Assembly: GCF_024362485.1 (NCBI RefSeq)
Contig: NZ_CP101456.1
Location: forward strand, 2,976,001-3,040,000
Direction of reading: 5' to 3'
DNA from: Natronobeatus ordinarius
Lineage (GTDB): Archaea > Halobacteriota > Halobacteria > Halobacteriales > Natrialbaceae
Length of the DNA stretch: 64,000 nucleotides
The translations under genes and the position numbers were made by a program. Below, piece after piece: positions 1 through 64,000 of this stretch. The notes under the pieces are model-generated. The model did not search any database. It saw only the letters and a list, made by a program, of their open reading frames with translations, and was not told the DNA's origin. The first letter of the stretch is position 1. The number at the start of each line of letters is the position of its first letter.

Positions 1-180
1 CCGACCAACGGCGGCGCGCGCGTCACCGGCGGCCTCTCCGTCGAGACGTTCCTCCGCTCGACCACCGTCCAGCGGCTCTCCGAGGACGGCCTCGGCGACC
101 TCGCCGACACGATCACGACGCTCGCCGAGGCCGAAGGGCTCGAGGCCCACGCCGAGAGCGTCCGGACGCGTCTCGAGTGA
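1..180 (+). CDS. hisD: Histidinol dehydrogenase, C-terminal end (partial)
   Basis: The window opens inside this gene; 59 C-terminal residues are visible before TGA at 178-180. The reading frame contains TGGLSVETFLRSTTVQRLSE followed by an LAEAEGLEAHAESVRTRL tail, which is the characteristic end of histidinol dehydrogenase, the zinc enzyme that makes the last two oxidations of histidine synthesis in the cytoplasm. The catalytic and NAD-binding parts lie outside the window. The call rests on the tail only, but the GLSVETFLR...AEGL.AHA pattern is distinctive. Confidence 0.85.
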   Translation, partial: PTNGGARVTGGLSVETFLRSTTVQRLSEDGLGDLADTITTLAEAEGLEAHAESVRTRLE

Positions 181-314
181 GCACCCCCCACAGTTCCGTC
201 GTTTCCGTCGTCTCGTCTGGCTCGCCCGTCCCAAACGTCCCGAACGGTTCTCGGCTCCGCGTCGGTGGGCTGGCGATGCCAACCACTTTGTCCGGCCGAC
301 GCGAACTGGCTCCC

Positions 315-626
315 ATGTCTGAGCTTGAACCAGACGTGCTCCTGCCCAGCGACCGAATGCGCAGCCAGGCACTCGAGGGCGACGTCACCCAGATCCACCG
401 CGGCCAGCAGTACGCCGACGAGGGCGACACGTTCACCATCGAGGGAACGACGTTCGAGGTCGTCGAGGTGACCGAGCGCACGCTCGGCGACGTGACCGAC
501 GAGGACGTCCAGGCCGAAGGCATGGCCGACCTCGAGGAGTACCGGGCTGTCCTCGAGCGCGCCCACGACCACTTCGAGTGGGACGACGACTCCGAGGTGG
601 TCTTACACCGCTTCGAGCGACGGTAG
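315..626 (+). CDS. ASCH (PUA-like) domain protein
   Basis: A 103-residue acidic protein. I chose the ATG at 315 because the longer frame from 177 begins with a low-complexity stretch that overlaps the end of hisD, and the conserved haloarchaeal sequence starts MSELEPDVLLPSDRM. The pattern TQIHRGQQYADEGDTFTIEG and the following VVEVTERTLGDVTDEDVQAEG fit the ASCH fold, a PUA-like beta-barrel thought to bind RNA. The substrate is unknown. It follows hisD by 134 bases in the same direction, so it may be co-transcribed or have its own promoter. Family is fairly sure; function is not. Confidence 0.75.
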   Translation: MSELEPDVLLPSDRMRSQALEGDVTQIHRGQQYADEGDTFTIEGTTFEVVEVTERTLGDVTDEDVQAEGMADLEEYRAVLERAHDHFEWDDDSEVVLHRFERR

Positions 627-739
627 CCGAGGCGCCAGCCACGACACACCGGCTCGACGATGACGAGGCGATTCCCGCCAGGCCCACCTGGGCATCGTCG
701 CTGCTCGAGTGTGTCACACACCGAGTGAACAGATTCACA

Positions 740-753
740 TACAGTATACTGTA
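740..753. promoter_or_regulatory. Perfect 14-bp palindrome TACAGTATACTGTA
   Basis: The sequence TACAGTATACTGTA equals its own reverse complement and sits in a local AT-rich patch. Such dyads are typical operator sites of dimeric archaeal regulators. No gene starts close by, so its target is unclear. The symmetry is seen directly; the operator role is inference. Confidence 0.4.
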
Positions 754-990
754 CGGAGAGGCATTCACTGGTACAGTTCGTAGTGATCGAGTGCTCGTTC
801 GAAGAGGGCTGGTATAAACGATCTGGAGCACAAATTCGTCCGATCCGCGTCTGGACGCCGATCTACATTCAATTCGAGGTGGCTCAGCCGTCCTTGAGCC
901 AGATACCGGCTCGGTAGCAATTTTTTCACCTTGTGACACCGAATATCAACCAATCATACAAACCATCTAGTTGCCGATCTATCTGCATAA

Positions 991-1004
991 CTAACTTAAG
1001 TTAG
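991..1004. promoter_or_regulatory. Perfect 14-bp palindrome CTAACTTAAGTTAG
   Basis: CTAACTTAAGTTAG is a perfect dyad in an AT-rich patch. It could be an operator or a TATA-containing site, but no gene follows within 400 bases. Confidence 0.4.
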
Positions 1005-1065
1005 ACATGTCTTCGAGAGAGACACTGTCGTTCCGAGTCGTCGACCCATGTGGCCGTCGGCAACG

Positions 1066-1099
1066 CTCATCGACAGGCGATTCTCATCGGCAGGCGATT
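1066..1099 (+). repeat. 17-bp tandem duplication
   Basis: Two adjacent 17-bp units, CTCATCGACAGGCGATT and CTCATCGGCAGGCGATT, differ at one base. They lie in gene-free DNA. About 30 bases further on, TTACAA (1131-1136) and TTGTAA (1145-1150) form a short inverted repeat. Confidence 0.6.
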
Positions 1100-1306
1100 C
1101 GAATCCATTGTGCGAGAGGTAGACACACTATTACAACAATAGGATTGTAACGAAATCGAGTACGGAGGCCGTTCGCAGCAGGCGAACGAGGGTGAGAGAA
1201 CCGGCGACCGCACGAGCGTCCTGGCTCGCCAGCTAACGGCCAGGTGCTGGGTACGACCGGGACGTATCGCACTCGGTCGCCGGCATTGCACGCTCGCTCG
1301 TGACCC

Positions 1307-1335
1307 AGCGGCCAGCAGCGTCCGTGCTGGCCGCT
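1307..1335. terminator. GC-rich hairpin, 11-bp stem
   Basis: AGCGGCCAGCA and TGCTGGCCGCT pair perfectly around a 7-base loop. The hairpin lies about 90 bases past the stop of the IclR gene, which reads leftward, so it may end or stabilise that transcript. There is no T tract, so a terminator role is tentative. Confidence 0.35.
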
Positions 1336-1393
1336 CGAGTGCACAGTGAGTACCTCGTTTCCAGGAGTATTGTCGCCGTCGGTGCTGTGCCGT

Positions 1394-1412
1394 CGGCGAA
1401 AAACGCCGTTTT
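1394..1412 (-). terminator. Possible terminator after the IclR gene
   Basis: CGGCG (1394-1398) and CGCCG (1404-1408) form a short stem around AAAAA, followed by TTTT at 1409-1412. Read on the minus strand this gives a five-T run just 14-32 bases past the IclR stop, consistent with archaeal T-rich termination. Confidence 0.4.
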
Positions 1413-1425
1413 CCGCTGGCGAACG

Positions 1426-2187
1426 CTACACGTGGGCCATGTTGATCTCGATCTCGTTGGCGATGCCGAGCAGCAGGTTGGGCACCTCCTCGTCGAAGCG
1501 GTTCCCGCGGAGTCGCTTGGCCGGCGCCGAGAGACTCAGCGAGCCGATCGCAACGTCTCGCTCGTTGGTGATCGGAACGCCGACGGCGTGGAGGCCGGGG
1601 ATCGACTCCTCGCGGTTCTGTGCGAACCCTCGCTCGCGGATCTCCGCGAGTTCGTTCCGGAGCTCGTCGGGATCGGTGATGGTGTCTTCGGTGCGGGCGG
1701 GGAGCCCGTAGCGGTCGACGATTTCGTCGATCCGTTCTTCGGGGAGGTACGCGAGGATCGCCTTCCCCGCGGCGAGCTGGTGGAGGTAGTTGAGCTGGCC
1801 GGTCCGGGCGTACGTCCGCACCGATCGCTTCCCCGAGGCCACGTAGAGGTGGATTCCCCGGCCGTGTTCCTCGGCGAGGATCCAGACTTTCTCCCCCGTC
1901 TGCTCGGCGAGTTCGTCGACCTTCGGCCGGCCGACCTGGTAGAGGGTGTCCTGCTCTCGAGCGTAGTTGCCGAGATCGAGAAACCGGAGCGCGACGTGAA
2001 ACGTATCGCCGTCGCGAGTGACGTATCCCGCCGCGTACAACGTCGCGAGGTGGCTGTGAACGGTGCTCTTCGCCAGGTCGAGCGCCGACGCCAGCTCCGA
2101 GACGCCGGCACCGTCGGCCTCCTTCAGGTGTTCGACGATCTCGAACGCCGTCTCGACCGACTGGATCGTGCGTGCGTCCTCGTTCAT
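1426..2187 (-). CDS. IclR family transcriptional regulator
   Basis: A 253-residue regulator. The ATG at 2187 begins MNEDARTIQSVETAFEIVEHL, the usual start of haloarchaeal IclR proteins; extending upstream adds low-quality sequence. Residues about 10-65 form the winged helix-turn-helix (ASALDLAKSTVHSHLATLYAAG). The rest is the effector-binding domain, with GKAILAYLPEERID and the C-terminal PITNERDVAIGSLSLSAPAKR motif. IclR proteins sense small catabolites. It lies next to the VOC gene and the EthD/ThDP/epimerase unit, so it may control them; that is inference. It is convergent with nothing and followed by the possible terminator at 1394-1412. Confidence 0.9.
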   Translation of the reverse strand: MNEDARTIQSVETAFEIVEHLKEADGAGVSELASALDLAKSTVHSHLATLYAAGYVTRDGDTFHVALRFLDLGNYAREQDTLYQVGRPKVDELAEQTGEKVWILAEEHGRGIHLYVASGKRSVRTYARTGQLNYLHQLAAGKAILAYLPEERIDEIVDRYGLPARTEDTITDPDELRNELAEIRERGFAQNREESIPGLHAVGVPITNERDVAIGSLSLSAPAKRLRGNRFDEEVPNLLLGIANEIEINMAHV

Positions 2188-2290
2188 CGTCAATACACAG
2201 GAATAGCGATCATTTAGGTGTTTTGAAGAGCCGAACGACGCCGACTGCGCGAACGAACCCGATCGGCGCGGCGGCCGTCGAGTCGACAGT

Positions 2291-2758
2291 TCAGAGCGAC
2301 TCGCCGCCGACGAACAGCCGGCAGCCAGCCTCACGGGCCTCGGCGTAGCCGTCGTAGTACTCCATCAGCTGGAAGAGGACACCCGTCGGGTTCGTCGGCG
2401 AGACGAACGCCTCCCCCCAGTGCTCGAACTCCTGGTGACCGGTGATGTGGACGTCTCTGGCCTCGAGCGCCTCGATCGCCGCGTCGAGGTCGGCCACCTC
2501 GAGCGTGACGTGGTGGAGGCCGGGGCCGTTCTCGGCGAGGAAGTCGGTGAGAAAGGAGTCGGAGTCGCCCCGGGGGGCGATCAGCTCGAGGCGGGAGGCG
2601 TCGCCGAGGACGTACGTCGCCCAGGTGAAGTCGCCGTACAGGCTCGGTTCCTCGTGGATCTTCTCACAGCCGAGGGCGTAAAGCAGGGGTTCGGCCTCGG
2701 GAATCGACTCGACGGCGATACCGGCGTGATCGACGCGCATCGGGGGCAGTTCGGACAT
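2291..2758 (-). CDS. VOC family protein, methylmalonyl-CoA epimerase-like
   Basis: A 155-residue vicinal-oxygen-chelate protein starting at ATG 2758 (MSELPPMRVDHAGIAV). Two beta-alpha-beta modules are visible: VDHAGIAVESIPEAEPLLYA at the start and GLHHVTLEVADLDAAIEALE in the middle. Likely metal ligands are His11, the His in GLHHVTLE and the Glu in GVLFQLMEY. The layout is that of methylmalonyl-CoA epimerase, but the neighbours (EthD, ThDP enzyme, NAD epimerase) suggest another CoA or keto-acid substrate. It is divergent from the EthD gene across 124 bases, a probable shared regulatory region for the nearby IclR. Substrate is uncertain. Confidence 0.8.
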   Translation of the reverse strand: MSELPPMRVDHAGIAVESIPEAEPLLYALGCEKIHEEPSLYGDFTWATYVLGDASRLELIAPRGDSDSFLTDFLAENGPGLHHVTLEVADLDAAIEALEARDVHITGHQEFEHWGEAFVSPTNPTGVLFQLMEYYDGYAEAREAGCRLFVGGESL

Positions 2759-2882
2759 ACGCTCGAGACCGTGGGCTCGCCACATAGTCGTTTGGGAGCC
2801 GGTAGACGGGGAGTGACTGTCGCCGGCAACCGTCGCAGGACACCGATAGAACAAAGTCACCGACTCCCGACGGTTGAGATGT

Positions 2883-3206
2883 ATGATAACGATGGTAGAG
2901 CTACTCGTCCGAGGGGACGGGTACAGCCACGAGGAGTTCGTCGAGCGCTGGCAGGGCGACCACGCCGAGATCGCGCGTGAACTGCCTGGACTGAAGCGAT
3001 ACAGCACGTCGGTGCCGACGAACCCCGACGACGTCGAGTACGACGGCGTCCTGCAGCTCACCTTCGAGAGCGAGGCGGCGATGAACGAGGCGTGGGCCTC
3101 CGAAGTCGGCGAGGAAGTCATGGCCGACGCCGCCGAATTCCTCGAGATCGGCGCGGGGCCGCGCATGGTCGTCGAGGACACGATCCACGTCGACGTCGAC
3201 GAATGA
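2883..3206 (+). CDS. EthD family protein
   Basis: A 107-residue protein. I prefer ATG 2883 (MITMVELLVRGDGYSHEEF) over the TTG nine bases upstream. The LLVR.DG.SHEEFVERW start and the middle ELPGLKRYSTSVP strand match the EthD dimeric alpha-beta barrel, a fold shared with muconolactone isomerase and often found in degradation operons. No catalytic residue can be assigned with certainty. Its last codon overlaps the ATG of the ThDP enzyme by four bases (ATGA), so the two are translationally coupled. A double-length relative lies at 34734-35456. Confidence 0.8.
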   Translation: MITMVELLVRGDGYSHEEFVERWQGDHAEIARELPGLKRYSTSVPTNPDDVEYDGVLQLTFESEAAMNEAWASEVGEEVMADAAEFLEIGAGPRMVVEDTIHVDVDE

Positions 3207-4900
3207 CGGGGACGGCAGACGCGCTCGTCGAGACGCTCGAGGAACTGGGCGTCGAGTACGTCTTCGGCTACCCCGGCGGGCGGGCCATCGAACTGCTCGA
3301 TCACGTTCCGGAGTCCGAGGTCGAACTCGTCCGTCCGCGCGACGAGCGCGAGGCGAGTGTCATGGCGGAGATGTACGGTCGACTCACCGGCCAGCCAGGC
3401 GTCCTGACCGGGCAAGGGCCGTGGATCGGTAGCCTCGGCATGATGGGGCAGATGGAAGCACGGCTCTCTTCCTCGCCGCTGGTCACACTCACGGAGGCCT
3501 CCGAACGCGGCGAGTACTCGACGCTCGCGCCGTACCAGCAGGCCCGCGGCGACTACGGCGGCTTCAGTCTCCCGAAGATCCTCGACGGCGTGACGAAGGA
3601 GTGGTGGTTCCCCCGGACGCCGACCGAGACGCTTCGTAGCGTGCAGCTGGCGTTCAAGCACGCCGAAGCTGGCCGGCCCGGCCCGACGGCGGTGATCCTC
3701 GACGGCGACGCGATCAACGCCGACGTCCCCGAAGAGTCCACCCCGCCCACGTGGGACGCACGGGAACAGACGCGGACGTGGGACGCCGCACCGACGAGCG
3801 AGGACGTCGCGGCGGCGGTCGAGGCGCTCGAGGCCGCCGACCGACCCGTGATCGTCTCGGGTAACGGCGTCCACGCGGCGCAGGCGTACGACGAACTCGC
3901 GGCCGTCGCGGAGGCGTACGACTGCGTCGTGGCGACCTCCTATCTGGGCAAGTCGACTTACCCCGAGACGGACGAGCGAGCGGCGGGCGTCATCGGCTCG
4001 TTCGGCCACGAGGGAGCCAATCGCGTCGTCAGCGAGGCCGACACCATCCTGGTCGTCGGCTGTCGCATGAACCCGATGGACACCAACTGGCAGGCCCCCG
4101 AGTTCATCCGTCCCGACGAGCAGACGATCATCCACGCCGACATCGACACCCGCAACGCCGGCTGGGTCTACCCTGCCGACGTCGGGCTGATCGGCGACGC
4201 GAAACAGAGCCTCGCCGCACTCGCCGACGCGGGCGAGGCGTCGAACGGCTGGGCGCTCGAGCGGGCGGCCGAGGCCCGCGAGTGGTTCACCGCGCCCGAG
4301 TGCGAGGACGACTCGGCGCCCATCAAGCCCCAGCGGGCGGCCAAGGAGATTCAGCAGGTCGTCGACGAGGACACCATCGTCACCGCCGACTCGGGCAACA
4401 ACCGCTTCTGGCTGCTCTACTACCTCCAGACGCCGGCCGTTCGTACCTACTTCGGCAGCGGCGGCGTCGGCGGCATGGGCTGGGCCAACCCGGCCGCGGT
4501 GTCGGCGGCCCTGACGACGGAGAAGGACGTCATCGCAGTCGCCGGCGACGGCGGCTTCACGATGACGATGACGTCGGTCGAGACGGCCGTCGAGTACGGC
4601 GTCGCCCCGACGTTCGTCGTCCTCAACGACACGAGCCTCGGGATGGTCCGCCAGATGCAACACGAGGATGACGACATCGCGGGCGTCGAGTTCCACGACA
4701 CCGACTTCGTGAAGGCCGCCGAGGCGTTCGGTGCGACTGGCGTGCGCGTCACCGAACCCGAGGACTTCGCTGACGCCTTGCTCGAGGCCAAGGCCGCCGA
4801 CGTCCCGTACGTCATCGACGTCCGGATCGACCGCGAGGAGGACATGGCCGAGACGCTCTCCTCCTCGTTCTACGAGACGGTCGGCGGGTTGCACGAGTGA
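3203..4900 (+). CDS. Thiamine-diphosphate enzyme, acetolactate synthase-like
   Basis: A 565-residue enzyme starting at ATG 3203, overlapping the EthD stop. The three-domain ThDP layout is clear: an N-terminal PYR domain (LGVEYVFGYPGGRAIELL), with Glu48 in RDEREASVMAE where the catalytic glutamate sits; a central domain with the VIVSGNGVHAAQAYDEL stretch; and a C-terminal PP domain with GDGG at 448-451 and Asn475, the ThDP/Mg motif. It most resembles acetolactate synthase large subunits, but no regulatory subunit is nearby. Genes in the same unit are EthD (before) and an NAD epimerase (after), so it is probably a catabolic 2-keto-acid decarboxylase or ligase. The exact reaction cannot be read from the sequence. 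Confidence 0.85.
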   Translation: MTGTADALVETLEELGVEYVFGYPGGRAIELLDHVPESEVELVRPRDEREASVMAEMYGRLTGQPGVLTGQGPWIGSLGMMGQMEARLSSSPLVTLTEASERGEYSTLAPYQQARGDYGGFSLPKILDGVTKEWWFPRTPTETLRSVQLAFKHAEAGRPGPTAVILDGDAINADVPEESTPPTWDAREQTRTWDAAPTSEDVAAAVEALEAADRPVIVSGNGVHAAQAYDELAAVAEAYDCVVATSYLGKSTYPETDERAAGVIGSFGHEGANRVVSEADTILVVGCRMNPMDTNWQAPEFIRPDEQTIIHADIDTRNAGWVYPADVGLIGDAKQSLAALADAGEASNGWALERAAEAREWFTAPECEDDSAPIKPQRAAKEIQQVVDEDTIVTADSGNNRFWLLYYLQTPAVRTYFGSGGVGGMGWANPAAVSAALTTEKDVIAVAGDGGFTMTMTSVETAVEYGVAPTFVVLNDTSLGMVRQMQHEDDDIAGVEFHDTDFVKAAEAFGATGVRVTEPEDFADALLEAKAADVPYVIDVRIDREEDMAETLSSSFYETVGGLHE

Positions 4901-4958
4901 GGCATCGAACGGGACGAACCGCAGGAAATATCACACACCAAACGGATACGATTCAAAC

Positions 4959-5921
4959 ATGAGTGACGAAACGGTACTGGTAACGGGTGGAACCGGCTTC
5001 ATCGGGTCCTACGTGGTACAGGATCTGCTCGAACAGGGCCACGACGCGGTGGCCTACGACCTCTCGACGGACACGTCGATCCTCGAGGAACTCGGCGTCG
5101 CCGAGGAGACCGAGGTGTGGCGTGGCGACGTCTCCGATCCGACCGACGTGATTCGGGCGGTCAAGGAGACGGGATCGACCCGCATCATCCACCTCGCGGC
5201 GCTGCTGACGACGACGGCGCGCGAACAGCCCCGGCTGGCCGCGAAGGTAAACATTCTGGGGACGAACAACGTCTTCGAGGCCGCCCGGACGCTCGACGAT
5301 CAGGTCGAGCGCGTCGCGTGGGCGTCCTCGGCGGCCGTCTACGCCCCACCGAAAAACTACGACGCCGAGTGGGTCGACGAGACCGAACTCGTCTACCCCG
5401 ACACGCTCTACGGCGCGAACAAGGAGTACAACGAACATCAGGCCCGAGTCTACCACGAGGACTACGGCCTGGACCACGTCGGCCTGCGCCCGACGGTCGC
5501 CTACGGTCCCTACCGCGAGACTGGTGGCTCGGCGTTCCTCGCGAACATCATCGAGAAACCCGCCCTCGGCGAGTCTTACAGCGTCGAGTACGGCGACCAG
5601 TACGTCGACTGGCAACACGTCGAGGACATCGCCCAGGCGTTCCGCAAGGCCGCGTTCGTGCCCGAAGCGGATCTCACCCAGCGGATCTACAACGTCCGCG
5701 GCGTGCTCGCGACGGTCCGCGAGGCCGCCGAGACGGTCGAGTCGATCGTCCCCGACGCCGACATCGAGGTTTCAGACGAGGGCGAACTCCCCTGGACCCA
5801 GAACCTCGACATGACCAAAGCCCAGGAGGATCTAGGCTACGACGTCGAGTACGACCTCGAGTCCGGCTTCCGCAAGTACATCAACGTGCTCCGGGAAGAC
5901 GCGGGCCTCGATCCCGTCTGA
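4959..5921 (+). CDS. NAD-dependent epimerase/dehydratase family protein
   Basis: A 320-residue extended short-chain dehydrogenase starting at ATG 4959 (MSDETVLVTGGTGFIGSYVV). The GGTGFIG loop binds NAD(P). A Ser in WASSAAVYAP and the Tyr-x-x-x-Lys pair in LYGANKEYNE form the catalytic centre. Members convert nucleotide sugars or act as dehydrogenases on other substrates; this copy sits with catabolic genes, not sugar-transfer genes. It follows the ThDP enzyme by 58 bases in the same direction and probably belongs to the same unit. Confidence 0.85.
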   Translation: MSDETVLVTGGTGFIGSYVVQDLLEQGHDAVAYDLSTDTSILEELGVAEETEVWRGDVSDPTDVIRAVKETGSTRIIHLAALLTTTAREQPRLAAKVNILGTNNVFEAARTLDDQVERVAWASSAAVYAPPKNYDAEWVDETELVYPDTLYGANKEYNEHQARVYHEDYGLDHVGLRPTVAYGPYRETGGSAFLANIIEKPALGESYSVEYGDQYVDWQHVEDIAQAFRKAAFVPEADLTQRIYNVRGVLATVREAAETVESIVPDADIEVSDEGELPWTQNLDMTKAQEDLGYDVEYDLESGFRKYINVLREDAGLDPV

Positions 5922-5987
5922 AGCGGGGATCCGACCCGGTCTCGGACAGAACGCTTTTTTGCGCCGACGGTGGATCGACCGCTCGAG

Positions 5988-6140
5988 ATGGACGAAACGG
6001 CGACGGTCGGCGGGCTGGTGGCGGTGTTCGGAGTCACGCTGTTCGTCGCCTACCGACTCGAGGATCCCGTACTCTGGGTCCTGTGGGGTGCGTCGATGGT
6101 CGTCCTCAACGGCGCCGCGCTGATCGCCATGAACCGGTAG
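5988..6140 (+). CDS. Small two-helix membrane protein (50 aa)
   Basis: A short open frame, MDETATVGGLVAVFG... to ...LIAMNR, with ATG at 5988 and TAG at 6138. It encodes two hydrophobic segments (about residues 7-20 and 27-46) separated by a charged turn with RLED, a typical small haloarchaeal membrane protein. The codon third positions are GC-rich as in real genes here. Function is unknown. It lies between the epimerase and the amine oxidase and is followed directly by a degenerate 40-bp duplication that includes its last codons. Confidence 0.6.
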   Translation: MDETATVGGLVAVFGVTLFVAYRLEDPVLWVLWGASMVVLNGAALIAMNR

Positions 6141-6207
6141 CGCGCCGCGTCGCTCCCGGCGAATCGTCATGAATCGGTAGCGTGCCGTGCCGATTCCGGC
6201 GAATCGA
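6128..6207 (+). repeat. Degenerate 40-bp tandem duplication
   Basis: CATGAACCGGTAGCGCGCCG at 6128 is repeated with changes 40 bases later (CATGAATCGGTAGCGTGCCG), and CCGGCGAATCG recurs in each unit. The first unit includes the last four codons and stop of the small membrane protein, so the duplication copied the 3' end of that gene. Confidence 0.6.
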
Positions 6208-6232
6208 TATCAGCTGCGTCGGACCGAGCGAA

Positions 6233-6242
6233 CTTATTTATC
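6233..6242 (+). promoter_or_regulatory. TATA box of the amine oxidase gene
   Basis: CTTATTTATC lies 23-32 bases before the ATG at 6265, the spacing of an archaeal TATA box for a leaderless transcript. Confidence 0.55.
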
Positions 6243-6264
6243 CTTGGTTGACAACATCTAGCGC

Positions 6265-8301
6265 ATGGCAGAAAGCCACACGCGAGCGATCGACCATCCG
6301 CTCGATCCGCTCACGCCGGACGAGATCGAGGCCGCCTACGAAGTGCTGACCGACGAACGCGACGTCGGCGAGGCGAGCCTCTGTATCAAGATCGAACTGG
6401 CCGAACCCGAAAAGGAGGCGCTTCGGGCCTACGACGACGGCGGGGAGCGTCCCGATCGACGGGCGCTGCTTGTGATCCGAAACAGTTCTGACGGAAAGAC
6501 GCTCGAGGCCGTCGTCTCGCTCGAGGAGGCGTCGGTCGTCTCCACCGAGGAGGTCAACGGCCAGCCGTCGATCGCCATCGAGGAGTTCATCGCCTGCGAG
6601 GAGACCGTCAAACGCAACGAGGAGTGGCAAGCCGCGCTCCACGATCGAGGAATCGAAAACACCGACCGCGCGATGGTCGACCCGTGGTCGGTCGGTCACG
6701 AGTTCGTCCCCGAGGACGTCGACCGCTCGAGGCGGCTGGCCCACGGGCTGACGTTCGTCCGACCCAGCGAGGACGACGGCGACGAGGGTTACGCCCATCC
6801 CGTCTCCGGGCTGCACACGTTCGTCGACCTCGACCGGATGGAGGTCGTGAAAGTCGTCGACTACGGCCCGCCGGATGAGGACAGTCCGATCCCACCCGAG
6901 GAGATGGCCTACCGCGAGGGCGACGTCGAGCTCCGAGACGACCTGACCGCCTACAACGTCGACCAGCCGGACGGCCCGAGCTGGAGCGTCGACGGCCACA
7001 AACTCGAGTGGCAGAACTGGCACATGCGCGTCGGCTGGACCCAGCGGGAGGGGCTGGTGCTGTACGACGTCGGCTACGAGGACGACGGCGAGGTTCGGTC
7101 GATCATCGATCGCGCTTCCTGTGCGGAGATGTCCGTCCCCTACGGCGATCAGAACATCAACGACCGGTTCAAGAACGCGATGGACGTCGGGGAGTACAAC
7201 ATCGGTCGGCTGGCGAAATCGCTGACCAACGGCTGTGACTGCCTCGGTCACATGCACTACTGGGACGCCGTGATGAACACAGCCGCCGGCGAGCCGAACG
7301 TGCTCGAGAACGCCATCTGCCTCCACGAGGAGGACAACGGGACGCTGTGGGAGCGTAGCGACTGGCGCACCGAGACCGACGAGGTGCGGAGGCGCCGCCG
7401 ACTGGTCGTCTCGTTCGTCGCCGCGGTGGGGAATTACGACTACATCTTCAACTGGTACTTCTACCAGGACGCCTCCATGGAGGTCGAGGTCCGGCTGACG
7501 GGTATCGACAGCGTCTCCGCCGTCGGACCGGACGAAGATCCGGACGGGTACGGCGAGTTGCTCGCCCCGCAGCTCAACGGCCCGATCCACCAGCACTTCT
7601 TTAACTTCCGGCTCGACATGAACGTCGACGACGGGCCGAACAGCCTCTACCGCGTCCAGAACGAGCAGGTGCCGATCGGTCCCGGTGGGCTCGACCCGAT
7701 GGGCGAGGCCGACGAGCGAACGGCCAACCCCGGCGGCCAGGCGTTCTACGCCAAGCGAGAGCAGCTCTCGAGCGAGTCGGCGGCCAAGGACCTCATCGAC
7801 CCGCTGAAGGGCCGCTACTGGCAGGTGATTAACCCGGCCGAAGAAAACTACCTCGGTAAACCGACGGGGTACAAGCTCGTTCCCGGCGGGAACGTCGAGG
7901 CCGCAATGCAGCCCGAATCGAGCGTGATGAAACGCTCCGGGTTCATCCAGTACCACCTCTGGGCGACCCCCTTCCGCGAGGACGAGCGCTTCCCCGCCGG
8001 CACCTACCCCAACCAGCACCCCGGCGGTGCGGGCCTGCCCGCGTGGACCGAGGCCGACCGGAACCTCGAGGAAGAAGACCTCGTGCTCTGGTACACCCTG
8101 GGCGTGAACCACGTCACCCGCCCGGAAGACTGGCCGATCCTCTCCGTGCAGGTGTACAGCTTCACACTCCAGCCCGTGAACTTCTTCGACGGGAGCCCGG
8201 CGATGGACGTGCCGCCACAGCACGCCATCGAAGGTCAGGACGTCCCCGGCCACGGCGACCACTGCGCGACCGACGCCGGCGCGGACGCCGACGACGACTG
8301 A
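6265..8301 (+). CDS. Copper-containing primary amine oxidase
   Basis: A 678-residue enzyme that oxidises primary amines to aldehydes with release of ammonia and hydrogen peroxide. Key residues are visible: Tyr391 in VGNYDY, the precursor of topaquinone; Asp307 in MDVGEYNIG, the catalytic base; and copper ligands His442 and His444 (HQHFFNF) and His616 (GVNHVTRPEDWPI). The C-terminal catalytic domain (about 270-660) closely follows bacterial phenylethylamine and tyramine oxidases. No signal peptide is seen, so it is probably cytoplasmic. It stands alone with its own TATA box. Its location close to phenylacetate genes suggests it supplies arylacetaldehyde. The aldehyde dehydrogenase needed next is not in the window. 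Confidence 0.95.
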   Translation: MAESHTRAIDHPLDPLTPDEIEAAYEVLTDERDVGEASLCIKIELAEPEKEALRAYDDGGERPDRRALLVIRNSSDGKTLEAVVSLEEASVVSTEEVNGQPSIAIEEFIACEETVKRNEEWQAALHDRGIENTDRAMVDPWSVGHEFVPEDVDRSRRLAHGLTFVRPSEDDGDEGYAHPVSGLHTFVDLDRMEVVKVVDYGPPDEDSPIPPEEMAYREGDVELRDDLTAYNVDQPDGPSWSVDGHKLEWQNWHMRVGWTQREGLVLYDVGYEDDGEVRSIIDRASCAEMSVPYGDQNINDRFKNAMDVGEYNIGRLAKSLTNGCDCLGHMHYWDAVMNTAAGEPNVLENAICLHEEDNGTLWERSDWRTETDEVRRRRRLVVSFVAAVGNYDYIFNWYFYQDASMEVEVRLTGIDSVSAVGPDEDPDGYGELLAPQLNGPIHQHFFNFRLDMNVDDGPNSLYRVQNEQVPIGPGGLDPMGEADERTANPGGQAFYAKREQLSSESAAKDLIDPLKGRYWQVINPAEENYLGKPTGYKLVPGGNVEAAMQPESSVMKRSGFIQYHLWATPFREDERFPAGTYPNQHPGGAGLPAWTEADRNLEEEDLVLWYTLGVNHVTRPEDWPILSVQVYSFTLQPVNFFDGSPAMDVPPQHAIEGQDVPGHGDHCATDAGADADDD

Positions 8302-8686
8302 GTCGGCCGTCGGATCTCCGTTCTTCGATCGGCTCGAGGCGCTCGTTTCCGAACTCGAGGATCGAGGCACCCACCCGCTACGGCTCCCCCATCCGACCTC
8401 GGGTAGCGACGGCGCAGCCGTGAGGCGTGCCGGCGCGACGGCGCCGGCGCGTCGAACACCGGTCACGCGCCGTCGGGGCGGCCAGGGGAGTCCTCCGCTC
8501 GAGCGCGGCCCGAGCGCCGCGAGGGGCGCGCGAGAACGGGCGGTCCCATTCGTGTTTCGTGCGAGTAGCGTCCGCCTACTGCCTACTCGACACGCAGGCG
8601 TTCCCGCTTCCGAATTCGACGATCTGAGCGGAGACGCCCGCTCGAGTGAGTCCCGAGCGAGTGTCGTCGAGAACTGAGGACGCGAC
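8302..8686. other. Gene-free stretch holding dispersed-repeat copy A
   Basis: 385 bases between the convergent amine oxidase and ridA genes. No gene is supported; short frames here translate to arginine-rich repeat sequence. Most of the stretch (about 8396-8590) is a copy of the dispersed repeat, read on the minus strand. Confidence 0.6.
8396..8590 (-). repeat. Dispersed repeat, copy A
   Basis: On the minus strand this reads CTACTCGCACGAAACACGAA followed by a GC-rich body with CGCTCGGGCCGCGCTCGAGC and ending in CCTCACGGCTGCGCCGTCGC. The same order of blocks occurs at about 9228-9399 and 19340-19531. The body contains strong internal hairpins. Copy A is inverted relative to copy B, and the two flank ridA. 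Confidence 0.65.
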
Positions 8687-9067
8687 CTAGAGTTCGACTT
8701 CGACCTCGAGTAAGAACTCCTCGAGCGCGAGTGACTCGACGCCGAGGATGGTGTGACAGGGGAACGGCTTCGTCTCGAAGACGTCCTCCCAGACCTCGAG
8801 GTAGTCCTCGAGGTTCGCCGGGGCATCGACGAGGTAGCTGGTCACCTTGCGGACGTCCTCGAGGTCTCTGCCAGCCTCCTCGAGCAGGAGCTCGACGTTC
8901 TCGTACACCTGTCGCGCCTGGCTGGTGATGTCGTCGCCGGCGATCTCGAACTGCTCGTCCCAGCCGACCTGTCCGGACATGTAGAGAGTCCCGTCGTCCT
9001 CGACGATGGCCTGGCTGTAGTGCATCTGCTGGGTGTCGATCAGTCCGTCGGGGTCGATGATTCGCAT
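8687..9067 (-). CDS. RidA family protein (YjgF/YER057c/UK114)
   Basis: A 126-residue protein starting at ATG 9067 (MRIIDPDGLIDTQQMHYSQA). It has the RidA trimer fold: YSQAIVEDDGTLYMSGQVGW near the start, QARQVYENVELLLEEAG in the middle and PCHTILGVESLA near the end. In canonical RidA an Arg in the C-terminal R.A.V...L motif binds the enamine/imine carboxylate; here the equivalent stretch reads PCHTILGVESL, so this copy belongs to a Rid subgroup without that arginine. Such proteins occur in catabolic clusters. It could process imines or reactive products from the neighbouring amine oxidase, which is inference. It is bracketed by inverted copies of a dispersed repeat. Confidence 0.85.
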   Translation of the reverse strand: MRIIDPDGLIDTQQMHYSQAIVEDDGTLYMSGQVGWDEQFEIAGDDITSQARQVYENVELLLEEAGRDLEDVRKVTSYLVDAPANLEDYLEVWEDVFETKPFPCHTILGVESLALEEFLLEVEVEL

Positions 9068-9227
9068 ACGCCACCGGGTTCGAAGGCCGGGGTCAAAACC
9101 GTTGCCTCGAGTTCGTGTCGACTGGAGCGCGTCCTCTGGCCTGGTCTCGAGTGCATCCGCGTGCCGTCTCGAGCGCGCGTCGCTCGAGTGGAGACGAGCT
9201 GCCAGCCGAGGTCGTCGCTCGAGGAGA

Positions 9228-9399
9228 GAGGAGCAGGCAGACGCTGCTCGCACGAAACACGAATGGGGCCGCCCATCCTCACGGCGCTCGCGACTGCTCG
9301 CGCCGCTCGGGAGATGCGTCCCCACTCCTCCCCCGACGGCGCCGGGGTGTTCGTCGTGCCTTCGGCACTCCTCACGAGTGGCGCCGTCGCGACCCGTGG
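9228..9399 (+). repeat. Dispersed repeat, copy B
   Basis: Begins near AGGAGCAGGCAGACGCTGCT, continues with GCTCGCACGAAACACGAATG and a GC-rich body with CCCCGACGGCGCCGGGGTGT, and ends with CCTCACGAGTGGCGCCGTCG. It aligns block by block with copies A and C. Confidence 0.65.
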
Positions 9400-9480
9400 A
9401 TCGATCAGTCGGCCGTGAGCCGTGGGTCGGTCGATGGGCTGTGAACCGTGGATCGGTCGGTGGGACGTGAACCGTGGATC
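9395..9480 (+). repeat. 26-bp tandem repeat, three full copies plus a fragment
   Basis: Units start at 9395, 9421 and 9447, each of the form CGTGGRTCGRTC....GGNCGTGARC, with a fourth partial unit from 9473. Copies differ at a few positions each. The array abuts the end of dispersed-repeat copy B and lies about 115 bases before the M24 gene. Confidence 0.75.
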
Positions 9481-9595
9481 GCTCGAGGTGTCGAACGACG
9501 GAACGGGTGGCGCCGTCGAGGCGTTCGAATCGCTAGCCGTCGCGGACGGAAAGCGGTACCATTTATGACCTTCGCGCGGATTGGTACGGCCGTAC

Positions 9596-10870
9596 ATGAC
9601 CTTCTACGAGCGAAGCTACATGGAAGGAACGCTCGGCACGCAGGCCGTCGACTGGGAAGAGCGGATCAACACCCAGCGCCTGCGCGAGGAGCGAAAAGAG
9701 AAGGCCCTCGAGCGTCTGCAGGACACCGACCTCGGCGCGATCCTCCTGCTCTCGGATCCCAACATCCGGTACGTCACCGGGCTGGCGATGACCGGCGGCA
9801 GCGGCGCCGACCACTACACGCTGCTGACCGAGGAGGGCGACATCGTCCACTGGGACACGGCCGACCACGCGAGCAACCAGCGGGCAAACTGCCCGTGGCT
9901 TCCGGACATCCGCTACGCCTGCCCCGGCCTGGGGAACGTCCCGCGGGCCTCGGGTCGCAATTCGGCTCGGAACTTCTTACTCGAGACGATGGCCGAAGGC
10001 GTCGCCGAGGCGATGGCCGAGTACGGCGTCGCCGACGAGACGCTCGGCGTCGACGTCGGAAACGCGGGGTTGCTCTCGGCGCTCGAGGGACAGGGCCTCG
10101 AGACGGACGTCGAGACAGCCAACGCGATCATGGCGGACGCCCGCAAGGTGAAAACCGACGACGAGATCGAGTGTCTGCGGATGGTGGCTGCGATCTGTGA
10201 GGCGGGCTTCCAGCGGATCACCGAGGAGGCCAAACCGGGCATGCGCGAGACCGAGGTCTGGGGCGAGGCCGTCAGTGAACTCTGGCGCCACGGCGCGTTC
10301 GTCGGCGGCGGCTACCTCACCTCCGGCCCGAACACGTGGCCGAAACACCAGGCGAACACGACGGATCGGATGATCCGCCCCGGTGACCTCGTCTACGCCG
10401 ATATGTACAACATCGCCTACCTCGGCTACCGCTCGTGTTATTACCGCACCTTCTCGATGGGCGAGCCCACCCAGGAACAGCAGGACGCCTACGAGATCGC
10501 CCGCGACAACCTCTACGACGTACTCGAGCGCATCGAGCCCGGCGCGACGACCGACGAGATCTCCCAGGGCTTCCCGGACATGGAGGGCGAGCACGCGGAC
10601 TTCTACGACGCCGACGAGCACTGGCAGATGACGACGAACCACTGGGCTCACGGGCTGGGCCTCCAGCTCTACGAGGTGCCGCTGATCTGGCGCGGCCTCT
10701 CGCCCGACCACCCCATCGAGATCGAGGAGGGAATGACGATGGCCGTCGAGACCCAGGAACCCGCGGGCCGTCAGGGTGTGCGCGTCGAGGAGATGGTCGT
10801 CGTCCGCGAGAACGGCGTCGAGATCCTCAGCCAGTGGCCGGTCGAGGAGATCACGGTCATCGACTACTGA
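9596..10870 (+). CDS. M24 (Xaa-Pro peptidase/DddP-like) family protein
   Basis: A 424-residue protein; ATG 9596 (MTFYERSYMEGTLGTQ) is preferred over TTG 9581 because a TATA-like element lies 28 bases before it. It has an N-terminal creatinase-like domain (about 1-180) and a C-terminal pita-bread domain. Of the five M24 metal ligands, Asp269 (VYADMYN), His352 (AHGLGL), Glu385 (VETQEP) and Glu398/399 (RVEEMVVV) are present. The second Asp of the SDITRTF motif is Cys281 (RSCYYRTF). It may therefore bind metal differently and act on something other than Xaa-Pro peptides, for example as a creatinase- or DMSP-lyase-like hydrolase. It stands alone on its strand before the luciferase-like gene. Confidence 0.8.
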   Translation: MTFYERSYMEGTLGTQAVDWEERINTQRLREERKEKALERLQDTDLGAILLLSDPNIRYVTGLAMTGGSGADHYTLLTEEGDIVHWDTADHASNQRANCPWLPDIRYACPGLGNVPRASGRNSARNFLLETMAEGVAEAMAEYGVADETLGVDVGNAGLLSALEGQGLETDVETANAIMADARKVKTDDEIECLRMVAAICEAGFQRITEEAKPGMRETEVWGEAVSELWRHGAFVGGGYLTSGPNTWPKHQANTTDRMIRPGDLVYADMYNIAYLGYRSCYYRTFSMGEPTQEQQDAYEIARDNLYDVLERIEPGATTDEISQGFPDMEGEHADFYDADEHWQMTTNHWAHGLGLQLYEVPLIWRGLSPDHPIEIEEGMTMAVETQEPAGRQGVRVEEMVVVRENGVEILSQWPVEEITVIDY

Positions 10871-10937
10871 CCGGCGGCATCGGCAACCTGCGCGGTATCA
10901 CCAACTGTTATACCGGTTCGAGAGAAGTAGTAGACGT

Positions 10938-11945
10938 ATGCAACTCGGCACTGGCCTGTTTACCGCCCAGCGACGGCCCGAGGACGACCGCGAGATGAGC
11001 GAGCTCTACGACGAGGTGCTGACGCTGACCCGCGAGATCGAGGCCGCGGGCCTCGACAGCGCGTGGGTCTCCGAGCACCACTTCGCCGACGACGGCTACC
11101 TCTCGGCGACGATGCCAACCCTCGGGGCGATGGCCGCCGAAACGGACGCGCTCGAGATCGGCTCCTGTGTCGCCCTCGGGCCGCTGTACGACCCCATCCG
11201 GCTCGCCGAGGACGCCGCCACCGTCGACTTGCTCTCAGATGGACGGCTCACCCTCGGCCTCGCCATCGGTTCGAACCCACAGGAGTTCGACGTCTTCGGC
11301 GTCCCGCGAGACGAACGCGCCCAGCGACTCGCGGATCTCGTGCCCTTCCTGCGCGGTGCCTGGAGTGAGGGCGACCTCGAGTATGACTCAGAGTTCCACG
11401 ACGTCCCGACGGACGTCTCAGTCACGCCCAAGCCAGTCGACGAAACGGTACCGGTCATGCTTGGCGGGGCGGCCAAGCCCGCCGTGCGACGTGCCGCCAG
11501 AACCGCAGAGGGCTGGTGTGCTCCCTCGTCGCTCTCGATCGAGGGCGTTCGCAAGCGCGTCGAGGATATCCGCAACGTGCGCGAGCAGGAGGGACTCGAG
11601 GGCGACTTCACGATCTACGTCCTCCAGCACGGCTGGGTCGGCGACTCTCGCGAGGAGGCCTGGGAGACGATGCGCGAGGGCTACCTCTACATCCAGCGTC
11701 GCTACGCCGAGATCTTCTCGGGCGAGCCGGTCGAAGAACTCGAGGCCGAACGGAAACAGGAGCTCAAAGACCAGGCGATCTTCGGCACGCCCGAGCAGGT
11801 GGTCGAGGAGCTGAACGAGTACCGCGAGGCCTTAGGTGACGACATCCACTTCATCTTCCGCACCTACCACCCCGGCGTCGGCACCGAGGAGATGGTCGAG
11901 TGCGTCCACCGCCTCGGTGAAGAGGTCGCCCCGGAACTCCGGTGA
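10938..11945 (+). CDS. Luciferase-like (LLM class) flavin- or F420-dependent oxidoreductase
   Basis: A 335-residue TIM-barrel oxidoreductase starting MQLGTGLFTAQRRPEDDRE. Family marks are the LDSAWVSEHHFADDGYLSA strand, ALGPLYDPIRLAEDAATVD, GRLTLGLAIGSNPQEFDVFG and the C-terminal IFGTPEQVVEELNEY. Such enzymes use FMN or F420 to oxidise or oxygenate small organics; the sequence does not decide between them. An F420:NADP oxidoreductase is encoded 2.6 kb away. A TATA-like TGTTATACC at 10906-10914 suggests its own promoter. Confidence 0.85.
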   Translation: MQLGTGLFTAQRRPEDDREMSELYDEVLTLTREIEAAGLDSAWVSEHHFADDGYLSATMPTLGAMAAETDALEIGSCVALGPLYDPIRLAEDAATVDLLSDGRLTLGLAIGSNPQEFDVFGVPRDERAQRLADLVPFLRGAWSEGDLEYDSEFHDVPTDVSVTPKPVDETVPVMLGGAAKPAVRRAARTAEGWCAPSSLSIEGVRKRVEDIRNVREQEGLEGDFTIYVLQHGWVGDSREEAWETMREGYLYIQRRYAEIFSGEPVEELEAERKQELKDQAIFGTPEQVVEELNEYREALGDDIHFIFRTYHPGVGTEEMVECVHRLGEEVAPELR

Positions 11946-12008
11946 GTTCGGCAAGCCCCCCGATGAACCCGGACCTATTTGTGCACCTCACCTGTACAGT
12001 ACGGCCTG

Positions 12009-12629
12009 ATGATAGAACGAGACGCGGTGCGACGGGGCTACGACGAAGTGGCCGACGTGTGGGCCGACGAGCGGTCGGAGACCGAGGGAGAGGCGAGCGT
12101 GCTCGAGTCGGCTCTCGAACCGCTCCCCTCGTCGGTTCGGATCCTCGACGTCGGGTGTGGACAGGGGACCCCGGCGCTCGAGCGAGTCGGTGACGAGGCG
12201 ACCGTCGTCGGACTCGACTTCTCGCGGAGACAACTCGAGGGCGCCACGTCGAACGTTCCTGAGGCTTCGTTCGTCCAGGGAGATATGACGCGGTTGCCTG
12301 TAGCCAACGACTCGTTCGACGTCGTGACGGCGTTTTACTCGCTCATCCACGTCCCGTCTGCCGAACACCGGACAGTTCTCGAGGAGTTCGCACGCGTCGT
12401 CCGCCCGTCCGGACGGCTACTCGTCTCCGAGGGGGTCGAGCCGTGGAGCGGAACCAATTCCGACTGGCTCGACAGTGGTGCCGAGATGCAGTGGGACATT
12501 GCGGGAGCCGAGGCCACGCGAACCCGACTGCGCGAGGCCGGCTTCACCATCGAGGCCGAACACGAGCTCCGCGGGGTCCTCACCGAGGGCGAACACTGGA
12601 TCTTTTTCGACGCCCGGCCGGCTGGGTAG
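12009..12629 (+). CDS. SAM-dependent class I methyltransferase
   Basis: A 206-residue enzyme. ATG 12009 (MIERDAVRRGYDEVADVW) is preferred to an upstream start because it begins the conserved region and has CTATTT about 30 bases before it. Motif I LDVGCGQGTPAL (about 46-57) binds S-adenosylmethionine; motif II VVGLDFSRRQLEGA and FDVVTAFYSLIHVP follow. It belongs to the UbiE/methyltransferase-11 type. The acceptor is unknown. Confidence 0.85.
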   Translation: MIERDAVRRGYDEVADVWADERSETEGEASVLESALEPLPSSVRILDVGCGQGTPALERVGDEATVVGLDFSRRQLEGATSNVPEASFVQGDMTRLPVANDSFDVVTAFYSLIHVPSAEHRTVLEEFARVVRPSGRLLVSEGVEPWSGTNSDWLDSGAEMQWDIAGAEATRTRLREAGFTIEAEHELRGVLTEGEHWIFFDARPAG

Positions 12630-12675
12630 CCGACCCGAACCCGATCGTTCTGAAAAATGTGTCAGTCGTCGACCC

Positions 12676-13062
12676 CTATCCCGTCTTGTAGACGCCTCGA
12701 GCGTCCGCGATCAGCGTCTCGTCGTCCGCGGCGTACACCTCGACGTCGACGACGCCGACCTCGCCGCCACAGCGAACAACGTCGGCCTCCGCGTAGAGGT
12801 CGCCCGTGCCGGCGCTGAGGTAGTCGATGCGCATGTCGATCGTCGGCACCGGCTGGTCGACCAGCGAGACGAGCGCTGCCCCGCCGACGGTGTCGGCGAG
12901 GGTGAACGTGACCCCGCCGTGGGCCATCAGCCGCTCTTCGTTCCACGAGAGGTCCTCGGTCATCTCGAGGCGGCCCTCGGCGTGGCCGTCTGCACACTCG
13001 GTCACGTCGATACCCAGCAAGGATGCGAAGGGCATCCCTTCGAAGAACGCTTCGACGTCCAT
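12676..13062 (-). CDS. PaaI-type hotdog thioesterase
   Basis: A 128-residue hotdog-fold protein starting at ATG 13062 (MDVEAFFEGMPFASLLGI). The motif RLMAHGGVTFTLADTVGGAA matches the PaaI catalytic stretch, with Asp in LADT at the expected place. PaaI hydrolyses dead-end aryl-CoA esters to free CoA during phenylacetate breakdown. It lies 78 bases past the end of the paaK gene on the same strand and may be the last gene of that unit. A second PaaI-type gene lies at 18873-19286. Confidence 0.85.
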   Translation of the reverse strand: MDVEAFFEGMPFASLLGIDVTECADGHAEGRLEMTEDLSWNEERLMAHGGVTFTLADTVGGAALVSLVDQPVPTIDMRIDYLSAGTGDLYAEADVVRCGGEVGVVDVEVYAADDETLIADARGVYKTG

Positions 13063-13140
13063 ACGCCATCCTCACGTTCGGGGAACATAAAACCAGACGA
13101 GATCGTTCTCACTCGCTCGAGTCGGGGCCGGAACCGACGT

Positions 13141-14424
13141 TCAGCGGTGGTCGTAGACCCGTTTGACCTTTCCGACCTCCGTGCGCTCGATCGAGCCGTA
13201 CTCGACGAGCTCGAGTTCGTCGGGCGTAAACGAGAGGGCGTTCTGCAGCCGCGTTCGAATCCGGTCACACAGCTCCTCGCGGTCGCCGTCGAAGCCGTCG
13301 ACGAGTTCGACGGTGAGCTCCATCCGATCGAGGTTCCCCTCGCGATAGAGGTCGATGCGGTACTGCGGCGCCACGTCGTCGAACTCGAGGACGACGTCCT
13401 CGATCTGGCTGGGGTAGAGGTTCACCCCGCGGACGATCAGCAGGTCGTCGGCGCGGCCGGTGACGCCGTCCATGCGGACCATGGTGCGGCCGCAGTCACA
13501 CTCGTCGTAGGTGAGCGAGGTCATGTCGCCGGTGCGGTAGCGCAGCACGGGTAGAGCCTCCTTCGAGAGCGACGTGAGCACGAGTTCGCCCTCCTCGCCT
13601 TCGGGCAGGGGCTCGCCCGTTTCGGGGTCGATCACCTCGGGGTAGAAGTGGTCCTCCCAGATGTGGAGGCCGTCCTGGGCTTTCGCACACTCGACGGCGA
13701 CGCCGGGGCCGATGAGTTCCGAGAGGCCATAATTCTCGATCCCCGTCGCGCCCAGGCGCGTCTCGATCTCCTCGCGCATCGGTTCGGTACACGGTTCGGC
13801 GCCGTAGAGCACCACCGAAAGTGGCAGCTCGCGGGGGTCGACGCCCAGCTCCTCGGCCGTCTCGGCGAAGTACAGCGCGTACGACGGCGTACAACCGATC
13901 GCGTCACTCCCGAGATCCTGGGCGAGTTCGACCTGGCGCTGGGTGTTGCCGCTACTCGAGGGGATGACCGTCGCGCCGAGCGCCTCGGCGCCGCCGTGGA
14001 AGCCGAGGCCGCCGGTGAAGAGGCCGTAGCCGTAGGCGTTCTGGACGGTGTCGCCCGGCTCGAGGCCCGCCGCGCGCATCGACCGGGCCATCACGCCGTG
14101 CCACAGCTCGAGGTCGGCCTCCGTGTAGGCGACGATCTTCGGCTTGCCCGTCGTGCCCGAGGAGGCGTGGATCCGGCGAAGCTCGTCGTCGTCGACGGCG
14201 AACAGGCCGTCGGGGTACTGGTCGCGAAAGTCCGCTTTCGTCGTGAACGGCAGTTCGTGGAGGTCCTCGACACCACGAATATCGCCTGGCGTCACCCCCG
14301 CCTCGTCGAGGGCGTCCCGATAGAACGGGACGTTCTCGTAGGCGCGTTCGACCGTCGTTCGGAGGCGTGCAGACTGCAGTTCGCGGAGCTCGGATCGTGA
14401 GGCGTGCTCGATCTCCTCGGTCAT
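13141..14424 (-). CDS. paaK: Phenylacetate-CoA ligase, copy 1
   Basis: A 427-residue AMP-forming ligase that activates phenylacetate (or a related aryl acid) to its CoA ester. The ATP motif RIHASSGTTGKPKIVAYTE lies at about 90-108. NAYGYGLFTGGLGFH and the GIENYGLSE stretch follow; FRDQYPDGLFAV and the C-terminal domain with GRADDLLIVRGVNLYPSQIE are typical of PaaK. Length is normal. It lies upstream of the PaaI gene on the minus strand and 111 bases from the divergent npdG. The second copy (24125-25417) is closely similar, so substrate division between the two cannot be read directly. Confidence 0.92.
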   Translation of the reverse strand: MTEEIEHASRSELRELQSARLRTTVERAYENVPFYRDALDEAGVTPGDIRGVEDLHELPFTTKADFRDQYPDGLFAVDDDELRRIHASSGTTGKPKIVAYTEADLELWHGVMARSMRAAGLEPGDTVQNAYGYGLFTGGLGFHGGAEALGATVIPSSSGNTQRQVELAQDLGSDAIGCTPSYALYFAETAEELGVDPRELPLSVVLYGAEPCTEPMREEIETRLGATGIENYGLSELIGPGVAVECAKAQDGLHIWEDHFYPEVIDPETGEPLPEGEEGELVLTSLSKEALPVLRYRTGDMTSLTYDECDCGRTMVRMDGVTGRADDLLIVRGVNLYPSQIEDVVLEFDDVAPQYRIDLYREGNLDRMELTVELVDGFDGDREELCDRIRTRLQNALSFTPDELELVEYGSIERTEVGKVKRVYDHR

Positions 14425-14535
14425 GAATCTTCATCCGGAGGCATGACGTGAAGTACCAAAGCTCTTGGTTTATCCGGCCGGGTATCTCGCCGGGACGGGA
14501 AGCCCTTTGACCGACCGGTTCGAATTCGCTCCTGT

Positions 14536-15201
14536 ATGCGAATCGCGCTACTCGGTGGAACCGGTGACATCGGCGAAGGACTGGCGCTACGACTGGCTCG
14601 AGAGACGACCCACGAGGTCGTCGTCGGCTCGCGGACGGCCGAAAAGGCCGCCGCCGCGGTCGAAGCGTACGCCGACCGACTCGGCGACGAACTGACGGCC
14701 GACCTCTCCGACGCGCCGAACGAGGCGGCCGCCGCCGGCGCCGATGTCGTCGTCGCCTGCGTCCCGCCGTATCACCTCTCCGACACCGTCGACTCCGTCG
14801 CCGACGCGCTCTCAGCGGACGCGATCCTCGTTAGCCCCGCCGTCGGCATCTCCCGGGACGACGACGGCTTTCACTACAACCGCCCGCCACAGGGCAGCGT
14901 CGCGGAACTCGCGGCCGACGCCGCGCCCGACGACGTTCCGGTGGTCGGCGCCTTCCAGAACCTCGCCGCGGGCGCGCTGGCCGACTTAGCACACGAACTC
15001 GGTTTCGACGTGGTCGTCACCGGCGACGACGAGGCGGCCAAAGAGACGGTGAAGGGAATCGTCGAGGAACTCGAGGGCCTGCGCCCGCTCGACGGCGGCG
15101 CGCTCGCCAACAGCGCGGAGGTCGAAGCGATGACGCCGCTGTTGATCAACCTCGCGATGGAAAACGACGGACTGCACGACCTTGGCGTCTCGTTCCACTG
15201 A
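14536..15201 (+). CDS. npdG: NADPH:coenzyme F420 oxidoreductase
   Basis: A 221-residue enzyme that moves hydride between NADPH and coenzyme F420. The Rossmann motif LLGGTGDIGEGLALRLA is at the start and VVGSRTAEKAAAA binds the NADP phosphate. VVACVPPYHLSDTVDSV, VSPAVGISRDDDGF and the TGDDEAAKETV stretch match archaeal NpdG. It converges with the paa operon. It may serve F420-dependent enzymes such as the LLM oxidoreductase at 10938, which is inference. Confidence 0.88.
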   Translation: MRIALLGGTGDIGEGLALRLARETTHEVVVGSRTAEKAAAAVEAYADRLGDELTADLSDAPNEAAAAGADVVVACVPPYHLSDTVDSVADALSADAILVSPAVGISRDDDGFHYNRPPQGSVAELAADAAPDDVPVVGAFQNLAAGALADLAHELGFDVVVTGDDEAAKETVKGIVEELEGLRPLDGGALANSAEVEAMTPLLINLAMENDGLHDLGVSFH

Positions 15202-15310
15202 CGGCTCGGTCGACTGCTGAATAGCCACTACGTTGCCACTACTGTCTCGGCGAACGGACCGAGACGGCAGTCGCTCGGCGTTGGGTCTCGAGAAGCGGCG
15301 GCCGGTCCGG

Positions 15311-15478
15311 CTATTCGAACTTCTCGAACGGCTGCTGGCAGTCGTTGCAGTAGTGCATCGACCGACAGAGCGACGGTCCCTTGGGGTGTTCGCGAACGGT
15401 GTTCGTCGACTCGCAGTAGGGGCACTCCGCGCCGGACGTCTCGCCGCTCGTGGTGACGGATGGATCGAGGTCTCGCAT
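15311..15478 (-). CDS. Zinc-ribbon protein, split PaaD C-terminal part, operon 1
   Basis: A 55-residue gene read from ATG 15478 to TAG 15311. It encodes a zinc ribbon with Cys19, Cys22, Cys38, Cys44 and Cys47 and the sequence KGPSLCRSMHYCNDCQQPFE. Bacterial PaaD ends in the same module, so this looks like the PaaD tail as a free protein. It starts 2 bases after the stop of the MIP18-domain gene and is the last gene of paa operon 1. A counterpart of 70 residues holds the same place in operon 2 (20426-20638), which strengthens the call. Confidence 0.8.
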   Translation of the reverse strand: MRDLDPSVTTSGETSGAECPYCESTNTVREHPKGPSLCRSMHYCNDCQQPFEKFE

Positions 15479-15480
15479 GA

Positions 15481-15894
15481 TCAGATACTCAGTCCGAACT
15501 CTCGCAGGTCCGATTTACCCTGTTCGGTCACCAGCTCGATCGACCAGGCGGGACTCCAGACGAGGTTCAGGTCGACCTCCTCGACGCCGGCGACGCCGGC
15601 GACGGCCTCCTCGATCTGGGCCTGGAGCATGTCCCGGGCCGGACAGCCGGAGTAGGTCAGCGTCATGTCGACGCGTGCGACGCTGTCGTCGACGCCGACG
15701 CCGTAGATCAGCCCGAGGTCGACGATGCTCACCGGCATCTCCGGGTCCTCGATCTCGTAGAGGACGTCCCACACGTCGGCGTCGACGCCGGTAGCGCCCT
15801 CGCCGGTCGCGGGGAAATCCTCGACGGCCTCGCCCTCGCGGTAGTCGGTGTACGCACACGGCGTCGGTTCGGTGTCTGGAGTCTCGCTGCTCAT
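15481..15894 (-). CDS. paaD: PaaD-like MIP18 (DUF59) family assembly factor, copy 1
   Basis: A 137-residue protein with an acidic, Pro-rich lead (1-35) and a MIP18 domain: WDVLYEIEDPEMPVSIVDLG, then TLTYSGCPARDMLQAQIEEA, with the conserved Cys of the metal-handling site, and a tail WSIELVTEQGKSDLREFGLS. PaaD is needed to mature or supply iron-sulfur for the epoxygenase. Compared with bacterial PaaD the C-terminal zinc ribbon is missing and is encoded by the next gene. It is fourth in paa operon 1, 15 bases after paaC. Confidence 0.88.
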   Translation of the reverse strand: MSSETPDTEPTPCAYTDYREGEAVEDFPATGEGATGVDADVWDVLYEIEDPEMPVSIVDLGLIYGVGVDDSVARVDMTLTYSGCPARDMLQAQIEEAVAGVAGVEEVDLNLVWSPAWSIELVTEQGKSDLREFGLSI

Positions 15895-15909
15895 GATCGT
15901 GGTCTCGTG

Positions 15910-16773
15910 TTAGGCGGGTTTGTCCATGATCTTGGTCGCCTCGGAGCGACCAAGTTCGCGGTAGGTGTGGGTGAAGTCCTCGTAGAGGGCCGCCCAGTCG
16001 TCGGTGTGGCTGCCGTCGCGGCCACGCGCTTCGGGGAGTTCTTCGTTCGGGACTTCGAACTCGTATTCGTCGAAGTGCACTCGTTCGACTGCTGGCGTTT
16101 CGAGATCGAGTGACTTGAGGAACGGAACGACCGTATTGACCCACTCCTCGGCCAGTTCCTCGAGGGACTCGGTTCGGAAGCCGGCCTCGACGATCGTTTC
16201 TTCGACGCCCTCGTCGACCGGTTCGAACAGCGTCAGCGCGTGGGGGAACAGCCGGTCGACGGCAGCCTGGAGGCGCTCGTGGCCCTCGCCGTCGGCGAGG
16301 CGTTCCATCCAGCTCTGGGCGTGTTCTACGTGGTAGCGTTCTTCGTCCTGGATCTTGCCGACGCGGCCGGCGATCTTGGCGTAGCTCGAGCCCTCGAGCG
16401 CTTCGAGGCGGAGCTGCTCGGCGAGGTCGTAGAGGTAGTGTCGGACGATGGCGTCCGCCCAGTCACCGTCGGGGAACGACAGCTCCACGAGGGTGCTGTG
16501 GCGCCAGGCCTCCGGCTCGCGCTCGTAGACCAGTTCGTGTTCCTCGTAGCCCAGATCCTCGAGCACGTCGTACCAGAGTCGGGCGTGGCCGAGTTCGTCC
16601 TGGGCGTTGTTCGACAGCGCGAGGTCGGACTCGAGGGTCGGCGCGCGAACCTGCCACTCGGTGTAGCGCTCGGCGAGGACGAACTCGTCGTCGGCCAGCG
16701 TCAGCAGCAGGGCCTCGAGTGCGTCGCGCTCGTCGGCGTCGAGGTCGTCGACGTGCTCGATTTCGGCGGCCAT
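15910..16773 (-). CDS. paaC: Phenylacetyl-CoA epoxygenase-type subunit PaaC, copy 1
   Basis: A 287-residue ferritin-like protein, the structural partner of PaaA in the multicomponent oxygenase. Marks are LADDEFVLAERYTEWQ, SNNAQDELGHARLWYDVLED and KIQDEERYHVEHAQSWMERL. PaaC keeps the four-helix fold but is considered to lack a working diiron centre. Its ATG shares one base with the paaB stop, showing a tight operon paaA-B-C-D-ribbon. Confidence 0.92.
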   Translation of the reverse strand: MAAEIEHVDDLDADERDALEALLLTLADDEFVLAERYTEWQVRAPTLESDLALSNNAQDELGHARLWYDVLEDLGYEEHELVYEREPEAWRHSTLVELSFPDGDWADAIVRHYLYDLAEQLRLEALEGSSYAKIAGRVGKIQDEERYHVEHAQSWMERLADGEGHERLQAAVDRLFPHALTLFEPVDEGVEETIVEAGFRTESLEELAEEWVNTVVPFLKSLDLETPAVERVHFDEYEFEVPNEELPEARGRDGSHTDDWAALYEDFTHTYRELGRSEATKIMDKPA

Positions 16774-17090
16774 CAGAGCTCACCTCGCTGTTTCTCGGCT
16801 TCGGCCTGCTCGCCCTCCGAAGCGATCACTTCGGCGGCGTGATCGACGTCCGTCTTGTACGTCGGCGCCCAGCGGTAGCTCTTGTCGGTCGCGCCGCCAA
16901 AGGAGGTCTCCTCGGCGTCAACCTCGCCGATCTCGGTCTTCGGGACGACCCAGATGCTGTTGGTCGGCTTGCGCCGGCCGTGCTGGATGACGGCGAACTG
17001 CTCGGCCAGCTCGCGGTCGGGCGCGTGGACGTTGCCACAGTGGGTGTGGTAGCCACCCGGCTCCTCCTGTCGGAATACTTCCCAGATCAT
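16773..17090 (-). CDS. paaB: Phenylacetyl-CoA epoxygenase-type subunit PaaB, copy 1
   Basis: A 105-residue small subunit starting MIWEVFRQEEPGGYHTHCGN. The core HAPDRELAEQFA and RKPTNSIWVVPKTEI match PaaB, which bridges PaaA-PaaC pairs in the complex. It follows paaA by two bases. An acidic C-terminal extension with coiled-coil character (AAEVIASEGEQAEAEKQ) is present and is absent in copy 2. Confidence 0.9.
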   Translation of the reverse strand: MIWEVFRQEEPGGYHTHCGNVHAPDRELAEQFAVIQHGRRKPTNSIWVVPKTEIGEVDAEETSFGGATDKSYRWAPTYKTDVDHAAEVIASEGEQAEAEKQRGEL

Positions 17091-17092
17091 GG

Positions 17093-18034
17093 TTAGTCAG
17101 CTGCCTGTGGTTTGGCGCTTCCGGCGGGGACGTTCTCCCACTCGAGCGTGTCACGGACCCACTGGACCGCCTCCTGGGCGGCCTTGCGGCCGTTGATCTG
17201 GCCGAGTCCAGGTTCGTACTCGTTTTTGGCGATCTGGAAGAACTCGTCCCAGTCGAGGTCGCTCTCTTCGACCTGGTAGTCGCCCTCGTCGTTCTTGTAG
17301 ATACGCGGTTCCTCGGGGATCTCGAGGCCGTACCGTTCGGCCTTCGGGATGTACTCGTTGAGGAACGCCGTCCGGAGCTCGTCGTTGGACATCTGTTTGA
17401 GGCCGACGGCCGAGGCGAAGTCGTGGTGAGTGCTCTTGTCGTCGGTGGGGCCGAAGAACTGGATGATCCGGGGCCACCAGAGGTCGAAGGCCTCCTGGGT
17501 CAGCTCCTGTTCTTTCTTCGAGCCCGTCATCAGCGTCGCGAGGATGCTCTCGCCGTGTTTGACGTGGAAGCCCTCCTCGAAACAGACCTTGTCCATCGCG
17601 TGGGCGTAGGGCTCCCAGCTGGTGCGTCGCAGCGTCGCCTGTCGGCGCATCGCCGCGCCGTCGACGAAGAAGGCGATCATCGCCGTCTCCGGCCAGCGCT
17701 GCATCGGGTAGTGGAAACAGTTGAGGAACTTCCCCTTGCCGTTGGCGAGGTCGTCGAGCATCTCCTCGCGCGTCTTCACGCCGAGCGTTTCGGCGGCGCG
17801 GTAGAGCAACTGCCCGTGGCCGATCTCGTCCTGGACCTTCGCCGAGAACGCCAGCTTTCGGTCGATGCTCGGCGCCTGCCGGATGAACGGGCGCTCTAGG
17901 TACGCGCCCATGATCTCGGAGTTCGCGTGGAACTCGATCATCCGGGTGGCCGCCTTCCGGTACTCCTCCGGCATGTCGTCCGCGGGGCTGAACTCCCGCG
18001 GCCCGGCCCGTTGTTCGACTGTTTCGATGTCCAT
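17093..18034 (-). CDS. paaA: Phenylacetyl-CoA epoxygenase-type catalytic subunit PaaA, copy 1
   Basis: A 313-residue diiron oxygenase subunit. Iron-ligand positions are kept: Glu40 (FHANSEIMG), Glu70 and His73 (KVQDEIGHGQ), Asp125 in FVDGAAM, and Glu154/His157 (EEGFHVKHGE). The second half differs clearly from E. coli PaaA (for example FDLWWPRIIQFFGPTDDK and KNDEGDYQVEESDLDWDEFF), whereas copy 2 keeps the E. coli pattern. It may therefore act on another aryl-CoA. It is first in operon 1, is transcribed leftward, and diverges from an HTH-10 gene over 88 bases with a shared promoter motif at 18081-18102. Confidence 0.92.
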   Translation of the reverse strand: MDIETVEQRAGPREFSPADDMPEEYRKAATRMIEFHANSEIMGAYLERPFIRQAPSIDRKLAFSAKVQDEIGHGQLLYRAAETLGVKTREEMLDDLANGKGKFLNCFHYPMQRWPETAMIAFFVDGAAMRRQATLRRTSWEPYAHAMDKVCFEEGFHVKHGESILATLMTGSKKEQELTQEAFDLWWPRIIQFFGPTDDKSTHHDFASAVGLKQMSNDELRTAFLNEYIPKAERYGLEIPEEPRIYKNDEGDYQVEESDLDWDEFFQIAKNEYEPGLGQINGRKAAQEAVQWVRDTLEWENVPAGSAKPQAAD

Positions 18035-18080
18035 CGTTCACCACAAACTAGCACGGAGAGACCCTTAGGGATTGACCCGG

Positions 18081-18102
18081 CCATAGAGCGGGTTTAAGTA
18101 CC
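18081..18102 (-). promoter_or_regulatory. paaA copy 1 promoter motif, also TATA of the HTH-10 gene
   Basis: On the minus strand the site reads GGTACTTAAACCCGCTCTAT. A near-identical block (ACTTAAATCCTGCTCTAT) lies at the same distance before paaA copy 2. The ACTTAAA core lies 59-65 bases from the paaA ATG at 18034. Read on the plus strand, TTTAAGTA is 23-30 bases before the HTH-10 ATG at 18123, so the element may serve both directions. Confidence 0.55.
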
Positions 18103-18122
18103 CCCAGTCGCTAACTTCCCAC

Positions 18123-18764
18123 ATGATCGACGAGTGCCTGGCGGTGGAGTTCCAGGTCACCGACGACGACTGCCCCCTGGCCGACGCGACGCGGCAGGTC
18201 GAGAACGTTCAGATAGACGCGCGTGCGCCCCAGCTTCGGGACGACGGCTACGTCCTCTTGCAGTTCAGTTCGCCGACCAACCACCACCTCCGCGAGACGC
18301 TCGACGCCGACGACCGGATCCGGTATCTCCACGTCGCGACCGCGGACGGACGAGACACCTATCGCTGTCTCTCGAAACACCCCTGTATCGTCCACGAGCT
18401 GATCAGCAGCGGGCTGATCGTCGAACAGCTCCGGTACCGTGAGGGAAAAGCCACCTTCTTCGGCGCCGTCGTCGGACGGGACGTCCTCAAAGGCGTGATG
18501 GAGCGCGCCGGCCAGGCCGTCGGCGTCCGCCTAGAGCGCATCTACCCGCTCCAGTCCGAAGCCGAGGAGATCCCCAGCCAGCAGTGGGACATCACGCCAC
18601 GCCAGGAAGAGTGCATCCGCGTCGCCCTCGAGCTGGGCTACTTCTCGATTCCGCGCGACGCCGACGCGAGCGACGTCGCCGCCGAACTCGGCATCAGCAA
18701 GTCGGCCTTCCTCGAGCGACTCCACCGCGCGGAGGCCTCGCTGTTCTCGCAGATCTTCATGTGA
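18123..18764 (+). CDS. HTH-10 (bacterioopsin-activator type) regulator of paa operon 1
   Basis: A 213-residue haloarchaeal regulator. The C-terminal HTH-10 domain is clear: ITPRQEECIRVALELGYF, then SDVAAELGISKSAFLERLHR (about 165-205), ending in ASLFSQIFM. The N-terminal 150 residues form a sensor-like domain with several Cys (CPLADATR, CLSKHPCIVHELI) that could bind a ligand or metal. It is divergent from paaA copy 1 over 88 bases and is probably its local regulator. A paralogue with the same layout lies at 23221-23946. Confidence 0.88.
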   Translation: MIDECLAVEFQVTDDDCPLADATRQVENVQIDARAPQLRDDGYVLLQFSSPTNHHLRETLDADDRIRYLHVATADGRDTYRCLSKHPCIVHELISSGLIVEQLRYREGKATFFGAVVGRDVLKGVMERAGQAVGVRLERIYPLQSEAEEIPSQQWDITPRQEECIRVALELGYFSIPRDADASDVAAELGISKSAFLERLHRAEASLFSQIFM

Positions 18765-18872
18765 CCCCTTACCGCTCGCGACGAACGACTACGGCGAACG
18801 AGACGACGGGGGCGATCGTCACGATTCGCCGGACCCAGTAGCTATTTGAGCTCACACCACAACCGCCAGGAC

Positions 18873-19286
18873 ATGGCAGAGCACGCCGACGACGATCCAG
18901 TGGCACGTGCGCGGACGCTCGCCGAAGACGACCCGTACTGTGCGCACCTGGGTATCGAACTGGTCGACATCGGTTCGGGAACCGCCACCACCGAGCTGAC
19001 AATCACCGAAGACCTGCTCAACTTCCACGGCACGCCCCACGGCGGGGCGGTCTACTCGGTCGCCGACGCCGCCTTCGCCGCCGCCTCGAACTCCCACGGC
19101 GACGCCGCGTTCGCCCTCGAGACCAACATCTCCTACCTCGCGCCCGTCGAGGTGGGTGAGACGCTCACCGCGACGGCGACCGAAACGCACGCCGGCGGGC
19201 GGACGGCCGAGTACCAGATCCCCGTCACCGGCCCCGACGACGAGCGCATCGCGACGTTCCGGGGACGAGTGTACAAGCCGGGTTAG
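18873..19286 (+). CDS. paaI: PaaI-type hotdog thioesterase
   Basis: A 137-residue thioesterase; ATG 18873 (MAEHADDDPVARARTLAEDD) is preferred to the TTG at 18846. The PaaI signature is well kept: LNFHGTPHGGAVYSVADAAF with Asp in VADA, and LETNISYLAPVEVGETL. PaaI removes CoA from stalled aryl-CoA intermediates. It lies between the two paa operons, reading the same way as the HTH-10 gene 108 bases upstream. Confidence 0.9.
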   Translation: MAEHADDDPVARARTLAEDDPYCAHLGIELVDIGSGTATTELTITEDLLNFHGTPHGGAVYSVADAAFAAASNSHGDAAFALETNISYLAPVEVGETLTATATETHAGGRTAEYQIPVTGPDDERIATFRGRVYKPG

Positions 19287-19339
19287 AGACGTGAGGTGGC
19301 CGACGAGCACGACGCACACCACGGCCAGCTGACGGTACG

Positions 19340-19531
19340 ACCGACGCACACGAAACACGAACGGTATCGTCCGTACTCGCGCGGGCCGCGCCGGCTCACG
19401 GCTCGCCGAGCCGTTCGCGTCGCTCGGCCCGCACTCGAGCAGGACGCCCCATCCTCCCCGGCGCCACGGCGGCGTGTGCGGCGCGCCGTCGGAGACTCCG
19501 GCGCGCCTCACGGCGGTGGCGCCGCTACCTG
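19340..19531 (+). repeat. Dispersed repeat, copy C
   Basis: Starts with GACGCACACGAAACACGAAC, has the body CGCTCGGCCCGCACTCGAGC and CCCCGGCGCCACGGCGGCGT, and ends with CCTCACGGCGGTGGCGCCGC, in the same order as copies A and B. Nested hairpins are visible: CGGCGCCAC (19459-19467) with GTGGCGCCG (19516-19524) outside, and GGCGCGCC (19480, 19500) with CGGAGACTCCG inside. It lies between the convergent paaI and ferredoxin genes. Confidence 0.65.
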
Positions 19532-19562
19532 CGGTCGATCAGCTGCGCTGAAAACGCGGTCG

Positions 19563-19883
19563 CTACGGCTCTTCGCGGGAGTGAACCGTCAGATCCGATC
19601 GCGGGTAGGAGATACAGAGCAGGGCGTAGCCCTGGTCTTGCTCCCACTGGGTGAGGATCCGGTCCTCGCTCCGGTCGACCTCGCCCTCGATGCGCGCGCT
19701 GCAGGCGGCACACACCCCCTGGAGACACTGGTAGGGGAGGTCGACGCCCGCTTCCTCGGCCGCCTCGAGGACGTACTGGTCGCGCGGACACTCGAGTTCG
19801 ACGCCCTCTTTCGCGAACTCGACGGTGTACGTCTCCTGCTCTCCGCCGTCGCCGGCCGGTTCGGACTGCTCACCCAGCGTCAT
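19563..19883 (-). CDS. Plant-type [2Fe-2S] ferredoxin of paa operon 2
   Basis: A 106-residue ferredoxin starting at ATG 19883. The cluster ligands Cys53, Cys58, Cys61 (YQCLQGVCAACSA) and Cys89 (ALLCISYP) have the plant-type spacing. The GVELECPRDQYVLEAAEEAG stretch precedes them. In bacteria the electron donor PaaE is a ferredoxin-reductase fused to such a domain; here only the ferredoxin part is present, last in operon 2 and overlapping the acetyltransferase gene by four bases. It probably feeds electrons to PaaA, with a reductase from elsewhere. Confidence 0.9.
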   Translation of the reverse strand: MTLGEQSEPAGDGGEQETYTVEFAKEGVELECPRDQYVLEAAEEAGVDLPYQCLQGVCAACSARIEGEVDRSEDRILTQWEQDQGYALLCISYPRSDLTVHSREEP

Positions 19884-20380
19884 AGCTCCTTCTCGTAGAC
19901 CGTCTCCATCGGTCGCATGCCGTACCCCTCGTAGAACGCCTCTTCGGGCTCGCCGTGGAGGACGTCGTACCGCCAGAAGGGGAGCTCGCGCTCGCGGAAC
20001 CAGGCCTCGGCGGCCTCGAGCAGCGCCGTTCCGATTCCCTCGCCGCGGTGGTCCGGGTGGACGTAGTGGCCGTAGACGTACCCGTGCTGGCCGAACTTGA
20101 ACACGGGGTGGCCGCCGATCACCCGAACCTCGAGTGCGCCGACGACCCGGCCGTCTCGCTCGGCGAGCAGGACGTCGCCGCGGGAGGACTCCACCAGGCT
20201 GTTCGTGAAGTAGCCCTGCCAGCGTTCGCGCCCCTCGGCGTCGACTTCGAAGCGCTCGTCGTAGTCGGCGAGGACCGCCGCGTAGCCGTCCCACAGCTCC
20301 CGGATGGCCGGAGCGTCCTCGGCCGTTGCTTTCCGTACGATGCAGCCGTCGATACCGTCGAATTCGAGTTCGCTAGTCAT
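19880..20380 (-). CDS. GNAT family N-acetyltransferase
   Basis: A 166-residue protein starting MTSELEFDGIDGCIVRKATA. The acetyl-CoA-binding loop is visible in YVHPDHRGEGIGTALLEAAE (about 111-130), preceded by strand GRVVGALEVRVIGGHP. The substrate is not readable. It sits between the zinc-ribbon and ferredoxin genes of paa operon 2 and overlaps the ferredoxin by ATGA, so it is co-translated with oxygenase parts, an unusual place for an acetyltransferase. Confidence 0.85.
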   Translation of the reverse strand: MTSELEFDGIDGCIVRKATAEDAPAIRELWDGYAAVLADYDERFEVDAEGRERWQGYFTNSLVESSRGDVLLAERDGRVVGALEVRVIGGHPVFKFGQHGYVYGHYVHPDHRGEGIGTALLEAAEAWFRERELPFWRYDVLHGEPEEAFYEGYGMRPMETVYEKEL

Positions 20381-20425
20381 TCGTGATCCAGCTCCTGATC
20401 GCAGCGCGCCGAACCGAGGGTCCGG

Positions 20426-20638
20426 TCAGCCGAACCGCTCGAACGGGTTCTCACAGTCGGTGCAGTAGTAGATCGTCCGGCAGAGCGAGGGGCCACGCGG
20501 GTTCTCGACTCGCGTCGCCGTCGAGGCGCAGTACGGACAGGCCACCTCGCTCGACTCGAGCGGCCGGCCCGCGTTTTCGTCCATCTTCGCGGCGACGGCC
20601 GCGCCGGTCCGCCCCTCGTCGTCGCCGTCACTCGCCAT
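20426..20638 (-). CDS. Zinc-ribbon protein, split PaaD C-terminal part, operon 2
   Basis: A 70-residue protein with a variable lead (1-30) and a zinc ribbon: Cys34, Cys37, Cys53, Cys59 and Cys62, with RGPSLCRTIYYCTDCENPFE. This is the module that ends bacterial PaaD. Its ATG lies inside the 3' end of the MIP18 gene (11-base overlap), in a different frame, so the two parts are separate but coupled. It mirrors the 55-residue gene of operon 1. Confidence 0.82.
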   Translation of the reverse strand: MASDGDDEGRTGAAVAAKMDENAGRPLESSEVACPYCASTATRVENPRGPSLCRTIYYCTDCENPFERFG

Positions 20639-21074
20639 CGCAGACTCCTCCGCCGGCCAGCGGACAGGCGAAGCCGGCCTGGCCGAGCTGTTCCCGGGCC
20701 GCGTCGGTCATGTCTGCGGGCGTCCACGGCTCGTCGTAGCGCAAGTCGACCGTCGCCGACTCGACGCCCGGAACGCTCTCGGCGCGGCGTTCGATCATCC
20801 GCTCCATGATCTCGCGGGCGGGACAGCCCGTGTACGTCAGCGTGAACGTAACCGTCGCGTGGCCGTCCTCGAGGCTCACGTCCCGGATCAGCCCGAGGTC
20901 GACGAGACTCACGGGCAGTTCGGGGTCCTCGACGTCCTCGAGCGCGCGCCAGAGGTCCGCCTCGTCGGGCTCGCCGTCGACCTCGACCGGCGGGAACGGC
21001 TCCTCGCCGGCGGCGAGGTCGAACCCCGGCGCGTTCCGGGACAACATCTCTGTGACGTCGATCGGCTCAGGCAT
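20628..21074 (-). CDS. paaD: PaaD-like MIP18 (DUF59) family assembly factor, copy 2
   Basis: A 148-residue protein starting at ATG 21074 (MPEPIDVTEMLSRNAPGFDL). The MIP18 domain shows WRALEDVEDPELPVSLVDLG and TLTYTGCPAREIMERMIE with the conserved Cys; the end FACPLAGGGVCDGE is Cys-containing. It overlaps paaC by 8 bases and the zinc-ribbon gene by 11. The domain order of bacterial PaaD is thus again split over two genes. Confidence 0.9.
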   Translation of the reverse strand: MPEPIDVTEMLSRNAPGFDLAAGEEPFPPVEVDGEPDEADLWRALEDVEDPELPVSLVDLGLIRDVSLEDGHATVTFTLTYTGCPAREIMERMIERRAESVPGVESATVDLRYDEPWTPADMTDAAREQLGQAGFACPLAGGGVCDGE

Positions 21075-21843
21075 CCACGTCCACCCCTTGCTCGTAGACG
21101 GTGCGGGTCTCGGCGAGGAGGTCCTCGAGGTCGGCGGTGTGTACGCCTTCGCGTCCCGAGGCCTCCGCGGGCGCTTCGAGTTCGGGGACGGCGAGGCCGG
21201 CCGCCTCGAACGTCGGGACGACCTCGTCGATGAACGCCTCCCGCTGCTCGGCGAGCGAGCTGCCGTAGACGCCCTCGACGGGCTCGTCCCCGTCGAACTC
21301 GAAAACGGCCAGCGCGTCGGCCCAGTTCGCCTCGAGGGCGGCCTGGAGCCGCGCCTGACCTTCCTCGTCGTTCGCGAGCGTCTCGATCCACACCTCGCCG
21401 TGCTCGAGGTGGTAGGCCTCCTCGGCGAGGATCTTCTCGAGCAGGCCCGTGATCGGCTCGTACTCGCCGTTGGCCAGCGCCTCGAGTCGGATCGAGTCCG
21501 CCACGTCGTAACAGTAGTGGCGAACGATCGTGTCGGCCCACTCCTCGAAGGGGGCCTCGAGCAGGCGGGCGTTGCGGTACGCCTCGGGCTCGCGTTCGTA
21601 GGCCAGTTCCTGGGCCGTGGCGTCGCGCAGCTTTGCGACCTCCGCGTAGAGGTGTTCGGCGTGACCCAGTTCGTCCTGGGCGACGTTGCTGATCGCGACG
21701 TCCTCTTCGACCGTGGGGGCGACGCCGGTCCAGTCACAGAGCCGGTTGCCCATCACGTGGTCGTCGTCGGCCGCCGCGAGCAGGGCGGCCTCGAGCGCGG
21801 TCGTGAACGGTTCGTCTGCGTCGTCGGGGGTCTGGATACTCAT
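21067..21843 (-). CDS. paaC: Phenylacetyl-CoA epoxygenase subunit PaaC, copy 2
   Basis: A 258-residue ferritin-like subunit with SNVAQDELGHAEHLYAEVAK and KILAEEAYHLEHGEVWIETL. It is shorter than copy 1 by 29 residues, mainly near the C-terminus. ATG 21843 overlaps the paaB stop by four bases. It should pair with PaaA copy 2 as the structural half of the oxygenase. Confidence 0.92.
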   Translation of the reverse strand: MSIQTPDDADEPFTTALEAALLAAADDDHVMGNRLCDWTGVAPTVEEDVAISNVAQDELGHAEHLYAEVAKLRDATAQELAYEREPEAYRNARLLEAPFEEWADTIVRHYCYDVADSIRLEALANGEYEPITGLLEKILAEEAYHLEHGEVWIETLANDEEGQARLQAALEANWADALAVFEFDGDEPVEGVYGSSLAEQREAFIDEVVPTFEAAGLAVPELEAPAEASGREGVHTADLEDLLAETRTVYEQGVDVDA

Positions 21844-22121
21844 GCGGTGAATCCCTCCACGTCCTCGTAACCGGAATTTTCGCGGTACTCCTTCTCGAGC
21901 GTCCCGCCGTAGGGGACGTCGGTGCCGATCTCCTCGAGGTCCGACTTGCGGACCACGACGAGGTCCTGGGTCGGCTTGCGCCGGGCGTAGTTCTCGCGGG
22001 CGTAGACCTTCGCGAGTTCGGGGCTGTTCGCGTCGACGCTGCCGACCTCCGTCAGTGGCGCGCCCGATCGCTGGCGGCGGAACACGAGGTAGACGTTCTC
22101 GTCGCCGTTCGCGTCTTCCAT
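21840..22121 (-). CDS. paaB: Phenylacetyl-CoA epoxygenase subunit PaaB, copy 2
   Basis: A 93-residue small subunit (NVYLVFRRQRSGAPLTEVGS, NYARRKPTQDLVVVRKSDLE). The pattern follows PaaB, though the usual SIWVV strand is DLVVVRK here. It lies one base after paaA and overlaps paaC by ATGA. Confidence 0.9.
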   Translation of the reverse strand: MEDANGDENVYLVFRRQRSGAPLTEVGSVDANSPELAKVYARENYARRKPTQDLVVVRKSDLEEIGTDVPYGGTLEKEYRENSGYEDVEGFTA

Positions 22122-22122
22122 C

Positions 22123-23034
22123 TCAGTTCACCCCCGCGGCCCGGCGGACCCAGGCGTTGTCCTCGTAGGCCTCCCGACGGACCGACAGGCGCTCGTCGTT
22201 CATCGGGCCGTCTCCACGCGAGACCTCGAAAAAGCGATCCCAGTCGAGCGGGGTGTACTCCCAGCGCCCTGCTTCCTCGTCGTAGTGGAGGTCGTCGTCG
22301 GGGATCTCGATCCCGTAGCGCTCGAGTTTTGGAACGTAGAACTCCTCGAGGAACTCCTGGCGGAGCTCGTCGTTGGTCTTGACCTTCAGCCCCCACCGCA
22401 TCAGCTCGTCCTGGTGGGTCGAGTCGGCGTCCCGCGGGCCGAAAAACTGCAGCGTCGGCTCCCACCAGCGATCGACGGCGTCCTGGAGCAGCTCCTGTTC
22501 GGCCTTCGAGCCCGTCGCCAGCGACCGGATGATGTCTTCGCCGTGTTTGACGTGGAAGGACTCCTCGTAACAGATCTTCCGCAGCCCCCGCGCGTACGGC
22601 GCGTAACTCGAGGCCGTGAGCGAACCCTGGCGGAACATCGCCGCGCCGTCGATGAAGCAGGCGATGTAGCCCGCGTCGCCCCACGTCTTCGCCTCGTAGT
22701 TGAAGACGTTGGCGTACTTCGCCTCGCCCTCAATCAGCTCCTCGACCATCTCGTCGCGACTGTTGAGTCCGAGGGTCTCGGCGACGCGGTAGAGCACCTG
22801 CGCGTGGCCGGCCTCGTCCTGGACCTTCGCGCTGATGGCGCGCTTGCGTCGCATCGTCGGCGCCTGCTTGATCCACCGACGCTCGGGCAACGTACCCACG
22901 ATCTCCGAGTTCGCGTGGAACTGGATCATCCGCTGGGCCGCCTCGCGGTACTCGAGCGGCAGGTCCTCCGTCGGCTCGACCTGCTCGCCGCGCTGGACGC
23001 GGTCTTCGAACGATTGGGGTGCCGTCACACTCAT
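22123..23034 (-). CDS. paaA: Phenylacetyl-CoA epoxygenase catalytic subunit PaaA, copy 2
   Basis: A 303-residue diiron oxygenase subunit. Ligand positions Glu44 (FHANSEIVG), Glu74 and His77 (KVQDEAGHAQ), Asp129 (FIDGAAM) and Glu158/His161 (EESFHVKHGE) are intact. The C-terminal part (DLHYDEEAGRWEY, DWDRFFEVSRGDGPMNDERL, WVRRAAG) follows E. coli PaaA closely, so this copy is the better candidate for true phenylacetyl-CoA 1,2-epoxidation. It heads operon 2 (paaA-B-C-D-ribbon-GNAT-ferredoxin) and diverges from an HTH-10 gene over 186 bases. Confidence 0.94.
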   Translation of the reverse strand: MSVTAPQSFEDRVQRGEQVEPTEDLPLEYREAAQRMIQFHANSEIVGTLPERRWIKQAPTMRRKRAISAKVQDEAGHAQVLYRVAETLGLNSRDEMVEELIEGEAKYANVFNYEAKTWGDAGYIACFIDGAAMFRQGSLTASSYAPYARGLRKICYEESFHVKHGEDIIRSLATGSKAEQELLQDAVDRWWEPTLQFFGPRDADSTHQDELMRWGLKVKTNDELRQEFLEEFYVPKLERYGIEIPDDDLHYDEEAGRWEYTPLDWDRFFEVSRGDGPMNDERLSVRREAYEDNAWVRRAAGVN

Positions 23035-23077
23035 ACGAGCCCTTCTAGGACGCCGTTCCCGGTAAGTCCCGATTGCT

Positions 23078-23100
23078 CTATAGAGCAGGATTTAAGTTAG
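23078..23100 (-). promoter_or_regulatory. paaA copy 2 promoter motif with 14-bp palindrome
   Basis: On the minus strand ACTTAAATCCTGCTCTATAG lies 46-63 bases before the paaA ATG at 23034, matching the motif before paaA copy 1. It overlaps TGCTCTATAGAGCA (23074-23087), a perfect 14-bp palindrome absent from copy 1, where only one half is kept. Confidence 0.55.
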
Positions 23101-23156
23101 CGACCCGCTCGAGGCGGTTTTCGGGACCCTCGACGGGTCGGCCGTCCGCGCCCGCA

Positions 23157-23169
23157 GGTACTTAAAGCC
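23157..23169 (+). promoter_or_regulatory. Promoter motif of the second HTH-10 gene
   Basis: GGTACTTAAAGCC lies 52-64 bases before the ATG at 23221 and repeats the GGTACTTAAA block of the paaA copy 1 site. It probably contains the TATA element and may be an autoregulatory site. Confidence 0.4.
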
Positions 23170-23220
23170 GCCACAAAACCGGGTCTAAACCTATGCAACC
23201 GCTTGCCGTGAACGTGACAC

Positions 23221-23946
23221 ATGGAAGCTGAGTACGTGATCGTCGAACTGGCCATCACCGGGGCGGGCTGTCCGCTCGTCGAGGCGACCCGGGAGCACGA
23301 CGTCGTCGTCGACGAGCACGTCCCGGCGCTGCGGGCCGACGGAACGCCGATGGTCCACTTCGACGCCGAGGGCGACGTCGAGGCGATGGCGGCGTCGTTC
23401 GAGGACCACGAGGCGGTTTCGGACCTCCAGGTCACGGGGACGAGCGGGGTCGGTACCTGCCGGGCCTCCCTCGAGGGGGAGTGTCTCCTCGCGCCGCTGA
23501 TCGACGCCGGGTTCAAGCCCCACGACGTCCGGATCGTCGACGGCGTCGAGCGCCTCTGGGGGTCGGTGCCGGGTCGTGACGCGCTCGCGGACGTGATCAA
23601 CGCCGCCCGCGAGCACGGCTCGGTCCGCTTAGAGCGGGCGACGACGATGAGCGAGGCGCCGACCGCCGGCGGAATGCCCCGGGACAGCCCCGACGCGCGC
23701 CTGACCAAGCGACAGCGGGAGGCGCTGATCGCGGCCACCGAGATGGGCTACTTCGAGGTGCCACGCCGGACGAACGCCACGGAGGTCGCCAAGGAACTCG
23801 GCATCAGCAAGTCGGCGTTCCTCGATCGACTCAAGCGCGCTCAGGCGTCGCTGTTCGAAGCGCTCTTCTCGGAGGGGGAACGGCAGGCGGCCGCGGCTCG
23901 CCAGAGTGGCGCCCCCAGCCATGCGGCCCCGGCCAGCGACGACTGA
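23221..23946 (+). CDS. HTH-10 (bacterioopsin-activator type) regulator of paa operon 2
   Basis: A 241-residue paralogue of the regulator at 18123. The C-terminal domain reads LTKRQREALIAATEMGYFEV, then ATEVAKELGISKSAFLDRLK and AQASLFEALF, followed by an extra Ala/Ser-rich tail of about 25 residues. The N-terminal sensor part keeps Cys residues (GAGCPLVEATRE, GTCRASLEGECLLAPLI). It is divergent from paaA copy 2 and is probably its local regulator. Confidence 0.88.
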   Translation: MEAEYVIVELAITGAGCPLVEATREHDVVVDEHVPALRADGTPMVHFDAEGDVEAMAASFEDHEAVSDLQVTGTSGVGTCRASLEGECLLAPLIDAGFKPHDVRIVDGVERLWGSVPGRDALADVINAAREHGSVRLERATTMSEAPTAGGMPRDSPDARLTKRQREALIAATEMGYFEVPRRTNATEVAKELGISKSAFLDRLKRAQASLFEALFSEGERQAAAARQSGAPSHAAPASDD

Positions 23947-24124
23947 CGACCGAACGGCGACCGATCAGCGACGCGACAGCTAGCAACTGATTGCCGACCA
24001 ACCTGTGCGACGACAGCTGACCGATAGCGTCGTCACCCGTTCGGTCGTCCGTTCGACGAGTCAGGGCTCCGCTCGAGCGGGAGACGAGCGGTGAAAAGGG
24101 GTCAGACTCGAGTCGGCGTCCGTC

Positions 24125-25417
24125 TCAGCGGTGGTCGAAGACGCGCTGGACCTTGCCGACCTCCGTGCGCTCGATCGTGCCGTAGTCGGCGAGCGTGAGC
24201 TGATCGGGCGTAAAGGAGAGGACGTTCTCGAGGCGGGTGAGGATGCGGTCGTGGAGCTCGTCGCGGTCGCCGTCGAACGCGTCGTCGATCTCGACGGTCA
24301 CCTCGATGGTGTCGAGGCTCCCCTCGCGGTCTAAGTCGATGCGGTAGTAGGGGGCGATCTCCTCGAACTCGAGGACGACGTCTTCGACCTCGCTGGGGTA
24401 GAGGTTGACCCCGCGGACGATGATGAGGTCGTCGGCGCGGCCGGTGATGTTGTCCATGCGGACCATCGTGCGGCCACAGTCACACGTCTCGTAGTTCAGC
24501 GTGGTAAGGTCGCCAGTGCGGTAGCGGAAGACGGGCAGGGCTTCTTTCGAGAGCGTCGTGAGCACGAGTTCGCCTTCCTCACCTTCCTCGACTGGCTCGC
24601 CCGTCTCGGGATCGACGACTTCGGGGTAGAAGCGGTCCTCCCAGATGTGCAGGCCGTCCTGGGCTTCTGCACACTCGATGGAGACGCCGGGCCCGACGAT
24701 CTCCGAGAGGCCGTAGATGTCGATGCCGGTGACGCCGAGGCGCTCTTCGATCTCCTCGCGCATCGGGTCGGTGCAGGGTTCGGCGCCGAAGATGACGGCC
24801 GAAAGCGGGAGGTCTTTGATGTCGATGCCCATCTCTTCTGCCGTCTCGGCGAGGTACAGCGAGTACGACGGGGTGCAGGCGATGGCGTCGCTCTCTAAGT
24901 CCGCCAGCATCTCGACCTGACGCTGGGTGCCGCCAGCGCCGATCGGGATCACCGTCGCACCGAGCTCCTCGACGCCGTAGTGGAGTCCGAGACCGCCGGT
25001 GAACAGCCCGTAGCCGTAGGCGTTCTGGACGGTGTCGCCGGGCTCGAGTCCTGCCGCGGCGAGACAGCGAGCGACGACCTCGCTCCAGACCTCGAGGTCG
25101 TCCTCGGTGTAGGAGACGATCTTCGGCTTCCCGGTGGTGCCCGAGGAGGCGTGGATCCGGAGGATCTCGTCGTCGTCGACGGCGAACAGGCCGTCGGGGT
25201 ACTGGTCGCGGAAGTCCTCCTTCGTCGTGAACGGGAGCTTCGTAATGTCGTCGACCGTCTCGACGTCGTCGGGCGTGACGCCGAGTTCGTCCAGTTGCTC
25301 GCGGTAGTACTCGACGTTCTCGTAGGCGTTGCGAACCGTCTCCTGTAAGCGCTCGTTCTGGACAGCCTGGATCTCCTCACGTGAGGCTGTCTCGAGGTCC
25401 GTGTAAATCATCCTCAT
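24125..25417 (-). CDS. paaK: Phenylacetate-CoA ligase, copy 2
   Basis: A 430-residue AMP-forming ligase, very similar to copy 1 along its length: RIHASSGTTGKPKIVSYTED, NAYGYGLFTGGLGLHYGVEE, GIDIYGLSEIVGPG and GRADDLIIVRGVNLYPSEVE. ATG 25417 (MRMIYTDLETASREE) has GGAGA six bases upstream; ATG 25411 is possible. It follows paa operon 2 in genome order but has its own upstream region. Having two ligases beside two oxygenase sets suggests paired pathways for different aryl acids, which is inference. Confidence 0.92.
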   Translation of the reverse strand: MRMIYTDLETASREEIQAVQNERLQETVRNAYENVEYYREQLDELGVTPDDVETVDDITKLPFTTKEDFRDQYPDGLFAVDDDEILRIHASSGTTGKPKIVSYTEDDLEVWSEVVARCLAAAGLEPGDTVQNAYGYGLFTGGLGLHYGVEELGATVIPIGAGGTQRQVEMLADLESDAIACTPSYSLYLAETAEEMGIDIKDLPLSAVIFGAEPCTDPMREEIEERLGVTGIDIYGLSEIVGPGVSIECAEAQDGLHIWEDRFYPEVVDPETGEPVEEGEEGELVLTTLSKEALPVFRYRTGDLTTLNYETCDCGRTMVRMDNITGRADDLIIVRGVNLYPSEVEDVVLEFEEIAPYYRIDLDREGSLDTIEVTVEIDDAFDGDRDELHDRILTRLENVLSFTPDQLTLADYGTIERTEVGKVQRVFDHR

Positions 25418-25528
25418 AGCATTCTCCGAAGCGCCGTACTAAAAATCATGTGATACTCGTCGACCATCGGACTGGATCGCTGGTGAGACGATTCCCGATC
25501 GGCGAACTGATACGGATCATTGTAAGTT

Positions 25529-25568
25529 TTGCCGGTGATCGCTCAAGCGGATCAGCGATCACCGGTAA
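25529..25568 (+). repeat. Hairpin element 1 (15-bp stem, 10-base loop)
   Basis: TTGCCGGTGATCGCT pairs with AGCGATCACCGGTAA around a 10-base loop; the only mismatch is a G-T that would be a G-U pair in RNA. The same element with compensatory changes occurs at 28586-28625. It lies 64 bases before the thiolase ATG. Confidence 0.65.
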
Positions 25569-25631
25569 AGAATCACAATAGACCGTATGAGGCTTCAGAA
25601 GCTATATCCCCCACCGTGACAACGCACGACT

Positions 25632-26807
25632 ATGCGGGATGTCTACGTCATCGGCGCAGGACAGACCGCCTTCGGCGCGTTCCCGGATCGGAGCTACCGG
25701 GACCTCTTCGCCGAGGCGTTCGCTGCGGCCCGTGACAGCGTCGACCACGGAATCGACACCGACGAGATCGACGAGGCGGCCGTTGGCAGTCTGGGCGTCG
25801 GCGGCCGACAGCTCGGTCTCTCCGGCCCGGCGGTGACCGAGCACGTCGGCCTCCACAACGTGCCCTGCTCGCGCATCGAGAACGCCTGCGGCGCCGGCGG
25901 CTTCGCCGTCCGCCAGGCCGTTCAGGCGATCAAGAGCGGACTGGCCGACGTCGCCCTCGCCGGCGGCTACGAGGTGATGACCGACCTCTCCGGCGACGTC
26001 ACCAAGTACTGGCTCGGCGTCTCCGGCGAGACCGAGTGGGAGCGCCTCACTGGCACCACCTTCTCCGGCGTCTACGCTCAGATGGCCAGCGCCTACATGC
26101 AGGAGTACGACGCGACGAAAGAGGATCTCTCGCGCGTCGCGGTGAAGAACCACGGAAACGGCGCGAAGAACCCGAAGGCCCACCTCGGCTTCGAGTGCTC
26201 GCTCGAGGACGCCGTCTCCGCGCCGGCCGTCGCCGACCCCCTCAACCTCTACCACTGCTGTCCGACCTCCGACGGCGCGGCGGTCGCGCTGCTGGCGAGC
26301 GAGGACGTCGTGAGCGAGTTCACCGACGAGCGCGTCCGCGTCGCGGGCGTCGGCGCGGCCAGCGAGCGCGTCGGCCTCGCCGAGCGCGACAGCTACACCG
26401 AAATCTCGGCCTCCCAGGTCGCGGGCGAAACCGCCTACGAACAGGCCGGCATCGAACCCGACGACCTCGACTTCGCCGAGGTCCACGACTGTTTCGCCAT
26501 CGCCGAGCTGATCGCCTACGAGGATCTGGGCTTCTGCGAGCCGGGTGGCGCGGCCCGGCTGCTGCGAGAGGGCGTTACCGACCCCGACGGCGACCTCCCG
26601 GTCAATACTTCCGGCGGGCTCAAGTCGAAGGGCCACCCCATCGGCGCGACCGGCACGGGCCAGGTCGTCGAGGCGTTCGACCAGCTCACAGGCCAGGCGG
26701 GAGCACGTCAGCTCGAGGACCCGAAATACGGCCTCACCCACAACGTCGGCGGCAGCGGCGGTGCCTCCGTGGTTCACGTCTTCGAGAACGAGGGGGTGGC
26801 CCGATGA
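25632..26807 (+). CDS. SCP2-type thiolase (acetyl-CoA acetyltransferase family)
   Basis: A 391-residue thiolase-fold enzyme. Cys86 (RIENACGAGG) is the acyl-accepting residue; His in FAEVHDCFAIAEL, His335 in SKGHPIGATG and the HNVGGSGGA end follow the SCP2/archaeal thiolase pattern rather than FadA. It is coupled by ATGA to the next gene, an HMG-CoA-synthase-like/DUF35 fusion, an arrangement recalling archaeal thiolase-HMGS-DUF35 complexes and also thiolase-DUF35 aldolases. It may act in chain cleavage of aryl- or fatty-acyl-CoA rather than mevalonate synthesis. Confidence 0.88.
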   Translation: MRDVYVIGAGQTAFGAFPDRSYRDLFAEAFAAARDSVDHGIDTDEIDEAAVGSLGVGGRQLGLSGPAVTEHVGLHNVPCSRIENACGAGGFAVRQAVQAIKSGLADVALAGGYEVMTDLSGDVTKYWLGVSGETEWERLTGTTFSGVYAQMASAYMQEYDATKEDLSRVAVKNHGNGAKNPKAHLGFECSLEDAVSAPAVADPLNLYHCCPTSDGAAVALLASEDVVSEFTDERVRVAGVGAASERVGLAERDSYTEISASQVAGETAYEQAGIEPDDLDFAEVHDCFAIAELIAYEDLGFCEPGGAARLLREGVTDPDGDLPVNTSGGLKSKGHPIGATGTGQVVEAFDQLTGQAGARQLEDPKYGLTHNVGGSGGASVVHVFENEGVAR

Positions 26808-28237
26808 CGGGCCTGGGAATCGCGAGCGTCGGCGCGTACGCACCGCGCTACCGCCTGACTGCCGACGCCGTCACCGACGCCTGGGGGCAGTTCCACGGCG
26901 CCGGCGTCTCCGAAACGGCCGTCCCCGCGGGCGACGAGGACACGCTGACGATGGCCTACGAGGCCGCAACCCGCGCGCTCTCGGCCGGCGACGTCGACCC
27001 CGACGCGATCACCCACCTATATCTCGGGACGACCACCCCGCCCTACGAGGAGGAGGCGGTTACCGCCCGCCTCGCCAGCTTCCTCGGCCTTTCCGACGAC
27101 CTCGAGACGCGCCAGCTCACCGGCTCCACCCGCGCCGGCGTCGACGCACTTGCGACGGGCCTCGAGGCGGGCGAGGACGCGACCGTCCTCGTCGTCGCGA
27201 GCGACGCCCCCCGCGGCGCGCCGGACGACGAGCTCGAGCACGCGGCTGGGGCCGGTGCGGCCGCAGTGGTCCTGACGCCCGACAGCCCCGGTTCCCTGAC
27301 CGACGCCGCCGAGCACGTCGGCCTCTTCCCCGGTACCCGGTTCCGCCCCCGAGGATCGGCAGAGACGACCGGCCTCGGCGTCACCCAGTACGACCGTCGG
27401 GCGTTCACCGAAACCGTCGCGGCCGCGGCGGCGGGCCTCGAGGCCGACCTCGCCGAGGTCGACGCCGTCTGCCTGCAGGCAGCCAACGGCAAGCTCCCCT
27501 ATCGCGCCGCGGGTGCGCTCGGCGTCGACGCTGGCGCGATCCAGGCGGGCACCACCGTCCACGAACTCGGCGACACGGGCGCGGCGAGTGTCCTCCTCGG
27601 AGTCGCGAGCGCACTCGAGGCCGGCCACACCGACCTCGTTCTGCTCGGCTACGGCTCCGGCGGCGGCGCGACCGCGATGGCCGTCGACGCCGATGGGGTG
27701 GCCGTCGAGACCGACCTCGAGGGCGAGGCGAGCCTCGGCTACGGCGAGTACCTCCGGATGCGCGGCGACGTCACCCCCGGCGAGCCCGACGGCGGCGGCG
27801 CCTACGTCAGCGTCCCCAGCTGGAAGCGCACCATCCCCCAGCGTCACCGGCTCGTCGCCGGCCGCTGTACCGAGTGTGGCGCGCTCGCGTTCCCGCCCGA
27901 GGGCGCGTGTACGAGCTGTGGCGCGCTCGAGGAGTTCGAGGAAGTCGAACTCCCCGGCACCGGCACCGTGGAGGCCGCGACAGTCATCGGCCAGGGCGGC
28001 GCGCCGCCGGAGTTCGTCGAACAGCAGGCTCGGGAGGGCGCGTTCGTGAGCGCCGTCGTCGCCCTCGACGGACCCGGCGGCGAGGACGACGAGACCGTCT
28101 CGACGCCGACGCAGGTACTCACCGTCGGCGACGAAACGGTGGCCGTCGGCGACCGCGTCGAGGCGACGATCCGCCGGATCTACACCCAGGAGGGCGTGAC
28201 CCGCTACGGGTTCAAGATGCGGCTGCTCGAGGACTGA
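26804..28237 (+). CDS. HMG-CoA synthase-like protein fused to DUF35 zinc-ribbon/OB domain
   Basis: A 477-residue fusion starting at ATG 26804. Residues about 1-330 have the thiolase-superfamily layout of archaeal HMG-CoA synthase (MTGLGIASVGAYAPRYRL, DAITHLYLGTTTPPYEEE, LLGYGSGGGATAMAV). Residues about 345-470 are a DUF35 module with a zinc ribbon (Cys in RCTECGALAFPPEGACTSCG) and an OB fold. Where HMG-CoA synthase has its catalytic Cys, this protein reads GSTRAG with Thr109, so ordinary acyl transfer by this subunit looks unlikely. It is coupled to the thiolase by a four-base overlap. DUF35 may hand substrate to that thiolase. Confidence 0.82.
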   Translation: MTGLGIASVGAYAPRYRLTADAVTDAWGQFHGAGVSETAVPAGDEDTLTMAYEAATRALSAGDVDPDAITHLYLGTTTPPYEEEAVTARLASFLGLSDDLETRQLTGSTRAGVDALATGLEAGEDATVLVVASDAPRGAPDDELEHAAGAGAAAVVLTPDSPGSLTDAAEHVGLFPGTRFRPRGSAETTGLGVTQYDRRAFTETVAAAAAGLEADLAEVDAVCLQAANGKLPYRAAGALGVDAGAIQAGTTVHELGDTGAASVLLGVASALEAGHTDLVLLGYGSGGGATAMAVDADGVAVETDLEGEASLGYGEYLRMRGDVTPGEPDGGGAYVSVPSWKRTIPQRHRLVAGRCTECGALAFPPEGACTSCGALEEFEEVELPGTGTVEAATVIGQGGAPPEFVEQQAREGAFVSAVVALDGPGGEDDETVSTPTQVLTVGDETVAVGDRVEATIRRIYTQEGVTRYGFKMRLLED

Positions 28238-28302
28238 CGTCGGCTCGTTCGAGTTCTCGAGTGACGTTCTTTGATGGTGCGTTGAATTACCACGGGGACT
28301 CT

Positions 28303-28563
28303 GACCACTACGAAAGCCCCTGCCGGCTCCGGTCGAGGGACTCGCTGCGCGCGTTCCCTCCGGTCACGTGCTTGCGTCGTCCGTCTTCCCGGAGCCGGCA
28401 GCCCCTTTTTCCCACCCGCTGTGAACGGCTACGCAGCCGACACGGGTGGGAATGAAAGGGGCTGACTCGCTCGATTCCTCCCGGACGACGTAAGCACCGC
28501 AACGAAGTGAGGAGCGCAACGAGGCCCGGAGGGTCGAGCGAGTCAGGGGCTTTCGTAGTGGTC
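28303..28563. repeat. 261-bp long palindromic element
   Basis: The ends are perfect 20-bp inverted repeats: GACCACTACGAAAGCCCCTG (28303-28322) and its complement (28544-28563). The two arms of about 100 bases are imperfect inverted copies of each other. Each arm carries its own hairpin: TGCCGGCTCCGG/CCGGAGCCGGCA (28321, 28389) in the left, and CTGACTCGCTCGA with TCGAGCGAGTCAG in the right. The centre pairs GCCCCTTTTTCCCACCCG with CGGGTGGGAATGAAAGGGGC. No coding capacity. It resembles a non-autonomous mobile element or a highly structured RNA. Confidence 0.7.
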
Positions 28564-28585
28564 TCATACCGATGGGTGTAGCCTC

Positions 28586-28625
28586 TTGCCGGTGATCGCC
28601 GTCCCGGTGGGGCGATCACTGGTAA
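28586..28625 (+). repeat. Hairpin element 2 (15-bp stem, 10-base loop)
   Basis: TTGCCGGTGATCGCC pairs with GGCGATCACTGGTAA around a 10-base loop. Compared with element 1, the loop-closing pair changed from T-A to C-G and one G-C became G-T, so pairing is kept while sequence changes. It lies 23 bases past the long palindrome. Confidence 0.65.
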
Positions 28626-28640
28626 CCAGTTACAACCGCC

Positions 28641-28895
28641 ATTATCGATCGCTCGACGTTCGAGTCAGGGGAGATCGCCGACCGGGTCGACGCGACCGAG
28701 AGTTCGACCTGGGCGACCCTCGAGCGGCTCCACGATCGCGGCCTCGTCGGAGACGAGGAGTCCGGCTGGACGATCGGCGATCTCGAGGCCGTCAAGAACG
28801 CGTTCGTCTACAGCTCGACGGTCTCGTTCCTCGAGGGGGAACTCGGGACGGAGTCGAGAGCGGAGTGGCTCGAGGCGACGGAGAAAGATGAGTAG
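28641..28895 (+). pseudogene. 5'-truncated winged-helix regulator remnant
   Basis: An open frame of 84 codons ending TAG at 28893, with no ATG, GTG or TTG before an in-frame stop at 28623. Its translation includes [20 protein letters not shown] followed by [20 protein letters not shown], a clear winged helix-turn-helix of the kind found in many haloarchaeal regulators. The missing start and the adjacent hairpin and palindrome suggest that the 5' end was lost in a rearrangement. It converges with the thiolase gene at 28896, separated by nothing. Confidence 0.5.
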
Positions 28896-30032
28896 TCAGG
28901 GCCGCTCGAACACGACCGCCACGCCCTGGCCGAAGCCGACGCACATCGTCGCGAGTCCGTACCGGCCGTCGCGGCGCTTCAGTTCGTGCAGCAGCGTCGT
29001 CGCGATGCGTGCCCCCGAGCAGCCCAGCGGGTGGCCGAGCGCGATGGCGCCGCCGTTGACGTTCAGCTTCTCGTCGTCGATACCGAGTTCGCGTTGACAG
29101 TAGAGGCTCTGGGAGGCGAAGGCCTCGTTGAGCTCCACGAGATCGAGGTCGTCGACGGTGAGGTCGGTGCCCTCGAGCGCGTTCTGCGTCGCGGGGACCG
29201 GGCCGATTCCCATCACGCGCGGGTCGACGCCGGCGACCCCGCGGGAGTGAACGCGCGCGAGCACCTCGAGGTCGTGCTCGTCGGCGTACTCGGCGCTGGT
29301 CACGAGCAGGCCGGCCGCGCCGTCGGTCAGCGGCGAGGCGTTGCCCGGCGTGACCGTCCCCGCGTCGTCGTCGGCGAACACGGTCGGAAGGCCGGCGAGC
29401 GTCTCGAGGTCGGTCTCCGGGCGCGGTCCCTCGTCGCGGTCGACCGTTCCGTCCTCAGTTTCGACGGGGACGACCTCGTCGTCGAACCGGCCCGCCTCCC
29501 AGGCGTCGACCGCGCGTTCGTGGGATCGCAGGGCGAACGCGTCCTGTCCGTCGCGGCCGACGTCGTACTTCCGGGCGACGCGTTCGGCGGTCGCGCCCAT
29601 CGGAAGTTCGTCCGCGTCGTAGTGCTCCTCGATGCCGGGGTGGAGCCAGCTCGAGAAGGGAATCCGGCTCATGTGCTCGACGCCCGCGACGGGGTAGACG
29701 TCGCCGTCGCCCGTCTCGATCGCGCGGGCGGCGTCGACGAGCGTCGTGAGCGAGGAGCCACACAGTCGGGTGGTCGTCGCCCCCGGCACCGTCTCGGGGA
29801 AGCCCCCGGCGAGCAGCGACTGGCGGGCGAGGTTCCGTCCTTGCTCTGCCTCCTGGTTGGCACAGCCGAGCCGGAAGTCGTCCCACTCCTCGGCCGGGAC
29901 GCCCGTGCGCTCGATCAGCGCCTCGAGCACCGTCGCGACGAGGTCTTCCGGGTAGGTCTCGGCGAGTCCGCCGTCTTTTTTCCCCTGTGGCGTTCGCACC
30001 GCGTCGACGAGTACAGCCTCGGCTTGCGTCAT
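28896..30032 (-). CDS. Thiolase (acetyl-CoA/3-oxoadipyl-CoA acyltransferase type)
   Basis: A 378-residue degradative thiolase; ATG 30032 ([20 protein letters not shown]) is preferred to GTG three bases upstream. The active Cys lies in [10 protein letters not shown], His in [12 protein letters not shown], and the final Cys in [10 protein letters not shown]. It resembles FadA/PaaJ, which splits 3-oxoacyl-CoA with CoA. It is divergent from the 3-hydroxyacyl-CoA dehydrogenase over 100 bases, completing a beta-oxidation set that could finish phenylacetate breakdown to acetyl-CoA and succinyl-CoA. Confidence 0.9.
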
Positions 30033-30132
30033 CACTGAAACGGTCTGTGGGTGCCGGGTTAAACCGTTCGGCTCTCACACGATTCGCGCTCGAACGGAAA
30101 CCGCTTTGACACCACCCCTGAATGTGTCGCGT

Positions 30133-31014
30133 ATGCAAGTTGCAGTACTCGGAGCCGGCACGATGGGTCACGGAATCGCTCAGGTGACCGCGATGGCCGG
30201 CCACGACGTGATCGTCCGGGACATCGAAACCGAATACGTCGAGAACGGCCTCGAGTCGATCGAGGCCAATCTCGAAGGCGGCATCGAGCGCGACAAAGTC
30301 TCCCGCGAGGAAGCCGACGCGGCCCTCGAGCGCCTCTCGGGGACGACCGACCTCGAGGAGGCCGTCGCCGACGCGGACCTCGTGATCGAGGCCGTCCCGG
30401 AGGACCTGGATCTCAAGACGAACACGATGGAGGAGGTCGACGAACTGGTCGACGACGACGCGATCATCGCGACGAACACCTCCTCGCTGTCGGTGACGGA
30501 GATCGCGAGCGCCGCCGAGAACGACGGCCGGGTGATCGGGCTACATTTCTTCAACCCCGTCCACATCATGGCGCTGGTCGAGATCGTCGTCGCCGAGCAG
30601 ACCGACGCCGAAACGCTCGAGTTCGCCCACGAGTTCGTCGAGGACATCGACAAGACCCCCGTCGAGGTGACCGACTCGCCCGGCTTCGCCTCCTCGCGGC
30701 TAGGCGTCGCCCTCGGCGTCGAGGCGATGCGGATGGTCGAGGAGGGCGTCGCCGACCCCCGGGACATCGACGCCGCGATGGAACTGGGTTACAACCACCC
30801 GATGGGGCCGATCGAACTGGGCGACGTCGTCGGGCTCGACGTCCGGCTGGGCATCCTCGAGTACCTCCGCGAGGAGCTCGGCGAGCGGTTCCGCCCGCCA
30901 CAGGCGCTCAAGCGCAAGGTCCGTGCCGGCAAACTCGGCAAGAAGACCGGCGAGGGCTTCTACGTCTGGGAGGACGGCGAGATCGTCGGCGTCAGCGGTG
31001 AGGTGGACGGATGA
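30133..31014 (+). CDS. 3-hydroxyacyl-CoA dehydrogenase
   Basis: A 293-residue NAD-dependent dehydrogenase starting at ATG 30133 (MQVAVLGAGTMGHGIAQVTA). The Rossmann loop GAGTMGHGIA is intact, LHFFNPVHIMALVEIV carries the catalytic His, and SLSVTEIAS with TDSPGFASSRL and the C-terminal domain (AMELGYNHPMGPIEL, KTGEGFYVW) are standard. It oxidises 3-hydroxyacyl-CoA, as PaaH does in the phenylacetate path. It overlaps the enoyl-CoA hydratase by ATGA. Confidence 0.92.
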   Translation: MQVAVLGAGTMGHGIAQVTAMAGHDVIVRDIETEYVENGLESIEANLEGGIERDKVSREEADAALERLSGTTDLEEAVADADLVIEAVPEDLDLKTNTMEEVDELVDDDAIIATNTSSLSVTEIASAAENDGRVIGLHFFNPVHIMALVEIVVAEQTDAETLEFAHEFVEDIDKTPVEVTDSPGFASSRLGVALGVEAMRMVEEGVADPRDIDAAMELGYNHPMGPIELGDVVGLDVRLGILEYLREELGERFRPPQALKRKVRAGKLGKKTGEGFYVWEDGEIVGVSGEVDG

Positions 31015-31856
31015 CGGTACCTGAAGGCCCCGTCGACGGCGCCGAGAAGATCGAGGCCGTCGCCGACGACTGCGAGACGGTCCACGCGTCGGTCGGCGAC
31101 CGCGTCCCCGGCGTCGCGACCGTGACGATCGACCGACCGGACGCGCGCAACGCGCTCAACGCACAAGTTCGCGCGGAGTTGAAGGACGTGATGGGCGCCG
31201 TGTCCGACAGTGACGTTCGCGTCGTCGTCCTCACGGGTGCCGACGAGGCCAAGGCGTTCGTCGCCGGCGCCGACGTCGGCGAGTTCCGCGACCGCGACGC
31301 GTTGACGCAACGTGAGTTCTCGAAACGGCCGCGCGTCTACGAGGTCGTCGACGACCTGCCCCAGCCCGTGATCGGTCGGCTCAACGGCCACGCGCTCGGT
31401 GGCGGCTGTGAACTCGCCCAGGCCTGTGACGTCCGCATCGCCCACGAGCGTGCGAAGATCGGCCAGCCCGAGATCAACCTCGGGATCATGCCCGGCGGCG
31501 GCGGAACCCAGCGCCTCCCCAGGCTCGTCGGCGAGGGACAGGCCATGCGGCTGATCCTCTCCGGCGAGTTGATCGACGCCGAGGAGGCCCGCGAGATCGG
31601 CCTGGTCGATGAGGTCTGTGCCGACTCCGAGGGACTCGACGAGGCGGTCTACGACCTCGCCGAGTCGATGGCCGAAAAGAGCCCCGTCGCCCTCGAGTTC
31701 GCCAAGCAGGCGGTGAAGGCGAGTTCGCGGATGGGGCTCGAGCAGGGCATCGAGTACGAGGCCGAACTGTTCGCCCAGCTGTTCGCCACCGCGGACAAGA
31801 ACGAGGGCATCGATGCCTTCTTCGAGGACCGCGACCCCGAGTGGCAGGGGCGGTAG
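31011..31856 (+). CDS. Enoyl-CoA hydratase/isomerase family protein
   Basis: A 281-residue crotonase with an N-terminal extension of about 30 residues. The CoA and oxyanion stretch is VTIDRPDARNALNAQV and AFVAGADVGEFR; GHALGGGCELAQACD and QPEINLGIMPGGGGTQRLPR carry the two catalytic glutamates. It could hydrate enoyl-CoA (PaaF) or isomerise (PaaG); both Glu positions present favour a hydratase. It is the second gene of a two-gene unit with the hydroxyacyl-CoA dehydrogenase. Confidence 0.92.
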   Translation: MTVPEGPVDGAEKIEAVADDCETVHASVGDRVPGVATVTIDRPDARNALNAQVRAELKDVMGAVSDSDVRVVVLTGADEAKAFVAGADVGEFRDRDALTQREFSKRPRVYEVVDDLPQPVIGRLNGHALGGGCELAQACDVRIAHERAKIGQPEINLGIMPGGGGTQRLPRLVGEGQAMRLILSGELIDAEEAREIGLVDEVCADSEGLDEAVYDLAESMAEKSPVALEFAKQAVKASSRMGLEQGIEYEAELFAQLFATADKNEGIDAFFEDRDPEWQGR

Positions 31857-31965
31857 ACGAAGCGTCGGCGCGCTCGAGCATCGACGTGCGAGTCGACCTG
31901 ACTCGGGCGGGCCGAATCACCGGCAAAGCTGTCCACCGAACGGAACGTTTTCGGTACCTCGGTGA

Positions 31966-33255
31966 GTGGTACCGCGACACGTGAACTACTGGTCGACGCT
32001 CCGCTACAGACGGTGGATCATCTGGGGGACGCTCGCGGCCGTCTTCCTGCTGGTGAACCTTTACCGACTCTCCTCGGCCGTGCTGGCCGATCGGCTGATG
32101 GTCGCGTTCGACACGAGCGGCGCCGCCCTCGGCACGTTACACGCCTCCTTTTTCTACGTGTACGCGCTGATGCAGCTGCCGGCGGGAATCCTCGCGGATC
32201 GGGCCGGGCCGAAGCGCACCGCGACCGGGGGAGCGATCGTGCTCAACGTCGGGGCGGTCGGCTTCGCGCTCGCGAACAGTTACCCGCTCGCCTTTCTCTC
32301 GCGGGCGCTGATCGGTCTCGGCGGCGCGGTGATCTTCATCTCGATGCTGCGGTTCGCTGCGAGCTGGTTCCGCGAGGAGGAGTTCGCGACGATGAACGGC
32401 CTCAGCATCGCCGTCGCCGGCCTCGGGGGCATCCTCGCGACGACGCCGCTCGCGGTCGCCGCGACGACGTTCGGCTGGCGCGAGACGACGCTGGGCCTCG
32501 GCGTGATCGGGCTGGGATTCGCCGCCGTCGTCTACCTGGTCGCCGACGACAAGCCCGAAGACGCCGGCTTCGAGCCGGTCGGCGACGCCGATTCGGAGCC
32601 GCTGACGCTCGGAGACGTCCTCGAGAACCTGCGGCTCGTCCTCGGGGAGCGAGAAACGTGGATCACGAGCGTCATGCTCTTCTGCTCGACGGGGATGCTC
32701 ATCACCCTGCTCGGGCTGTGGGGCGTCCCCTACGTCGTTCAGACGTACGACGTCTCGGTGACGGCCGCCTCCTGGTACACCCTACTCGGCAGCTTCGGGC
32801 TCCTGATCGGCCCGCCCGCGTTCGGCTGGCTCTCGGACCGACTCGAGCGCCGCGCGCTCCTGATCGTGATCGGCGGCGTCGGCTACGTCGTCGGTTTCGG
32901 CGTCCTCGCGGTCGTCGGCCAGCCCCCGCGGGCGGTCGTCGCGGTCGTCTACTTCGGCGCCGGGTTCCTGCTCGGGGCGTACACGTTGAGCTACGCGCTG
33001 ATCAAAGAACGCCACCCGACCAGCGCGAGCGGCGTCTCCACGTCGACCGTCAACGGCGCGGGCTTTCTCGGTGCTGCGCTGTTCCCCACGGTCCTCGGCT
33101 ACGTCCTCGACGTCTACTGGACCGGGGAACTGGTCGCCGGCGCGCGGATCTACACGGAACTTGGCTACCAGGTTTCCTTCGGGATCGCGACACTCGCCAG
33201 TGTCATCGCCCTGGGCTGTAGCCTCTGGCTCTACCGGCAGGATCCGCTGGCTTGA
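31966..33255 (+). CDS. MFS transporter
   Basis: A 429-residue carrier with about 12 membrane helices. No ATG is available; GTG 31966 gives MVPRHVNYWSTLRYRRW, and GTG 31981 five codons later is equally possible. The MFS loop motif is GILADRAGPKRTATGG (about 75-90) with a second GWLSDRLERRALL in the C-terminal half. Relatives carry organic acids or sugars. It lies after the hydratase gene and could take up an aromatic or organic acid; substrate unknown. Confidence 0.85.
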   Translation: MVPRHVNYWSTLRYRRWIIWGTLAAVFLLVNLYRLSSAVLADRLMVAFDTSGAALGTLHASFFYVYALMQLPAGILADRAGPKRTATGGAIVLNVGAVGFALANSYPLAFLSRALIGLGGAVIFISMLRFAASWFREEEFATMNGLSIAVAGLGGILATTPLAVAATTFGWRETTLGLGVIGLGFAAVVYLVADDKPEDAGFEPVGDADSEPLTLGDVLENLRLVLGERETWITSVMLFCSTGMLITLLGLWGVPYVVQTYDVSVTAASWYTLLGSFGLLIGPPAFGWLSDRLERRALLIVIGGVGYVVGFGVLAVVGQPPRAVVAVVYFGAGFLLGAYTLSYALIKERHPTSASGVSTSTVNGAGFLGAALFPTVLGYVLDVYWTGELVAGARIYTELGYQVSFGIATLASVIALGCSLWLYRQDPLA

Positions 33256-33267
33256 ACGGAGAATCGC

Positions 33268-33621
33268 TCACCTCTGGACGTATTCGACGAGCGACTCGAC
33301 GGCCTCACCGACGAGCGAGCCATCGATTCGACCCTGCCAGAAGTCGATGTCGTCAGATCCGAGCAATTGGACACCCCACGGCACGATCCGGCTGTCGTCC
33401 GAAGTTCCGCCACGAATCCAGTGGTGGGGCTCGATCTCGAGCAGTCCATCCATCCACGTCCTGGTGGTCAGTGCGAGGGTGATGTACTGCTCCCCGTGAA
33501 ACGGTCGTCCCTCGTGATTCGAAACGACGAGCCACGGGCGTGCGGCGCCCGCTCCCTTGTACGGATCGCTCCCGTACACGACGTCACCGTGCTCGTAGAC
33601 GACCGTGGAATCCTCGGTCAC
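33268..33621 (-). CDS. PemK/MazF-like toxin protein
   Basis: A 117-residue protein from GTG 33621. The motif YEHGDVVYGSDPYKGAGAAR, followed by PWLVVSNHEGRPFHGEQYIT, fits the PemK/MazF barrel, a family of mRNA endonucleases. Its GTG overlaps the TGA of the upstream winged-helix gene by four bases, the usual layout of a toxin-antitoxin pair. RNA cleavage is inferred from the fold. The C-terminal half is longer and more acidic than in E. coli MazF. Confidence 0.78.
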   Translation of the reverse strand: MTEDSTVVYEHGDVVYGSDPYKGAGAARPWLVVSNHEGRPFHGEQYITLALTTRTWMDGLLEIEPHHWIRGGTSDDSRIVPWGVQLLGSDDIDFWQGRIDGSLVGEAVESLVEYVQR

Positions 33622-33992
33622 TCCTCTCCCTCCGTTTGGCTGGGATGGGGTTCGTCTGGAGCGTGTTCTTTCCACTCGTCTCGATCCTCCGGTCCCAGTT
33701 GCTCGTTGAACAGCGCGGTCGCGCGGGCGTAGCCGTCGTGTTCCTCGAGGCGTCGCTCGTCGGTCGTAATCGCCCAGTACGTTCCCTTGTGCTCGACGAG
33801 GCTTCGCTTCTTCAGGCGTGTGAGCGCGGTGCTCACTGCCCCCTCGTCGAGGTCGGTTCGCCTCGCAATCTCGGCCGCCTTGAAGGCCCGATCCTCGTTC
33901 GCTGCGAGAAAACCGAGCACCTGATCTGTAACTGACAATTCCCTGAGCTCGTCCTCGGTCGATCGCTCGAAGGTTTCCCGATCGATTGCCAT
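33618..33992 (-). CDS. Winged-helix (MarR-like) protein, probable antitoxin
   Basis: A 124-residue protein starting at ATG 33992 (MAIDRETFERSTEDELRELS). Residues about 22-80 form a winged helix: FLAANEDRAFKAAEIARRTD, then EGAVSTALTRLKKRSLVEHK and GTYWAITTDE. The acidic C-terminus (about 95-124) could bind a toxin. It is encoded just before and overlaps the MazF-like gene. Bacterial MazE is an AbrB-type protein, so this pairing with a MarR-like partner is different. It probably also represses its own operon. Confidence 0.75.
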   Translation of the reverse strand: MAIDRETFERSTEDELRELSVTDQVLGFLAANEDRAFKAAEIARRTDLDEGAVSTALTRLKKRSLVEHKGTYWAITTDERRLEEHDGYARATALFNEQLGPEDRDEWKEHAPDEPHPSQTEGEE

Positions 33993-34138
33993 CGTGACTG
34001 TTACTACCGTGAGAAGCGTAATAGATGTTACCTGCGTTAGCGCCGGCTCGTGGGGAGCGTGACGCACTGGTCGTAGTTCCCGAACGACGAAACGAAAAAC
34101 GACCAGAAAATCGATCCCGAGCCGCACGCGGACCGAGA

Positions 34139-34732
34139 CTACTCCTGCGTCTGGCTGTACTGTTTCACCCACTCTTTTAGGGTGATCCCCATCGTCGCCT
34201 GCGTGATGGCGTTCGAGGACGCCGAGTTCGCCGACTTGACCAGTTCGGCCTCGAGCGTCCGTTTCGGCACCTCTCCGAGGAAGTGGGGGATCGCCCGCTG
34301 GACCTCGAGGGGGCAGCCGACCTCGTGGGCCAGCGCGTAGCCGGAGATGGAGTGGGGGATCTCCTCGGTGGCGTAGCGGTCGCGGTCCGTGCCCTCGAGG
34401 AGCTCGGCGTCGACGAAGTCGACGTACTCGTAGCACTTGCCCACGTCGTGGAGTAAGCAGGCGGCGACGATCACGTCCTCGTCGGGGTCGGCGCCGTGGA
34501 ACTCGCGCTGGATTCGCGCGGACTCGAGGGCGATCTTCGTCACCCCGCGGACGTGCTCGACGTTCGTGACCTCGTGGATATTCCACGCGTAGGGGATGTC
34601 CGCAACGTCCTGCCAGCCGCCGCGCTCGAGGCCGAGGGTCCACGCCTCGACGACCTGGTCGCGGAGCTCGTCGTCGGCGATGGACTCGAGTTCGGGGTAG
34701 GCCGCCCGGACCTGCGTCTCGTAGTCAGTCAT
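34139..34732 (-). CDS. HD domain phosphohydrolase
   Basis: A 197-residue HD-fold protein. Likely metal ligands are His60 (NVEHVRGV), His95-Asp96 (AACLLHDVGKCYEY) and a His in EEIPHSISGY. Such enzymes hydrolyse phosphate esters or nucleotides; in catabolic clusters they can also act as oxygen-using or amidase-like hydrolases, so the reaction is open. It starts one base after the double EthD gene, so both are co-expressed. Confidence 0.85.
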   Translation of the reverse strand: MTDYETQVRAAYPELESIADDELRDQVVEAWTLGLERGGWQDVADIPYAWNIHEVTNVEHVRGVTKIALESARIQREFHGADPDEDVIVAACLLHDVGKCYEYVDFVDAELLEGTDRDRYATEEIPHSISGYALAHEVGCPLEVQRAIPHFLGEVPKRTLEAELVKSANSASSNAITQATMGITLKEWVKQYSQTQE

Positions 34733-34733
34733 C

Positions 34734-35456
34734 TCACTCGAGGTCGTCGGCGCGCACCAGCCGTTCCTGGCCGACGAAGCGGGGACGGTCCTCGATCGAG
34801 AGGAAGTTGTCGACGTCCTCGCGAGGAGCGAGCGCCTTCGGGTGGTCGGGGTCGTAGTCGCGGGAGGACTCGTGGCCGAGGCCGGCGCGCAGCGCGTCGA
34901 GGTTCTCGAAGTAGAGTTCGGCGATGCCGTCGAACTCGGCGTGCTCGGGTTCGGTCGGGACGACGCGGGCGTAGCGGACGACGCCGGGAATCTCCCGGGC
35001 GAGCGGGACGTGCTCGTTCGCCCAGTGGTCGAGGAACTCCTCGTGAGTCATCCCCTCCTTGCGGACGAGGAACGCGGAGTGTTTGTAGAGGCCGTCGGTA
35101 TCGCCGTCGACCTCGTCTTTCTCGACTACCTCCTCACCGATGAGTCGGGGACGTTCGTCGATCGCGAGGAAGTTGTCGACGTCCTCGCGGGCCTCCTTGG
35201 CCTTTCCGCGATCGGGGTCGTAGTCACGAGAGCCCTCGCTTCCCAGCGCGTCGTACAGTTCCTCGAGATCCTCGAAGAACAGTTCGGCGATGCCGTCGAA
35301 CTCGGCGGCCTCGGCGTCGGCCGGGAGCACCTGCTGGTAGCGGACGACGCCCTCGATCTCCTTCGCGATCGGGGTGTGGACTGTCTGCCAGTGGTCGATG
35401 AACTCCTCGTGGCTCATCCCGTCCTTGCGGACGAGCAAGGCTACGTGCTTGTACAT
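34734..35456 (-). CDS. Tandem double EthD-domain protein
   Basis: A 240-residue protein made of two similar halves. Residues 1-115 begin MYKHVALLVRKDGMSHEEFI and 123-240 begin LYKHSAFLVRKEGMTHEEFL; both continue with HW..(V/N)H.P.A.EI.GVVRY and a REDVDNFL.I..RPR end. EthD normally works as a dimer of single domains, so this is a fused dimer. The single-domain relative is at 2883. It is followed by an HD hydrolase one base later. Function unknown but probably catabolic. Confidence 0.82.
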   Translation of the reverse strand: MYKHVALLVRKDGMSHEEFIDHWQTVHTPIAKEIEGVVRYQQVLPADAEAAEFDGIAELFFEDLEELYDALGSEGSRDYDPDRGKAKEAREDVDNFLAIDERPRLIGEEVVEKDEVDGDTDGLYKHSAFLVRKEGMTHEEFLDHWANEHVPLAREIPGVVRYARVVPTEPEHAEFDGIAELYFENLDALRAGLGHESSRDYDPDHPKALAPREDVDNFLSIEDRPRFVGQERLVRADDLE

Positions 35457-35547
35457 GCGGTTCGAGAATGCGTCACGACCCTAATAAAACGTGAGCAATC
35501 GGGCGAACGACGACCTGCTTCGACGCCACTTCCGTGGAGGTCACCAG

Positions 35548-36144
35548 TTACGCGCCGGCCGGCCGCTCCGCGGGCGGTAACTGGACGACGTCGACGATCG
35601 GTTCGTCGAACGAGAGCCGCATCCTGCGGTCGCTCCCGTTGTTCGCTACCACTTCGAAGCCCATCTGACGGTAGACGTGGATCGCTCGCTCGTTCGCCGC
35701 GTCGACGTCGAGGACGAGCGCTTCGTGACCGGCGTCGGCCGCGGCGGCGATCAACTGGCGACAGAGTTCGCTCCCGATCCCGCGGTCGTGGTAGTCGGGG
35801 TCGACGAAGACGATCAGCTCGGGCTCGAGGCTCGAGGCCGGCGCGTACGCGGCGTGGCCGACGACCCGATCGCCGTCGCGGGCGACGAAGTTCGTGCCGT
35901 GATCGACGAGACCCTCGAGCCACTCTTCGATCCGGACGCGCCTGACGGGTGGCAGTCCCATCGATCGATGAGCGTCGGGGTACGCCTCGTACATCGCCAC
36001 GAGCGCCTCCCGGCGCGCCGGGGTGAGCGGTTCGACCAGGAGAACCTCGCCGCGTTTGTCGACGAACCGGGGACAGCGTGGCGGACAGCCTGCGGTCCCC
36101 TCGCAGTTCGTGGGGTCCCAGGCGGCGCAGGTGTCGGTCGTCAT
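35548..36144 (-). CDS. GNAT acetyltransferase with Cys-rich N-terminus
   Basis: A 198-residue protein from ATG 36144 (MTTDTCAAWDPTNCEGTAGC). The first 30 residues hold four or five Cys (CAAWDPTNCEGTAGCPPRC) that could bind zinc. The rest is a GNAT domain with FVDPDYHDRGIGSELCRQLI as acetyl-CoA loop and a DVDAANERAIHVYRQMGFEV end. The substrate is unknown. Confidence 0.82.
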   Translation of the reverse strand: MTTDTCAAWDPTNCEGTAGCPPRCPRFVDKRGEVLLVEPLTPARREALVAMYEAYPDAHRSMGLPPVRRVRIEEWLEGLVDHGTNFVARDGDRVVGHAAYAPASSLEPELIVFVDPDYHDRGIGSELCRQLIAAAADAGHEALVLDVDAANERAIHVYRQMGFEVVANNGSDRRMRLSFDEPIVDVVQLPPAERPAGA

Positions 36145-36260
36145 CACGGCTAGGTGTACGTTCGCCGGGAGAATCAGTGCCGACCACGACATGTACGGCC
36201 CCTATATACCGTCGCAGCGACGCTCGCCACCGGACGGGACGATGCGAGGAGGGCGGCCGA

Positions 36261-36656
36261 TCAGCGCTCGGGACTGACCGTGACGACCGGAACGTCCGTT
36301 CCGAGGATAACCGCCTGCGTGACGCTGCCGAAGATGACCTTTCCCGTCGGGGTCTGTTTCCGTCCCGACAGGCAGATCATGTCCACCTCGCGTTCTTCGG
36401 CCGTTCGGATGAGTTCGCTCGCGGGCTCGCCGCTCGCCTCGTAGTACTCGTACTCGACCCCTGCTTCGTCGAACGAGTTGGCGACGGTCCGAACGGCGTC
36501 GAGTTGTTGCACCGAGCGACCCTCGGGGTTGTCCTGGAAGACGTGAAAGAGGATCGCCGAAACCTCCTCGGACGCAGCAGGGAGTGACTCGATCGTCGAT
36601 GCCTGTGCGCTCGCCCGGTCGACGTTGGTGTCGATACCGACCAGTATCTGATACAT
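36261..36656 (-). CDS. Universal stress protein family
   Basis: A 131-residue UspA-fold protein starting at ATG 36656 (MYQILVGIDTNVDRASAQAS). The end has LSGRKQTPTGKVIFGSVTQA followed by DVPVVTVSPE, the nucleotide-binding loop region, though the usual G-x-x-G-x9-GS spacing is modified. It is divergent from the MaoC gene across 133 bases. Confidence 0.85.
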   Translation of the reverse strand: MYQILVGIDTNVDRASAQASTIESLPAASEEVSAILFHVFQDNPEGRSVQQLDAVRTVANSFDEAGVEYEYYEASGEPASELIRTAEEREVDMICLSGRKQTPTGKVIFGSVTQAVILGTDVPVVTVSPER

Positions 36657-36759
36657 GGTTTCACCGTCGAAGTCGGCCGTGATAACTCCTCGGGTGGGAC
36701 AGAATCGGCCGTCGCCGGACACGACCGACGTTGTCACCGCTCGAGAACGAAGGAAAACG

Positions 36760-36767
36760 TATTTATC
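36760..36767 (+). promoter_or_regulatory. TATA box of the MaoC gene
   Basis: TATTTATC, preceded by AAAACG as a possible BRE, lies 23-30 bases before the ATG at 36790, fitting a leaderless archaeal promoter. Confidence 0.5.
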
Positions 36768-36789
36768 GGCATTGTCAGAAGAAGATGGC

Positions 36790-37251
36790 ATGGCGTACAG
36801 CTACGAGCCCCACTACTTCGAAGACTTCGAAGTGGGGCAGACGTTCGAGAGCGTCGGCCGCACCGTCACCGAATCCGACTTCGCGATCCACTCGATGTTC
36901 ACCGGCGACTGGACGGAACTGCACACCAACCGCCACTACGCCGAGGAGGGACACTTCGACGGCCGCGTCGCCCACGGCCCGATGACGTTCAGCCTGGCGA
37001 CCGGCTTCGTCTACCGGAGCGGTATCGTCGAGCGCACCGTCTACGCGTTCCTCGGGATGAACTACATGGACATCCCGAACCCCGTCTACATGGACGACAC
37101 GATCAGCCTCGACATGGAGGTCACGAAGACGAAAGAGCTCTCGAGTCGCGACGACGTGGGCCTGGTCACCATCGACACGACGATGACGAACCAGGACGAC
37201 GACGTCGTCTTCGAGGGCGACATGAAGTTCCTGATCAAGCGCGCGGAGTGA
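36790..37251 (+). CDS. MaoC-like (R)-enoyl-CoA hydratase
   Basis: A 153-residue hotdog hydratase; ATG 36790 (MAYSYEPHYFEDFEVGQTFE) is supported by the TATA box. The hydratase-2 motif is seen in FTGDWTELHTNRHYAEEGHF and GRVAHGPMTFSLATG, with Asp and His at the catalytic places. Bacterial PaaZ carries a MaoC-like domain fused to an aldehyde dehydrogenase, which opens the oxepin ring; no PaaZ is in the window, so this single-domain protein is a candidate for the ring-opening hydratase. That role is inference. Confidence 0.85.
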   Translation: MAYSYEPHYFEDFEVGQTFESVGRTVTESDFAIHSMFTGDWTELHTNRHYAEEGHFDGRVAHGPMTFSLATGFVYRSGIVERTVYAFLGMNYMDIPNPVYMDDTISLDMEVTKTKELSSRDDVGLVTIDTTMTNQDDDVVFEGDMKFLIKRAE

Positions 37252-37471
37252 TCGGTGAGAAGGCCGGAGTGCAGCGGGAAACCGTCTTCCGTCCAATCGA
37301 AAACCCGGTTTCGGAAACGATAATTCACGTTTTCGAAGTCCCAACCCGGGGTTATCGTTCGCGGAGTGTGCAACGAGTGTGGTCGTTACCTGCGTTGAAG
37401 TGCGTCGATTAATCGGCACAGATAATATAAAACGCGTCTATAACCGGGTGAAGTTTTATGCAGGTTTCTGC

Positions 37472-38758
37472 ATGATTGAGATTGTGATTCGAGATACCAA
37501 GCTCCGTGGGAGTAGACGTCAGTTTATCAGGGCAGTATCAGCCGGAAGCGTCGCGGGCGTGGCCGGGCTGGCAGGCTGTGTGGGGGATCCGACGGCCACC
37601 GACGATGACGACGGCGACGACGAGGACTTCGACACGGTCACCCTCGGCATCCTCGAGCCACTCACCGGCGAGTTCAGCGCACTCGGCGCAGAGCGAATGC
37701 AGGGGAACGAACTCGGCATCGAATGGGTCAATGAGAGCGACGAGTTCGACTTCGAGTTCGAGTACGAGGAGTTCGATACGCAAACCAACCCCGCGACGGC
37801 CAGTCGCGAGGCCGAGGAAGCCATCGAGGACTACGGCGCCAACTTCCTCACCGGCGCGATCAGCAGTTCGTCCGCGCTGGCGGTCGCCGACATCGCCGGC
37901 CGTGAAGGGGCCGTGTACACGCCGGGGGCGGCGGACATCTCGATCACCGGATCGGAGTGCAACGAGTACGTCTTCCGGTTCGAGACGAACACCGCCCAGA
38001 TGACGGAAGTGATGGCTCAGTGGACGTACGACGAACTCGGCGATCAGATCTTCTATCACATCGCCGACTACGTCTACGGCGAGTCGGTCCGGGACGAGTT
38101 CGAGAAACGGATGGAGTCGATAAGCGGCTCCTACGAGAACGTCGGCGAGACCGCATCCGATCCCGGTTCGACGGATTTCGACGCGTTCATCACCCAGATC
38201 CAGAACGCCGCCGACGAGGCCGACGCCCTCGTAGTTGGAATGACGGGGGCTGACCTCGCGATCTTCCTCTCACAGGCCGGCGAGCGCGGGCTGCAAGACG
38301 ACATCCCCATCGTGACGACGACGGCGTCGTTCACGCCCGTTCGAGGCGGTGCCGGACTTGGGGCCGTCGGTACCTACAGCGGCATCCGATACTCACACGA
38401 TCTCGACACCGGCGACAATCAGGAGTTCGTCGAGGCCTATCAGGAGAAGTTCGACGGCGAGTTGCCGGACAACTTCTCCCGGGTCGGATTCGAGTCGATC
38501 CGGATGCTCGCCCGTGGCATCCAGGAAGCCGGCTCGCGTGACCCGGACGTCGTAAAAGACGTCCTCGGCGGCCTCCAGCACGAGACCATCTTCGGTCCCA
38601 ACGAGTTCCGCGAGTGTGACGGGCAGGCAGTGAACCCGGTCTGGATGGGCGAACTCGTCGAACCTGACGATGGCGACGTCGCCGACGTCGAGATCCTGAC
38701 CGGACTCGACGGCGAGGAAGCGATCCCGGACTGTGAAGAGACCGGCTGCGAACGGTAA
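37472..38758 (+). CDS. Branched-chain-type ABC transporter substrate-binding lipoprotein
   Basis: A 428-residue secreted binding protein. The N-terminus carries a Tat signal (SRRQFIR at 14-20), a hydrophobic stretch and a lipobox ending at Cys36 (GLAGC), followed by an Asp-rich linker. The mature part is a periplasmic-binding type I fold: VTLGILEPLTGEFSALGAER at the start and TGAISSSSALAVADIAGREG in the middle. ATG 37472 puts the twin arginines correctly. It starts a unit with the permease and two ATPases. Neighbours suggest uptake of an aromatic acid or amino acid. Confidence 0.9.
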   Translation: MIEIVIRDTKLRGSRRQFIRAVSAGSVAGVAGLAGCVGDPTATDDDDGDDEDFDTVTLGILEPLTGEFSALGAERMQGNELGIEWVNESDEFDFEFEYEEFDTQTNPATASREAEEAIEDYGANFLTGAISSSSALAVADIAGREGAVYTPGAADISITGSECNEYVFRFETNTAQMTEVMAQWTYDELGDQIFYHIADYVYGESVRDEFEKRMESISGSYENVGETASDPGSTDFDAFITQIQNAADEADALVVGMTGADLAIFLSQAGERGLQDDIPIVTTTASFTPVRGGAGLGAVGTYSGIRYSHDLDTGDNQEFVEAYQEKFDGELPDNFSRVGFESIRMLARGIQEAGSRDPDVVKDVLGGLQHETIFGPNEFRECDGQAVNPVWMGELVEPDDGDVADVEILTGLDGEEAIPDCEETGCER

Positions 38759-38779
38759 CCAGCAAAAATTCTCCACATT

Positions 38780-40777
38780 ATGGTTGGCGCAATTATACAA
38801 CAGCTCTTCGATGGGTTGACGCTCGGTGTCGTATACGTACTGCTCGCCGCAGGGCTCTCGGTCATCTTCGGCGTCATGCACGTCATCAACTTCGCCCACG
38901 GTGAGATGTTCGCACTCGGTGCGTACTTCGCGCTGGCGCTGATCGCTCCGTTCGGTGGCTCGGCGTTTTTTGCCGCGTTGCTGATCGCGCCGTTGATCGT
39001 CGGCGTCATCGGCGTGGCGATCGAACGGTACACCGTCCAGCCACTGTACGGGCGAAACCCACTCTATCACATCCTGCTGACGTTCGGTCTGGTACTGGTG
39101 TTGAACGACCTGATCTACCTGATCTGGGGGCCCGGCGCCTCGAGCGTGCCGCGGCCAGGAATCATCACCGGAACGATTCCGCTGCTCGGGCTCAGCGTGA
39201 GCGCGTACAACCTCTTCATCATCGTCGCCGGCGGGCTGATGGCCGTCGCCGTCTGGGCGATGCTCGAACACACCAGGTACGGGCTCATCATCCGGGCCGG
39301 CTCGCAGGACCGACAGATGGTCCGGAATCTCGGGATCAACATCGATCGGTACTACTCGCTGGTCTTCGGCATGGGGGCGGCGCTGGCCGCGTTCGCCGGC
39401 ATCATTCTCGCCGGGAGCAGGCAGGTCAACCCCGAGATGGGGATGTCCGTCATCATCCCGGCGTTCGTCATCGTCGTCCTCGGCGGGCTGGGGAGCTTCA
39501 AGGGTGCCGTCGTCGGCGGCCTGTTCGTCGGCATCCTCCAGGAGTCGATCCTGCGGCCGTACTTCCCGTTCCTCGAGGGGATGGTGATCTTCCTGTTGAT
39601 GATCGGAATCCTCCTGATTCGGCCACAGGGGCTGTTCGGTACCGAGGCACCCGAAGACGAGAGTGGCGAGTTACTCACCGGGACCAAAGGCGGCTTCCTC
39701 GATCCACAGACGCGCAATCGACTGGGGATCGCGATGATCGTCTTACTCGCGCTGGTCCCCCTCGGTGCGGGAACGCTGTACTCGACGTTCGTCGTCACCC
39801 TGTTGATCGAGATCCTGATCTGGGGGCTGTTCGCACTCAGTCTCGACTTCGTGATGGGCTACACTGGGCTGGTGTCGCTCGGTCACGCGCTGTTCTACGG
39901 ACTCGGCGCGTACGCAGTCGCGATCACGCTGGTGAACGTCACCGAGTCGGCGATCGTCGCACTCGTCCTGGCAATCGCGGTTTCCGCGGTGATCGCGTGG
40001 TTCGTCGGCTTCGTCTCGATCAGGGTGGCCGGTGTCTACTTCGCGATGATCACACTCGCGTTCGCCGAGCTGTTCTACAACGCAGTCTATCGGCTCGATA
40101 CAGTCGAGCTGTTCGGCGAGGAACGTGAACTCACCGGCGGCTCTGAAGGAATCTTCGGGCTCGACGCCTACTACGGGATCGCCGGCGTCGGCGTCGACCT
40201 CAACGAGATCGGTATCTTCGTCGGTCCGACGGTGCTCACCGGTCGATCGCTGTTCTACTACATCGCCCTGGCGGCGCTGGTGGCCGGGTTCTTATTGACC
40301 CGGCGGATGCTCCGATCGCCGTTCGGCTCGGTGCTCAAATCCATCCGCGAGAACGAGCAACGGGCGACGTTCCTCGGCTACGATACGACCGTCTACAAGC
40401 GCCGGGCGTTCGTCGTCAGCGGTGCACTCGCTGGCATGGCAGGCGGGCTGTACACCCTCTTCTCGGGGCGCGTCTTCCCGGCCACCGCCGAGTGGATGGT
40501 CTCCGGTGAGGTGATCGTGATGGTCATCCTCGGTGGGATGGGGACGCTCTACGGGCCGATCATCGGTTCGTTCTCGTTTTTCACCCTCGAGTACTTCCTC
40601 ACGGGGTTCACCGACCGCTGGCGACTCGTGCTCGGGACGATCTTCGTCCTGTTCGTGATCTTCCTGCCCCGGGGACTGGTCTCGGTGCCGGAACTGCTCG
40701 CACCCCACCTGCCGGGCGGGCCAGGTCCACAGCCTGAACCGTCGCCGGAGGACTCAAGCACGAGGGGTGATGACTGA
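38780..40777 (+). CDS. Fused LivH-LivM permease of a branched-chain-type ABC transporter
   Basis: A 665-residue protein joining two permeases that are usually separate. Residues about 1-290 match LivH (GVVYVLLAAGLSVIFGVMHV, INFAHGEMFALGAY), and about 310-640 match LivM (FALSLDFVMGYTGLVSLGHA, GVYFAMITLAFAELFYNAVY). A hydrophilic linker lies near 285-310. No frameshift is visible. It follows the binding protein by 21 bases and shares one base with the next ATPase gene. Confidence 0.92.
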   Translation: MVGAIIQQLFDGLTLGVVYVLLAAGLSVIFGVMHVINFAHGEMFALGAYFALALIAPFGGSAFFAALLIAPLIVGVIGVAIERYTVQPLYGRNPLYHILLTFGLVLVLNDLIYLIWGPGASSVPRPGIITGTIPLLGLSVSAYNLFIIVAGGLMAVAVWAMLEHTRYGLIIRAGSQDRQMVRNLGINIDRYYSLVFGMGAALAAFAGIILAGSRQVNPEMGMSVIIPAFVIVVLGGLGSFKGAVVGGLFVGILQESILRPYFPFLEGMVIFLLMIGILLIRPQGLFGTEAPEDESGELLTGTKGGFLDPQTRNRLGIAMIVLLALVPLGAGTLYSTFVVTLLIEILIWGLFALSLDFVMGYTGLVSLGHALFYGLGAYAVAITLVNVTESAIVALVLAIAVSAVIAWFVGFVSIRVAGVYFAMITLAFAELFYNAVYRLDTVELFGEERELTGGSEGIFGLDAYYGIAGVGVDLNEIGIFVGPTVLTGRSLFYYIALAALVAGFLLTRRMLRSPFGSVLKSIRENEQRATFLGYDTTVYKRRAFVVSGALAGMAGGLYTLFSGRVFPATAEWMVSGEVIVMVILGGMGTLYGPIIGSFSFFTLEYFLTGFTDRWRLVLGTIFVLFVIFLPRGLVSVPELLAPHLPGGPGPQPEPSPEDSSTRGDD

Positions 40778-41577
40778 TGGCCATGGACGCACAGGAACGG
40801 GAACAAGCCGTCGGCGGGGACACGATCCTTCAGACCGACGGCCTCGTCAAGAAGTTCGGCGAGTTCACCGCGACCGACCACGTCGACCTCGAGGTCGAAC
40901 GCGGGGAGTTCCGGAGCATCATCGGCCCGAACGGCGCGGGCAAGACCACGCTGTTCAACCTGATCTCGGGCGCGCTCCCGGTCACCGACGGCGCGATCTA
41001 CTTCGACGGCGAGGACATCACCGACCTCTCGCCTCCCCAGCGCGTTCGCCGCGGGATCGGTCGATCGTTCCAGATATCGAATATCTTCGGCGGGCTCTCC
41101 GTCCGCGAGAACGTCAGACTCGCGGCCCAGTCGGTCCATCGCGACGAGTACAACTTCGTCGAGTCGCTGTTCAAACCGACCGACCAGTACGAACGAATGA
41201 ACGAGGATACCGACCGCATCCTCGAGCGGGTCGGACTCGAAGACCTCGCCGAGGAGGAAGCGGACGCACTCGCCTACGGTGACCGACGGCGCCTCGAGAT
41301 CGGCGTCGTGTTGGCCACCGACCCCGACCTCGTCCTGTTCGACGAGCCGACCGCCGGGATGAGCGTCGAGGAGACCCAGGGGACGATCGACCTGATCGAG
41401 GAGGTGCTGGTCGACCAGACCCTGTTGCTGATCGAACACGACATCGAACTCGTCATGACGCTCTCCGATCGAATCACCGTGTTGAACCGTGGCGAGATCC
41501 TCGCGGAGGGAACGCCGGAGGAGGTCGCAAACGATCAGGCCGTCCAGGACGCCTACCTCGGGGGGATGGTCGAATGA
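40777..41577 (+). CDS. livG: Branched-chain-type ABC transporter ATPase LivG
   Basis: A 266-residue ATPase. Walker A is GPNGAGKTT (about 50-58), the signature region is ADALAYGDRRRLEIG and Walker B DPDLVLFDEPTAGMS. The signature reads AYGDRR rather than the common LSGGQ, as is usual in LivG. TGATG coupling to the permease and ATGA coupling to LivF show one operon. Confidence 0.92.
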   Translation: MAMDAQEREQAVGGDTILQTDGLVKKFGEFTATDHVDLEVERGEFRSIIGPNGAGKTTLFNLISGALPVTDGAIYFDGEDITDLSPPQRVRRGIGRSFQISNIFGGLSVRENVRLAAQSVHRDEYNFVESLFKPTDQYERMNEDTDRILERVGLEDLAEEEADALAYGDRRRLEIGVVLATDPDLVLFDEPTAGMSVEETQGTIDLIEEVLVDQTLLLIEHDIELVMTLSDRITVLNRGEILAEGTPEEVANDQAVQDAYLGGMVE

Positions 41578-42296
41578 GCACCAACCCGATCCTCACGGTC
41601 GATGGCATCCACTCGGGCTACGGCGAGACGAAGGTCCTTCACGATCTCTCCCTCGAGATTCGGGAAGGCGAAGTCGTCTCGCTGGTCGGCCGCAACGGCG
41701 CCGGGAAGACGACCACGCTGCGGACGATCATGGGCATCATCCACCCGACGTCCGGCTCCGTCGTCTACCGCGGTGACGACATCTCCGACCTCGACGCGAC
41801 CGAGACGGTAAAGCGCGGGATCTCGCTCGTTCCCGAGGAACGCCGGATCTTCCCCGAGCTTACCGTCATGGAGAACTTAGAGATCGCCGACTTAGGCGGC
41901 GGAACGGACGCCGACTCGATGTCGATCGACGAGGCCCTCGACATGTTCGAGAACCTCAAAGAGCGGACGGAGAACGCCGGCTCGTCGCTCTCGGGCGGCG
42001 AACAGCAGATGCTCGCGATCGCTCGAGCGCTCGTCGGCGGTGCCGACGTCGTCCTGCTCGACGAACCCACCGAGGGGCTCGCCCCCTACATCGTCCAGGA
42101 CGTGATGGACATCGTCCGCGAGCTCAACGACCGCGGCATCACGGTCCTGCTCGTCGAGCAGAACGTCCACGTCGGGCTCGCGCTCGCCGACCGCAACTAC
42201 GTCATCAACCAGGGCGAGATCGTCTGGGAAGGCACCTCCGAAGAACTCGAGGCCGACGAAGAGATCCTCGATACGTACCTCGGCGTCACCGCCTGA
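41574..42296 (+). CDS. livF: Branched-chain-type ABC transporter ATPase LivF
   Basis: A 240-residue ATPase with Walker A GRNGAGKTT (39-47), signature SSLSGGEQQMLAIARAL and Walker B ADVVLLDEPTEGLAP. It is the last gene of the four-gene transporter unit (binding protein, LivHM, LivG, LivF). Confidence 0.92.
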   Translation: MSTNPILTVDGIHSGYGETKVLHDLSLEIREGEVVSLVGRNGAGKTTTLRTIMGIIHPTSGSVVYRGDDISDLDATETVKRGISLVPEERRIFPELTVMENLEIADLGGGTDADSMSIDEALDMFENLKERTENAGSSLSGGEQQMLAIARALVGGADVVLLDEPTEGLAPYIVQDVMDIVRELNDRGITVLLVEQNVHVGLALADRNYVINQGEIVWEGTSEELEADEEILDTYLGVTA

Positions 42297-42774
42297 CCGG
42301 CCGGTCACCGGACTCGCTTCGTTTTGTTCCGTCTCGAGACGACCGCCGACGCTATTGTGTTTCGCTGTCAGTACCGGAGTCAAGACGAGAGACGGTACAG
42401 TTAGTCGAATCGGCTGGACGACTCACACACCCGGCCGATTCACGTCGAACGACTGGCGCGTGCCACGTCGGCGTGACCAGCCGGATTCGGTTCGAAAGCG
42501 CCACCCCTGCCCCACTGGTCGCTCTTTCGGCCCGTTTCGTCGTAACAGGTCGTCGCCGGACACCCGGCGTCGTTCAACGACGATCGCCGTCTCGCTCGAG
42601 TGATGAGTGCGCTACTCGAGTGACCAATCGACATAAGTAACAGCCAAATTAGCACTCCTCAGAGACGGTACGTCGTCGATCCACCCCGTCCGAACGGCCC
42701 ACCGTTGTCGCGTGTCTGGCAATGGCTGTCGGGAGGCGAAACCCACATTACCCCGTCGGTCCCACCAAAACACA
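42297..42774 (+). other. Gene-free stretch
   Basis: About 480 bases between LivF and the DUF5804 gene. The only notable point is an AT-richer patch at about 42620-42655 (TAAGTAACAGCCAAATTAGC) that may hold a promoter. No credible gene or repeat seen. Confidence 0.45.
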
Positions 42775-43389
42775 GTGACGCGCGTCTGTCTCGTCGGGTC
42801 CCCGGATGTGAACGTGCGGTACGAACTGCTCTCTCGAGAGACGTCTCGGGAGGCGCTCGCGACCTACCAGCTGGAGCGGCCGTTCGAGAACACGCTGGCG
42901 CTGCGGACGGTCAGCGTCGGCGCCGCCGTCTCCCTGCTCAACGATCTCCAGTGGTACCTCGTCCGGTTCGTCGACGAGGCGCTCGTCTTAGAGCCGAGCG
43001 TCAGCGAGACGGAGTGGCTCTCGCGAGAGCTGGCCGAGGCGCTTCGCAACGGCGACCTCGAGCCCGGGGAGACCGGGGAGTACCTGAAGGTCTACGGCGT
43101 CGAGTACCCCGATGCGGAATCTGGAACCGCCGAGACACCGGCGACAGACGGCGGTGACGGAGTGGCGGACGAAGACGCTCCGACGGATGGGACCGACGCA
43201 CCGGCGGACGAAGACGCCACGGCGAGCGGAGGTGTCGACGAGAGGGGACGAACGCGGACCGCCGCGGCCGGTCGGCTCGTCGAGCCGCTTTACGTCCGGC
43301 GGACCGACGGCGAGGTGCCGACGTACGACCTCCGGGACGTCGACGAGACGCTCGTCGTCCGACTCACGGAAGCGGAGTTTACCCCATGA
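42775..43389 (+). CDS. DUF5804 family haloarchaeal protein
   Basis: A 204-residue protein from GTG 42775 (MTRVCLVGSPDVNVRYELLS). The body SRETSREALATYQLERPFEN, LALRTVSVGAAVSLLNDLQW and YLVRFVDEALVLEPSVSETE is the haloarchaeal DUF5804 family, as I recall it. An Ala/Asp/Gly/Thr-rich insertion at about 111-165 interrupts the usual join between VYGVE and GRLVEPLYVRRTD. Function unknown. It overlaps the hydrolase gene by ATGA. Confidence 0.8.
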   Translation: MTRVCLVGSPDVNVRYELLSRETSREALATYQLERPFENTLALRTVSVGAAVSLLNDLQWYLVRFVDEALVLEPSVSETEWLSRELAEALRNGDLEPGETGEYLKVYGVEYPDAESGTAETPATDGGDGVADEDAPTDGTDAPADEDATASGGVDERGRTRTAAAGRLVEPLYVRRTDGEVPTYDLRDVDETLVVRLTEAEFTP

Positions 43390-44228
43390 CCGGCGGCACC
43401 GGCGTGACGACGGTCGACGGCTGTCGGATCGCCTACCGGCGGGCAGGAACCGAGGGACCGCCCGTCGTCTTGCTCCACGGCGGCGGCGTGGACGACGCGA
43501 CGCTCTCCTGGCGACACACCCTCGAGGAACTCGCCGAGGGGTACCAGGTGTACGCACCGAGCTGGCCCGGCTACGGCGAGAGTATGGGCCCGCTCGAGCA
43601 CACGACTGACAGCTACGTTTCCCTCCTCGAGGGCTTTCTCGAGTCGGTCGGCCTCGAGCAGTGTGCCCTCGCGGGTATCTCGATGGGTGGGGCGGCGGCG
43701 CTCGGGTTCGCACTCGAATACCCACAGCGGGTCGAACGGCTGACGCTCGTCGGGAGTTACGGCCTCGGAGAACGGATTCCCGTCGGCTCGTTCTGGAAGA
43801 CGGTCGCCCACGTGCCCGGGATGAACGCCCTCGGCTGGAACGCGCTGGCGCTCTCGAGTGAGGCCACGCGGGTCGGGCTAAGCGGCGTCGTCGCCGATCC
43901 GGTCCGCCTCTCGCCTGAATTCGTCGAGGACGTCCGCAGCCGAGCGAGGCGTTCCGACGCTGGCCGCGCCTTCGAGGCGTTCCAGCGAAACGAACTCGCG
44001 CCCGACGGCACCGTCGTGACGAACTACGCCGACGACCTCGAGTCGCTGACAGTCCCCACGCTCCTCGTCCACGGCGCCGAGGATCCGCTCTTTCCCGCCC
44101 GGTGGTCGAGACGGGCGGCGGATCGGCTGCCGGACGCCGAACTGGCCGTGCTCGAGGACTGCGGTCACTGGCCGACGCGCGAACGGCCCGAGGTGTTCAA
44201 CGCGATTCTGCGCGAGTTTCTCGAGTAG
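43386..44228 (+). CDS. Alpha/beta hydrolase
   Basis: A 280-residue hydrolase. The oxyanion stretch is VVLLHGGGVDDATLSWRHTL, the nucleophile elbow is GISMGGAAA with Ser, the acid is probably Asp in LLVHGAEDPLFPARW, and His lies in LEDCGHWPTRERPE. Family members cleave esters or C-C bonds of ring-fission products. It is coupled to the DUF5804 gene. Confidence 0.88.
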   Translation: MTGGTGVTTVDGCRIAYRRAGTEGPPVVLLHGGGVDDATLSWRHTLEELAEGYQVYAPSWPGYGESMGPLEHTTDSYVSLLEGFLESVGLEQCALAGISMGGAAALGFALEYPQRVERLTLVGSYGLGERIPVGSFWKTVAHVPGMNALGWNALALSSEATRVGLSGVVADPVRLSPEFVEDVRSRARRSDAGRAFEAFQRNELAPDGTVVTNYADDLESLTVPTLLVHGAEDPLFPARWSRRAADRLPDAELAVLEDCGHWPTRERPEVFNAILREFLE

Positions 44229-44333
44229 CGATCGGTCGGTGCGTTGAACTCACGACCGGATCGGAACGGTCTCGTCCAGGTGAACCAACGGTTATCCCCA
44301 CAGCCGGCGGAGGGTGTTATACGAGACCCTACT

Positions 44334-44681
44334 ATGACTAGCCCCAGCCTCACGCCGCGGATGGAACAGCAGCGAGCAGCCCTCGATGGGATCCCACCGG
44401 CGAAACGATCGCTCGAGAACGGCGAGCTTCGGCTCACGCGGCGGTTCCGTGGACTCACGCTCGAGCAGGCGGTGGGCTACCTCGAGCACCTCGGCGGCGA
44501 GCGCGTCGGCGAGGCGGAACTCGACGGCGACGGCTGGCGAGCCGAACTCTCGGCGCGGAAAGTCTCCGTCGGTCCGTCGTACCGGCTCACCGAGGTGACG
44601 GTGACGTGGACGGGGGCCGAGCCGGTCGTCGAACGGGTCGTTCTGCAGTTTCGGCTCAAGGCGTTTCGTGCACCAGGGTGA
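44334..44681 (+). CDS. Small haloarchaeal protein of unknown function
   Basis: A 115-residue protein starting at ATG 44334 (MTSPSLTPRMEQQRAALDGI). It has an alpha-beta pattern: helical LTLEQAVGYLEHLGGERV and strand pairs ending VVERVVLQFRLKAFRAPG. I do not recognise the family; the alternation is faintly like pterin carbinolamine dehydratase but without its His pair. It stands alone with convergent neighbours. Confidence 0.6.
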   Translation: MTSPSLTPRMEQQRAALDGIPPAKRSLENGELRLTRRFRGLTLEQAVGYLEHLGGERVGEAELDGDGWRAELSARKVSVGPSYRLTEVTVTWTGAEPVVERVVLQFRLKAFRAPG

Positions 44682-44741
44682 CGGAGTTCCATTGCTCCGG
44701 CGCGGGCGACTCGCCGCGTTGGTCGACGTCCCGGGCCCGGC

Positions 44742-45389
44742 TCAGGGTGGCCGTTCCATCGCGAACCGGTCGCGCGTCGTCGCGTAGAAGCTCCCGGCGA
44801 GACGGCCGACGGCGTCGACGTCGCGCACGTCGAGTTTCCCGTCAGTCGTCACCGACCCGTCGAGGTGGACGTATCGGACCTCGCCGAGCACGAGCGTCGA
44901 GCCGCCGACGTCGAGCAGGTCGTGGAGAGTGCACTCGAGTGCCACCTGTGCGTCGGCCACGCGCGGTGGCGACACGACGACGGAAGGGGCGCGCTCGAGT
45001 CCGGCGTGGTCGAACTCGCTTTCGTCAGCGGGGAGCGTGGCGCTCGTCTCGTTCATCGCTTCGGCGAGCTCCATCGTGACGAGGTTGACGACGAACTCGC
45101 CGGTCTCGCGCACGTTTCGCGGCGTGTCCTTGAGGCCGTCGGGGGCGTCGACCGGCGCGAAGAGGACGATCGGCGGGTCGACCGAAGCGACCGTGAAAAA
45201 ACTGTACGGCGCGAGGTTGTCCACCCCCTCTCCGGTGGTCGTGCTCACCCACGCGATCGGCCGCGGAACGACCGCACTCGAGAGGATCCGGTAGAGCGAC
45301 CCCTCGTGTGTAGCGACGTCGACGCCCATCGTCGATTCGTCACCGGTCGTCTCGAGGGCCTCGCTCGTGTGGCGCTCGTCGTCCGTCAC
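44742..45389 (-). CDS. Flavin reductase family (FMN-binding split barrel) protein
   Basis: A 215-residue protein if read from GTG 45389, whose GTGA overlaps the VOC gene stop; ATG 45329 (MGVDVATHEGSLYRILSSAV) gives 195 residues. The flavin-binding stretch SSAVVPRPIAWVSTTTGEGV and SFFTVASVDPPIVLFAPVDA is typical of this family, which supplies reduced FMN to oxygenases or acts on aromatic substrates. It is co-transcribed with the VOC gene before it. Confidence 0.87.
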   Translation of the reverse strand: MTDDERHTSEALETTGDESTMGVDVATHEGSLYRILSSAVVPRPIAWVSTTTGEGVDNLAPYSFFTVASVDPPIVLFAPVDAPDGLKDTPRNVRETGEFVVNLVTMELAEAMNETSATLPADESEFDHAGLERAPSVVVSPPRVADAQVALECTLHDLLDVGGSTLVLGEVRYVHLDGSVTTDGKLDVRDVDAVGRLAGSFYATTRDRFAMERPP

Positions 45390-45862
45390 TGGTCGGCCCC
45401 TCGCGGATCGACGTGCTCGCTCCCGGGCACCTCCTCGTCGACCGTGAACCCCGGGCCCATCGTCGCCAGTTCGAACACCAGTCCGTCGGGATCGGAGAAG
45501 TAGATGCTCTCGAAGTACGTCCGGTCGCGGACCGGCGAGACGCGCACGCCGTGGTCGAGCAGGTGCTCGCGCCACTCGAGGAGTGTCTCCCTGTCTTCGA
45601 CACCCATCGCAAAGTGGTGGCTCGCCCCCGGCCCGGGCTGGCCACGGCTGTCGGGGTACTCGAAGTAAGTGACCGTCGTGCCGGGCTCGCCCTCGGGCGT
45701 GGACGAGAAGTAGTAGTGGAGTGTGCCGGGATCGTCGTAGTTCTCGGTCAGCTTCACGGTGTGAAAGCCGAGCACGTCCTCGTAGAACGCCTTCGTCCGC
45801 TCCATGTCGGTGCAGATGTTCGTCACGTGGTGCAAGCCGGTCGTCGGTGGGGTGTCTGTCAT
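45386..45862 (-). CDS. VOC family ring-cleaving dioxygenase-like protein
   Basis: A 158-residue glyoxalase-fold protein. Metal ligands are the His in TTGLHHVTNICTD, the His in GASHHFAMGVEDRE and the Glu in DGLVFELATMGP. The pattern FYEDVLGFHTVKLTENYDDP resembles hydroquinone-type extradiol dioxygenases of the PcpA/LinE kind, or simpler glyoxalase-like proteins, but this is a single-module version. With the flavin reductase gene it forms a two-gene unit divergent from an HxlR regulator. Confidence 0.83.
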   Translation of the reverse strand: MTDTPPTTGLHHVTNICTDMERTKAFYEDVLGFHTVKLTENYDDPGTLHYYFSSTPEGEPGTTVTYFEYPDSRGQPGPGASHHFAMGVEDRETLLEWREHLLDHGVRVSPVRDRTYFESIYFSDPDGLVFELATMGPGFTVDEEVPGSEHVDPRGADQ

Positions 45863-45898
45863 CGCGGTGTGGTCGTCACAGTCGGTCGGCGAACAGTA

Positions 45899-45912
45899 CT
45901 AACGTCGTGTTA
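45899..45912. promoter_or_regulatory. Small dyad before the VOC and HxlR genes
   Basis: CTAAC and GTTAG flank GTCG/T in the 102-base divergent region, within a larger GTAC...GTAC frame. It may be the operator of the HxlR regulator; dyad seen, role inferred. Confidence 0.35.
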
Positions 45913-45964
45913 GCTGGTACGATACCGAACTGCTATAGCCTTTCGCTGACGTACGGGTTACCAG

Positions 45965-46327
45965 ATGGCATCGGAACCACCGCAGACCGACACACAGGAC
46001 GTCGACGCCTGCCCCGTCATCGAATCGATCGAGCTGATCGGTTCGCAGTGGCGACTCGCCGTCCTCCACGAACTGCTCGAGGGCGAACAGCGGTTCAACG
46101 AACTCAAGCGCTCGACCGGGGCGAACGCGCGGACGCTCTCGCGGGTGCTCGACGACCTCGGCGAACGGGGGTTCGTCGACCGGCGCATCGAGGAAGACGC
46201 GCCCATCGCGACCTACTACAGCCTCACCGAGAAGGGTGAGTCACTCGAGCCCGTCTTCGACGAGATCGCCTGCTGGGCGAGCAGCTGGCTCGGCGAGGAC
46301 GGAGGCGAGAAGCGAGACACGGCCTGA
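45965..46327 (+). CDS. HxlR family transcriptional regulator
   Basis: A 120-residue winged-helix regulator. ACPVIESIELIGSQWRLAVL has the conserved Cys near residue 16 that often senses reactive aldehydes or quinones; EGEQRFNELKRSTGANARTL and LDDLGERGFVDRRIEEDAPI complete the HTH. Divergent from the VOC/flavin-reductase unit, which it probably controls. Confidence 0.9.
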   Translation: MASEPPQTDTQDVDACPVIESIELIGSQWRLAVLHELLEGEQRFNELKRSTGANARTLSRVLDDLGERGFVDRRIEEDAPIATYYSLTEKGESLEPVFDEIACWASSWLGEDGGEKRDTA

Positions 46328-46659
46328 ACCGTCACGGGCTAACGGAACGAACCGTGTACCCGGCAGTACCGTCGCCGTACACCCGTTCCATCCGGCACTT
46401 CCTGGAGGGTCGTCGCCGCGACCCAGTTCCCCGAAGAAACGACTCGACTACCACCGCCTCGCCCGGGGGATGGCTATTCACCCACCGGGTTAGCCACTCG
46501 CCTACCGAGTATCAGACCAGGTGGCCGTCCGGCGAAGCTGGTCAGGTCCGTGTCGATCAGACCCAAAATCGGCAGTCGAAACGGTGGGTCGCGAGTCGAC
46601 GTCCCGGAAGGTCTGGTAGCTGCTAATTACTAATCCGGGAGGAATTCAATGAGGGTGAT
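46328..46659 (+). other. Gene-free stretch before the lipoprotein gene
   Basis: About 330 bases without a credible gene. Near its end AATTACTAATCC may act as promoter, and GAGGGTGAT directly before ATG 46660 is a good Shine-Dalgarno match, rare in this mostly leaderless window. Confidence 0.45.
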
Positions 46660-47175
46660 ATGGAGCGACGTGCCCTCCTGATCGGCAGCGGTACTGTATT
46701 CGCAACCGTCCTGGCCGGCTGCACCGGGAGCGATGACAGCGGTGACGACGAGAACGGCGGCGGCGTCGATGACGACGGCCACAGTGACGGAACCGACGAC
46801 GGAAACGGAAACGGGAACGGCGGTTCGACCGGTGACGTCCCGGGGTTCGACAAAGACAAACTCGACCTGGACGAGTACGGGCTGAAGATCGATCACGTCA
46901 AACGCGACGGATCGACGGTCCACGTCGAGGTCGAGGCGACGGAAACGGCCCTGGCCCAGGAGAACCTCGAGGAACTGCTCGCGGTCGTCGCGGACGCGAT
47001 CGTCGACCCGGACGCGTTCAAGGTGGCGATCGGCTCGATCGACGTCACCGTCGTCGACGACGCCGGAAATGCCGTCCTGTCGTTCTTCGTCGACGTCGAG
47101 TGGGCCGTCGCCTACGTCCAGGACGAGCTCACGCTCGAGGAGTTCACCGAGAAGGTCAGCGAGACCGCCAGCTGA
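46660..47175 (+). CDS. Small secreted lipoprotein of unknown function
   Basis: A 171-residue protein with a signal sequence and a lipobox ending at Cys21 (VLAGC), then a Gly/Asp/Asn-rich spacer (22-58) and a compact C-terminal alpha-beta domain (KLDLDEYGLKIDHVKRDGST, VEVEATETALAQENLEELLA). It is anchored outside the membrane. The domain occurs in other haloarchaeal lipoproteins with no known role. Confidence 0.75.
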   Translation: MERRALLIGSGTVFATVLAGCTGSDDSGDDENGGGVDDDGHSDGTDDGNGNGNGGSTGDVPGFDKDKLDLDEYGLKIDHVKRDGSTVHVEVEATETALAQENLEELLAVVADAIVDPDAFKVAIGSIDVTVVDDAGNAVLSFFVDVEWAVAYVQDELTLEEFTEKVSETAS

Positions 47176-47231
47176 TCGGCTGGACGCCGATACGCGCCAC
47201 CGCCTTCTGTGAGTCGTTCGGTCGAGGCCGA

Positions 47232-47678
47232 TCAGCCGTCGAGGTCGAGGTCGACCTGCTGGAGCGAGCGGTCGAGGTGGCAGACGTCGTGGGGTGGGTC
47301 CCCGTGGATCTCGGCGATGCGGTACTCCTCGTCGAAGGAGACGCCGTCGGGTTCGCAGAGTTCGTGGCTGGGACAGTCGACGTACGGACAGGGGCCCTGA
47401 AGGCCGGCTTTGCTCCCGGCGAACGCCCCCTTCGAGGGGACGTTCGCGGTCACGGTCGCGGGCTCGACTTCGACCGCGCGGACGCCGTCGGCGTGGAGCG
47501 CGCACTCGAGCGTCTGGGCGTTCTCCCGGACGTCGGTGACCCGGTAGCGGGTTCCGGGCGTGAGATTGAGACACTGGCTCCGATAGGGGCAGCCGGCGCA
47601 GGCGTCGGCCTCGCCGCGGTAGACGAACTCGGTGTCGGGATTGGCCAGGCGGGTTCCGATGAGGGTGACGGTGGACAT
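47232..47678 (-). CDS. UPF0179 family protein
   Basis: A 148-residue archaeal protein from ATG 47678 (MSTVTLIGTRLANPDTEFVY). It is Cys-rich: DACAGCPYRSQCLNL, LECALHADG and GPCPYVDCPSHELC, suggesting bound metal or an iron-sulfur cluster. The family is widespread in archaea without a known role. It precedes DUF5820 in the same orientation. Confidence 0.88.
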   Translation of the reverse strand: MSTVTLIGTRLANPDTEFVYRGEADACAGCPYRSQCLNLTPGTRYRVTDVRENAQTLECALHADGVRAVEVEPATVTANVPSKGAFAGSKAGLQGPCPYVDCPSHELCEPDGVSFDEEYRIAEIHGDPPHDVCHLDRSLQQVDLDLDG

Positions 47679-47715
47679 ACGAAGCGGTTCGGTACGGGGG
47701 CGGTTAAGACTCACG

Positions 47716-48114
47716 TCAGTCGCGGCCCGTGAGTTCGTCGAGACGGGCGAAGTATCGATCACGTGGAACCTGGTACAGCTCGCGGTAATCGATCTCACCG
47801 TCGTCGAACGACCGTGCGAGTTCGACGACACACTCGAGGGCCGCGTCGCGGCTCGAGAACCGGTGGGTTTCGTCGAGGGAGACGTCGGGCTCGAGGTAGA
47901 GGGTGACGTACCAGTCGCGGTCGCCGATGCGGTCGTTGGGGTTCGTCTTCGGTCGGCGCGACCGTCTGCCCTGGGTGAGATAGAGCGTCGGCAGACAGGC
48001 GGGCGGGAACTCCTCAGCGTCGAAGACGTCCGGTCGGTAGACGAGCACGCTTCGGCCGTCGTCCTCGTCGCTCCAGACGACCCAGCTCTCCGGAAGGTCG
48101 GCGAACGCCGTCAT
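47716..48114 (-). CDS. DUF5820 family haloarchaeal protein
   Basis: A 132-residue protein from ATG 48114 (MTAFADLPESWVVWSDEDDG). It has RSVLVYRPDVFDAEEFPPAC, DWYVTLYLEPDVSLDETHRF and EIDYRELYQVPRDRYFARLD. I recognise it as the haloarchaeal DUF5820 type from memory; no function is known. The upstream ATG-less extension is arginine-rich and rejected. Confidence 0.75.
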   Translation of the reverse strand: MTAFADLPESWVVWSDEDDGRSVLVYRPDVFDAEEFPPACLPTLYLTQGRRSRRPKTNPNDRIGDRDWYVTLYLEPDVSLDETHRFSSRDAALECVVELARSFDDGEIDYRELYQVPRDRYFARLDELTGRD

Positions 48115-48703
48115 GGGTCGATCGAGGGGAGGGAAACGTAAATCCCCGTCGCGTCGATCGCCACGGTCGGTGGGTGCGAAATCTCGCTCGACGAAATCTC
48201 GCCCGACCGGGGAGTGCGCGCGAGCGCGCACCGGCGTTCTCAGGCCGCTCACTTATATACGACCCACCCCCAGTACGGGTGTGATACCCCTTAACAATCA
48301 TGGGTTCTGTCAGATGGCCGTCGGAATTAGCTCCTGGTAAATATCTTTTGGGGCCAGAGTTAAGTAGTTGTATTACTCACTCATTAAATACTATCGGTAT
48401 CCGTCCGACGGACCGAGCCACGCTGCGCCCGTCCCCGGCGCGACGACATCGTGACGTGTCGACCAGGCCGTCACCCGAGTCGAGTGGCATTGGTTCACGC
48501 ATGACACGACAGATCGCCGCCCGAACCGAGCTGCACTCTTCGACGCGTCCACTCGCGAGGAGTCGTGCTTGTGACTCGGTCGACTGCGTGGCGGATTCCG
48601 AAGGCCGTCCGACCGGACGGCACACGCCGACCGAAAACCGGTCGGCCGCGAACGCGACGATCAGAACGGATGCAGCTGGGGAGCCTTCGACCACAACGAT
48701 ACC
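48115..48703. other. Long upstream region of the prkA operon
   Basis: 589 bases between divergent genes. It contains a 15-bp tandem duplication of CGAAATCTCGCTCGA (48177-48206), a perfect hairpin GTGCGCGCGAGCGCGCAC (48214-48231), a TATA-like ACTTATATAC (48251-48260) and an AT-rich patch at 48330-48400 (GGTAAATATCTTTTGG). A long regulated leader for prkA, or a small RNA, is possible. No coding frame is credible. Confidence 0.5.
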
Positions 48704-50776
48704 ATGACCGGTGACATCGAGACGCTCGAGAAGCTGAGCAACGATTACCAGGAGTCGATGCCCGCAGATCTGCGGGAGACCAGAACCTTCGACTGGTACC
48801 TAGAGGAGCTGTACGCGGACCCGAAAGTCGCGCGAAACGCCCACCAGCGCGTTGCGGATATGTTCGACTACTACGGGACGACGTACGACGAGACAGAAGG
48901 CGTGGTCGAGTACCGACTCGCCTCCGAGGACCCGCTAGGCGACGGCGAGAACACCTTCTACGGCAAGGTGATCCACCAGTCGATCCACGAGTTCGTCAAC
49001 AAGGTGAAATCCGGGGCTCGGCGGCTCGGTCCCGAACGGCGCATCAAACTCCTGCTCGGCCCGGTCGGCTCCGGGAAGTCCCACTTCGACCGGCAGGTGC
49101 GCCGGTACTTCGAGGACTACACCCTGCGCGAGGAGGGGCGGATGTACACCTTCCGCTGGACGAACCTCTGTGACGTGATCAAGGACCAGGATCCCGCAGA
49201 CGACACCGTCCGCTCCCCGATGAATCAGGACCCGCTCGTGCTCCTCCCGCTCGAGCAGCGCCAGTCGGTGATCGACGACCTGAACGAGCGCCTCGACGCG
49301 CCGTACACGATCCGCAACGAGCAGAGCCTCGACCCCGAGAGCGAGTTCTACATGGATCGGCTGCTGGCCTACTACGACGACGACCTCAAACAGGTACTCG
49401 AGAACCACGTCGAGATCGTTCGCCTCGTGGCCGACGAGAACAAACGCCAGTGTCTGGAGACGTTCGAGCCCAAGGACAAGAAGAACCAGGACGAGACCGA
49501 GCTCACGGGCGACGTCAACTACTCGAAGATCGCCATCTACGGCGAGTCAGACCCCCGCGCGTTCGACTACTCGGGGGCGTTCTGTAACGCGAACCGTGGG
49601 GTGTTCTCCGGCGAGGAGCTGCTGAAACTCCAGCGGGAGTTCCTCTACGACTTCCTGCACGCCACCCAGGAGATGACGATCAAGCCGAAGAACAACCCGC
49701 GAATCGACATCGACCAGGTGATCGTCGGGCGGACGAACATGCCCGAATACAAGGACAAGAAGGGCGACGAGAAGATGGAGGCGTTCAACGACCGGACGAA
49801 ACGGATCGACTTCCCGTACGTCCTCTCCTACGAACAGGAGGCCCACATCTACGAGAAGATGTTGAACAACGCCGACGTCCCCGACATCAACGTCGAGCCA
49901 CACACCTTGGAGATGGCGGGGCTGTTCGGCGTGCTCACGCGGATCGAAGAACCCGACACCGAGACGATCGACCTGCTCTCGAAAGCGAAGGCGTACAACG
50001 GCGAGATCGACGAAGGTGACGACTTAGACGTGAAGAAGCTGCGCGAGGAAGCCGCCGTCAAAGCCGAGATCGGTGAGGGGATGGTCGGCGTCTCGCCGCG
50101 CTTCATCGGCGACGAGATCGCCGAGGCGATCATGGACTCGAAACACCGCAGCCGGGGCTTCCTCTCGCCGCTGACGGTGTTCAACTTCTTCGAGGAGAAC
50201 TTAGAACACCACGGCTCGATCCCCGAGGACAACTTCGAGAAGTACTACCGCTACCTCGAGACCGTCCGCGAGGAGTACCGAGAGCGCGCCATCGAGGACG
50301 TCCGCCACGCGCTGGCGTACGATCTCGACGAGATCCAGCGCCAGGGCGAGAAGTACATGGACCACGTGATGGCCTACATCGACGACGACACCATCGAGGA
50401 CGAACTCACGGGTCGCGAGCAAGAACCCGACGAGACGTTCCTGCGCAGCGTCGAGGAGAAACTCGACGTGCCCGAAGACCGCAAAGACGACTTCCGCCAG
50501 GAGGTCAGCAACTGGGTCTCCCGGCGCGCTCGCGAGGGCGACACGTTCAACCCCCAGGACAACGACCGCCTGCGCCGCGCGCTCGAGCGCAAGCTCTGGG
50601 AGGACAAGAAACACAACATCAACTTCTCCGCGCTGGTCAGCGCGAGCGACGTCGACGACGACGAACGCTCCTCGTGGATCGACGCCTTGATCGAACAGGG
50701 CTACTCCGAAGACGGCGCCAAGGAGGTCCTCGAGTTCGCCGGCGCGGAGGTCGCGAAAGCAGAGATCCAGACCTAG
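48704..50776 (+). CDS. prkA1: PrkA family serine protein kinase / AAA+ protein, copy 1
   Basis: A 690-residue PrkA (YeaG-type) protein. The AAA+ ATP site is GPVGSGKSHFDRQ (119-131). The start (TFDWYLEELYADPKVARNAH), the TFYGKVIHQSIHEFVNKVKS stretch and the C-terminal EEYRERAIEDVRHALAYDLD half are typical. PrkA proteins join an AAA+ domain with a kinase-like C-terminus and act with YeaH and SpoVR in stress responses. It heads a four-gene unit; the next gene starts one base later. Confidence 0.92.
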   Translation: MTGDIETLEKLSNDYQESMPADLRETRTFDWYLEELYADPKVARNAHQRVADMFDYYGTTYDETEGVVEYRLASEDPLGDGENTFYGKVIHQSIHEFVNKVKSGARRLGPERRIKLLLGPVGSGKSHFDRQVRRYFEDYTLREEGRMYTFRWTNLCDVIKDQDPADDTVRSPMNQDPLVLLPLEQRQSVIDDLNERLDAPYTIRNEQSLDPESEFYMDRLLAYYDDDLKQVLENHVEIVRLVADENKRQCLETFEPKDKKNQDETELTGDVNYSKIAIYGESDPRAFDYSGAFCNANRGVFSGEELLKLQREFLYDFLHATQEMTIKPKNNPRIDIDQVIVGRTNMPEYKDKKGDEKMEAFNDRTKRIDFPYVLSYEQEAHIYEKMLNNADVPDINVEPHTLEMAGLFGVLTRIEEPDTETIDLLSKAKAYNGEIDEGDDLDVKKLREEAAVKAEIGEGMVGVSPRFIGDEIAEAIMDSKHRSRGFLSPLTVFNFFEENLEHHGSIPEDNFEKYYRYLETVREEYRERAIEDVRHALAYDLDEIQRQGEKYMDHVMAYIDDDTIEDELTGREQEPDETFLRSVEEKLDVPEDRKDDFRQEVSNWVSRRAREGDTFNPQDNDRLRRALERKLWEDKKHNINFSALVSASDVDDDERSSWIDALIEQGYSEDGAKEVLEFAGAEVAKAEIQT

Positions 50777-50777
50777 C

Positions 50778-53063
50778 ATGACCGGAGAGGAGTACGTCAG
50801 GGCGGCCGACCGCGCGCTGGAGGAGACCTACGAGGAGCCGATGAGCCTCGCGGCGTACGTCGATCGGGTGTTCGAGAACCCGGGGCTCGCCTCCCACGCC
50901 GCGAAGTACCTGCTCGAGGCGATCGAGGCGGCCGGAACGCGGACGGTGGTCGAGGAGGGCGAGGAGAAACAGCGCTACCGCTTCTTCGACGACCCGGGAA
51001 ACGGCGGCGAACACGCCATCCTCGGGAACACCGAAGTGCTCAACGACTTCGTCGACGACCTGCGGTCGATCGCCGCGGGCCGTGGCAAGGCCGAAAAGAT
51101 CATCTGGTTCGAGGGACCGACGGCGACGGGGAAATCCGAGCTCAAGCGGTGTCTGGTCAACGGCCTCCGTGAGTACTCGAAGACGCCCGAGGGACGGCGC
51201 TACACGGTCGAGTGGAACGTCGCGACGACGGAGGCCGACGCCCGCGGACTGAGTTACGGTGGTGACCCCACGGCAGTGGACGACGAAAACTGGTACCAGA
51301 GTCCCGTCCAGGCGCACCCGCTGTCGGTGTTCCCCGAGGAGGCCCGCGAGGCGTTGCTCGCGGACCTGAACGAGCAACTCGAGGAGCCCGTCCCGATCGA
51401 CGTCGACACCCGCCTCGACCCGTTCTCGCGGGAGGCGTACGACTTCCTCGAGGAACGCTACCGCCGGCAGGGCAAAGACGAGCTGTTCTCGGCGATCACC
51501 GACGAGAGCCACCTGCGGGTGAAAAACTACGTCATCGACGTCGGACAGGGCGTCGGCGTCCTTCACTCCGAGGACGACGGCTCGCCGAAAGAACGGCTCG
51601 TGGGCTCGTGGATGCACGGCATGCTCCAGGAACTCGATTCGCGCGGGCGGAAGAACCCCCAGGCATTTTCCTACGACGGCGTGCTCTCCCAGGGCAACAG
51701 CGTCCTGACGATCGTCGAGGACGCCGCCCAGCACGCCGACTTGCTCCAGAAGCTGCTGAACGTCCCCGACGAGCAGTCGGTCAAACTCGACAAGGGGATC
51801 GGGATGGACGTCGACACCCAGCTGCTGATCATCTCGAACCCCGACCTCGAGGCCCAGCTCAACCAGCACGCCGACCGCAACGGGACCGACCCGCTGAAGG
51901 CGCTGAAACGCCGGCTCGACAAACACGAGTTCGGCTACCTCACCAACCTGAGTCTCGAAACCGAACTCATCCGTCGCGAGCTCACCAGCGAAACCGACGT
52001 CTGGGAGGCCGAGGCGTACGACGACCTCGAGGCGAAGATTCGCGAGCCGGTGACGGTGAGGGTCAAAGACGCCGAGGGCGACCTCAGAGACCGGGAGTTC
52101 GCCCCGCACGCGATCGAGGCAGCGGCGCTGTACGCCGTCGTCACGCGCCTGGACGAGATGGACCTGCCCTCGGGGCTCGATCTCGTCGATAAGGCGCTGA
52201 TCTTCGACCAGGGCTACCTCCAGGAGGGCGACGCCAGACTCGAGAAAGACGAGTTCGACTTCGACGACGAGGCGGACGACGGCGAACACGGGATCCCGGT
52301 GACGTACACGCGGGATACGCTGGCAGAGCTTCTCCAGACGAGCCAGGACCGCCACCACCCCGATCTTCCCGTCGAGGACGTGATCATGCCCCGCGACGTC
52401 CTGAACGCGCTGGCCGACGGAATGGCCGACGCGCCGGTTTTCTCGGCCGGCGAACGCTCGGAGTTCGAGAACCGCGTGGTGCCGGTCAAAAACCACGTCT
52501 TCGACCGCCAGGAGGCGGACGTCGTCGAAGCGATCATGCACGACAAACGCGTCGACGAGGAGACCGTTGCGGAGTACGTCGAGCACGTCTACGCCTGGGA
52601 GACCGACGAACCGTTGCAGAACGAACGCGGCGAGCGCGTCGAACCCGATCCGCTGAAGATGAAGGTGTTCGAGGTCGAGCACCTCGGGCGCTTTACCGAG
52701 GAGGCCTACCAGGGCGACCTTCCCCGCGAGAGCGTCCGAAAATTCCGCCGCGAGAAGGTCATCACGGCGCTGAACCGCTACGCGTGGGAACAGCGCGACG
52801 AGGACTTCGCGGTCGAGGACGTCGACCTCGGCGCGATTCCGGTCGTCAAGGCCGTCCTCGAAAGTCACGACTGGGACGACGTGCGCCGGACCTTCGAGGA
52901 CTTCGACCCGCGGCAGTGGGACGATCCGCCGAGCGGGACGGAGACGGAAACCGTCAAAGAAGAGACGCTAGAGGCGATGATCGATCTGTTCGACTACTCG
53001 AGAGCGTCGGCGGAACTGACCAGCAGACACGTCATGGGCCAGGTGAGCTACCGATGGGACTGA
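50778..53063 (+). CDS. prkA2: PrkA family serine protein kinase / AAA+ protein, copy 2
   Basis: A 761-residue diverged PrkA. Walker A is [13 protein letters not shown] (112-124), and TAEELLQ-like helices with [20 protein letters not shown] lie in the C-terminal half. The AAA+ part is more divergent than in copy 1 (ATGKS in place of GSGKS). Haloarchaea usually carry such a pair side by side. It overlaps yeaH by 10 bases. Confidence 0.9.
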
Positions 53064-54376
53064 GAGACGACCTCGACCGATTCCGCGAAGTGGGTGAGAA
53101 GCGCCGCGAAGATCTGGCCGACTTCATCCAGTACGGCGACCTCGGGGGAAGTCGGCCGGACGAGATCCAGATCCCCGTCAAGATCGTCTCGTTGCCGGAG
53201 TTCGAGTACGACCGGCGCGACCAGGGTGGCGTCGGGCAGGGCGACGGCGGCACGCCCGACGTGGGCCAGCCCGTCGGCCAGCCACAGCCCCAGCCGGGTG
53301 ACGACGACGGCGACGGCGACGAACCCGGCGAGGAGGGCGGCGACCACGAGTACTACGAGATGGATCCCGAGGAGTTCGCCCAGGAACTGGACGAGGAACT
53401 CGGGCTCGACTTAGAGCCAAAGGGCAAGCGTGTGATCGAGGAGAAGGAAGGCCCCTACACGGACCTGACGCGTTCGGGCCCCGACAGCACGCTCGACTTC
53501 GAGCGGATGTTCAAGGAGGGGCTCAAGCGTAAGCTCGCGATGGACTTCGACGAGGACTTTTTGCGAGAGCTGTGCAAGATCGAAGGGATCACCCCGCGCG
53601 AGGTCTTCGAGTGGGCTCGCGGCGAGAACCTGCCGGTCTCGATGGCGTGGATCGAGGAGGCCCACCGCGAGGTCGCAGACGACCGCGGGACGTGGGCCTC
53701 GATCGAGGAGGTCGAAGCGAACGTCGACCGCGAGAGCGTCCAGCAGAAGATCCGCCGGGAGGGGATCAGACACGTCCCCTTCCGCCGGGAGGACGAGCGC
53801 TACCGCTACCCGGAGATCGTCGAGGAGAAAGAGAAGAACGTGGTCGTGGTCAACATTCGTGACGTCTCCGGCTCGATGCGCGAGAAGAAACGCGAACTCG
53901 TCGAGCGCACGTTCACCCCGCTCGACTGGTATCTCACGGGCAAGTACGACAACGCCGAGTTCGTCTACATCGCCCACGACGCCGAGGCCTGGCAGGTCGA
54001 GCGCGAGGACTTCTTCGGCATCCGCTCCGGTGGCGGAACGAAGATCTCGAGTGCGTACGAACTCGCGAGGGAGGTACTCGAGGAGTACCCCTGGAGCGAC
54101 TGGAACCGCTACGTCTTCGCCGCGGGGGACAGCGAGAACTCGAGCAACGACACCGGAGAGCGCGTCATCCCGCTGATGGAGGAGATCCCGGCGAACCTCC
54201 ACGCCTACGTCGAGACCCAGCCGAGCGGGAACGCGATCAACGCCACCCACGCCGAGGAACTCGAGCGTCACTTCGGCGACGCCGAGGACGTGGCGGTGGC
54301 GTACGTCAACAGCGAGGAAGACGTGACCGACGCGATCTACGAAATCCTTAGCACAGAGGGTGAATCCGAATCATGA
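53054..54376 (+). CDS. yeaH: YeaH/DUF444 family von Willebrand A protein
   Basis: A 440-residue protein starting at ATG 53054 ([20 protein letters not shown]). Residues about 55-100 are a Gly/Pro/Asp-rich disordered linker; the C-terminal vWA domain has the metal-site motif [13 protein letters not shown] and later [20 protein letters not shown]. YeaH works with PrkA in bacteria. It is coupled to prkA2 (overlap) and spoVR (ATGA). Confidence 0.92.
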
Positions 54377-56388
54377 GCAACGCAGACAGATACCGCAAGC
54401 AGGCGATCGCCGGCGAACTCGAGGAGCCGGTCGAGGAAGCGCGCAACCTCGCCGAGAAGCTCGGCCTGGAGCCGTATCCGGTCAACTACTGGATCGTCGA
54501 CTACGACGAGATGAACGAGCTGATCGCCTACGGCGGCTTCCAGTCGCGATATCCCCACTGGCGCTGGGGGATGCAGTACGACCGCCAGCAGAAGCAGGAC
54601 CGCTACGGCGGGGGGAAGGCCTTCGAGATCGTCAACAACGACAACCCCGCCCACGCATTCCTCCAGGAATCGAACACGCTGGCCGACCAGAAGGCGGTTA
54701 TCACCCACGTCGAGGCCCACTCCGATTTCTTCGCGAACAACGAGTGGTTCGGCATGTTCACCGCCGGGCGGGCAGATGGGGACGCGGTCGACGCGGCGGC
54801 GATGCTCGAGCGTCACGCCCGCGCGATCGGCGAGTACATGGCCGACCCCGAGATCGACCGTGCGGCGGTCGAAAAGTGGGTCGACCACTGCCTGAGCCTC
54901 GAGGACAACATCGACCAGCACCGCGTGTTCGCCCGTCGGCTCGAACTGGACGACGGGGCCGAACAGCTCGACGACGACCTCGCCGAGAAGCTCGACGAAC
55001 TCGGCCTCTCCGAAGAGGTGAAAGCCGAGGTGTTCGACGAGGCCTGGCTCGAGGCACTCGAGGCCGACGAGGACGTGGCGAGCTTCCCGGAGAGCCCCGA
55101 GAAGGACGTGCTGGCGTTCGTCCGCGAACACGGCAAACAGTACGACGAGGAGGCCGGCAAGGCCGTCGAGATGGAGCCCTGGCAGCGAGACGTCCTTGAC
55201 ATGATGCGCGCGGAGGCGTACTACTTCGCCGCCCAGAAGATGACGAAGGTGATGAACGAGGGCTGGGCCGCCTACTGGGAGTCGAAGATGATGAGCGACG
55301 AGGCGTTCGCCGGCGACGACGAGTTCCTGAGCTACGCCGACCACATGGCGAAGGTACTCGCCTCGCCGGGGCTCAACCCCTACAGCCTCGGCTTCGCCCT
55401 CTGGCAGTACGTCGAGAACACCACGAACCGCCGCGAGGTGCTCGAGCACCTGCTGCGGATCGAGGGCGTCTCCTGGCGGAACCTGACCGACGTGGTGGAC
55501 TTCGAGGAGGTGCTCGAGTTCCTCGAGCCGCCCGAGGCGATCGATCGGATCACGCCCGAGAGCCTCGACGCCCTCGAGGAGGTCCCAGACGAGTATGTCG
55601 ACCGCGAGGCGCTCGAAGCCGCCCGTGCGGGTGAAATCGACGTGAATCGCTACCCGTGGAAGGTGCTCATCGACGAAGGGCTGGCCCGGCGACACTACTC
55701 GCTGGTCAAGCGCCAGCACCGCGGGTTCCTCTCGCGGGTGAGCCAGAACGAACTCGAGCGGATTGGCCGCTACCTCTTCGACGACGCCCGCTACTCGTCG
55801 GTCGAGGAGGCACTCGCCGATGTCGACTTTACCGCCGGCTGGGACCGGCTGTACGACGTCCGGGAGAGCCACAACGACGTCACCTTCCTCGATCAGTTCT
55901 TAACCCAGGAGTTCATCACGGAAAACGACTACTTCACCTACGAGTACTCCCGGGCGACGGGGCAGTATCACGTCTCGAGCGTCGACGCCGAGGACGTCAA
56001 GAAGAAACTGCTGTTGCAGTTTACCAACTTCGGGAAGCCGACGATCGCAGTCTACGACGGCAACTACGACAACGCCGGCGAACTGTTGCTCGGTCACGAG
56101 TACAACGGCGTCATGCTCGACGTCGGGAACGCCGCCGAGACGCTGAAACGGGTCTTCGAGCTGTGGGGCCGGCCGGTGAACCTGCTGACGATCGTCAAGG
56201 AAGTCGACGACCACGACGTCGAGGTGGCGAGGCGGCGCAACCGCGAGCCCGAACCCGAAGAACGGGGGAAGCTGATCCGCTACGACGGCCACGAAGTCAC
56301 GATCGAGGACGTCCCGTGGGAGGACGTCGAGCACCTGGCGGCCGACGACGTCGACTACGACACCAAGCCCGAGGAGTGGCTGGCCTGA
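54373..56388 (+). CDS. SpoVR family protein
   Basis: A 671-residue SpoVR/YcgB protein, longer than the usual 500 or so because of a middle insertion with acidic sequence (about 170-270). Marks are [55 protein letters not shown] and the C-terminal [20 protein letters not shown]. Function is unclear; it is always found with PrkA and YeaH. Last gene of the operon. Confidence 0.92.
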
Positions 56389-56504
56389 GCGGCCACGCGA
56401 GTGACGCGTTCGCCAGCACCGAACGAACGGCCGCCGGTGTCGCCTCGAACCGGTCTCGACGGCCGGAACGCTTTTGTTACCCTTGCGATACGTTCAACCG
56501 TGCG

Positions 56505-57356
56505 ATGCCGGGGGATGGGAACCGGCGAGTAGCGTGGGGAGCGTCCGAGCCGTCCGATGAGCTCCACCTCCCGTCGATACTCGCGAAACTCGACGCAACC
56601 GACGAGGACGTACAGCTCGAAGCGGTCCGGACGATTCGGACGGCTCTCGAGGAGGAGCCACGGCGCTGTGTCCCGACCGTACCGAAACTCCGACAGCTCC
56701 TCGAACGAGCACCGACGGGGTTCGACGAACTCGTCGTCTCCTGTCTCGCAGAGCTCGCGGCCGAGGCCCCGAACGACGTCGCGCCGTCGGTCGACGCCGT
56801 CGTCCAGTTTGTGAGAGCGGAGACGCCACATCCGGGGACGACGGACGCGTTGCGGTGTCTGGCTCACGTCGCCGAACGGCGACCCGACCCCGTCGTCGAC
56901 CACGTGGCGGACGTCGTCGCCGTCCTCGAGGCTGACGAACGGATCGATCCGTGGGGAACGCGCCTTCTCGAGACGCTGTCGACGAGCCACCCGCGAGCGA
57001 TCGATCCGGCGACGCCACTCCTCGAGACCGCCCTCGAGCGCGAGCCGGAGACACACGGGCCGGCCGCGCTGGCAGCGCTGGCCCGGCTCGCACGAGCCGA
57101 GCCCGCCCGCGTCGCCACGTTCCTCGAGGCCGTCAAACCGCTGGTCGAGCACGACGAGCCGGCACTCAGGGTGGCGGCCATCGACCGGCTCCGGGACGTC
57201 GTCGAGGAGGCTCCCGCGTCGGCCACCGAGCCTGCCTCGACGTCGTGGTCGTCGACCCTCGAGCGGCTCGCCGACACCGACCCGAGCGACGACGTCCGCG
57301 ACCGGGCCGAGCACGCCCTCGTCGTCGTGCGCCGTACCGGCGTCCGGACGCCGTGA
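56505..57356 (+). CDS. HEAT-repeat protein
   Basis: A 283-residue helical-repeat protein from ATG 56505 (MPGDGNRRVAWGASEPSDEL). Repeats of two helices are visible: ILAKLDATDEDVQLEAVRTI, LVVSCLAELAAEAPNDVAPS, LRCLAHVAERRPDPVVDHVA and LAALARLARAEPARVATFLE. Such scaffolds bind proteins. It follows the spoVR gene by 116 bases and may be linked to it. Confidence 0.78.
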   Translation: MPGDGNRRVAWGASEPSDELHLPSILAKLDATDEDVQLEAVRTIRTALEEEPRRCVPTVPKLRQLLERAPTGFDELVVSCLAELAAEAPNDVAPSVDAVVQFVRAETPHPGTTDALRCLAHVAERRPDPVVDHVADVVAVLEADERIDPWGTRLLETLSTSHPRAIDPATPLLETALEREPETHGPAALAALARLARAEPARVATFLEAVKPLVEHDEPALRVAAIDRLRDVVEEAPASATEPASTSWSSTLERLADTDPSDDVRDRAEHALVVVRRTGVRTP

Positions 57357-57416
57357 CCGCCCACTCGAGGTCCGATCGACGGGACACCTTTTGACACTGG
57401 CCGACGTTCGGGTCGT

Positions 57417-57800
57417 ATGCGATTCACCGTGGACACCGAGGCCCGACTGACGACCGTCGACGTCACCGACCGCGTCTCGAGTGCCGTCCCCGACGACCTC
57501 GAATCTGGACTGTTAACCGCGTTCGTCGAGCACACCACGGCCGCGCTGGTCGTCCAGGAGAACGAGCCACGCCTGCGCGGCGACCTCGAGAACTTCCTCT
57601 CCGACCTCGTCCCGGACGAGGGCCACGCCCACGACGAACTCGACGGCAACGCTGATTCACACCTCCGGGCGACGCTGCTCGGCCCGTCGGTCACGATTCC
57701 CGTCGAGGACGGCGCGCTCGCCACCGGGACGTGGCAGTCGATCCTGCTGGTGGAGTGTGACGGGCCGCGGACGCGGCGCGTGTCGGTGACGGTTCGCTGA
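57417..57800 (+). CDS. YjbQ/UPF0047 family protein
   Basis: A 127-residue protein from ATG 57417. The family motif is seen in LLTAFVEHTTAALVVQENEP and the ending LATGTWQSILLVECDGPRTR. ARLTTVDVTDRV and HAHDELDGNADSHLRATLLG complete the match. Some homologues have thiamine-phosphate synthase activity in vitro; the true role is open. Confidence 0.88.
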   Translation: MRFTVDTEARLTTVDVTDRVSSAVPDDLESGLLTAFVEHTTAALVVQENEPRLRGDLENFLSDLVPDEGHAHDELDGNADSHLRATLLGPSVTIPVEDGALATGTWQSILLVECDGPRTRRVSVTVR

Positions 57801-57913
57801 CCGCACCCCGTCTCGGACGAGTCCCCGCCATCGGCTGTGGTCACGACCGGGAAGCGCGCCGGCGACGAGTCGGAGAGGTCGAGATTTATACCCCTTCGGC
57901 ATTCACCTTCGGT

Positions 57914-58330
57914 ATGGCAGTCCTCGTCGCCTACGACGGTTCGTCTCCGGCACGGAACGCAGTCGAACACGCGGTCAGCGAACACGCCGACGACGAACTC
58001 ATCCTGTTACGGGTCATCGAAGCGGCCGACGGCTCCACCGGCGCCGGTATCGAACTCGTCAAAGAACGGTTGAAAGAACGGCGAGACGAGTCGGAAGCGG
58101 CGGTCTCCGAGGACGTCGACGACTTCCTCGACTCGACGCCCGTCGAGTTCAGGATCGAGACGGCCGTCGGGAATCCGGCCAGGGAGATCGTCGCGTTCGC
58201 CGAAGCGCACGACGTCGACCAGATCGTCGTCGGCAATCACGGCCGAGCGGGCGTCTCCCGCGTGCTGCTCGGCAGCGTCGCGGAGGAGGTCGTCCGCCGG
58301 GCGCCGGTTCCAGTGACGGTCGTTCGCTGA
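57914..58330 (+). CDS. Universal stress protein UspA family
   Basis: A 138-residue UspA protein. The ATP-binding motif is complete: VVGNHGRAGVSRVLLGSVAE with G-x2-G-x9-GS spacing. The start MAVLVAYDGSSPARNAVEHA is standard. GATTTATA at 57883-57890 is the TATA box, about 24 bases before the ATG. Confidence 0.92.
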   Translation: MAVLVAYDGSSPARNAVEHAVSEHADDELILLRVIEAADGSTGAGIELVKERLKERRDESEAAVSEDVDDFLDSTPVEFRIETAVGNPAREIVAFAEAHDVDQIVVGNHGRAGVSRVLLGSVAEEVVRRAPVPVTVVR

Positions 58331-58366
58331 TCCTCGAGCCGCGACGACTCGAGTTCGGGCGGCCTC

Positions 58367-59791
58367 CTACAGCCACCCCGAATCGACTCGCTCGACGAGT
58401 TCCGACTCTGCCTCCCGCCAGCGCGGCCCGGCCTCGACGAACAACTGTTCCGCGCGTTCGTTCGCCTCCTCGAGGATCGCCCCCTCGTCAACCGTCGTCG
58501 CTACCCCGTCCTCGAGCACCACCTCGCCGTCGACGATGGCCGTCTCGACGAGGCCGGCGGTCGCGCCGTAGACGAGGTTCGCCACGGCGGTGTGCAGCGG
58601 CTCGGCCACGGTCGGGGCCGTCGACGGCTGCTCGAGGTCGAGGACGATCACGTCGGCCCGTTTGCCCTCCTCGAGCGAGCCCACCCGGTCGGCGATCCCA
58701 AGCGCGCGGGCGCCCTCGATCGTCCCGACGCGGAGGGCGTCCCAGGCGGGGAACGCCGTCGGGTCCGTCCGGTCGACTTTCGCGAGCAGCGCCGCCGTCC
58801 GGAGTTCGCGGAGGAAGTCGTGCCCGCCCGGGCCGGGCGCCTGGTCGGTGCCGATACCCACGACGCCGCCGTGCTCGCGGAACCCGACCAGTGGTGGAAC
58901 GATCCCGTCGATGGCCGCGATCGAACTCGGACAGGCGGCCATCCGGACGCCCGCCGTGGCCAGTCGCTCGCGTTCGGCCGCCGTCGCGCCGTGGAGGTGG
59001 GCCGCGAGGAGTCGCTCCGAGACGAGGTCGAGCTCCTCGAGCACGCTCACCGTCGTCTTACCTGCCCCGTACCGGGCCTCGATCTGGCGACGCTCGCGGT
59101 CGCCCTGGGCGACGTGCATGTGCACGCCCCGGTCGTGGGTCTCGGCCCGGTCCCGGATCTCCTCGAGCAGCGCTCGGGGAACCATGTCGAGTGCCTGGGG
59201 ACCGTACAGCGCCGACACCCGATCGTGGGCCGCGTAGGTCTCGAACAGCGCCTCGTTGCGCTCGAGGCCGCGCCACCCCGCCTCCGCCTCGAGCGGATAG
59301 GGGTCGTCCGGCCCCAGGTCGGCTTTCGACTCGCCGACGGCGTTGATCGTCTCGGTCGCCACCACCCGGAGCCCCATCGGGTCGTAGACCGCCTCGACGA
59401 GCCGGGCGACGTCCGCGGCGTACTCCCCGACGGTCGTCACGCCCGAGCGCAGCGCCTCGAGGACGCCGAGTCTCGCACCGGCGACGTGATCCGCGGGCGT
59501 CATCGACTCGCTCAGCGGCCCGAGCGCGCGGTTCATCCACTCGATCTCGGGAACGTCCTGGGCCCCACCGCGGACGAGCGTGAGCCCCGAGTGGACGTGG
59601 ACGTTCACGAGGCCGGGCATGGTCACCCGTCCCGCGCCGTCGATCGTCCGGTCGGCCTCGCCGTCGAACTCGCTCGCGGGGCCGACGTAGGCGAGTTCTC
59701 CGTCGTCGATCGCCACGGTGGCGTCTTCGAGGATCCCCAGTCGGTCGTCGGCCATCGTGAACGCGAGGGTGTCCGTGATCGCCAGGTCCAT
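58367..59791 (-). CDS. Amidohydrolase, 5'-deoxyadenosine/SAH/MTA deaminase type
   Basis: A 474-residue metal-dependent amidohydrolase from ATG 59791. Metal ligands His65 and His67 (LVNVHVHSGLTLVRG) and GVHMHVAQGDRERR are visible; the general acid region LLAAHLHGATAAERERL and GIGTDQAPGPGGHDFLREL follow. The family deaminates adenosine-like nucleosides or removes amino groups from heterocycles. Exact substrate not readable. No promoter partner is obvious; it is followed on its strand by nothing. Confidence 0.87.
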   Translation of the reverse strand: MDLAITDTLAFTMADDRLGILEDATVAIDDGELAYVGPASEFDGEADRTIDGAGRVTMPGLVNVHVHSGLTLVRGGAQDVPEIEWMNRALGPLSESMTPADHVAGARLGVLEALRSGVTTVGEYAADVARLVEAVYDPMGLRVVATETINAVGESKADLGPDDPYPLEAEAGWRGLERNEALFETYAAHDRVSALYGPQALDMVPRALLEEIRDRAETHDRGVHMHVAQGDRERRQIEARYGAGKTTVSVLEELDLVSERLLAAHLHGATAAERERLATAGVRMAACPSSIAAIDGIVPPLVGFREHGGVVGIGTDQAPGPGGHDFLRELRTAALLAKVDRTDPTAFPAWDALRVGTIEGARALGIADRVGSLEEGKRADVIVLDLEQPSTAPTVAEPLHTAVANLVYGATAGLVETAIVDGEVVLEDGVATTVDEGAILEEANERAEQLFVEAGPRWREAESELVERVDSGWL

Positions 59792-59850
59792 GGCTCGAGG
59801 CACGAACTCGAGCGGGAAAAACGGGCTCGAGCCGGCAAGGGCCGACCGCC

Positions 59851-60510
59851 TCACACCGAGATGGGCCGATCGGAGGAGACGCAGTCGACGCCGCGCAGTC
59901 CGAGCAGCCACGCCGTGCGCTCGCGTTCGATCGACCAGGCGTGGATCTCGAGGTCGACCGCGTTCGCCCGGTCGGGCAGCGGGGTGAACAGACAGCGCCA
60001 GTAGTTGGCCCCGATCACGTCGCAGTCGAGTTCGACCGCCGTGGTGACGGGATTCTCGAGGTGGCGACTCGCCAGCAGTCCCGTCGGCTGGTCGGGGTCG
60101 AGCTCGCGGATCGCCCGGAGTTCGTCGGCGAGAAACGACGTCGTGACGACGCGGTTCTCGACCCCCTCGAGCGCCGCGAGGACGTCTTCGGCGATGCCGT
60201 GGTCTTTCATCTCGAGGTTGACCTCCGTTTCTCGGGGGACGGCCGCGAGCACCTCTTCGAGCGTCGGAACGCCGTCGTCGGTGCCGAGGACCGACAGCGA
60301 TCGAAGTTCCTCGAGGGAGTGCTCGACGACGGGGCCGGCGCCGTCGGTGACGCGGTCGACGGTGTCGTCGTGGATGACGACGAGTTCGCCCGAGCCACAG
60401 CGGCGGACGTCGAACTCGACGGCGTCGGCGCACTGGGCGGCAGACTGGACGGCGGCGATGGTGTTCTCGGGGTTGATGGCGGCGAACCCGCGGTGAGCGA
60501 TCAGTCGCAT
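59851..60510 (-). CDS. Glycerophosphodiester phosphodiesterase
   Basis: A 219-residue GDPD barrel starting MRLIAHRGFAAINPENTIAA. His6-Arg7, Glu15, EFDVRR and VIHDDTVDRVTDG carry the catalytic and metal residues. The enzyme hydrolyses glycerophosphodiesters to glycerol-3-phosphate. It lies 59 bases before the amidohydrolase on the same strand. Confidence 0.93.
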   Translation of the reverse strand: MRLIAHRGFAAINPENTIAAVQSAAQCADAVEFDVRRCGSGELVVIHDDTVDRVTDGAGPVVEHSLEELRSLSVLGTDDGVPTLEEVLAAVPRETEVNLEMKDHGIAEDVLAALEGVENRVVTTSFLADELRAIRELDPDQPTGLLASRHLENPVTTAVELDCDVIGANYWRCLFTPLPDRANAVDLEIHAWSIERERTAWLLGLRGVDCVSSDRPISV

Positions 60511-60840
60511 TCGCTACTCGAGGGGAAGGGTGGGGAGAGCATGAAGCCACTGGCTCGAGTCGGTGGTCGCCTTACCTGATCCGGGTGGTCTGCGGTCGGT
60601 CCGACGAGTCGAACACGAGGGATCGTGACGGCGAGCGTGCTGCTCACACGAAGCTGCCCATACGGAGTTGCTCGCACGAAACACGAATGGAGCCACGCCC
60701 TCCCCAGCCGACTCGTTCGCTCGCTCCGCTCGCTCACTCGTCCCTCGCACGACGTCGTCGGGCCGCTCTCGCAGTCGCTCGAGTGGCCCAACAGCGCGCG
60801 CCACGTGGTTCGCTCGAGATCGGGTGGACCACAACCCGAT
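60511..60840. other. Gene-free stretch with dispersed-repeat copy D
   Basis: 330 bases between photolyase and the phosphodiesterase. The part 60650-60735 carries the conserved GCTCGCACGAAACACGAATG block of the dispersed repeat. No gene is supported. Confidence 0.55.
60650..60735 (+). repeat. Dispersed repeat, partial copy D
   Basis: TTGCTCGCACGAAACACGAA and then ATGGAGCCACGCCCTCCCCA match the first third of copies A to C. The GC-rich body is replaced by CTCGTTCGCTCGCTCCGCTC with short CGCTC runs, so this copy is shortened or diverged. Confidence 0.5.
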
Positions 60841-62286
60841 TCAGTCCTCGCCGCGCGCCCGTTCGAACGTCTCGAGCGCCAGCTCCCGCCGTTCGGCATG
60901 GTCGACGATGGGATCGGGGTAGTCGGGCGCGAGCATCGTTCGCTTGCCTGTCTCGAGGGCGGGCCACTCGTGGATGGCGTCTGCCGGGACGCCCTCGAGT
61001 TCGGGGACGTACCGTTTGATGTACGCGGCGTCGGGATCGTAGCGTTCGCCCTGGGTCGTGGGGTTGAAGATCCGGAAGTACGGCTGGGCGTCGGTGCCGG
61101 TGGAGGCGGCCCACTGCCAGCCGCCGACGTCGTTGGCGGTGTCGTGGTCCGCGAGTGTCTCGCGGTACCAGTCGTAGCCCGCCCGCCAGTCACAGAGGAG
61201 GTCTTTCGTGAGAAATGAGGCGACGATCATCCGCACCCGGTTGTGGACCCACCCTTCGGCGAGCAGCTGGCGCATCCCGGCATCGACGATCGGGTAGCCG
61301 GTCTCACCGCGTTTCCACGCCTCGAGTTCTTCGGGGTCGGTTCGCCACTCGATCCCGCGGTCGTACGCGCGGAAGTTCTCGGTCACCGTCTCGGGGTTGA
61401 ACGCGAGCACGTTGGCGTAAAACTCCCGCCAGGCGAGCTGGCGCTGGAACTCGCGGACGGACTCGCGTTCGTCGGCCGTTCCCGCCGACGCCGCCGCCTC
61501 TTCGGTCGCGGCGTAGGTCTCCCGGACGCCGAGGGTGCCCCACTTGAGGTGGACCGAGAGTCGCGAGGTCGCCTCGGCGGCCGGATAGTCGCGTTCGTCG
61601 GCGTAGCGGTAGATCCCGTCCGCACAAAACGTCTCGAGTCGGCTCTGTGCGGCGTCTCGCGTGGCCGACGGGAGGTCGCGGTCGACGCCGCGGTCGTCGA
61701 CGTGACCGTGGGACTCGAGGCCGGCGTCGGGCTCGTCGAAGCCGAGGTCGGCCGCCGTCGGGAGCGACTCACCCTCGACGCCGGCGAGGTCGGCCGCCGC
61801 GGGTGCCTCGAGCGGGTCGTCTTTCTCCCGGTCGCGCCACTTCTTCCAGAAGTAGGTGAACACGGAGTAGTGGTCGCCTTCGTTCGGAGTGATCGAGCCC
61901 GGTTCGTGGAGGAGCCGGTCGTGGACGGTCCTGGCCTCGAGACCGGCGTCCTCGAGGGCGGCGGTGACGGCGAGGTCGCGCTCGCGGGCGAGACCACTGT
62001 AGTCTTCGTTCCAGGTGACGCCCGCCGCGTCGTGGGACGCGGCGAGTGCCGGGAGCAGCTCGCTCGGCTCCCCATGGGCGATCACGAGGTTGCTTCCCCG
62101 CTCGCGGTACCACGCCCGAAGGTCGGCGAGCGCCTCGAGCAGCGACGCGACGCGGACGGGCGAGGCGTGAGCGAGGACGACGGGATCGAAGACGAAGACG
62201 GGGACGACGGGGCCGCGGTCAACGGCCCTCGAGAGGCCACGGTTGTCGACGCCGCGTAGATCCCGGCGGTGCCAGTGGAGGTACAT
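60841..62286 (-). CDS. phr: Deoxyribodipyrimidine photolyase
   Basis: A 481-residue cryptochrome/photolyase protein from ATG 62286 (MYLHWHRRDLRGVDNRGLSR). The FAD-binding C-terminal half contains YPAAEATSRLSVHLKWGTLG, LAWREFYANVLAF, YPIVDAGMRQLLAEGWVHNR and GTDAQPYFRIFNPTTQGERY, and ends RREL. It repairs cyclobutane pyrimidine dimers using light, in keeping with life in sunlit brines. Confidence 0.95.
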   Translation of the reverse strand: MYLHWHRRDLRGVDNRGLSRAVDRGPVVPVFVFDPVVLAHASPVRVASLLEALADLRAWYRERGSNLVIAHGEPSELLPALAASHDAAGVTWNEDYSGLARERDLAVTAALEDAGLEARTVHDRLLHEPGSITPNEGDHYSVFTYFWKKWRDREKDDPLEAPAAADLAGVEGESLPTAADLGFDEPDAGLESHGHVDDRGVDRDLPSATRDAAQSRLETFCADGIYRYADERDYPAAEATSRLSVHLKWGTLGVRETYAATEEAAASAGTADERESVREFQRQLAWREFYANVLAFNPETVTENFRAYDRGIEWRTDPEELEAWKRGETGYPIVDAGMRQLLAEGWVHNRVRMIVASFLTKDLLCDWRAGYDWYRETLADHDTANDVGGWQWAASTGTDAQPYFRIFNPTTQGERYDPDAAYIKRYVPELEGVPADAIHEWPALETGKRTMLAPDYPDPIVDHAERRELALETFERARGED

Positions 62287-62323
62287 AGCTCGAGAACGGC
62301 CGGCTGGGTGAAAAGTGGCCGAC

Positions 62324-63208
62324 CTACCCTCGTCGGCTTTCGCTTCCGATCCGACCGAAACGCGCGATGAGGTAGCCCTTCGTCGACTCGAGGACACCCT
62401 CGACCGAGTAGTGCACGCCGATGTAGACGCTGACGAGCGCGAGGACGACGCCGGCGATGGCGTCGGAGAGCCAGTGGATCCCGAGATACATCGTCGAGAT
62501 GAGGACGCTGACGGCGAGAATTCCGGCGACGGGAACCCAGAGGGGGTATTTCTCGCGGGTCAACCACGCGAGAAAGAACACCGTCATGGCCATCGACGTG
62601 TGCAGCGAGGGAAAGACGTTTTCTGGTACGTTGACCGTGTGCGTCAGGTAGCCCGAGGCGGGAAACACTTCGGCCTGGTAGAGGACGCCCTCGAAGAGGA
62701 ACGGGTCGAAGTTCCGGGGGCCGTAGGCGATGAACAGAACGTAACAGATCAGTCCGATGGCGTAGTTCGCCGTGTAGGCGACGAGCAGCGTCGAGAGGTC
62801 ATCCATCTCCTCGAGGACGAAGTAGGCGATAAACGGGAAGGTGAGCAAGAACGCGTAGCCGTAGATGTAACTAAAGACGAAGTAGGTCGTGATCACTTCG
62901 GTCTGGAACGCCTGGAGAACTGTCACCGGGTTTTGCGAGAAGACCGTTCGCTCGAGTTCGAAGATGTACGGCGTAATGTTGCTTCCGAGCAGCCGCCAGG
63001 AGAGCTGTGGCAGGAGGTCACCAGTCGCCCACCGGAGGAACAGGACGCCGGCCAGGACGGCGAGCGGGAGCGCACACGCTTCGAGTCGCCATCGAAAGTC
63101 ACGGACGGCCGTCACGAATCGCCTCGGGCCGACGAAGACGAGCGTCGCGGTGACGAGCATCGTCACGACGACGAGGACGAGCTCGATGAGGACGGCCACG
63201 AGTGCCAT
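62324..63208 (-). CDS. PAP2 superfamily membrane phosphatase
   Basis: A 294-residue membrane protein with about six helices. The phosphatase motif 2 is VFPSLHTSMAM and motif 3 is STMYLGIHWLSDAIAGVVLA, each with the catalytic His. The family dephosphorylates lipids such as phosphatidate or polyprenyl phosphates; inositol-type lipid synthases share the layout. Its stop lies 37 bases before the ATG of the photolyase gene. Confidence 0.88.
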   Translation of the reverse strand: MALVAVLIELVLVVVTMLVTATLVFVGPRRFVTAVRDFRWRLEACALPLAVLAGVLFLRWATGDLLPQLSWRLLGSNITPYIFELERTVFSQNPVTVLQAFQTEVITTYFVFSYIYGYAFLLTFPFIAYFVLEEMDDLSTLLVAYTANYAIGLICYVLFIAYGPRNFDPFLFEGVLYQAEVFPASGYLTHTVNVPENVFPSLHTSMAMTVFFLAWLTREKYPLWVPVAGILAVSVLISTMYLGIHWLSDAIAGVVLALVSVYIGVHYSVEGVLESTKGYLIARFGRIGSESRRG

Positions 63209-63375
63209 AGCAGTTCGCTACGGTCTCCATCGATTTAACTGAACTGTCGGCGGCGACCTCGACCGAAGGCGGGGTGGCTGCTCCTCGGGTTCGAGGCGAC
63301 GACCGTCACCGCGAGCAAGTGCAGTGAGATCGATCACTTCGGATCGATTCGCCCCGTCCCGGTTTCGGAGTCTTC

Positions 63376-63999
63376 TCACGCCATGAGGTCGCCGTTTTCG
63401 TACCGATAGCCGGCGTCTTCGAACCGCGACCGAACCTGCTCCTCGTCGACCACTCCATCCGAGCCGGGGAACGATGGAACGATCGAGTCGACCAACTCGT
63501 CCGCTTCGTCCTCTTTGACGCCGACCAGCGAGCTCGGCGTCGTCGCCGGCTGTGCGTGGCCGCTGAAAATCTCGTCGACGACGTGCTCGCGGTCGACGAG
63601 CTGTGAGACGACTCGCCGAAAGTTCGGGTTGCCGAGCTGGGGCTGGTGAACGTTGTACCCAACGATGTAAAACGACCGCGTCTGGTCGTGCAGGACCGAT
63701 ACGTTCGGCTCGGTTTCGACCGGCTCTACGTCTTCCGGCGTAAGCCAGTCTGCGGTGAGATCGACCGTCCCCTCGAGCAGTCCTTCGATCACCGCCCCTG
63801 GTCCGGGTGAGAGGTGGAACTCGAGGCTGTTTGTGACGGGATCGGGACTGTCATAGCCCGGAACGCCTCCCGTTCGAAGGACGTGCTCGTCGAACGGCTC
63901 GAGTTCGATCAGGTCGCTGCTCGCGTCGACGAACGAGAACGGACCCGAGCCGATGGGAGCCTCGTTGTCTACGGTGAGTGCTTCCGTCCAGAGGTCGCC
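63376..63999 (-). CDS. Peptide-type ABC transporter substrate-binding protein, C-terminal part (partial)
   Basis: The last 207 residues are visible, read from the window edge to TGA 63376. The frame continues upstream beyond the window. GNPNFRRVVSQLVDREHVVD with the following EIFSGHAQPATTPSSLVG is the conserved middle of family 5 solute-binding proteins, which bind peptides or nickel. The N-terminus with signal peptide is outside. Confidence 0.82.
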   Translation of the reverse strand, partial: GDLWTEALTVDNEAPIGSGPFSFVDASSDLIELEPFDEHVLRTGGVPGYDSPDPVTNSLEFHLSPGPGAVIEGLLEGTVDLTADWLTPEDVEPVETEPNVSVLHDQTRSFYIVGYNVHQPQLGNPNFRRVVSQLVDREHVVDEIFSGHAQPATTPSSLVGVKEDEADELVDSIVPSFPGSDGVVDEEQVRSRFEDAGYRYENGDLMA

Positions 64000-64000
64000 G

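Follow-up and report, generated by a model that had tools for sequence, protein, structure and literature searches.

A nested palindrome of Natronobeatus ordinarius and its probable descent from an IS6-type MITE family of halophilic archaea

The palindrome and its neighbourhood

The window analysed here is a stretch of 64,000 nucleotides of contig NZ_CP101456.1 of Natronobeatus ordinarius. At 28303-28563 it contains a 261-bp element, located between two converging genes that end at 28237 on the forward strand and at 28896 on the reverse strand. The element has no transposase gene, and its open reading frames are all spurious. Its two outer ends of 20 bp each are 100% complementary, and we estimate that about 2e-5 such 20-bp pairs (at a spacing of at most 300 bp) would be expected by chance per 64 kb. 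Aligned with its own reverse complement, the element is 70.8% identical across its full length, confirming the original prediction of a 261-bp palindrome with perfect 20-bp ends.

Both as RNA and as DNA, the element folds into three hairpins enclosed by one outer stem. The stem of arm 1 is formed by 28313-28332 and 28389-28408, that of arm 2 by 28454-28474 and 28534-28554, and the central pairing by 28409-28418 and 28443-28452, in agreement with the prediction that the arms fold on themselves and that the centre pairs again. The minimum free energy of the RNA was -174.7 kcal/mol for the plus strand (z = -12.8 versus shuffles) and -176.3 for the minus strand (z = -12.3), and that of the DNA fold was -99.9 (z = -11.9). 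None of 200 shuffled sequences matched the fold energy of the element. An Rfam scan of the window gave no match above the gathering score, and a tRNA scan found nothing.

The core consists of two units of about 110 nt, here called U, which are arranged tail to tail. Each U unit is a hairpin of about 80-85 nt, starting with TG and ending with CA, between two copies of GCCCC, and the GCCCC pair in turn sits inside GAAAG...CTTTC (Table 1).

Table 1. Coordinates of the core, its parts and adjoining features in the window, and of the plasmid loci with U (positions within the respective loci)
Feature	Position	Strand	Basis
Core composite (outer stem, alpha hairpin, central hairpin, beta hairpin)	28303..28563		End-to-end alignment with full-length relatives; flanks unrelated
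Left outer stem, family consensus (G)AACACCACGAAAGCCCCTG	28303..28322	+	Pairing and alignment
Right outer stem, perfect inverted copy of the left stem	28544..28563	-	Pairing and alignment
U unit 1	28303..28414	+	Covariance model R1, 104.5 bits
U unit 2	28447..28563	-	Covariance model R1, 118 bits
Alpha arm hairpin TGCC...GGCA, flanked by GCCCC at 28316-28320 and 28401-28405	28321..28400	+	Sequence; arm clade 98/96
Beta arm hairpin, flanked by GGGGC at 28458-28462 and 28546-28550	28463..28545	-	Sequence; arm clade 98/96
Central hairpin TTTTTCCCACCCG...CGGGTGGGAATGAAA	28406..28457		Pairing, fold, alignment
R2, adjoining unrelated 83-bp palindromic repeat	28564..28646	+	34 or more sites in the genome, identity up to 93%
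ORF, short winged-helix-like regulator remnant, 5' end within R2	28626..28895	+	Just as short in G016, where both repeats are lacking
Plasmid loci with U and RPA-like gene	U ~2500-2610, gene ~3063-4098 (L106-L113); also L299 (G000:C2), L079

On its right, the core abuts R2, the sequence of which differs from U. R2 has a second match in the window (25520-25568) and is the higher-copy of the two repeat families in this genome. An R2-like piece also adjoins the second full copy of the core described below. The hairpin noted beside the palindrome is real, but it belongs to an unrelated repeat family and does not match the palindrome. Likewise, the neighbouring regulator gene is indeed represented by a short remnant frame. 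However, since this frame is equally short in the relative without either repeat, it was not broken by the element.

Copies, terminal repeats and the IS6 link

A search for further copies, suggested along with the original prediction, revealed a second full copy at C1:3789410-3789678 in the same genome, together with a copy at C1:1571365 that has one arm and with additional U units, these copy numbers being lower bounds. Matches to the element were found in 41 of 61 related genomes, and the copies were spread across Halobacteriales. When 14 long copies representing many genera were aligned, their ends proved to be sharp, (G)AACACCACGAAAGCCCC...GGGGCTTTCGTGGTGTT, and their flanks unrelated. The orthologous intergenic gap of the nearest comparable relative (G016), in which the flanking gene is 85% identical to that of the window, contains neither the core nor R2. 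In G014, the gene order is conserved, hardly any gap is left between the genes, and there is no element. The sequence at 28303-28563 is a dispersed repeat. The absence of other copies together with freely varying arms, which would have spoken against the interpretation as a MITE or an RNA, was not what we found, as copies exist and their stems are compensated.

The repeated sequence extended beyond the core in Natronococcus pandeyae. In relatives, the core was found inside a larger element with the terminal inverted repeat (TIR) GGYNGTGTTYAG and subterminal stretches of about 47 bp. Of 33 good ends, 17 had the TIR start exactly 47 bp outside the core, and 42 bp was the second most frequent offset. 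Both TIRs reached 9/12 or more in 15 copies, some of which come from one species and are not fully independent. In 9 of these 15, an 8-bp target duplication was present, matching in at least 7 of 8 positions. Shuffling of left and right flank partners gave a mean of 0.39 duplications and a maximum of 4 in 2000 trials. The combination of TIR and duplication was also seen in Salinadaptatus (L066), Halopiger (L053) and G005 (L015). The TIRs of L066 (12/12 and 12/12), L174 and L053 matched the IS6 ends of L278 and L286 (see below). Examples from relatives are GTTACAGC (L174), TTCGACCT (L053) and GCACACAC (L165).

The idea that the palindrome is a miniature inverted-repeat transposable element (MITE) is supported for the family, because the core in relatives sits within TIRs and 8-bp duplications. 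At the window copy, both are gone: no recognisable TIR (best 8/12 and 8/12) and no target duplication (3/8) were found there, and the same was true of the full copies L151, L059 and L011. As a possible direct duplication at the window copy, two occurrences of (T/C)GACGTTC at offsets 38/95 were considered and rejected, since they agree with no terminal repeat and such a pair is to be expected by chance. For the window copy, only descent from the MITE family is proposed.

A search of eight genomes for transposases of the IS240/IS6 type identified two complete 697-bp elements of the IS6 family. The first (L278, in G012) has the TIR GGCGGTGTTCAG/GGTAGTGTTCAG, the duplication CTTAATTT, and a transposase that scores 191 bits as an IS6 family member (cut-off 125). 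The second (L286, in G018) has the TIR GGCGGTGTTTAG/GGTCGTGTTTAG and the duplication AAACGACG. G012 carries the MITE too, with GGTAGTGTTTAG/GGTCGTGTTTAG. The genome of the window contains two IS240/IS6-domain matches, the surroundings of which showed no matching TIRs.

We therefore think it probable that the window element is a worn, non-autonomous and non-coding IS6-type MITE of halophilic archaea with a core resembling BIMEs or REPINs. Since IS6 elements in the same genomes share the TIR type and the 8-bp duplication length, an IS6-family transposase may recognise the GGYNGTGTTYAG terminal repeats in trans and insert the element, which would duplicate 8 bp of the target. The hairpin pair would be a passenger, with arms that are self-complementary yet different from each other, and this divergence might keep each arm self-folding while avoiding a long perfect palindrome. 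The window copy would have arrived after the split from G016 and would then have lost its terminal repeats, with R2 on its right. For this locus, the result is a modest one, a decayed copy of a mobile element. Elements of this kind are already known, and what is new is the combination, in that the core of this MITE family resembles a REPIN.

Spread by IS6 elements alone does not account for all observations. IS6-type ends are established for the core in relatives, but not for the abundant single U units elsewhere. Because single U units in other families are without established IS6-type ends, U must also spread in another way. Among the matches listed, no autonomous element with U units on both sides at kilobase distance was noticed.

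The U unit and the origin of the pair

Solitary U units without a partner were common in other families. A covariance model built from 66 U units matched 36 of 59 genomes of the order, several of which had at least 47-63 matches, close to the ceiling of 63 candidates that were scored. In the U stem, 93.6% of cells were paired, and double changes occurred in 18 of 25 pairs. The number of double-change cells was 293, compared with 106 after shuffling, and sliding the partner destroyed the signal. This shows that pairing in the U stems is maintained, either by selection or by hairpin-templated correction. While the dispersal of the element is fairly ordinary, its hairpin unit has an unusually wide distribution and an unusually conserved structure. 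Phages gave no match to the tested element sequences, and the U 3' motif was not found in viral contigs. A literature search with this motif as sequence words returned no relevant paper, and none was found on haloarchaeal cruciforms, REPs or IS6 MITEs.

A tree of 36 arms split into two clades, alpha and beta, with a support of 98/96. In 13 of 15 two-armed elements, one arm was alpha and the other beta (p = 0.007 by shuffling of labels that were taken from the same arm tree). Among the mixed pairs were the two full copies of this genome as well as some from other families. Because the mixed pairs extend across genera and families, the alpha/beta pair is ancient, formed once or a few times. The arm tree disfavours the idea that both arms were recently inserted in each genome separately.

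The age of the pair bears on the possibility that an older palindrome received, in each of its two halves, a small mobile repeat comparable to SMR-A of Haloquadratum, with insertion at GCCCC and duplication of this motif. There are indeed two GCCCC copies in armed halves but one in naked halves (L056, L150, L157, L174), and SMR-A elements are known to target palindromes of other elements (PMC3119063). However, the alpha/beta pairing is common to several genera and families and hence not recent. Moreover, lost arms leave footprints (L056, L060, L064), and deletion between GCCCC repeats explains the naked halves equally well. One-armed and naked halves both exist, some with one clean GCCCC and some with leftover bases, which points to arm deletion, often between GCCCC repeats. 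We consider the insertion scenario a possible but rather unlikely account of the element, although insertion at GCCCC may have been the first origin of the dimer.

The placement of U on haloarchaeal plasmids suggests a working role there. In all eight plasmid matches that were inspected, U was located about 450-600 bp upstream of a gene for a protein of about 290 amino acids with a C-terminal OB fold, a domain resembling replication factor A at scores below the cut-offs. When loci were chosen by the OB-fold gene alone, U was present in 12 of 30 (E < 0.001), always on the gene strand and in 11 cases about 430-660 bp upstream. Five more of these loci had weak U matches (E 0.001-0.004) at similar distances. 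The non-coding leader of about 500 bp between U and the OB-fold gene is strongly conserved, and U begins this leader. The fixed position of U before the RPA-like gene offers a testable functional origin. U might be viewed as an order-wide archaeal REP-like family, independent of Y1/RAYT, that originated as a functional plasmid part, namely the upstream end of the leader before the RPA-like OB-fold gene, and this leader might be an origin of replication or transfer, or else a large leader RNA. Copies on chromosomes, the alpha/beta pair of the window among them, would then be dispersed derivatives, sometimes on IS6-type MITEs. We regard this origin as unlikely overall.

The plasmid arrangement, the extreme fold and the stem covariation could also be taken to mean that the element persists because it acts as a structured RNA or regulates neighbouring genes. 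Against this, the chromosomal copies adjoin unrelated genes, G016 and G014 have no element at this locus, an Rfam match is absent, and covariation can also result from hairpin-templated repair. A function of this kind is therefore improbable for the element.

REP-like hairpin families and REPINs have been described mainly from bacteria, where they are tied to RAYT transposases. A RAYT-like Y1 (HUH) transposase could mobilise the hairpin pair itself in the form of single-stranded DNA. The presence of two related inverted hairpins with strong stem covariation would fit, as would the recurrence of tail-to-tail U pairs in G061 and G089. However, a match to Y1_Tnp (PF01797) was missing from G067, G043, G060 and G074, each with 47 or more U matches, and present in G044, G045, G049, G073 and G084, all without a U match. 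The core copies bear 8-bp duplications, and we know of no Y1 enzyme that makes such target duplications. Given the absence of Y1 from four U-rich genomes and its occurrence in several that lack U, mobilisation as for REPINs is not the general answer, and for the element it is very unlikely. A transcription terminator or boundary would suit the position between converging genes, but this is hardly credible for an element that is far too large, has copies in other gene contexts, and is lacking in G014 with the same gene order and a short gap.

Relation to known mobile repeats and variants of U

The preferred reading, a decayed IS6-type MITE, agrees with known IS6-dependent MITEs in that the element is non-coding and multi-copy, with GGYNGTGTTYAG TIRs and 8-bp duplications in relatives, and in that the same genomes harbour autonomous IS6 elements whose ends match. 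It differs in that the centre is not random filler but a conserved pair of nested palindromes, and in that the window copy has lost its TIRs and duplication. With BIMEs and REPINs, the bacterial REP doublets associated with RAYT, the element shares an inverted pair of related hairpins, covarying stems and dispersal between genes. In contrast to these, U is much longer than a REP (about 110 nt), has no link to a Y1/RAYT gene, and 8-bp duplications accompany the spread of at least the core. An abundant and conserved hairpin family of Halobacteriales without a RAYT link, one form of which is on IS6-type MITEs, would represent a second route of spread.

Two types of small repeats from Haloquadratum walsbyi were also compared. 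SMR-A elements are about 110 bp long, have prominent inverted ends, tend to lie in palindromes of other elements, namely of PATEs, and are said to make no target duplication (PMC3119063). U resembles them in length, in its prominent inverted ends and in its palindrome setting, but its arms are flanked by direct GCCCC repeats, the comparison being one with the published description. PATEs, which are related to IS605, have near-terminal palindromes of the IS605 type and are without terminal inverted repeats or target duplications (PMC3119063), are likewise transposase-free, palindrome-bearing and haloarchaeal. The family of the window, however, has TIRs and duplications in relatives and relates to IS6. 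The TIRs in relatives speak against membership among PATEs.

Several variants of U were observed as well. In L023 and L031, which come from two different families, U lies just upstream of a cbiG-like gene in a cobalamin cluster. In one genus (L199-L213, G067), a U subfamily has CAAAG...CTTTG in place of GAAAG...CTTTC, and thus a compensated outer stem. This subfamily has a longer conserved context ending with CACCTCACGCCTCCCCAGCC and a second hairpin. Finally, some U arms contain further small palindromic inserts (L067, ~1266-1512; L071, ~1495-1663; L027, 1501-1669; L043), and some of the inserts within U arms have the form ...TCTCGTGATGACGAGAG...CTCTCGAACCACG, so that repeats are nested in repeats.
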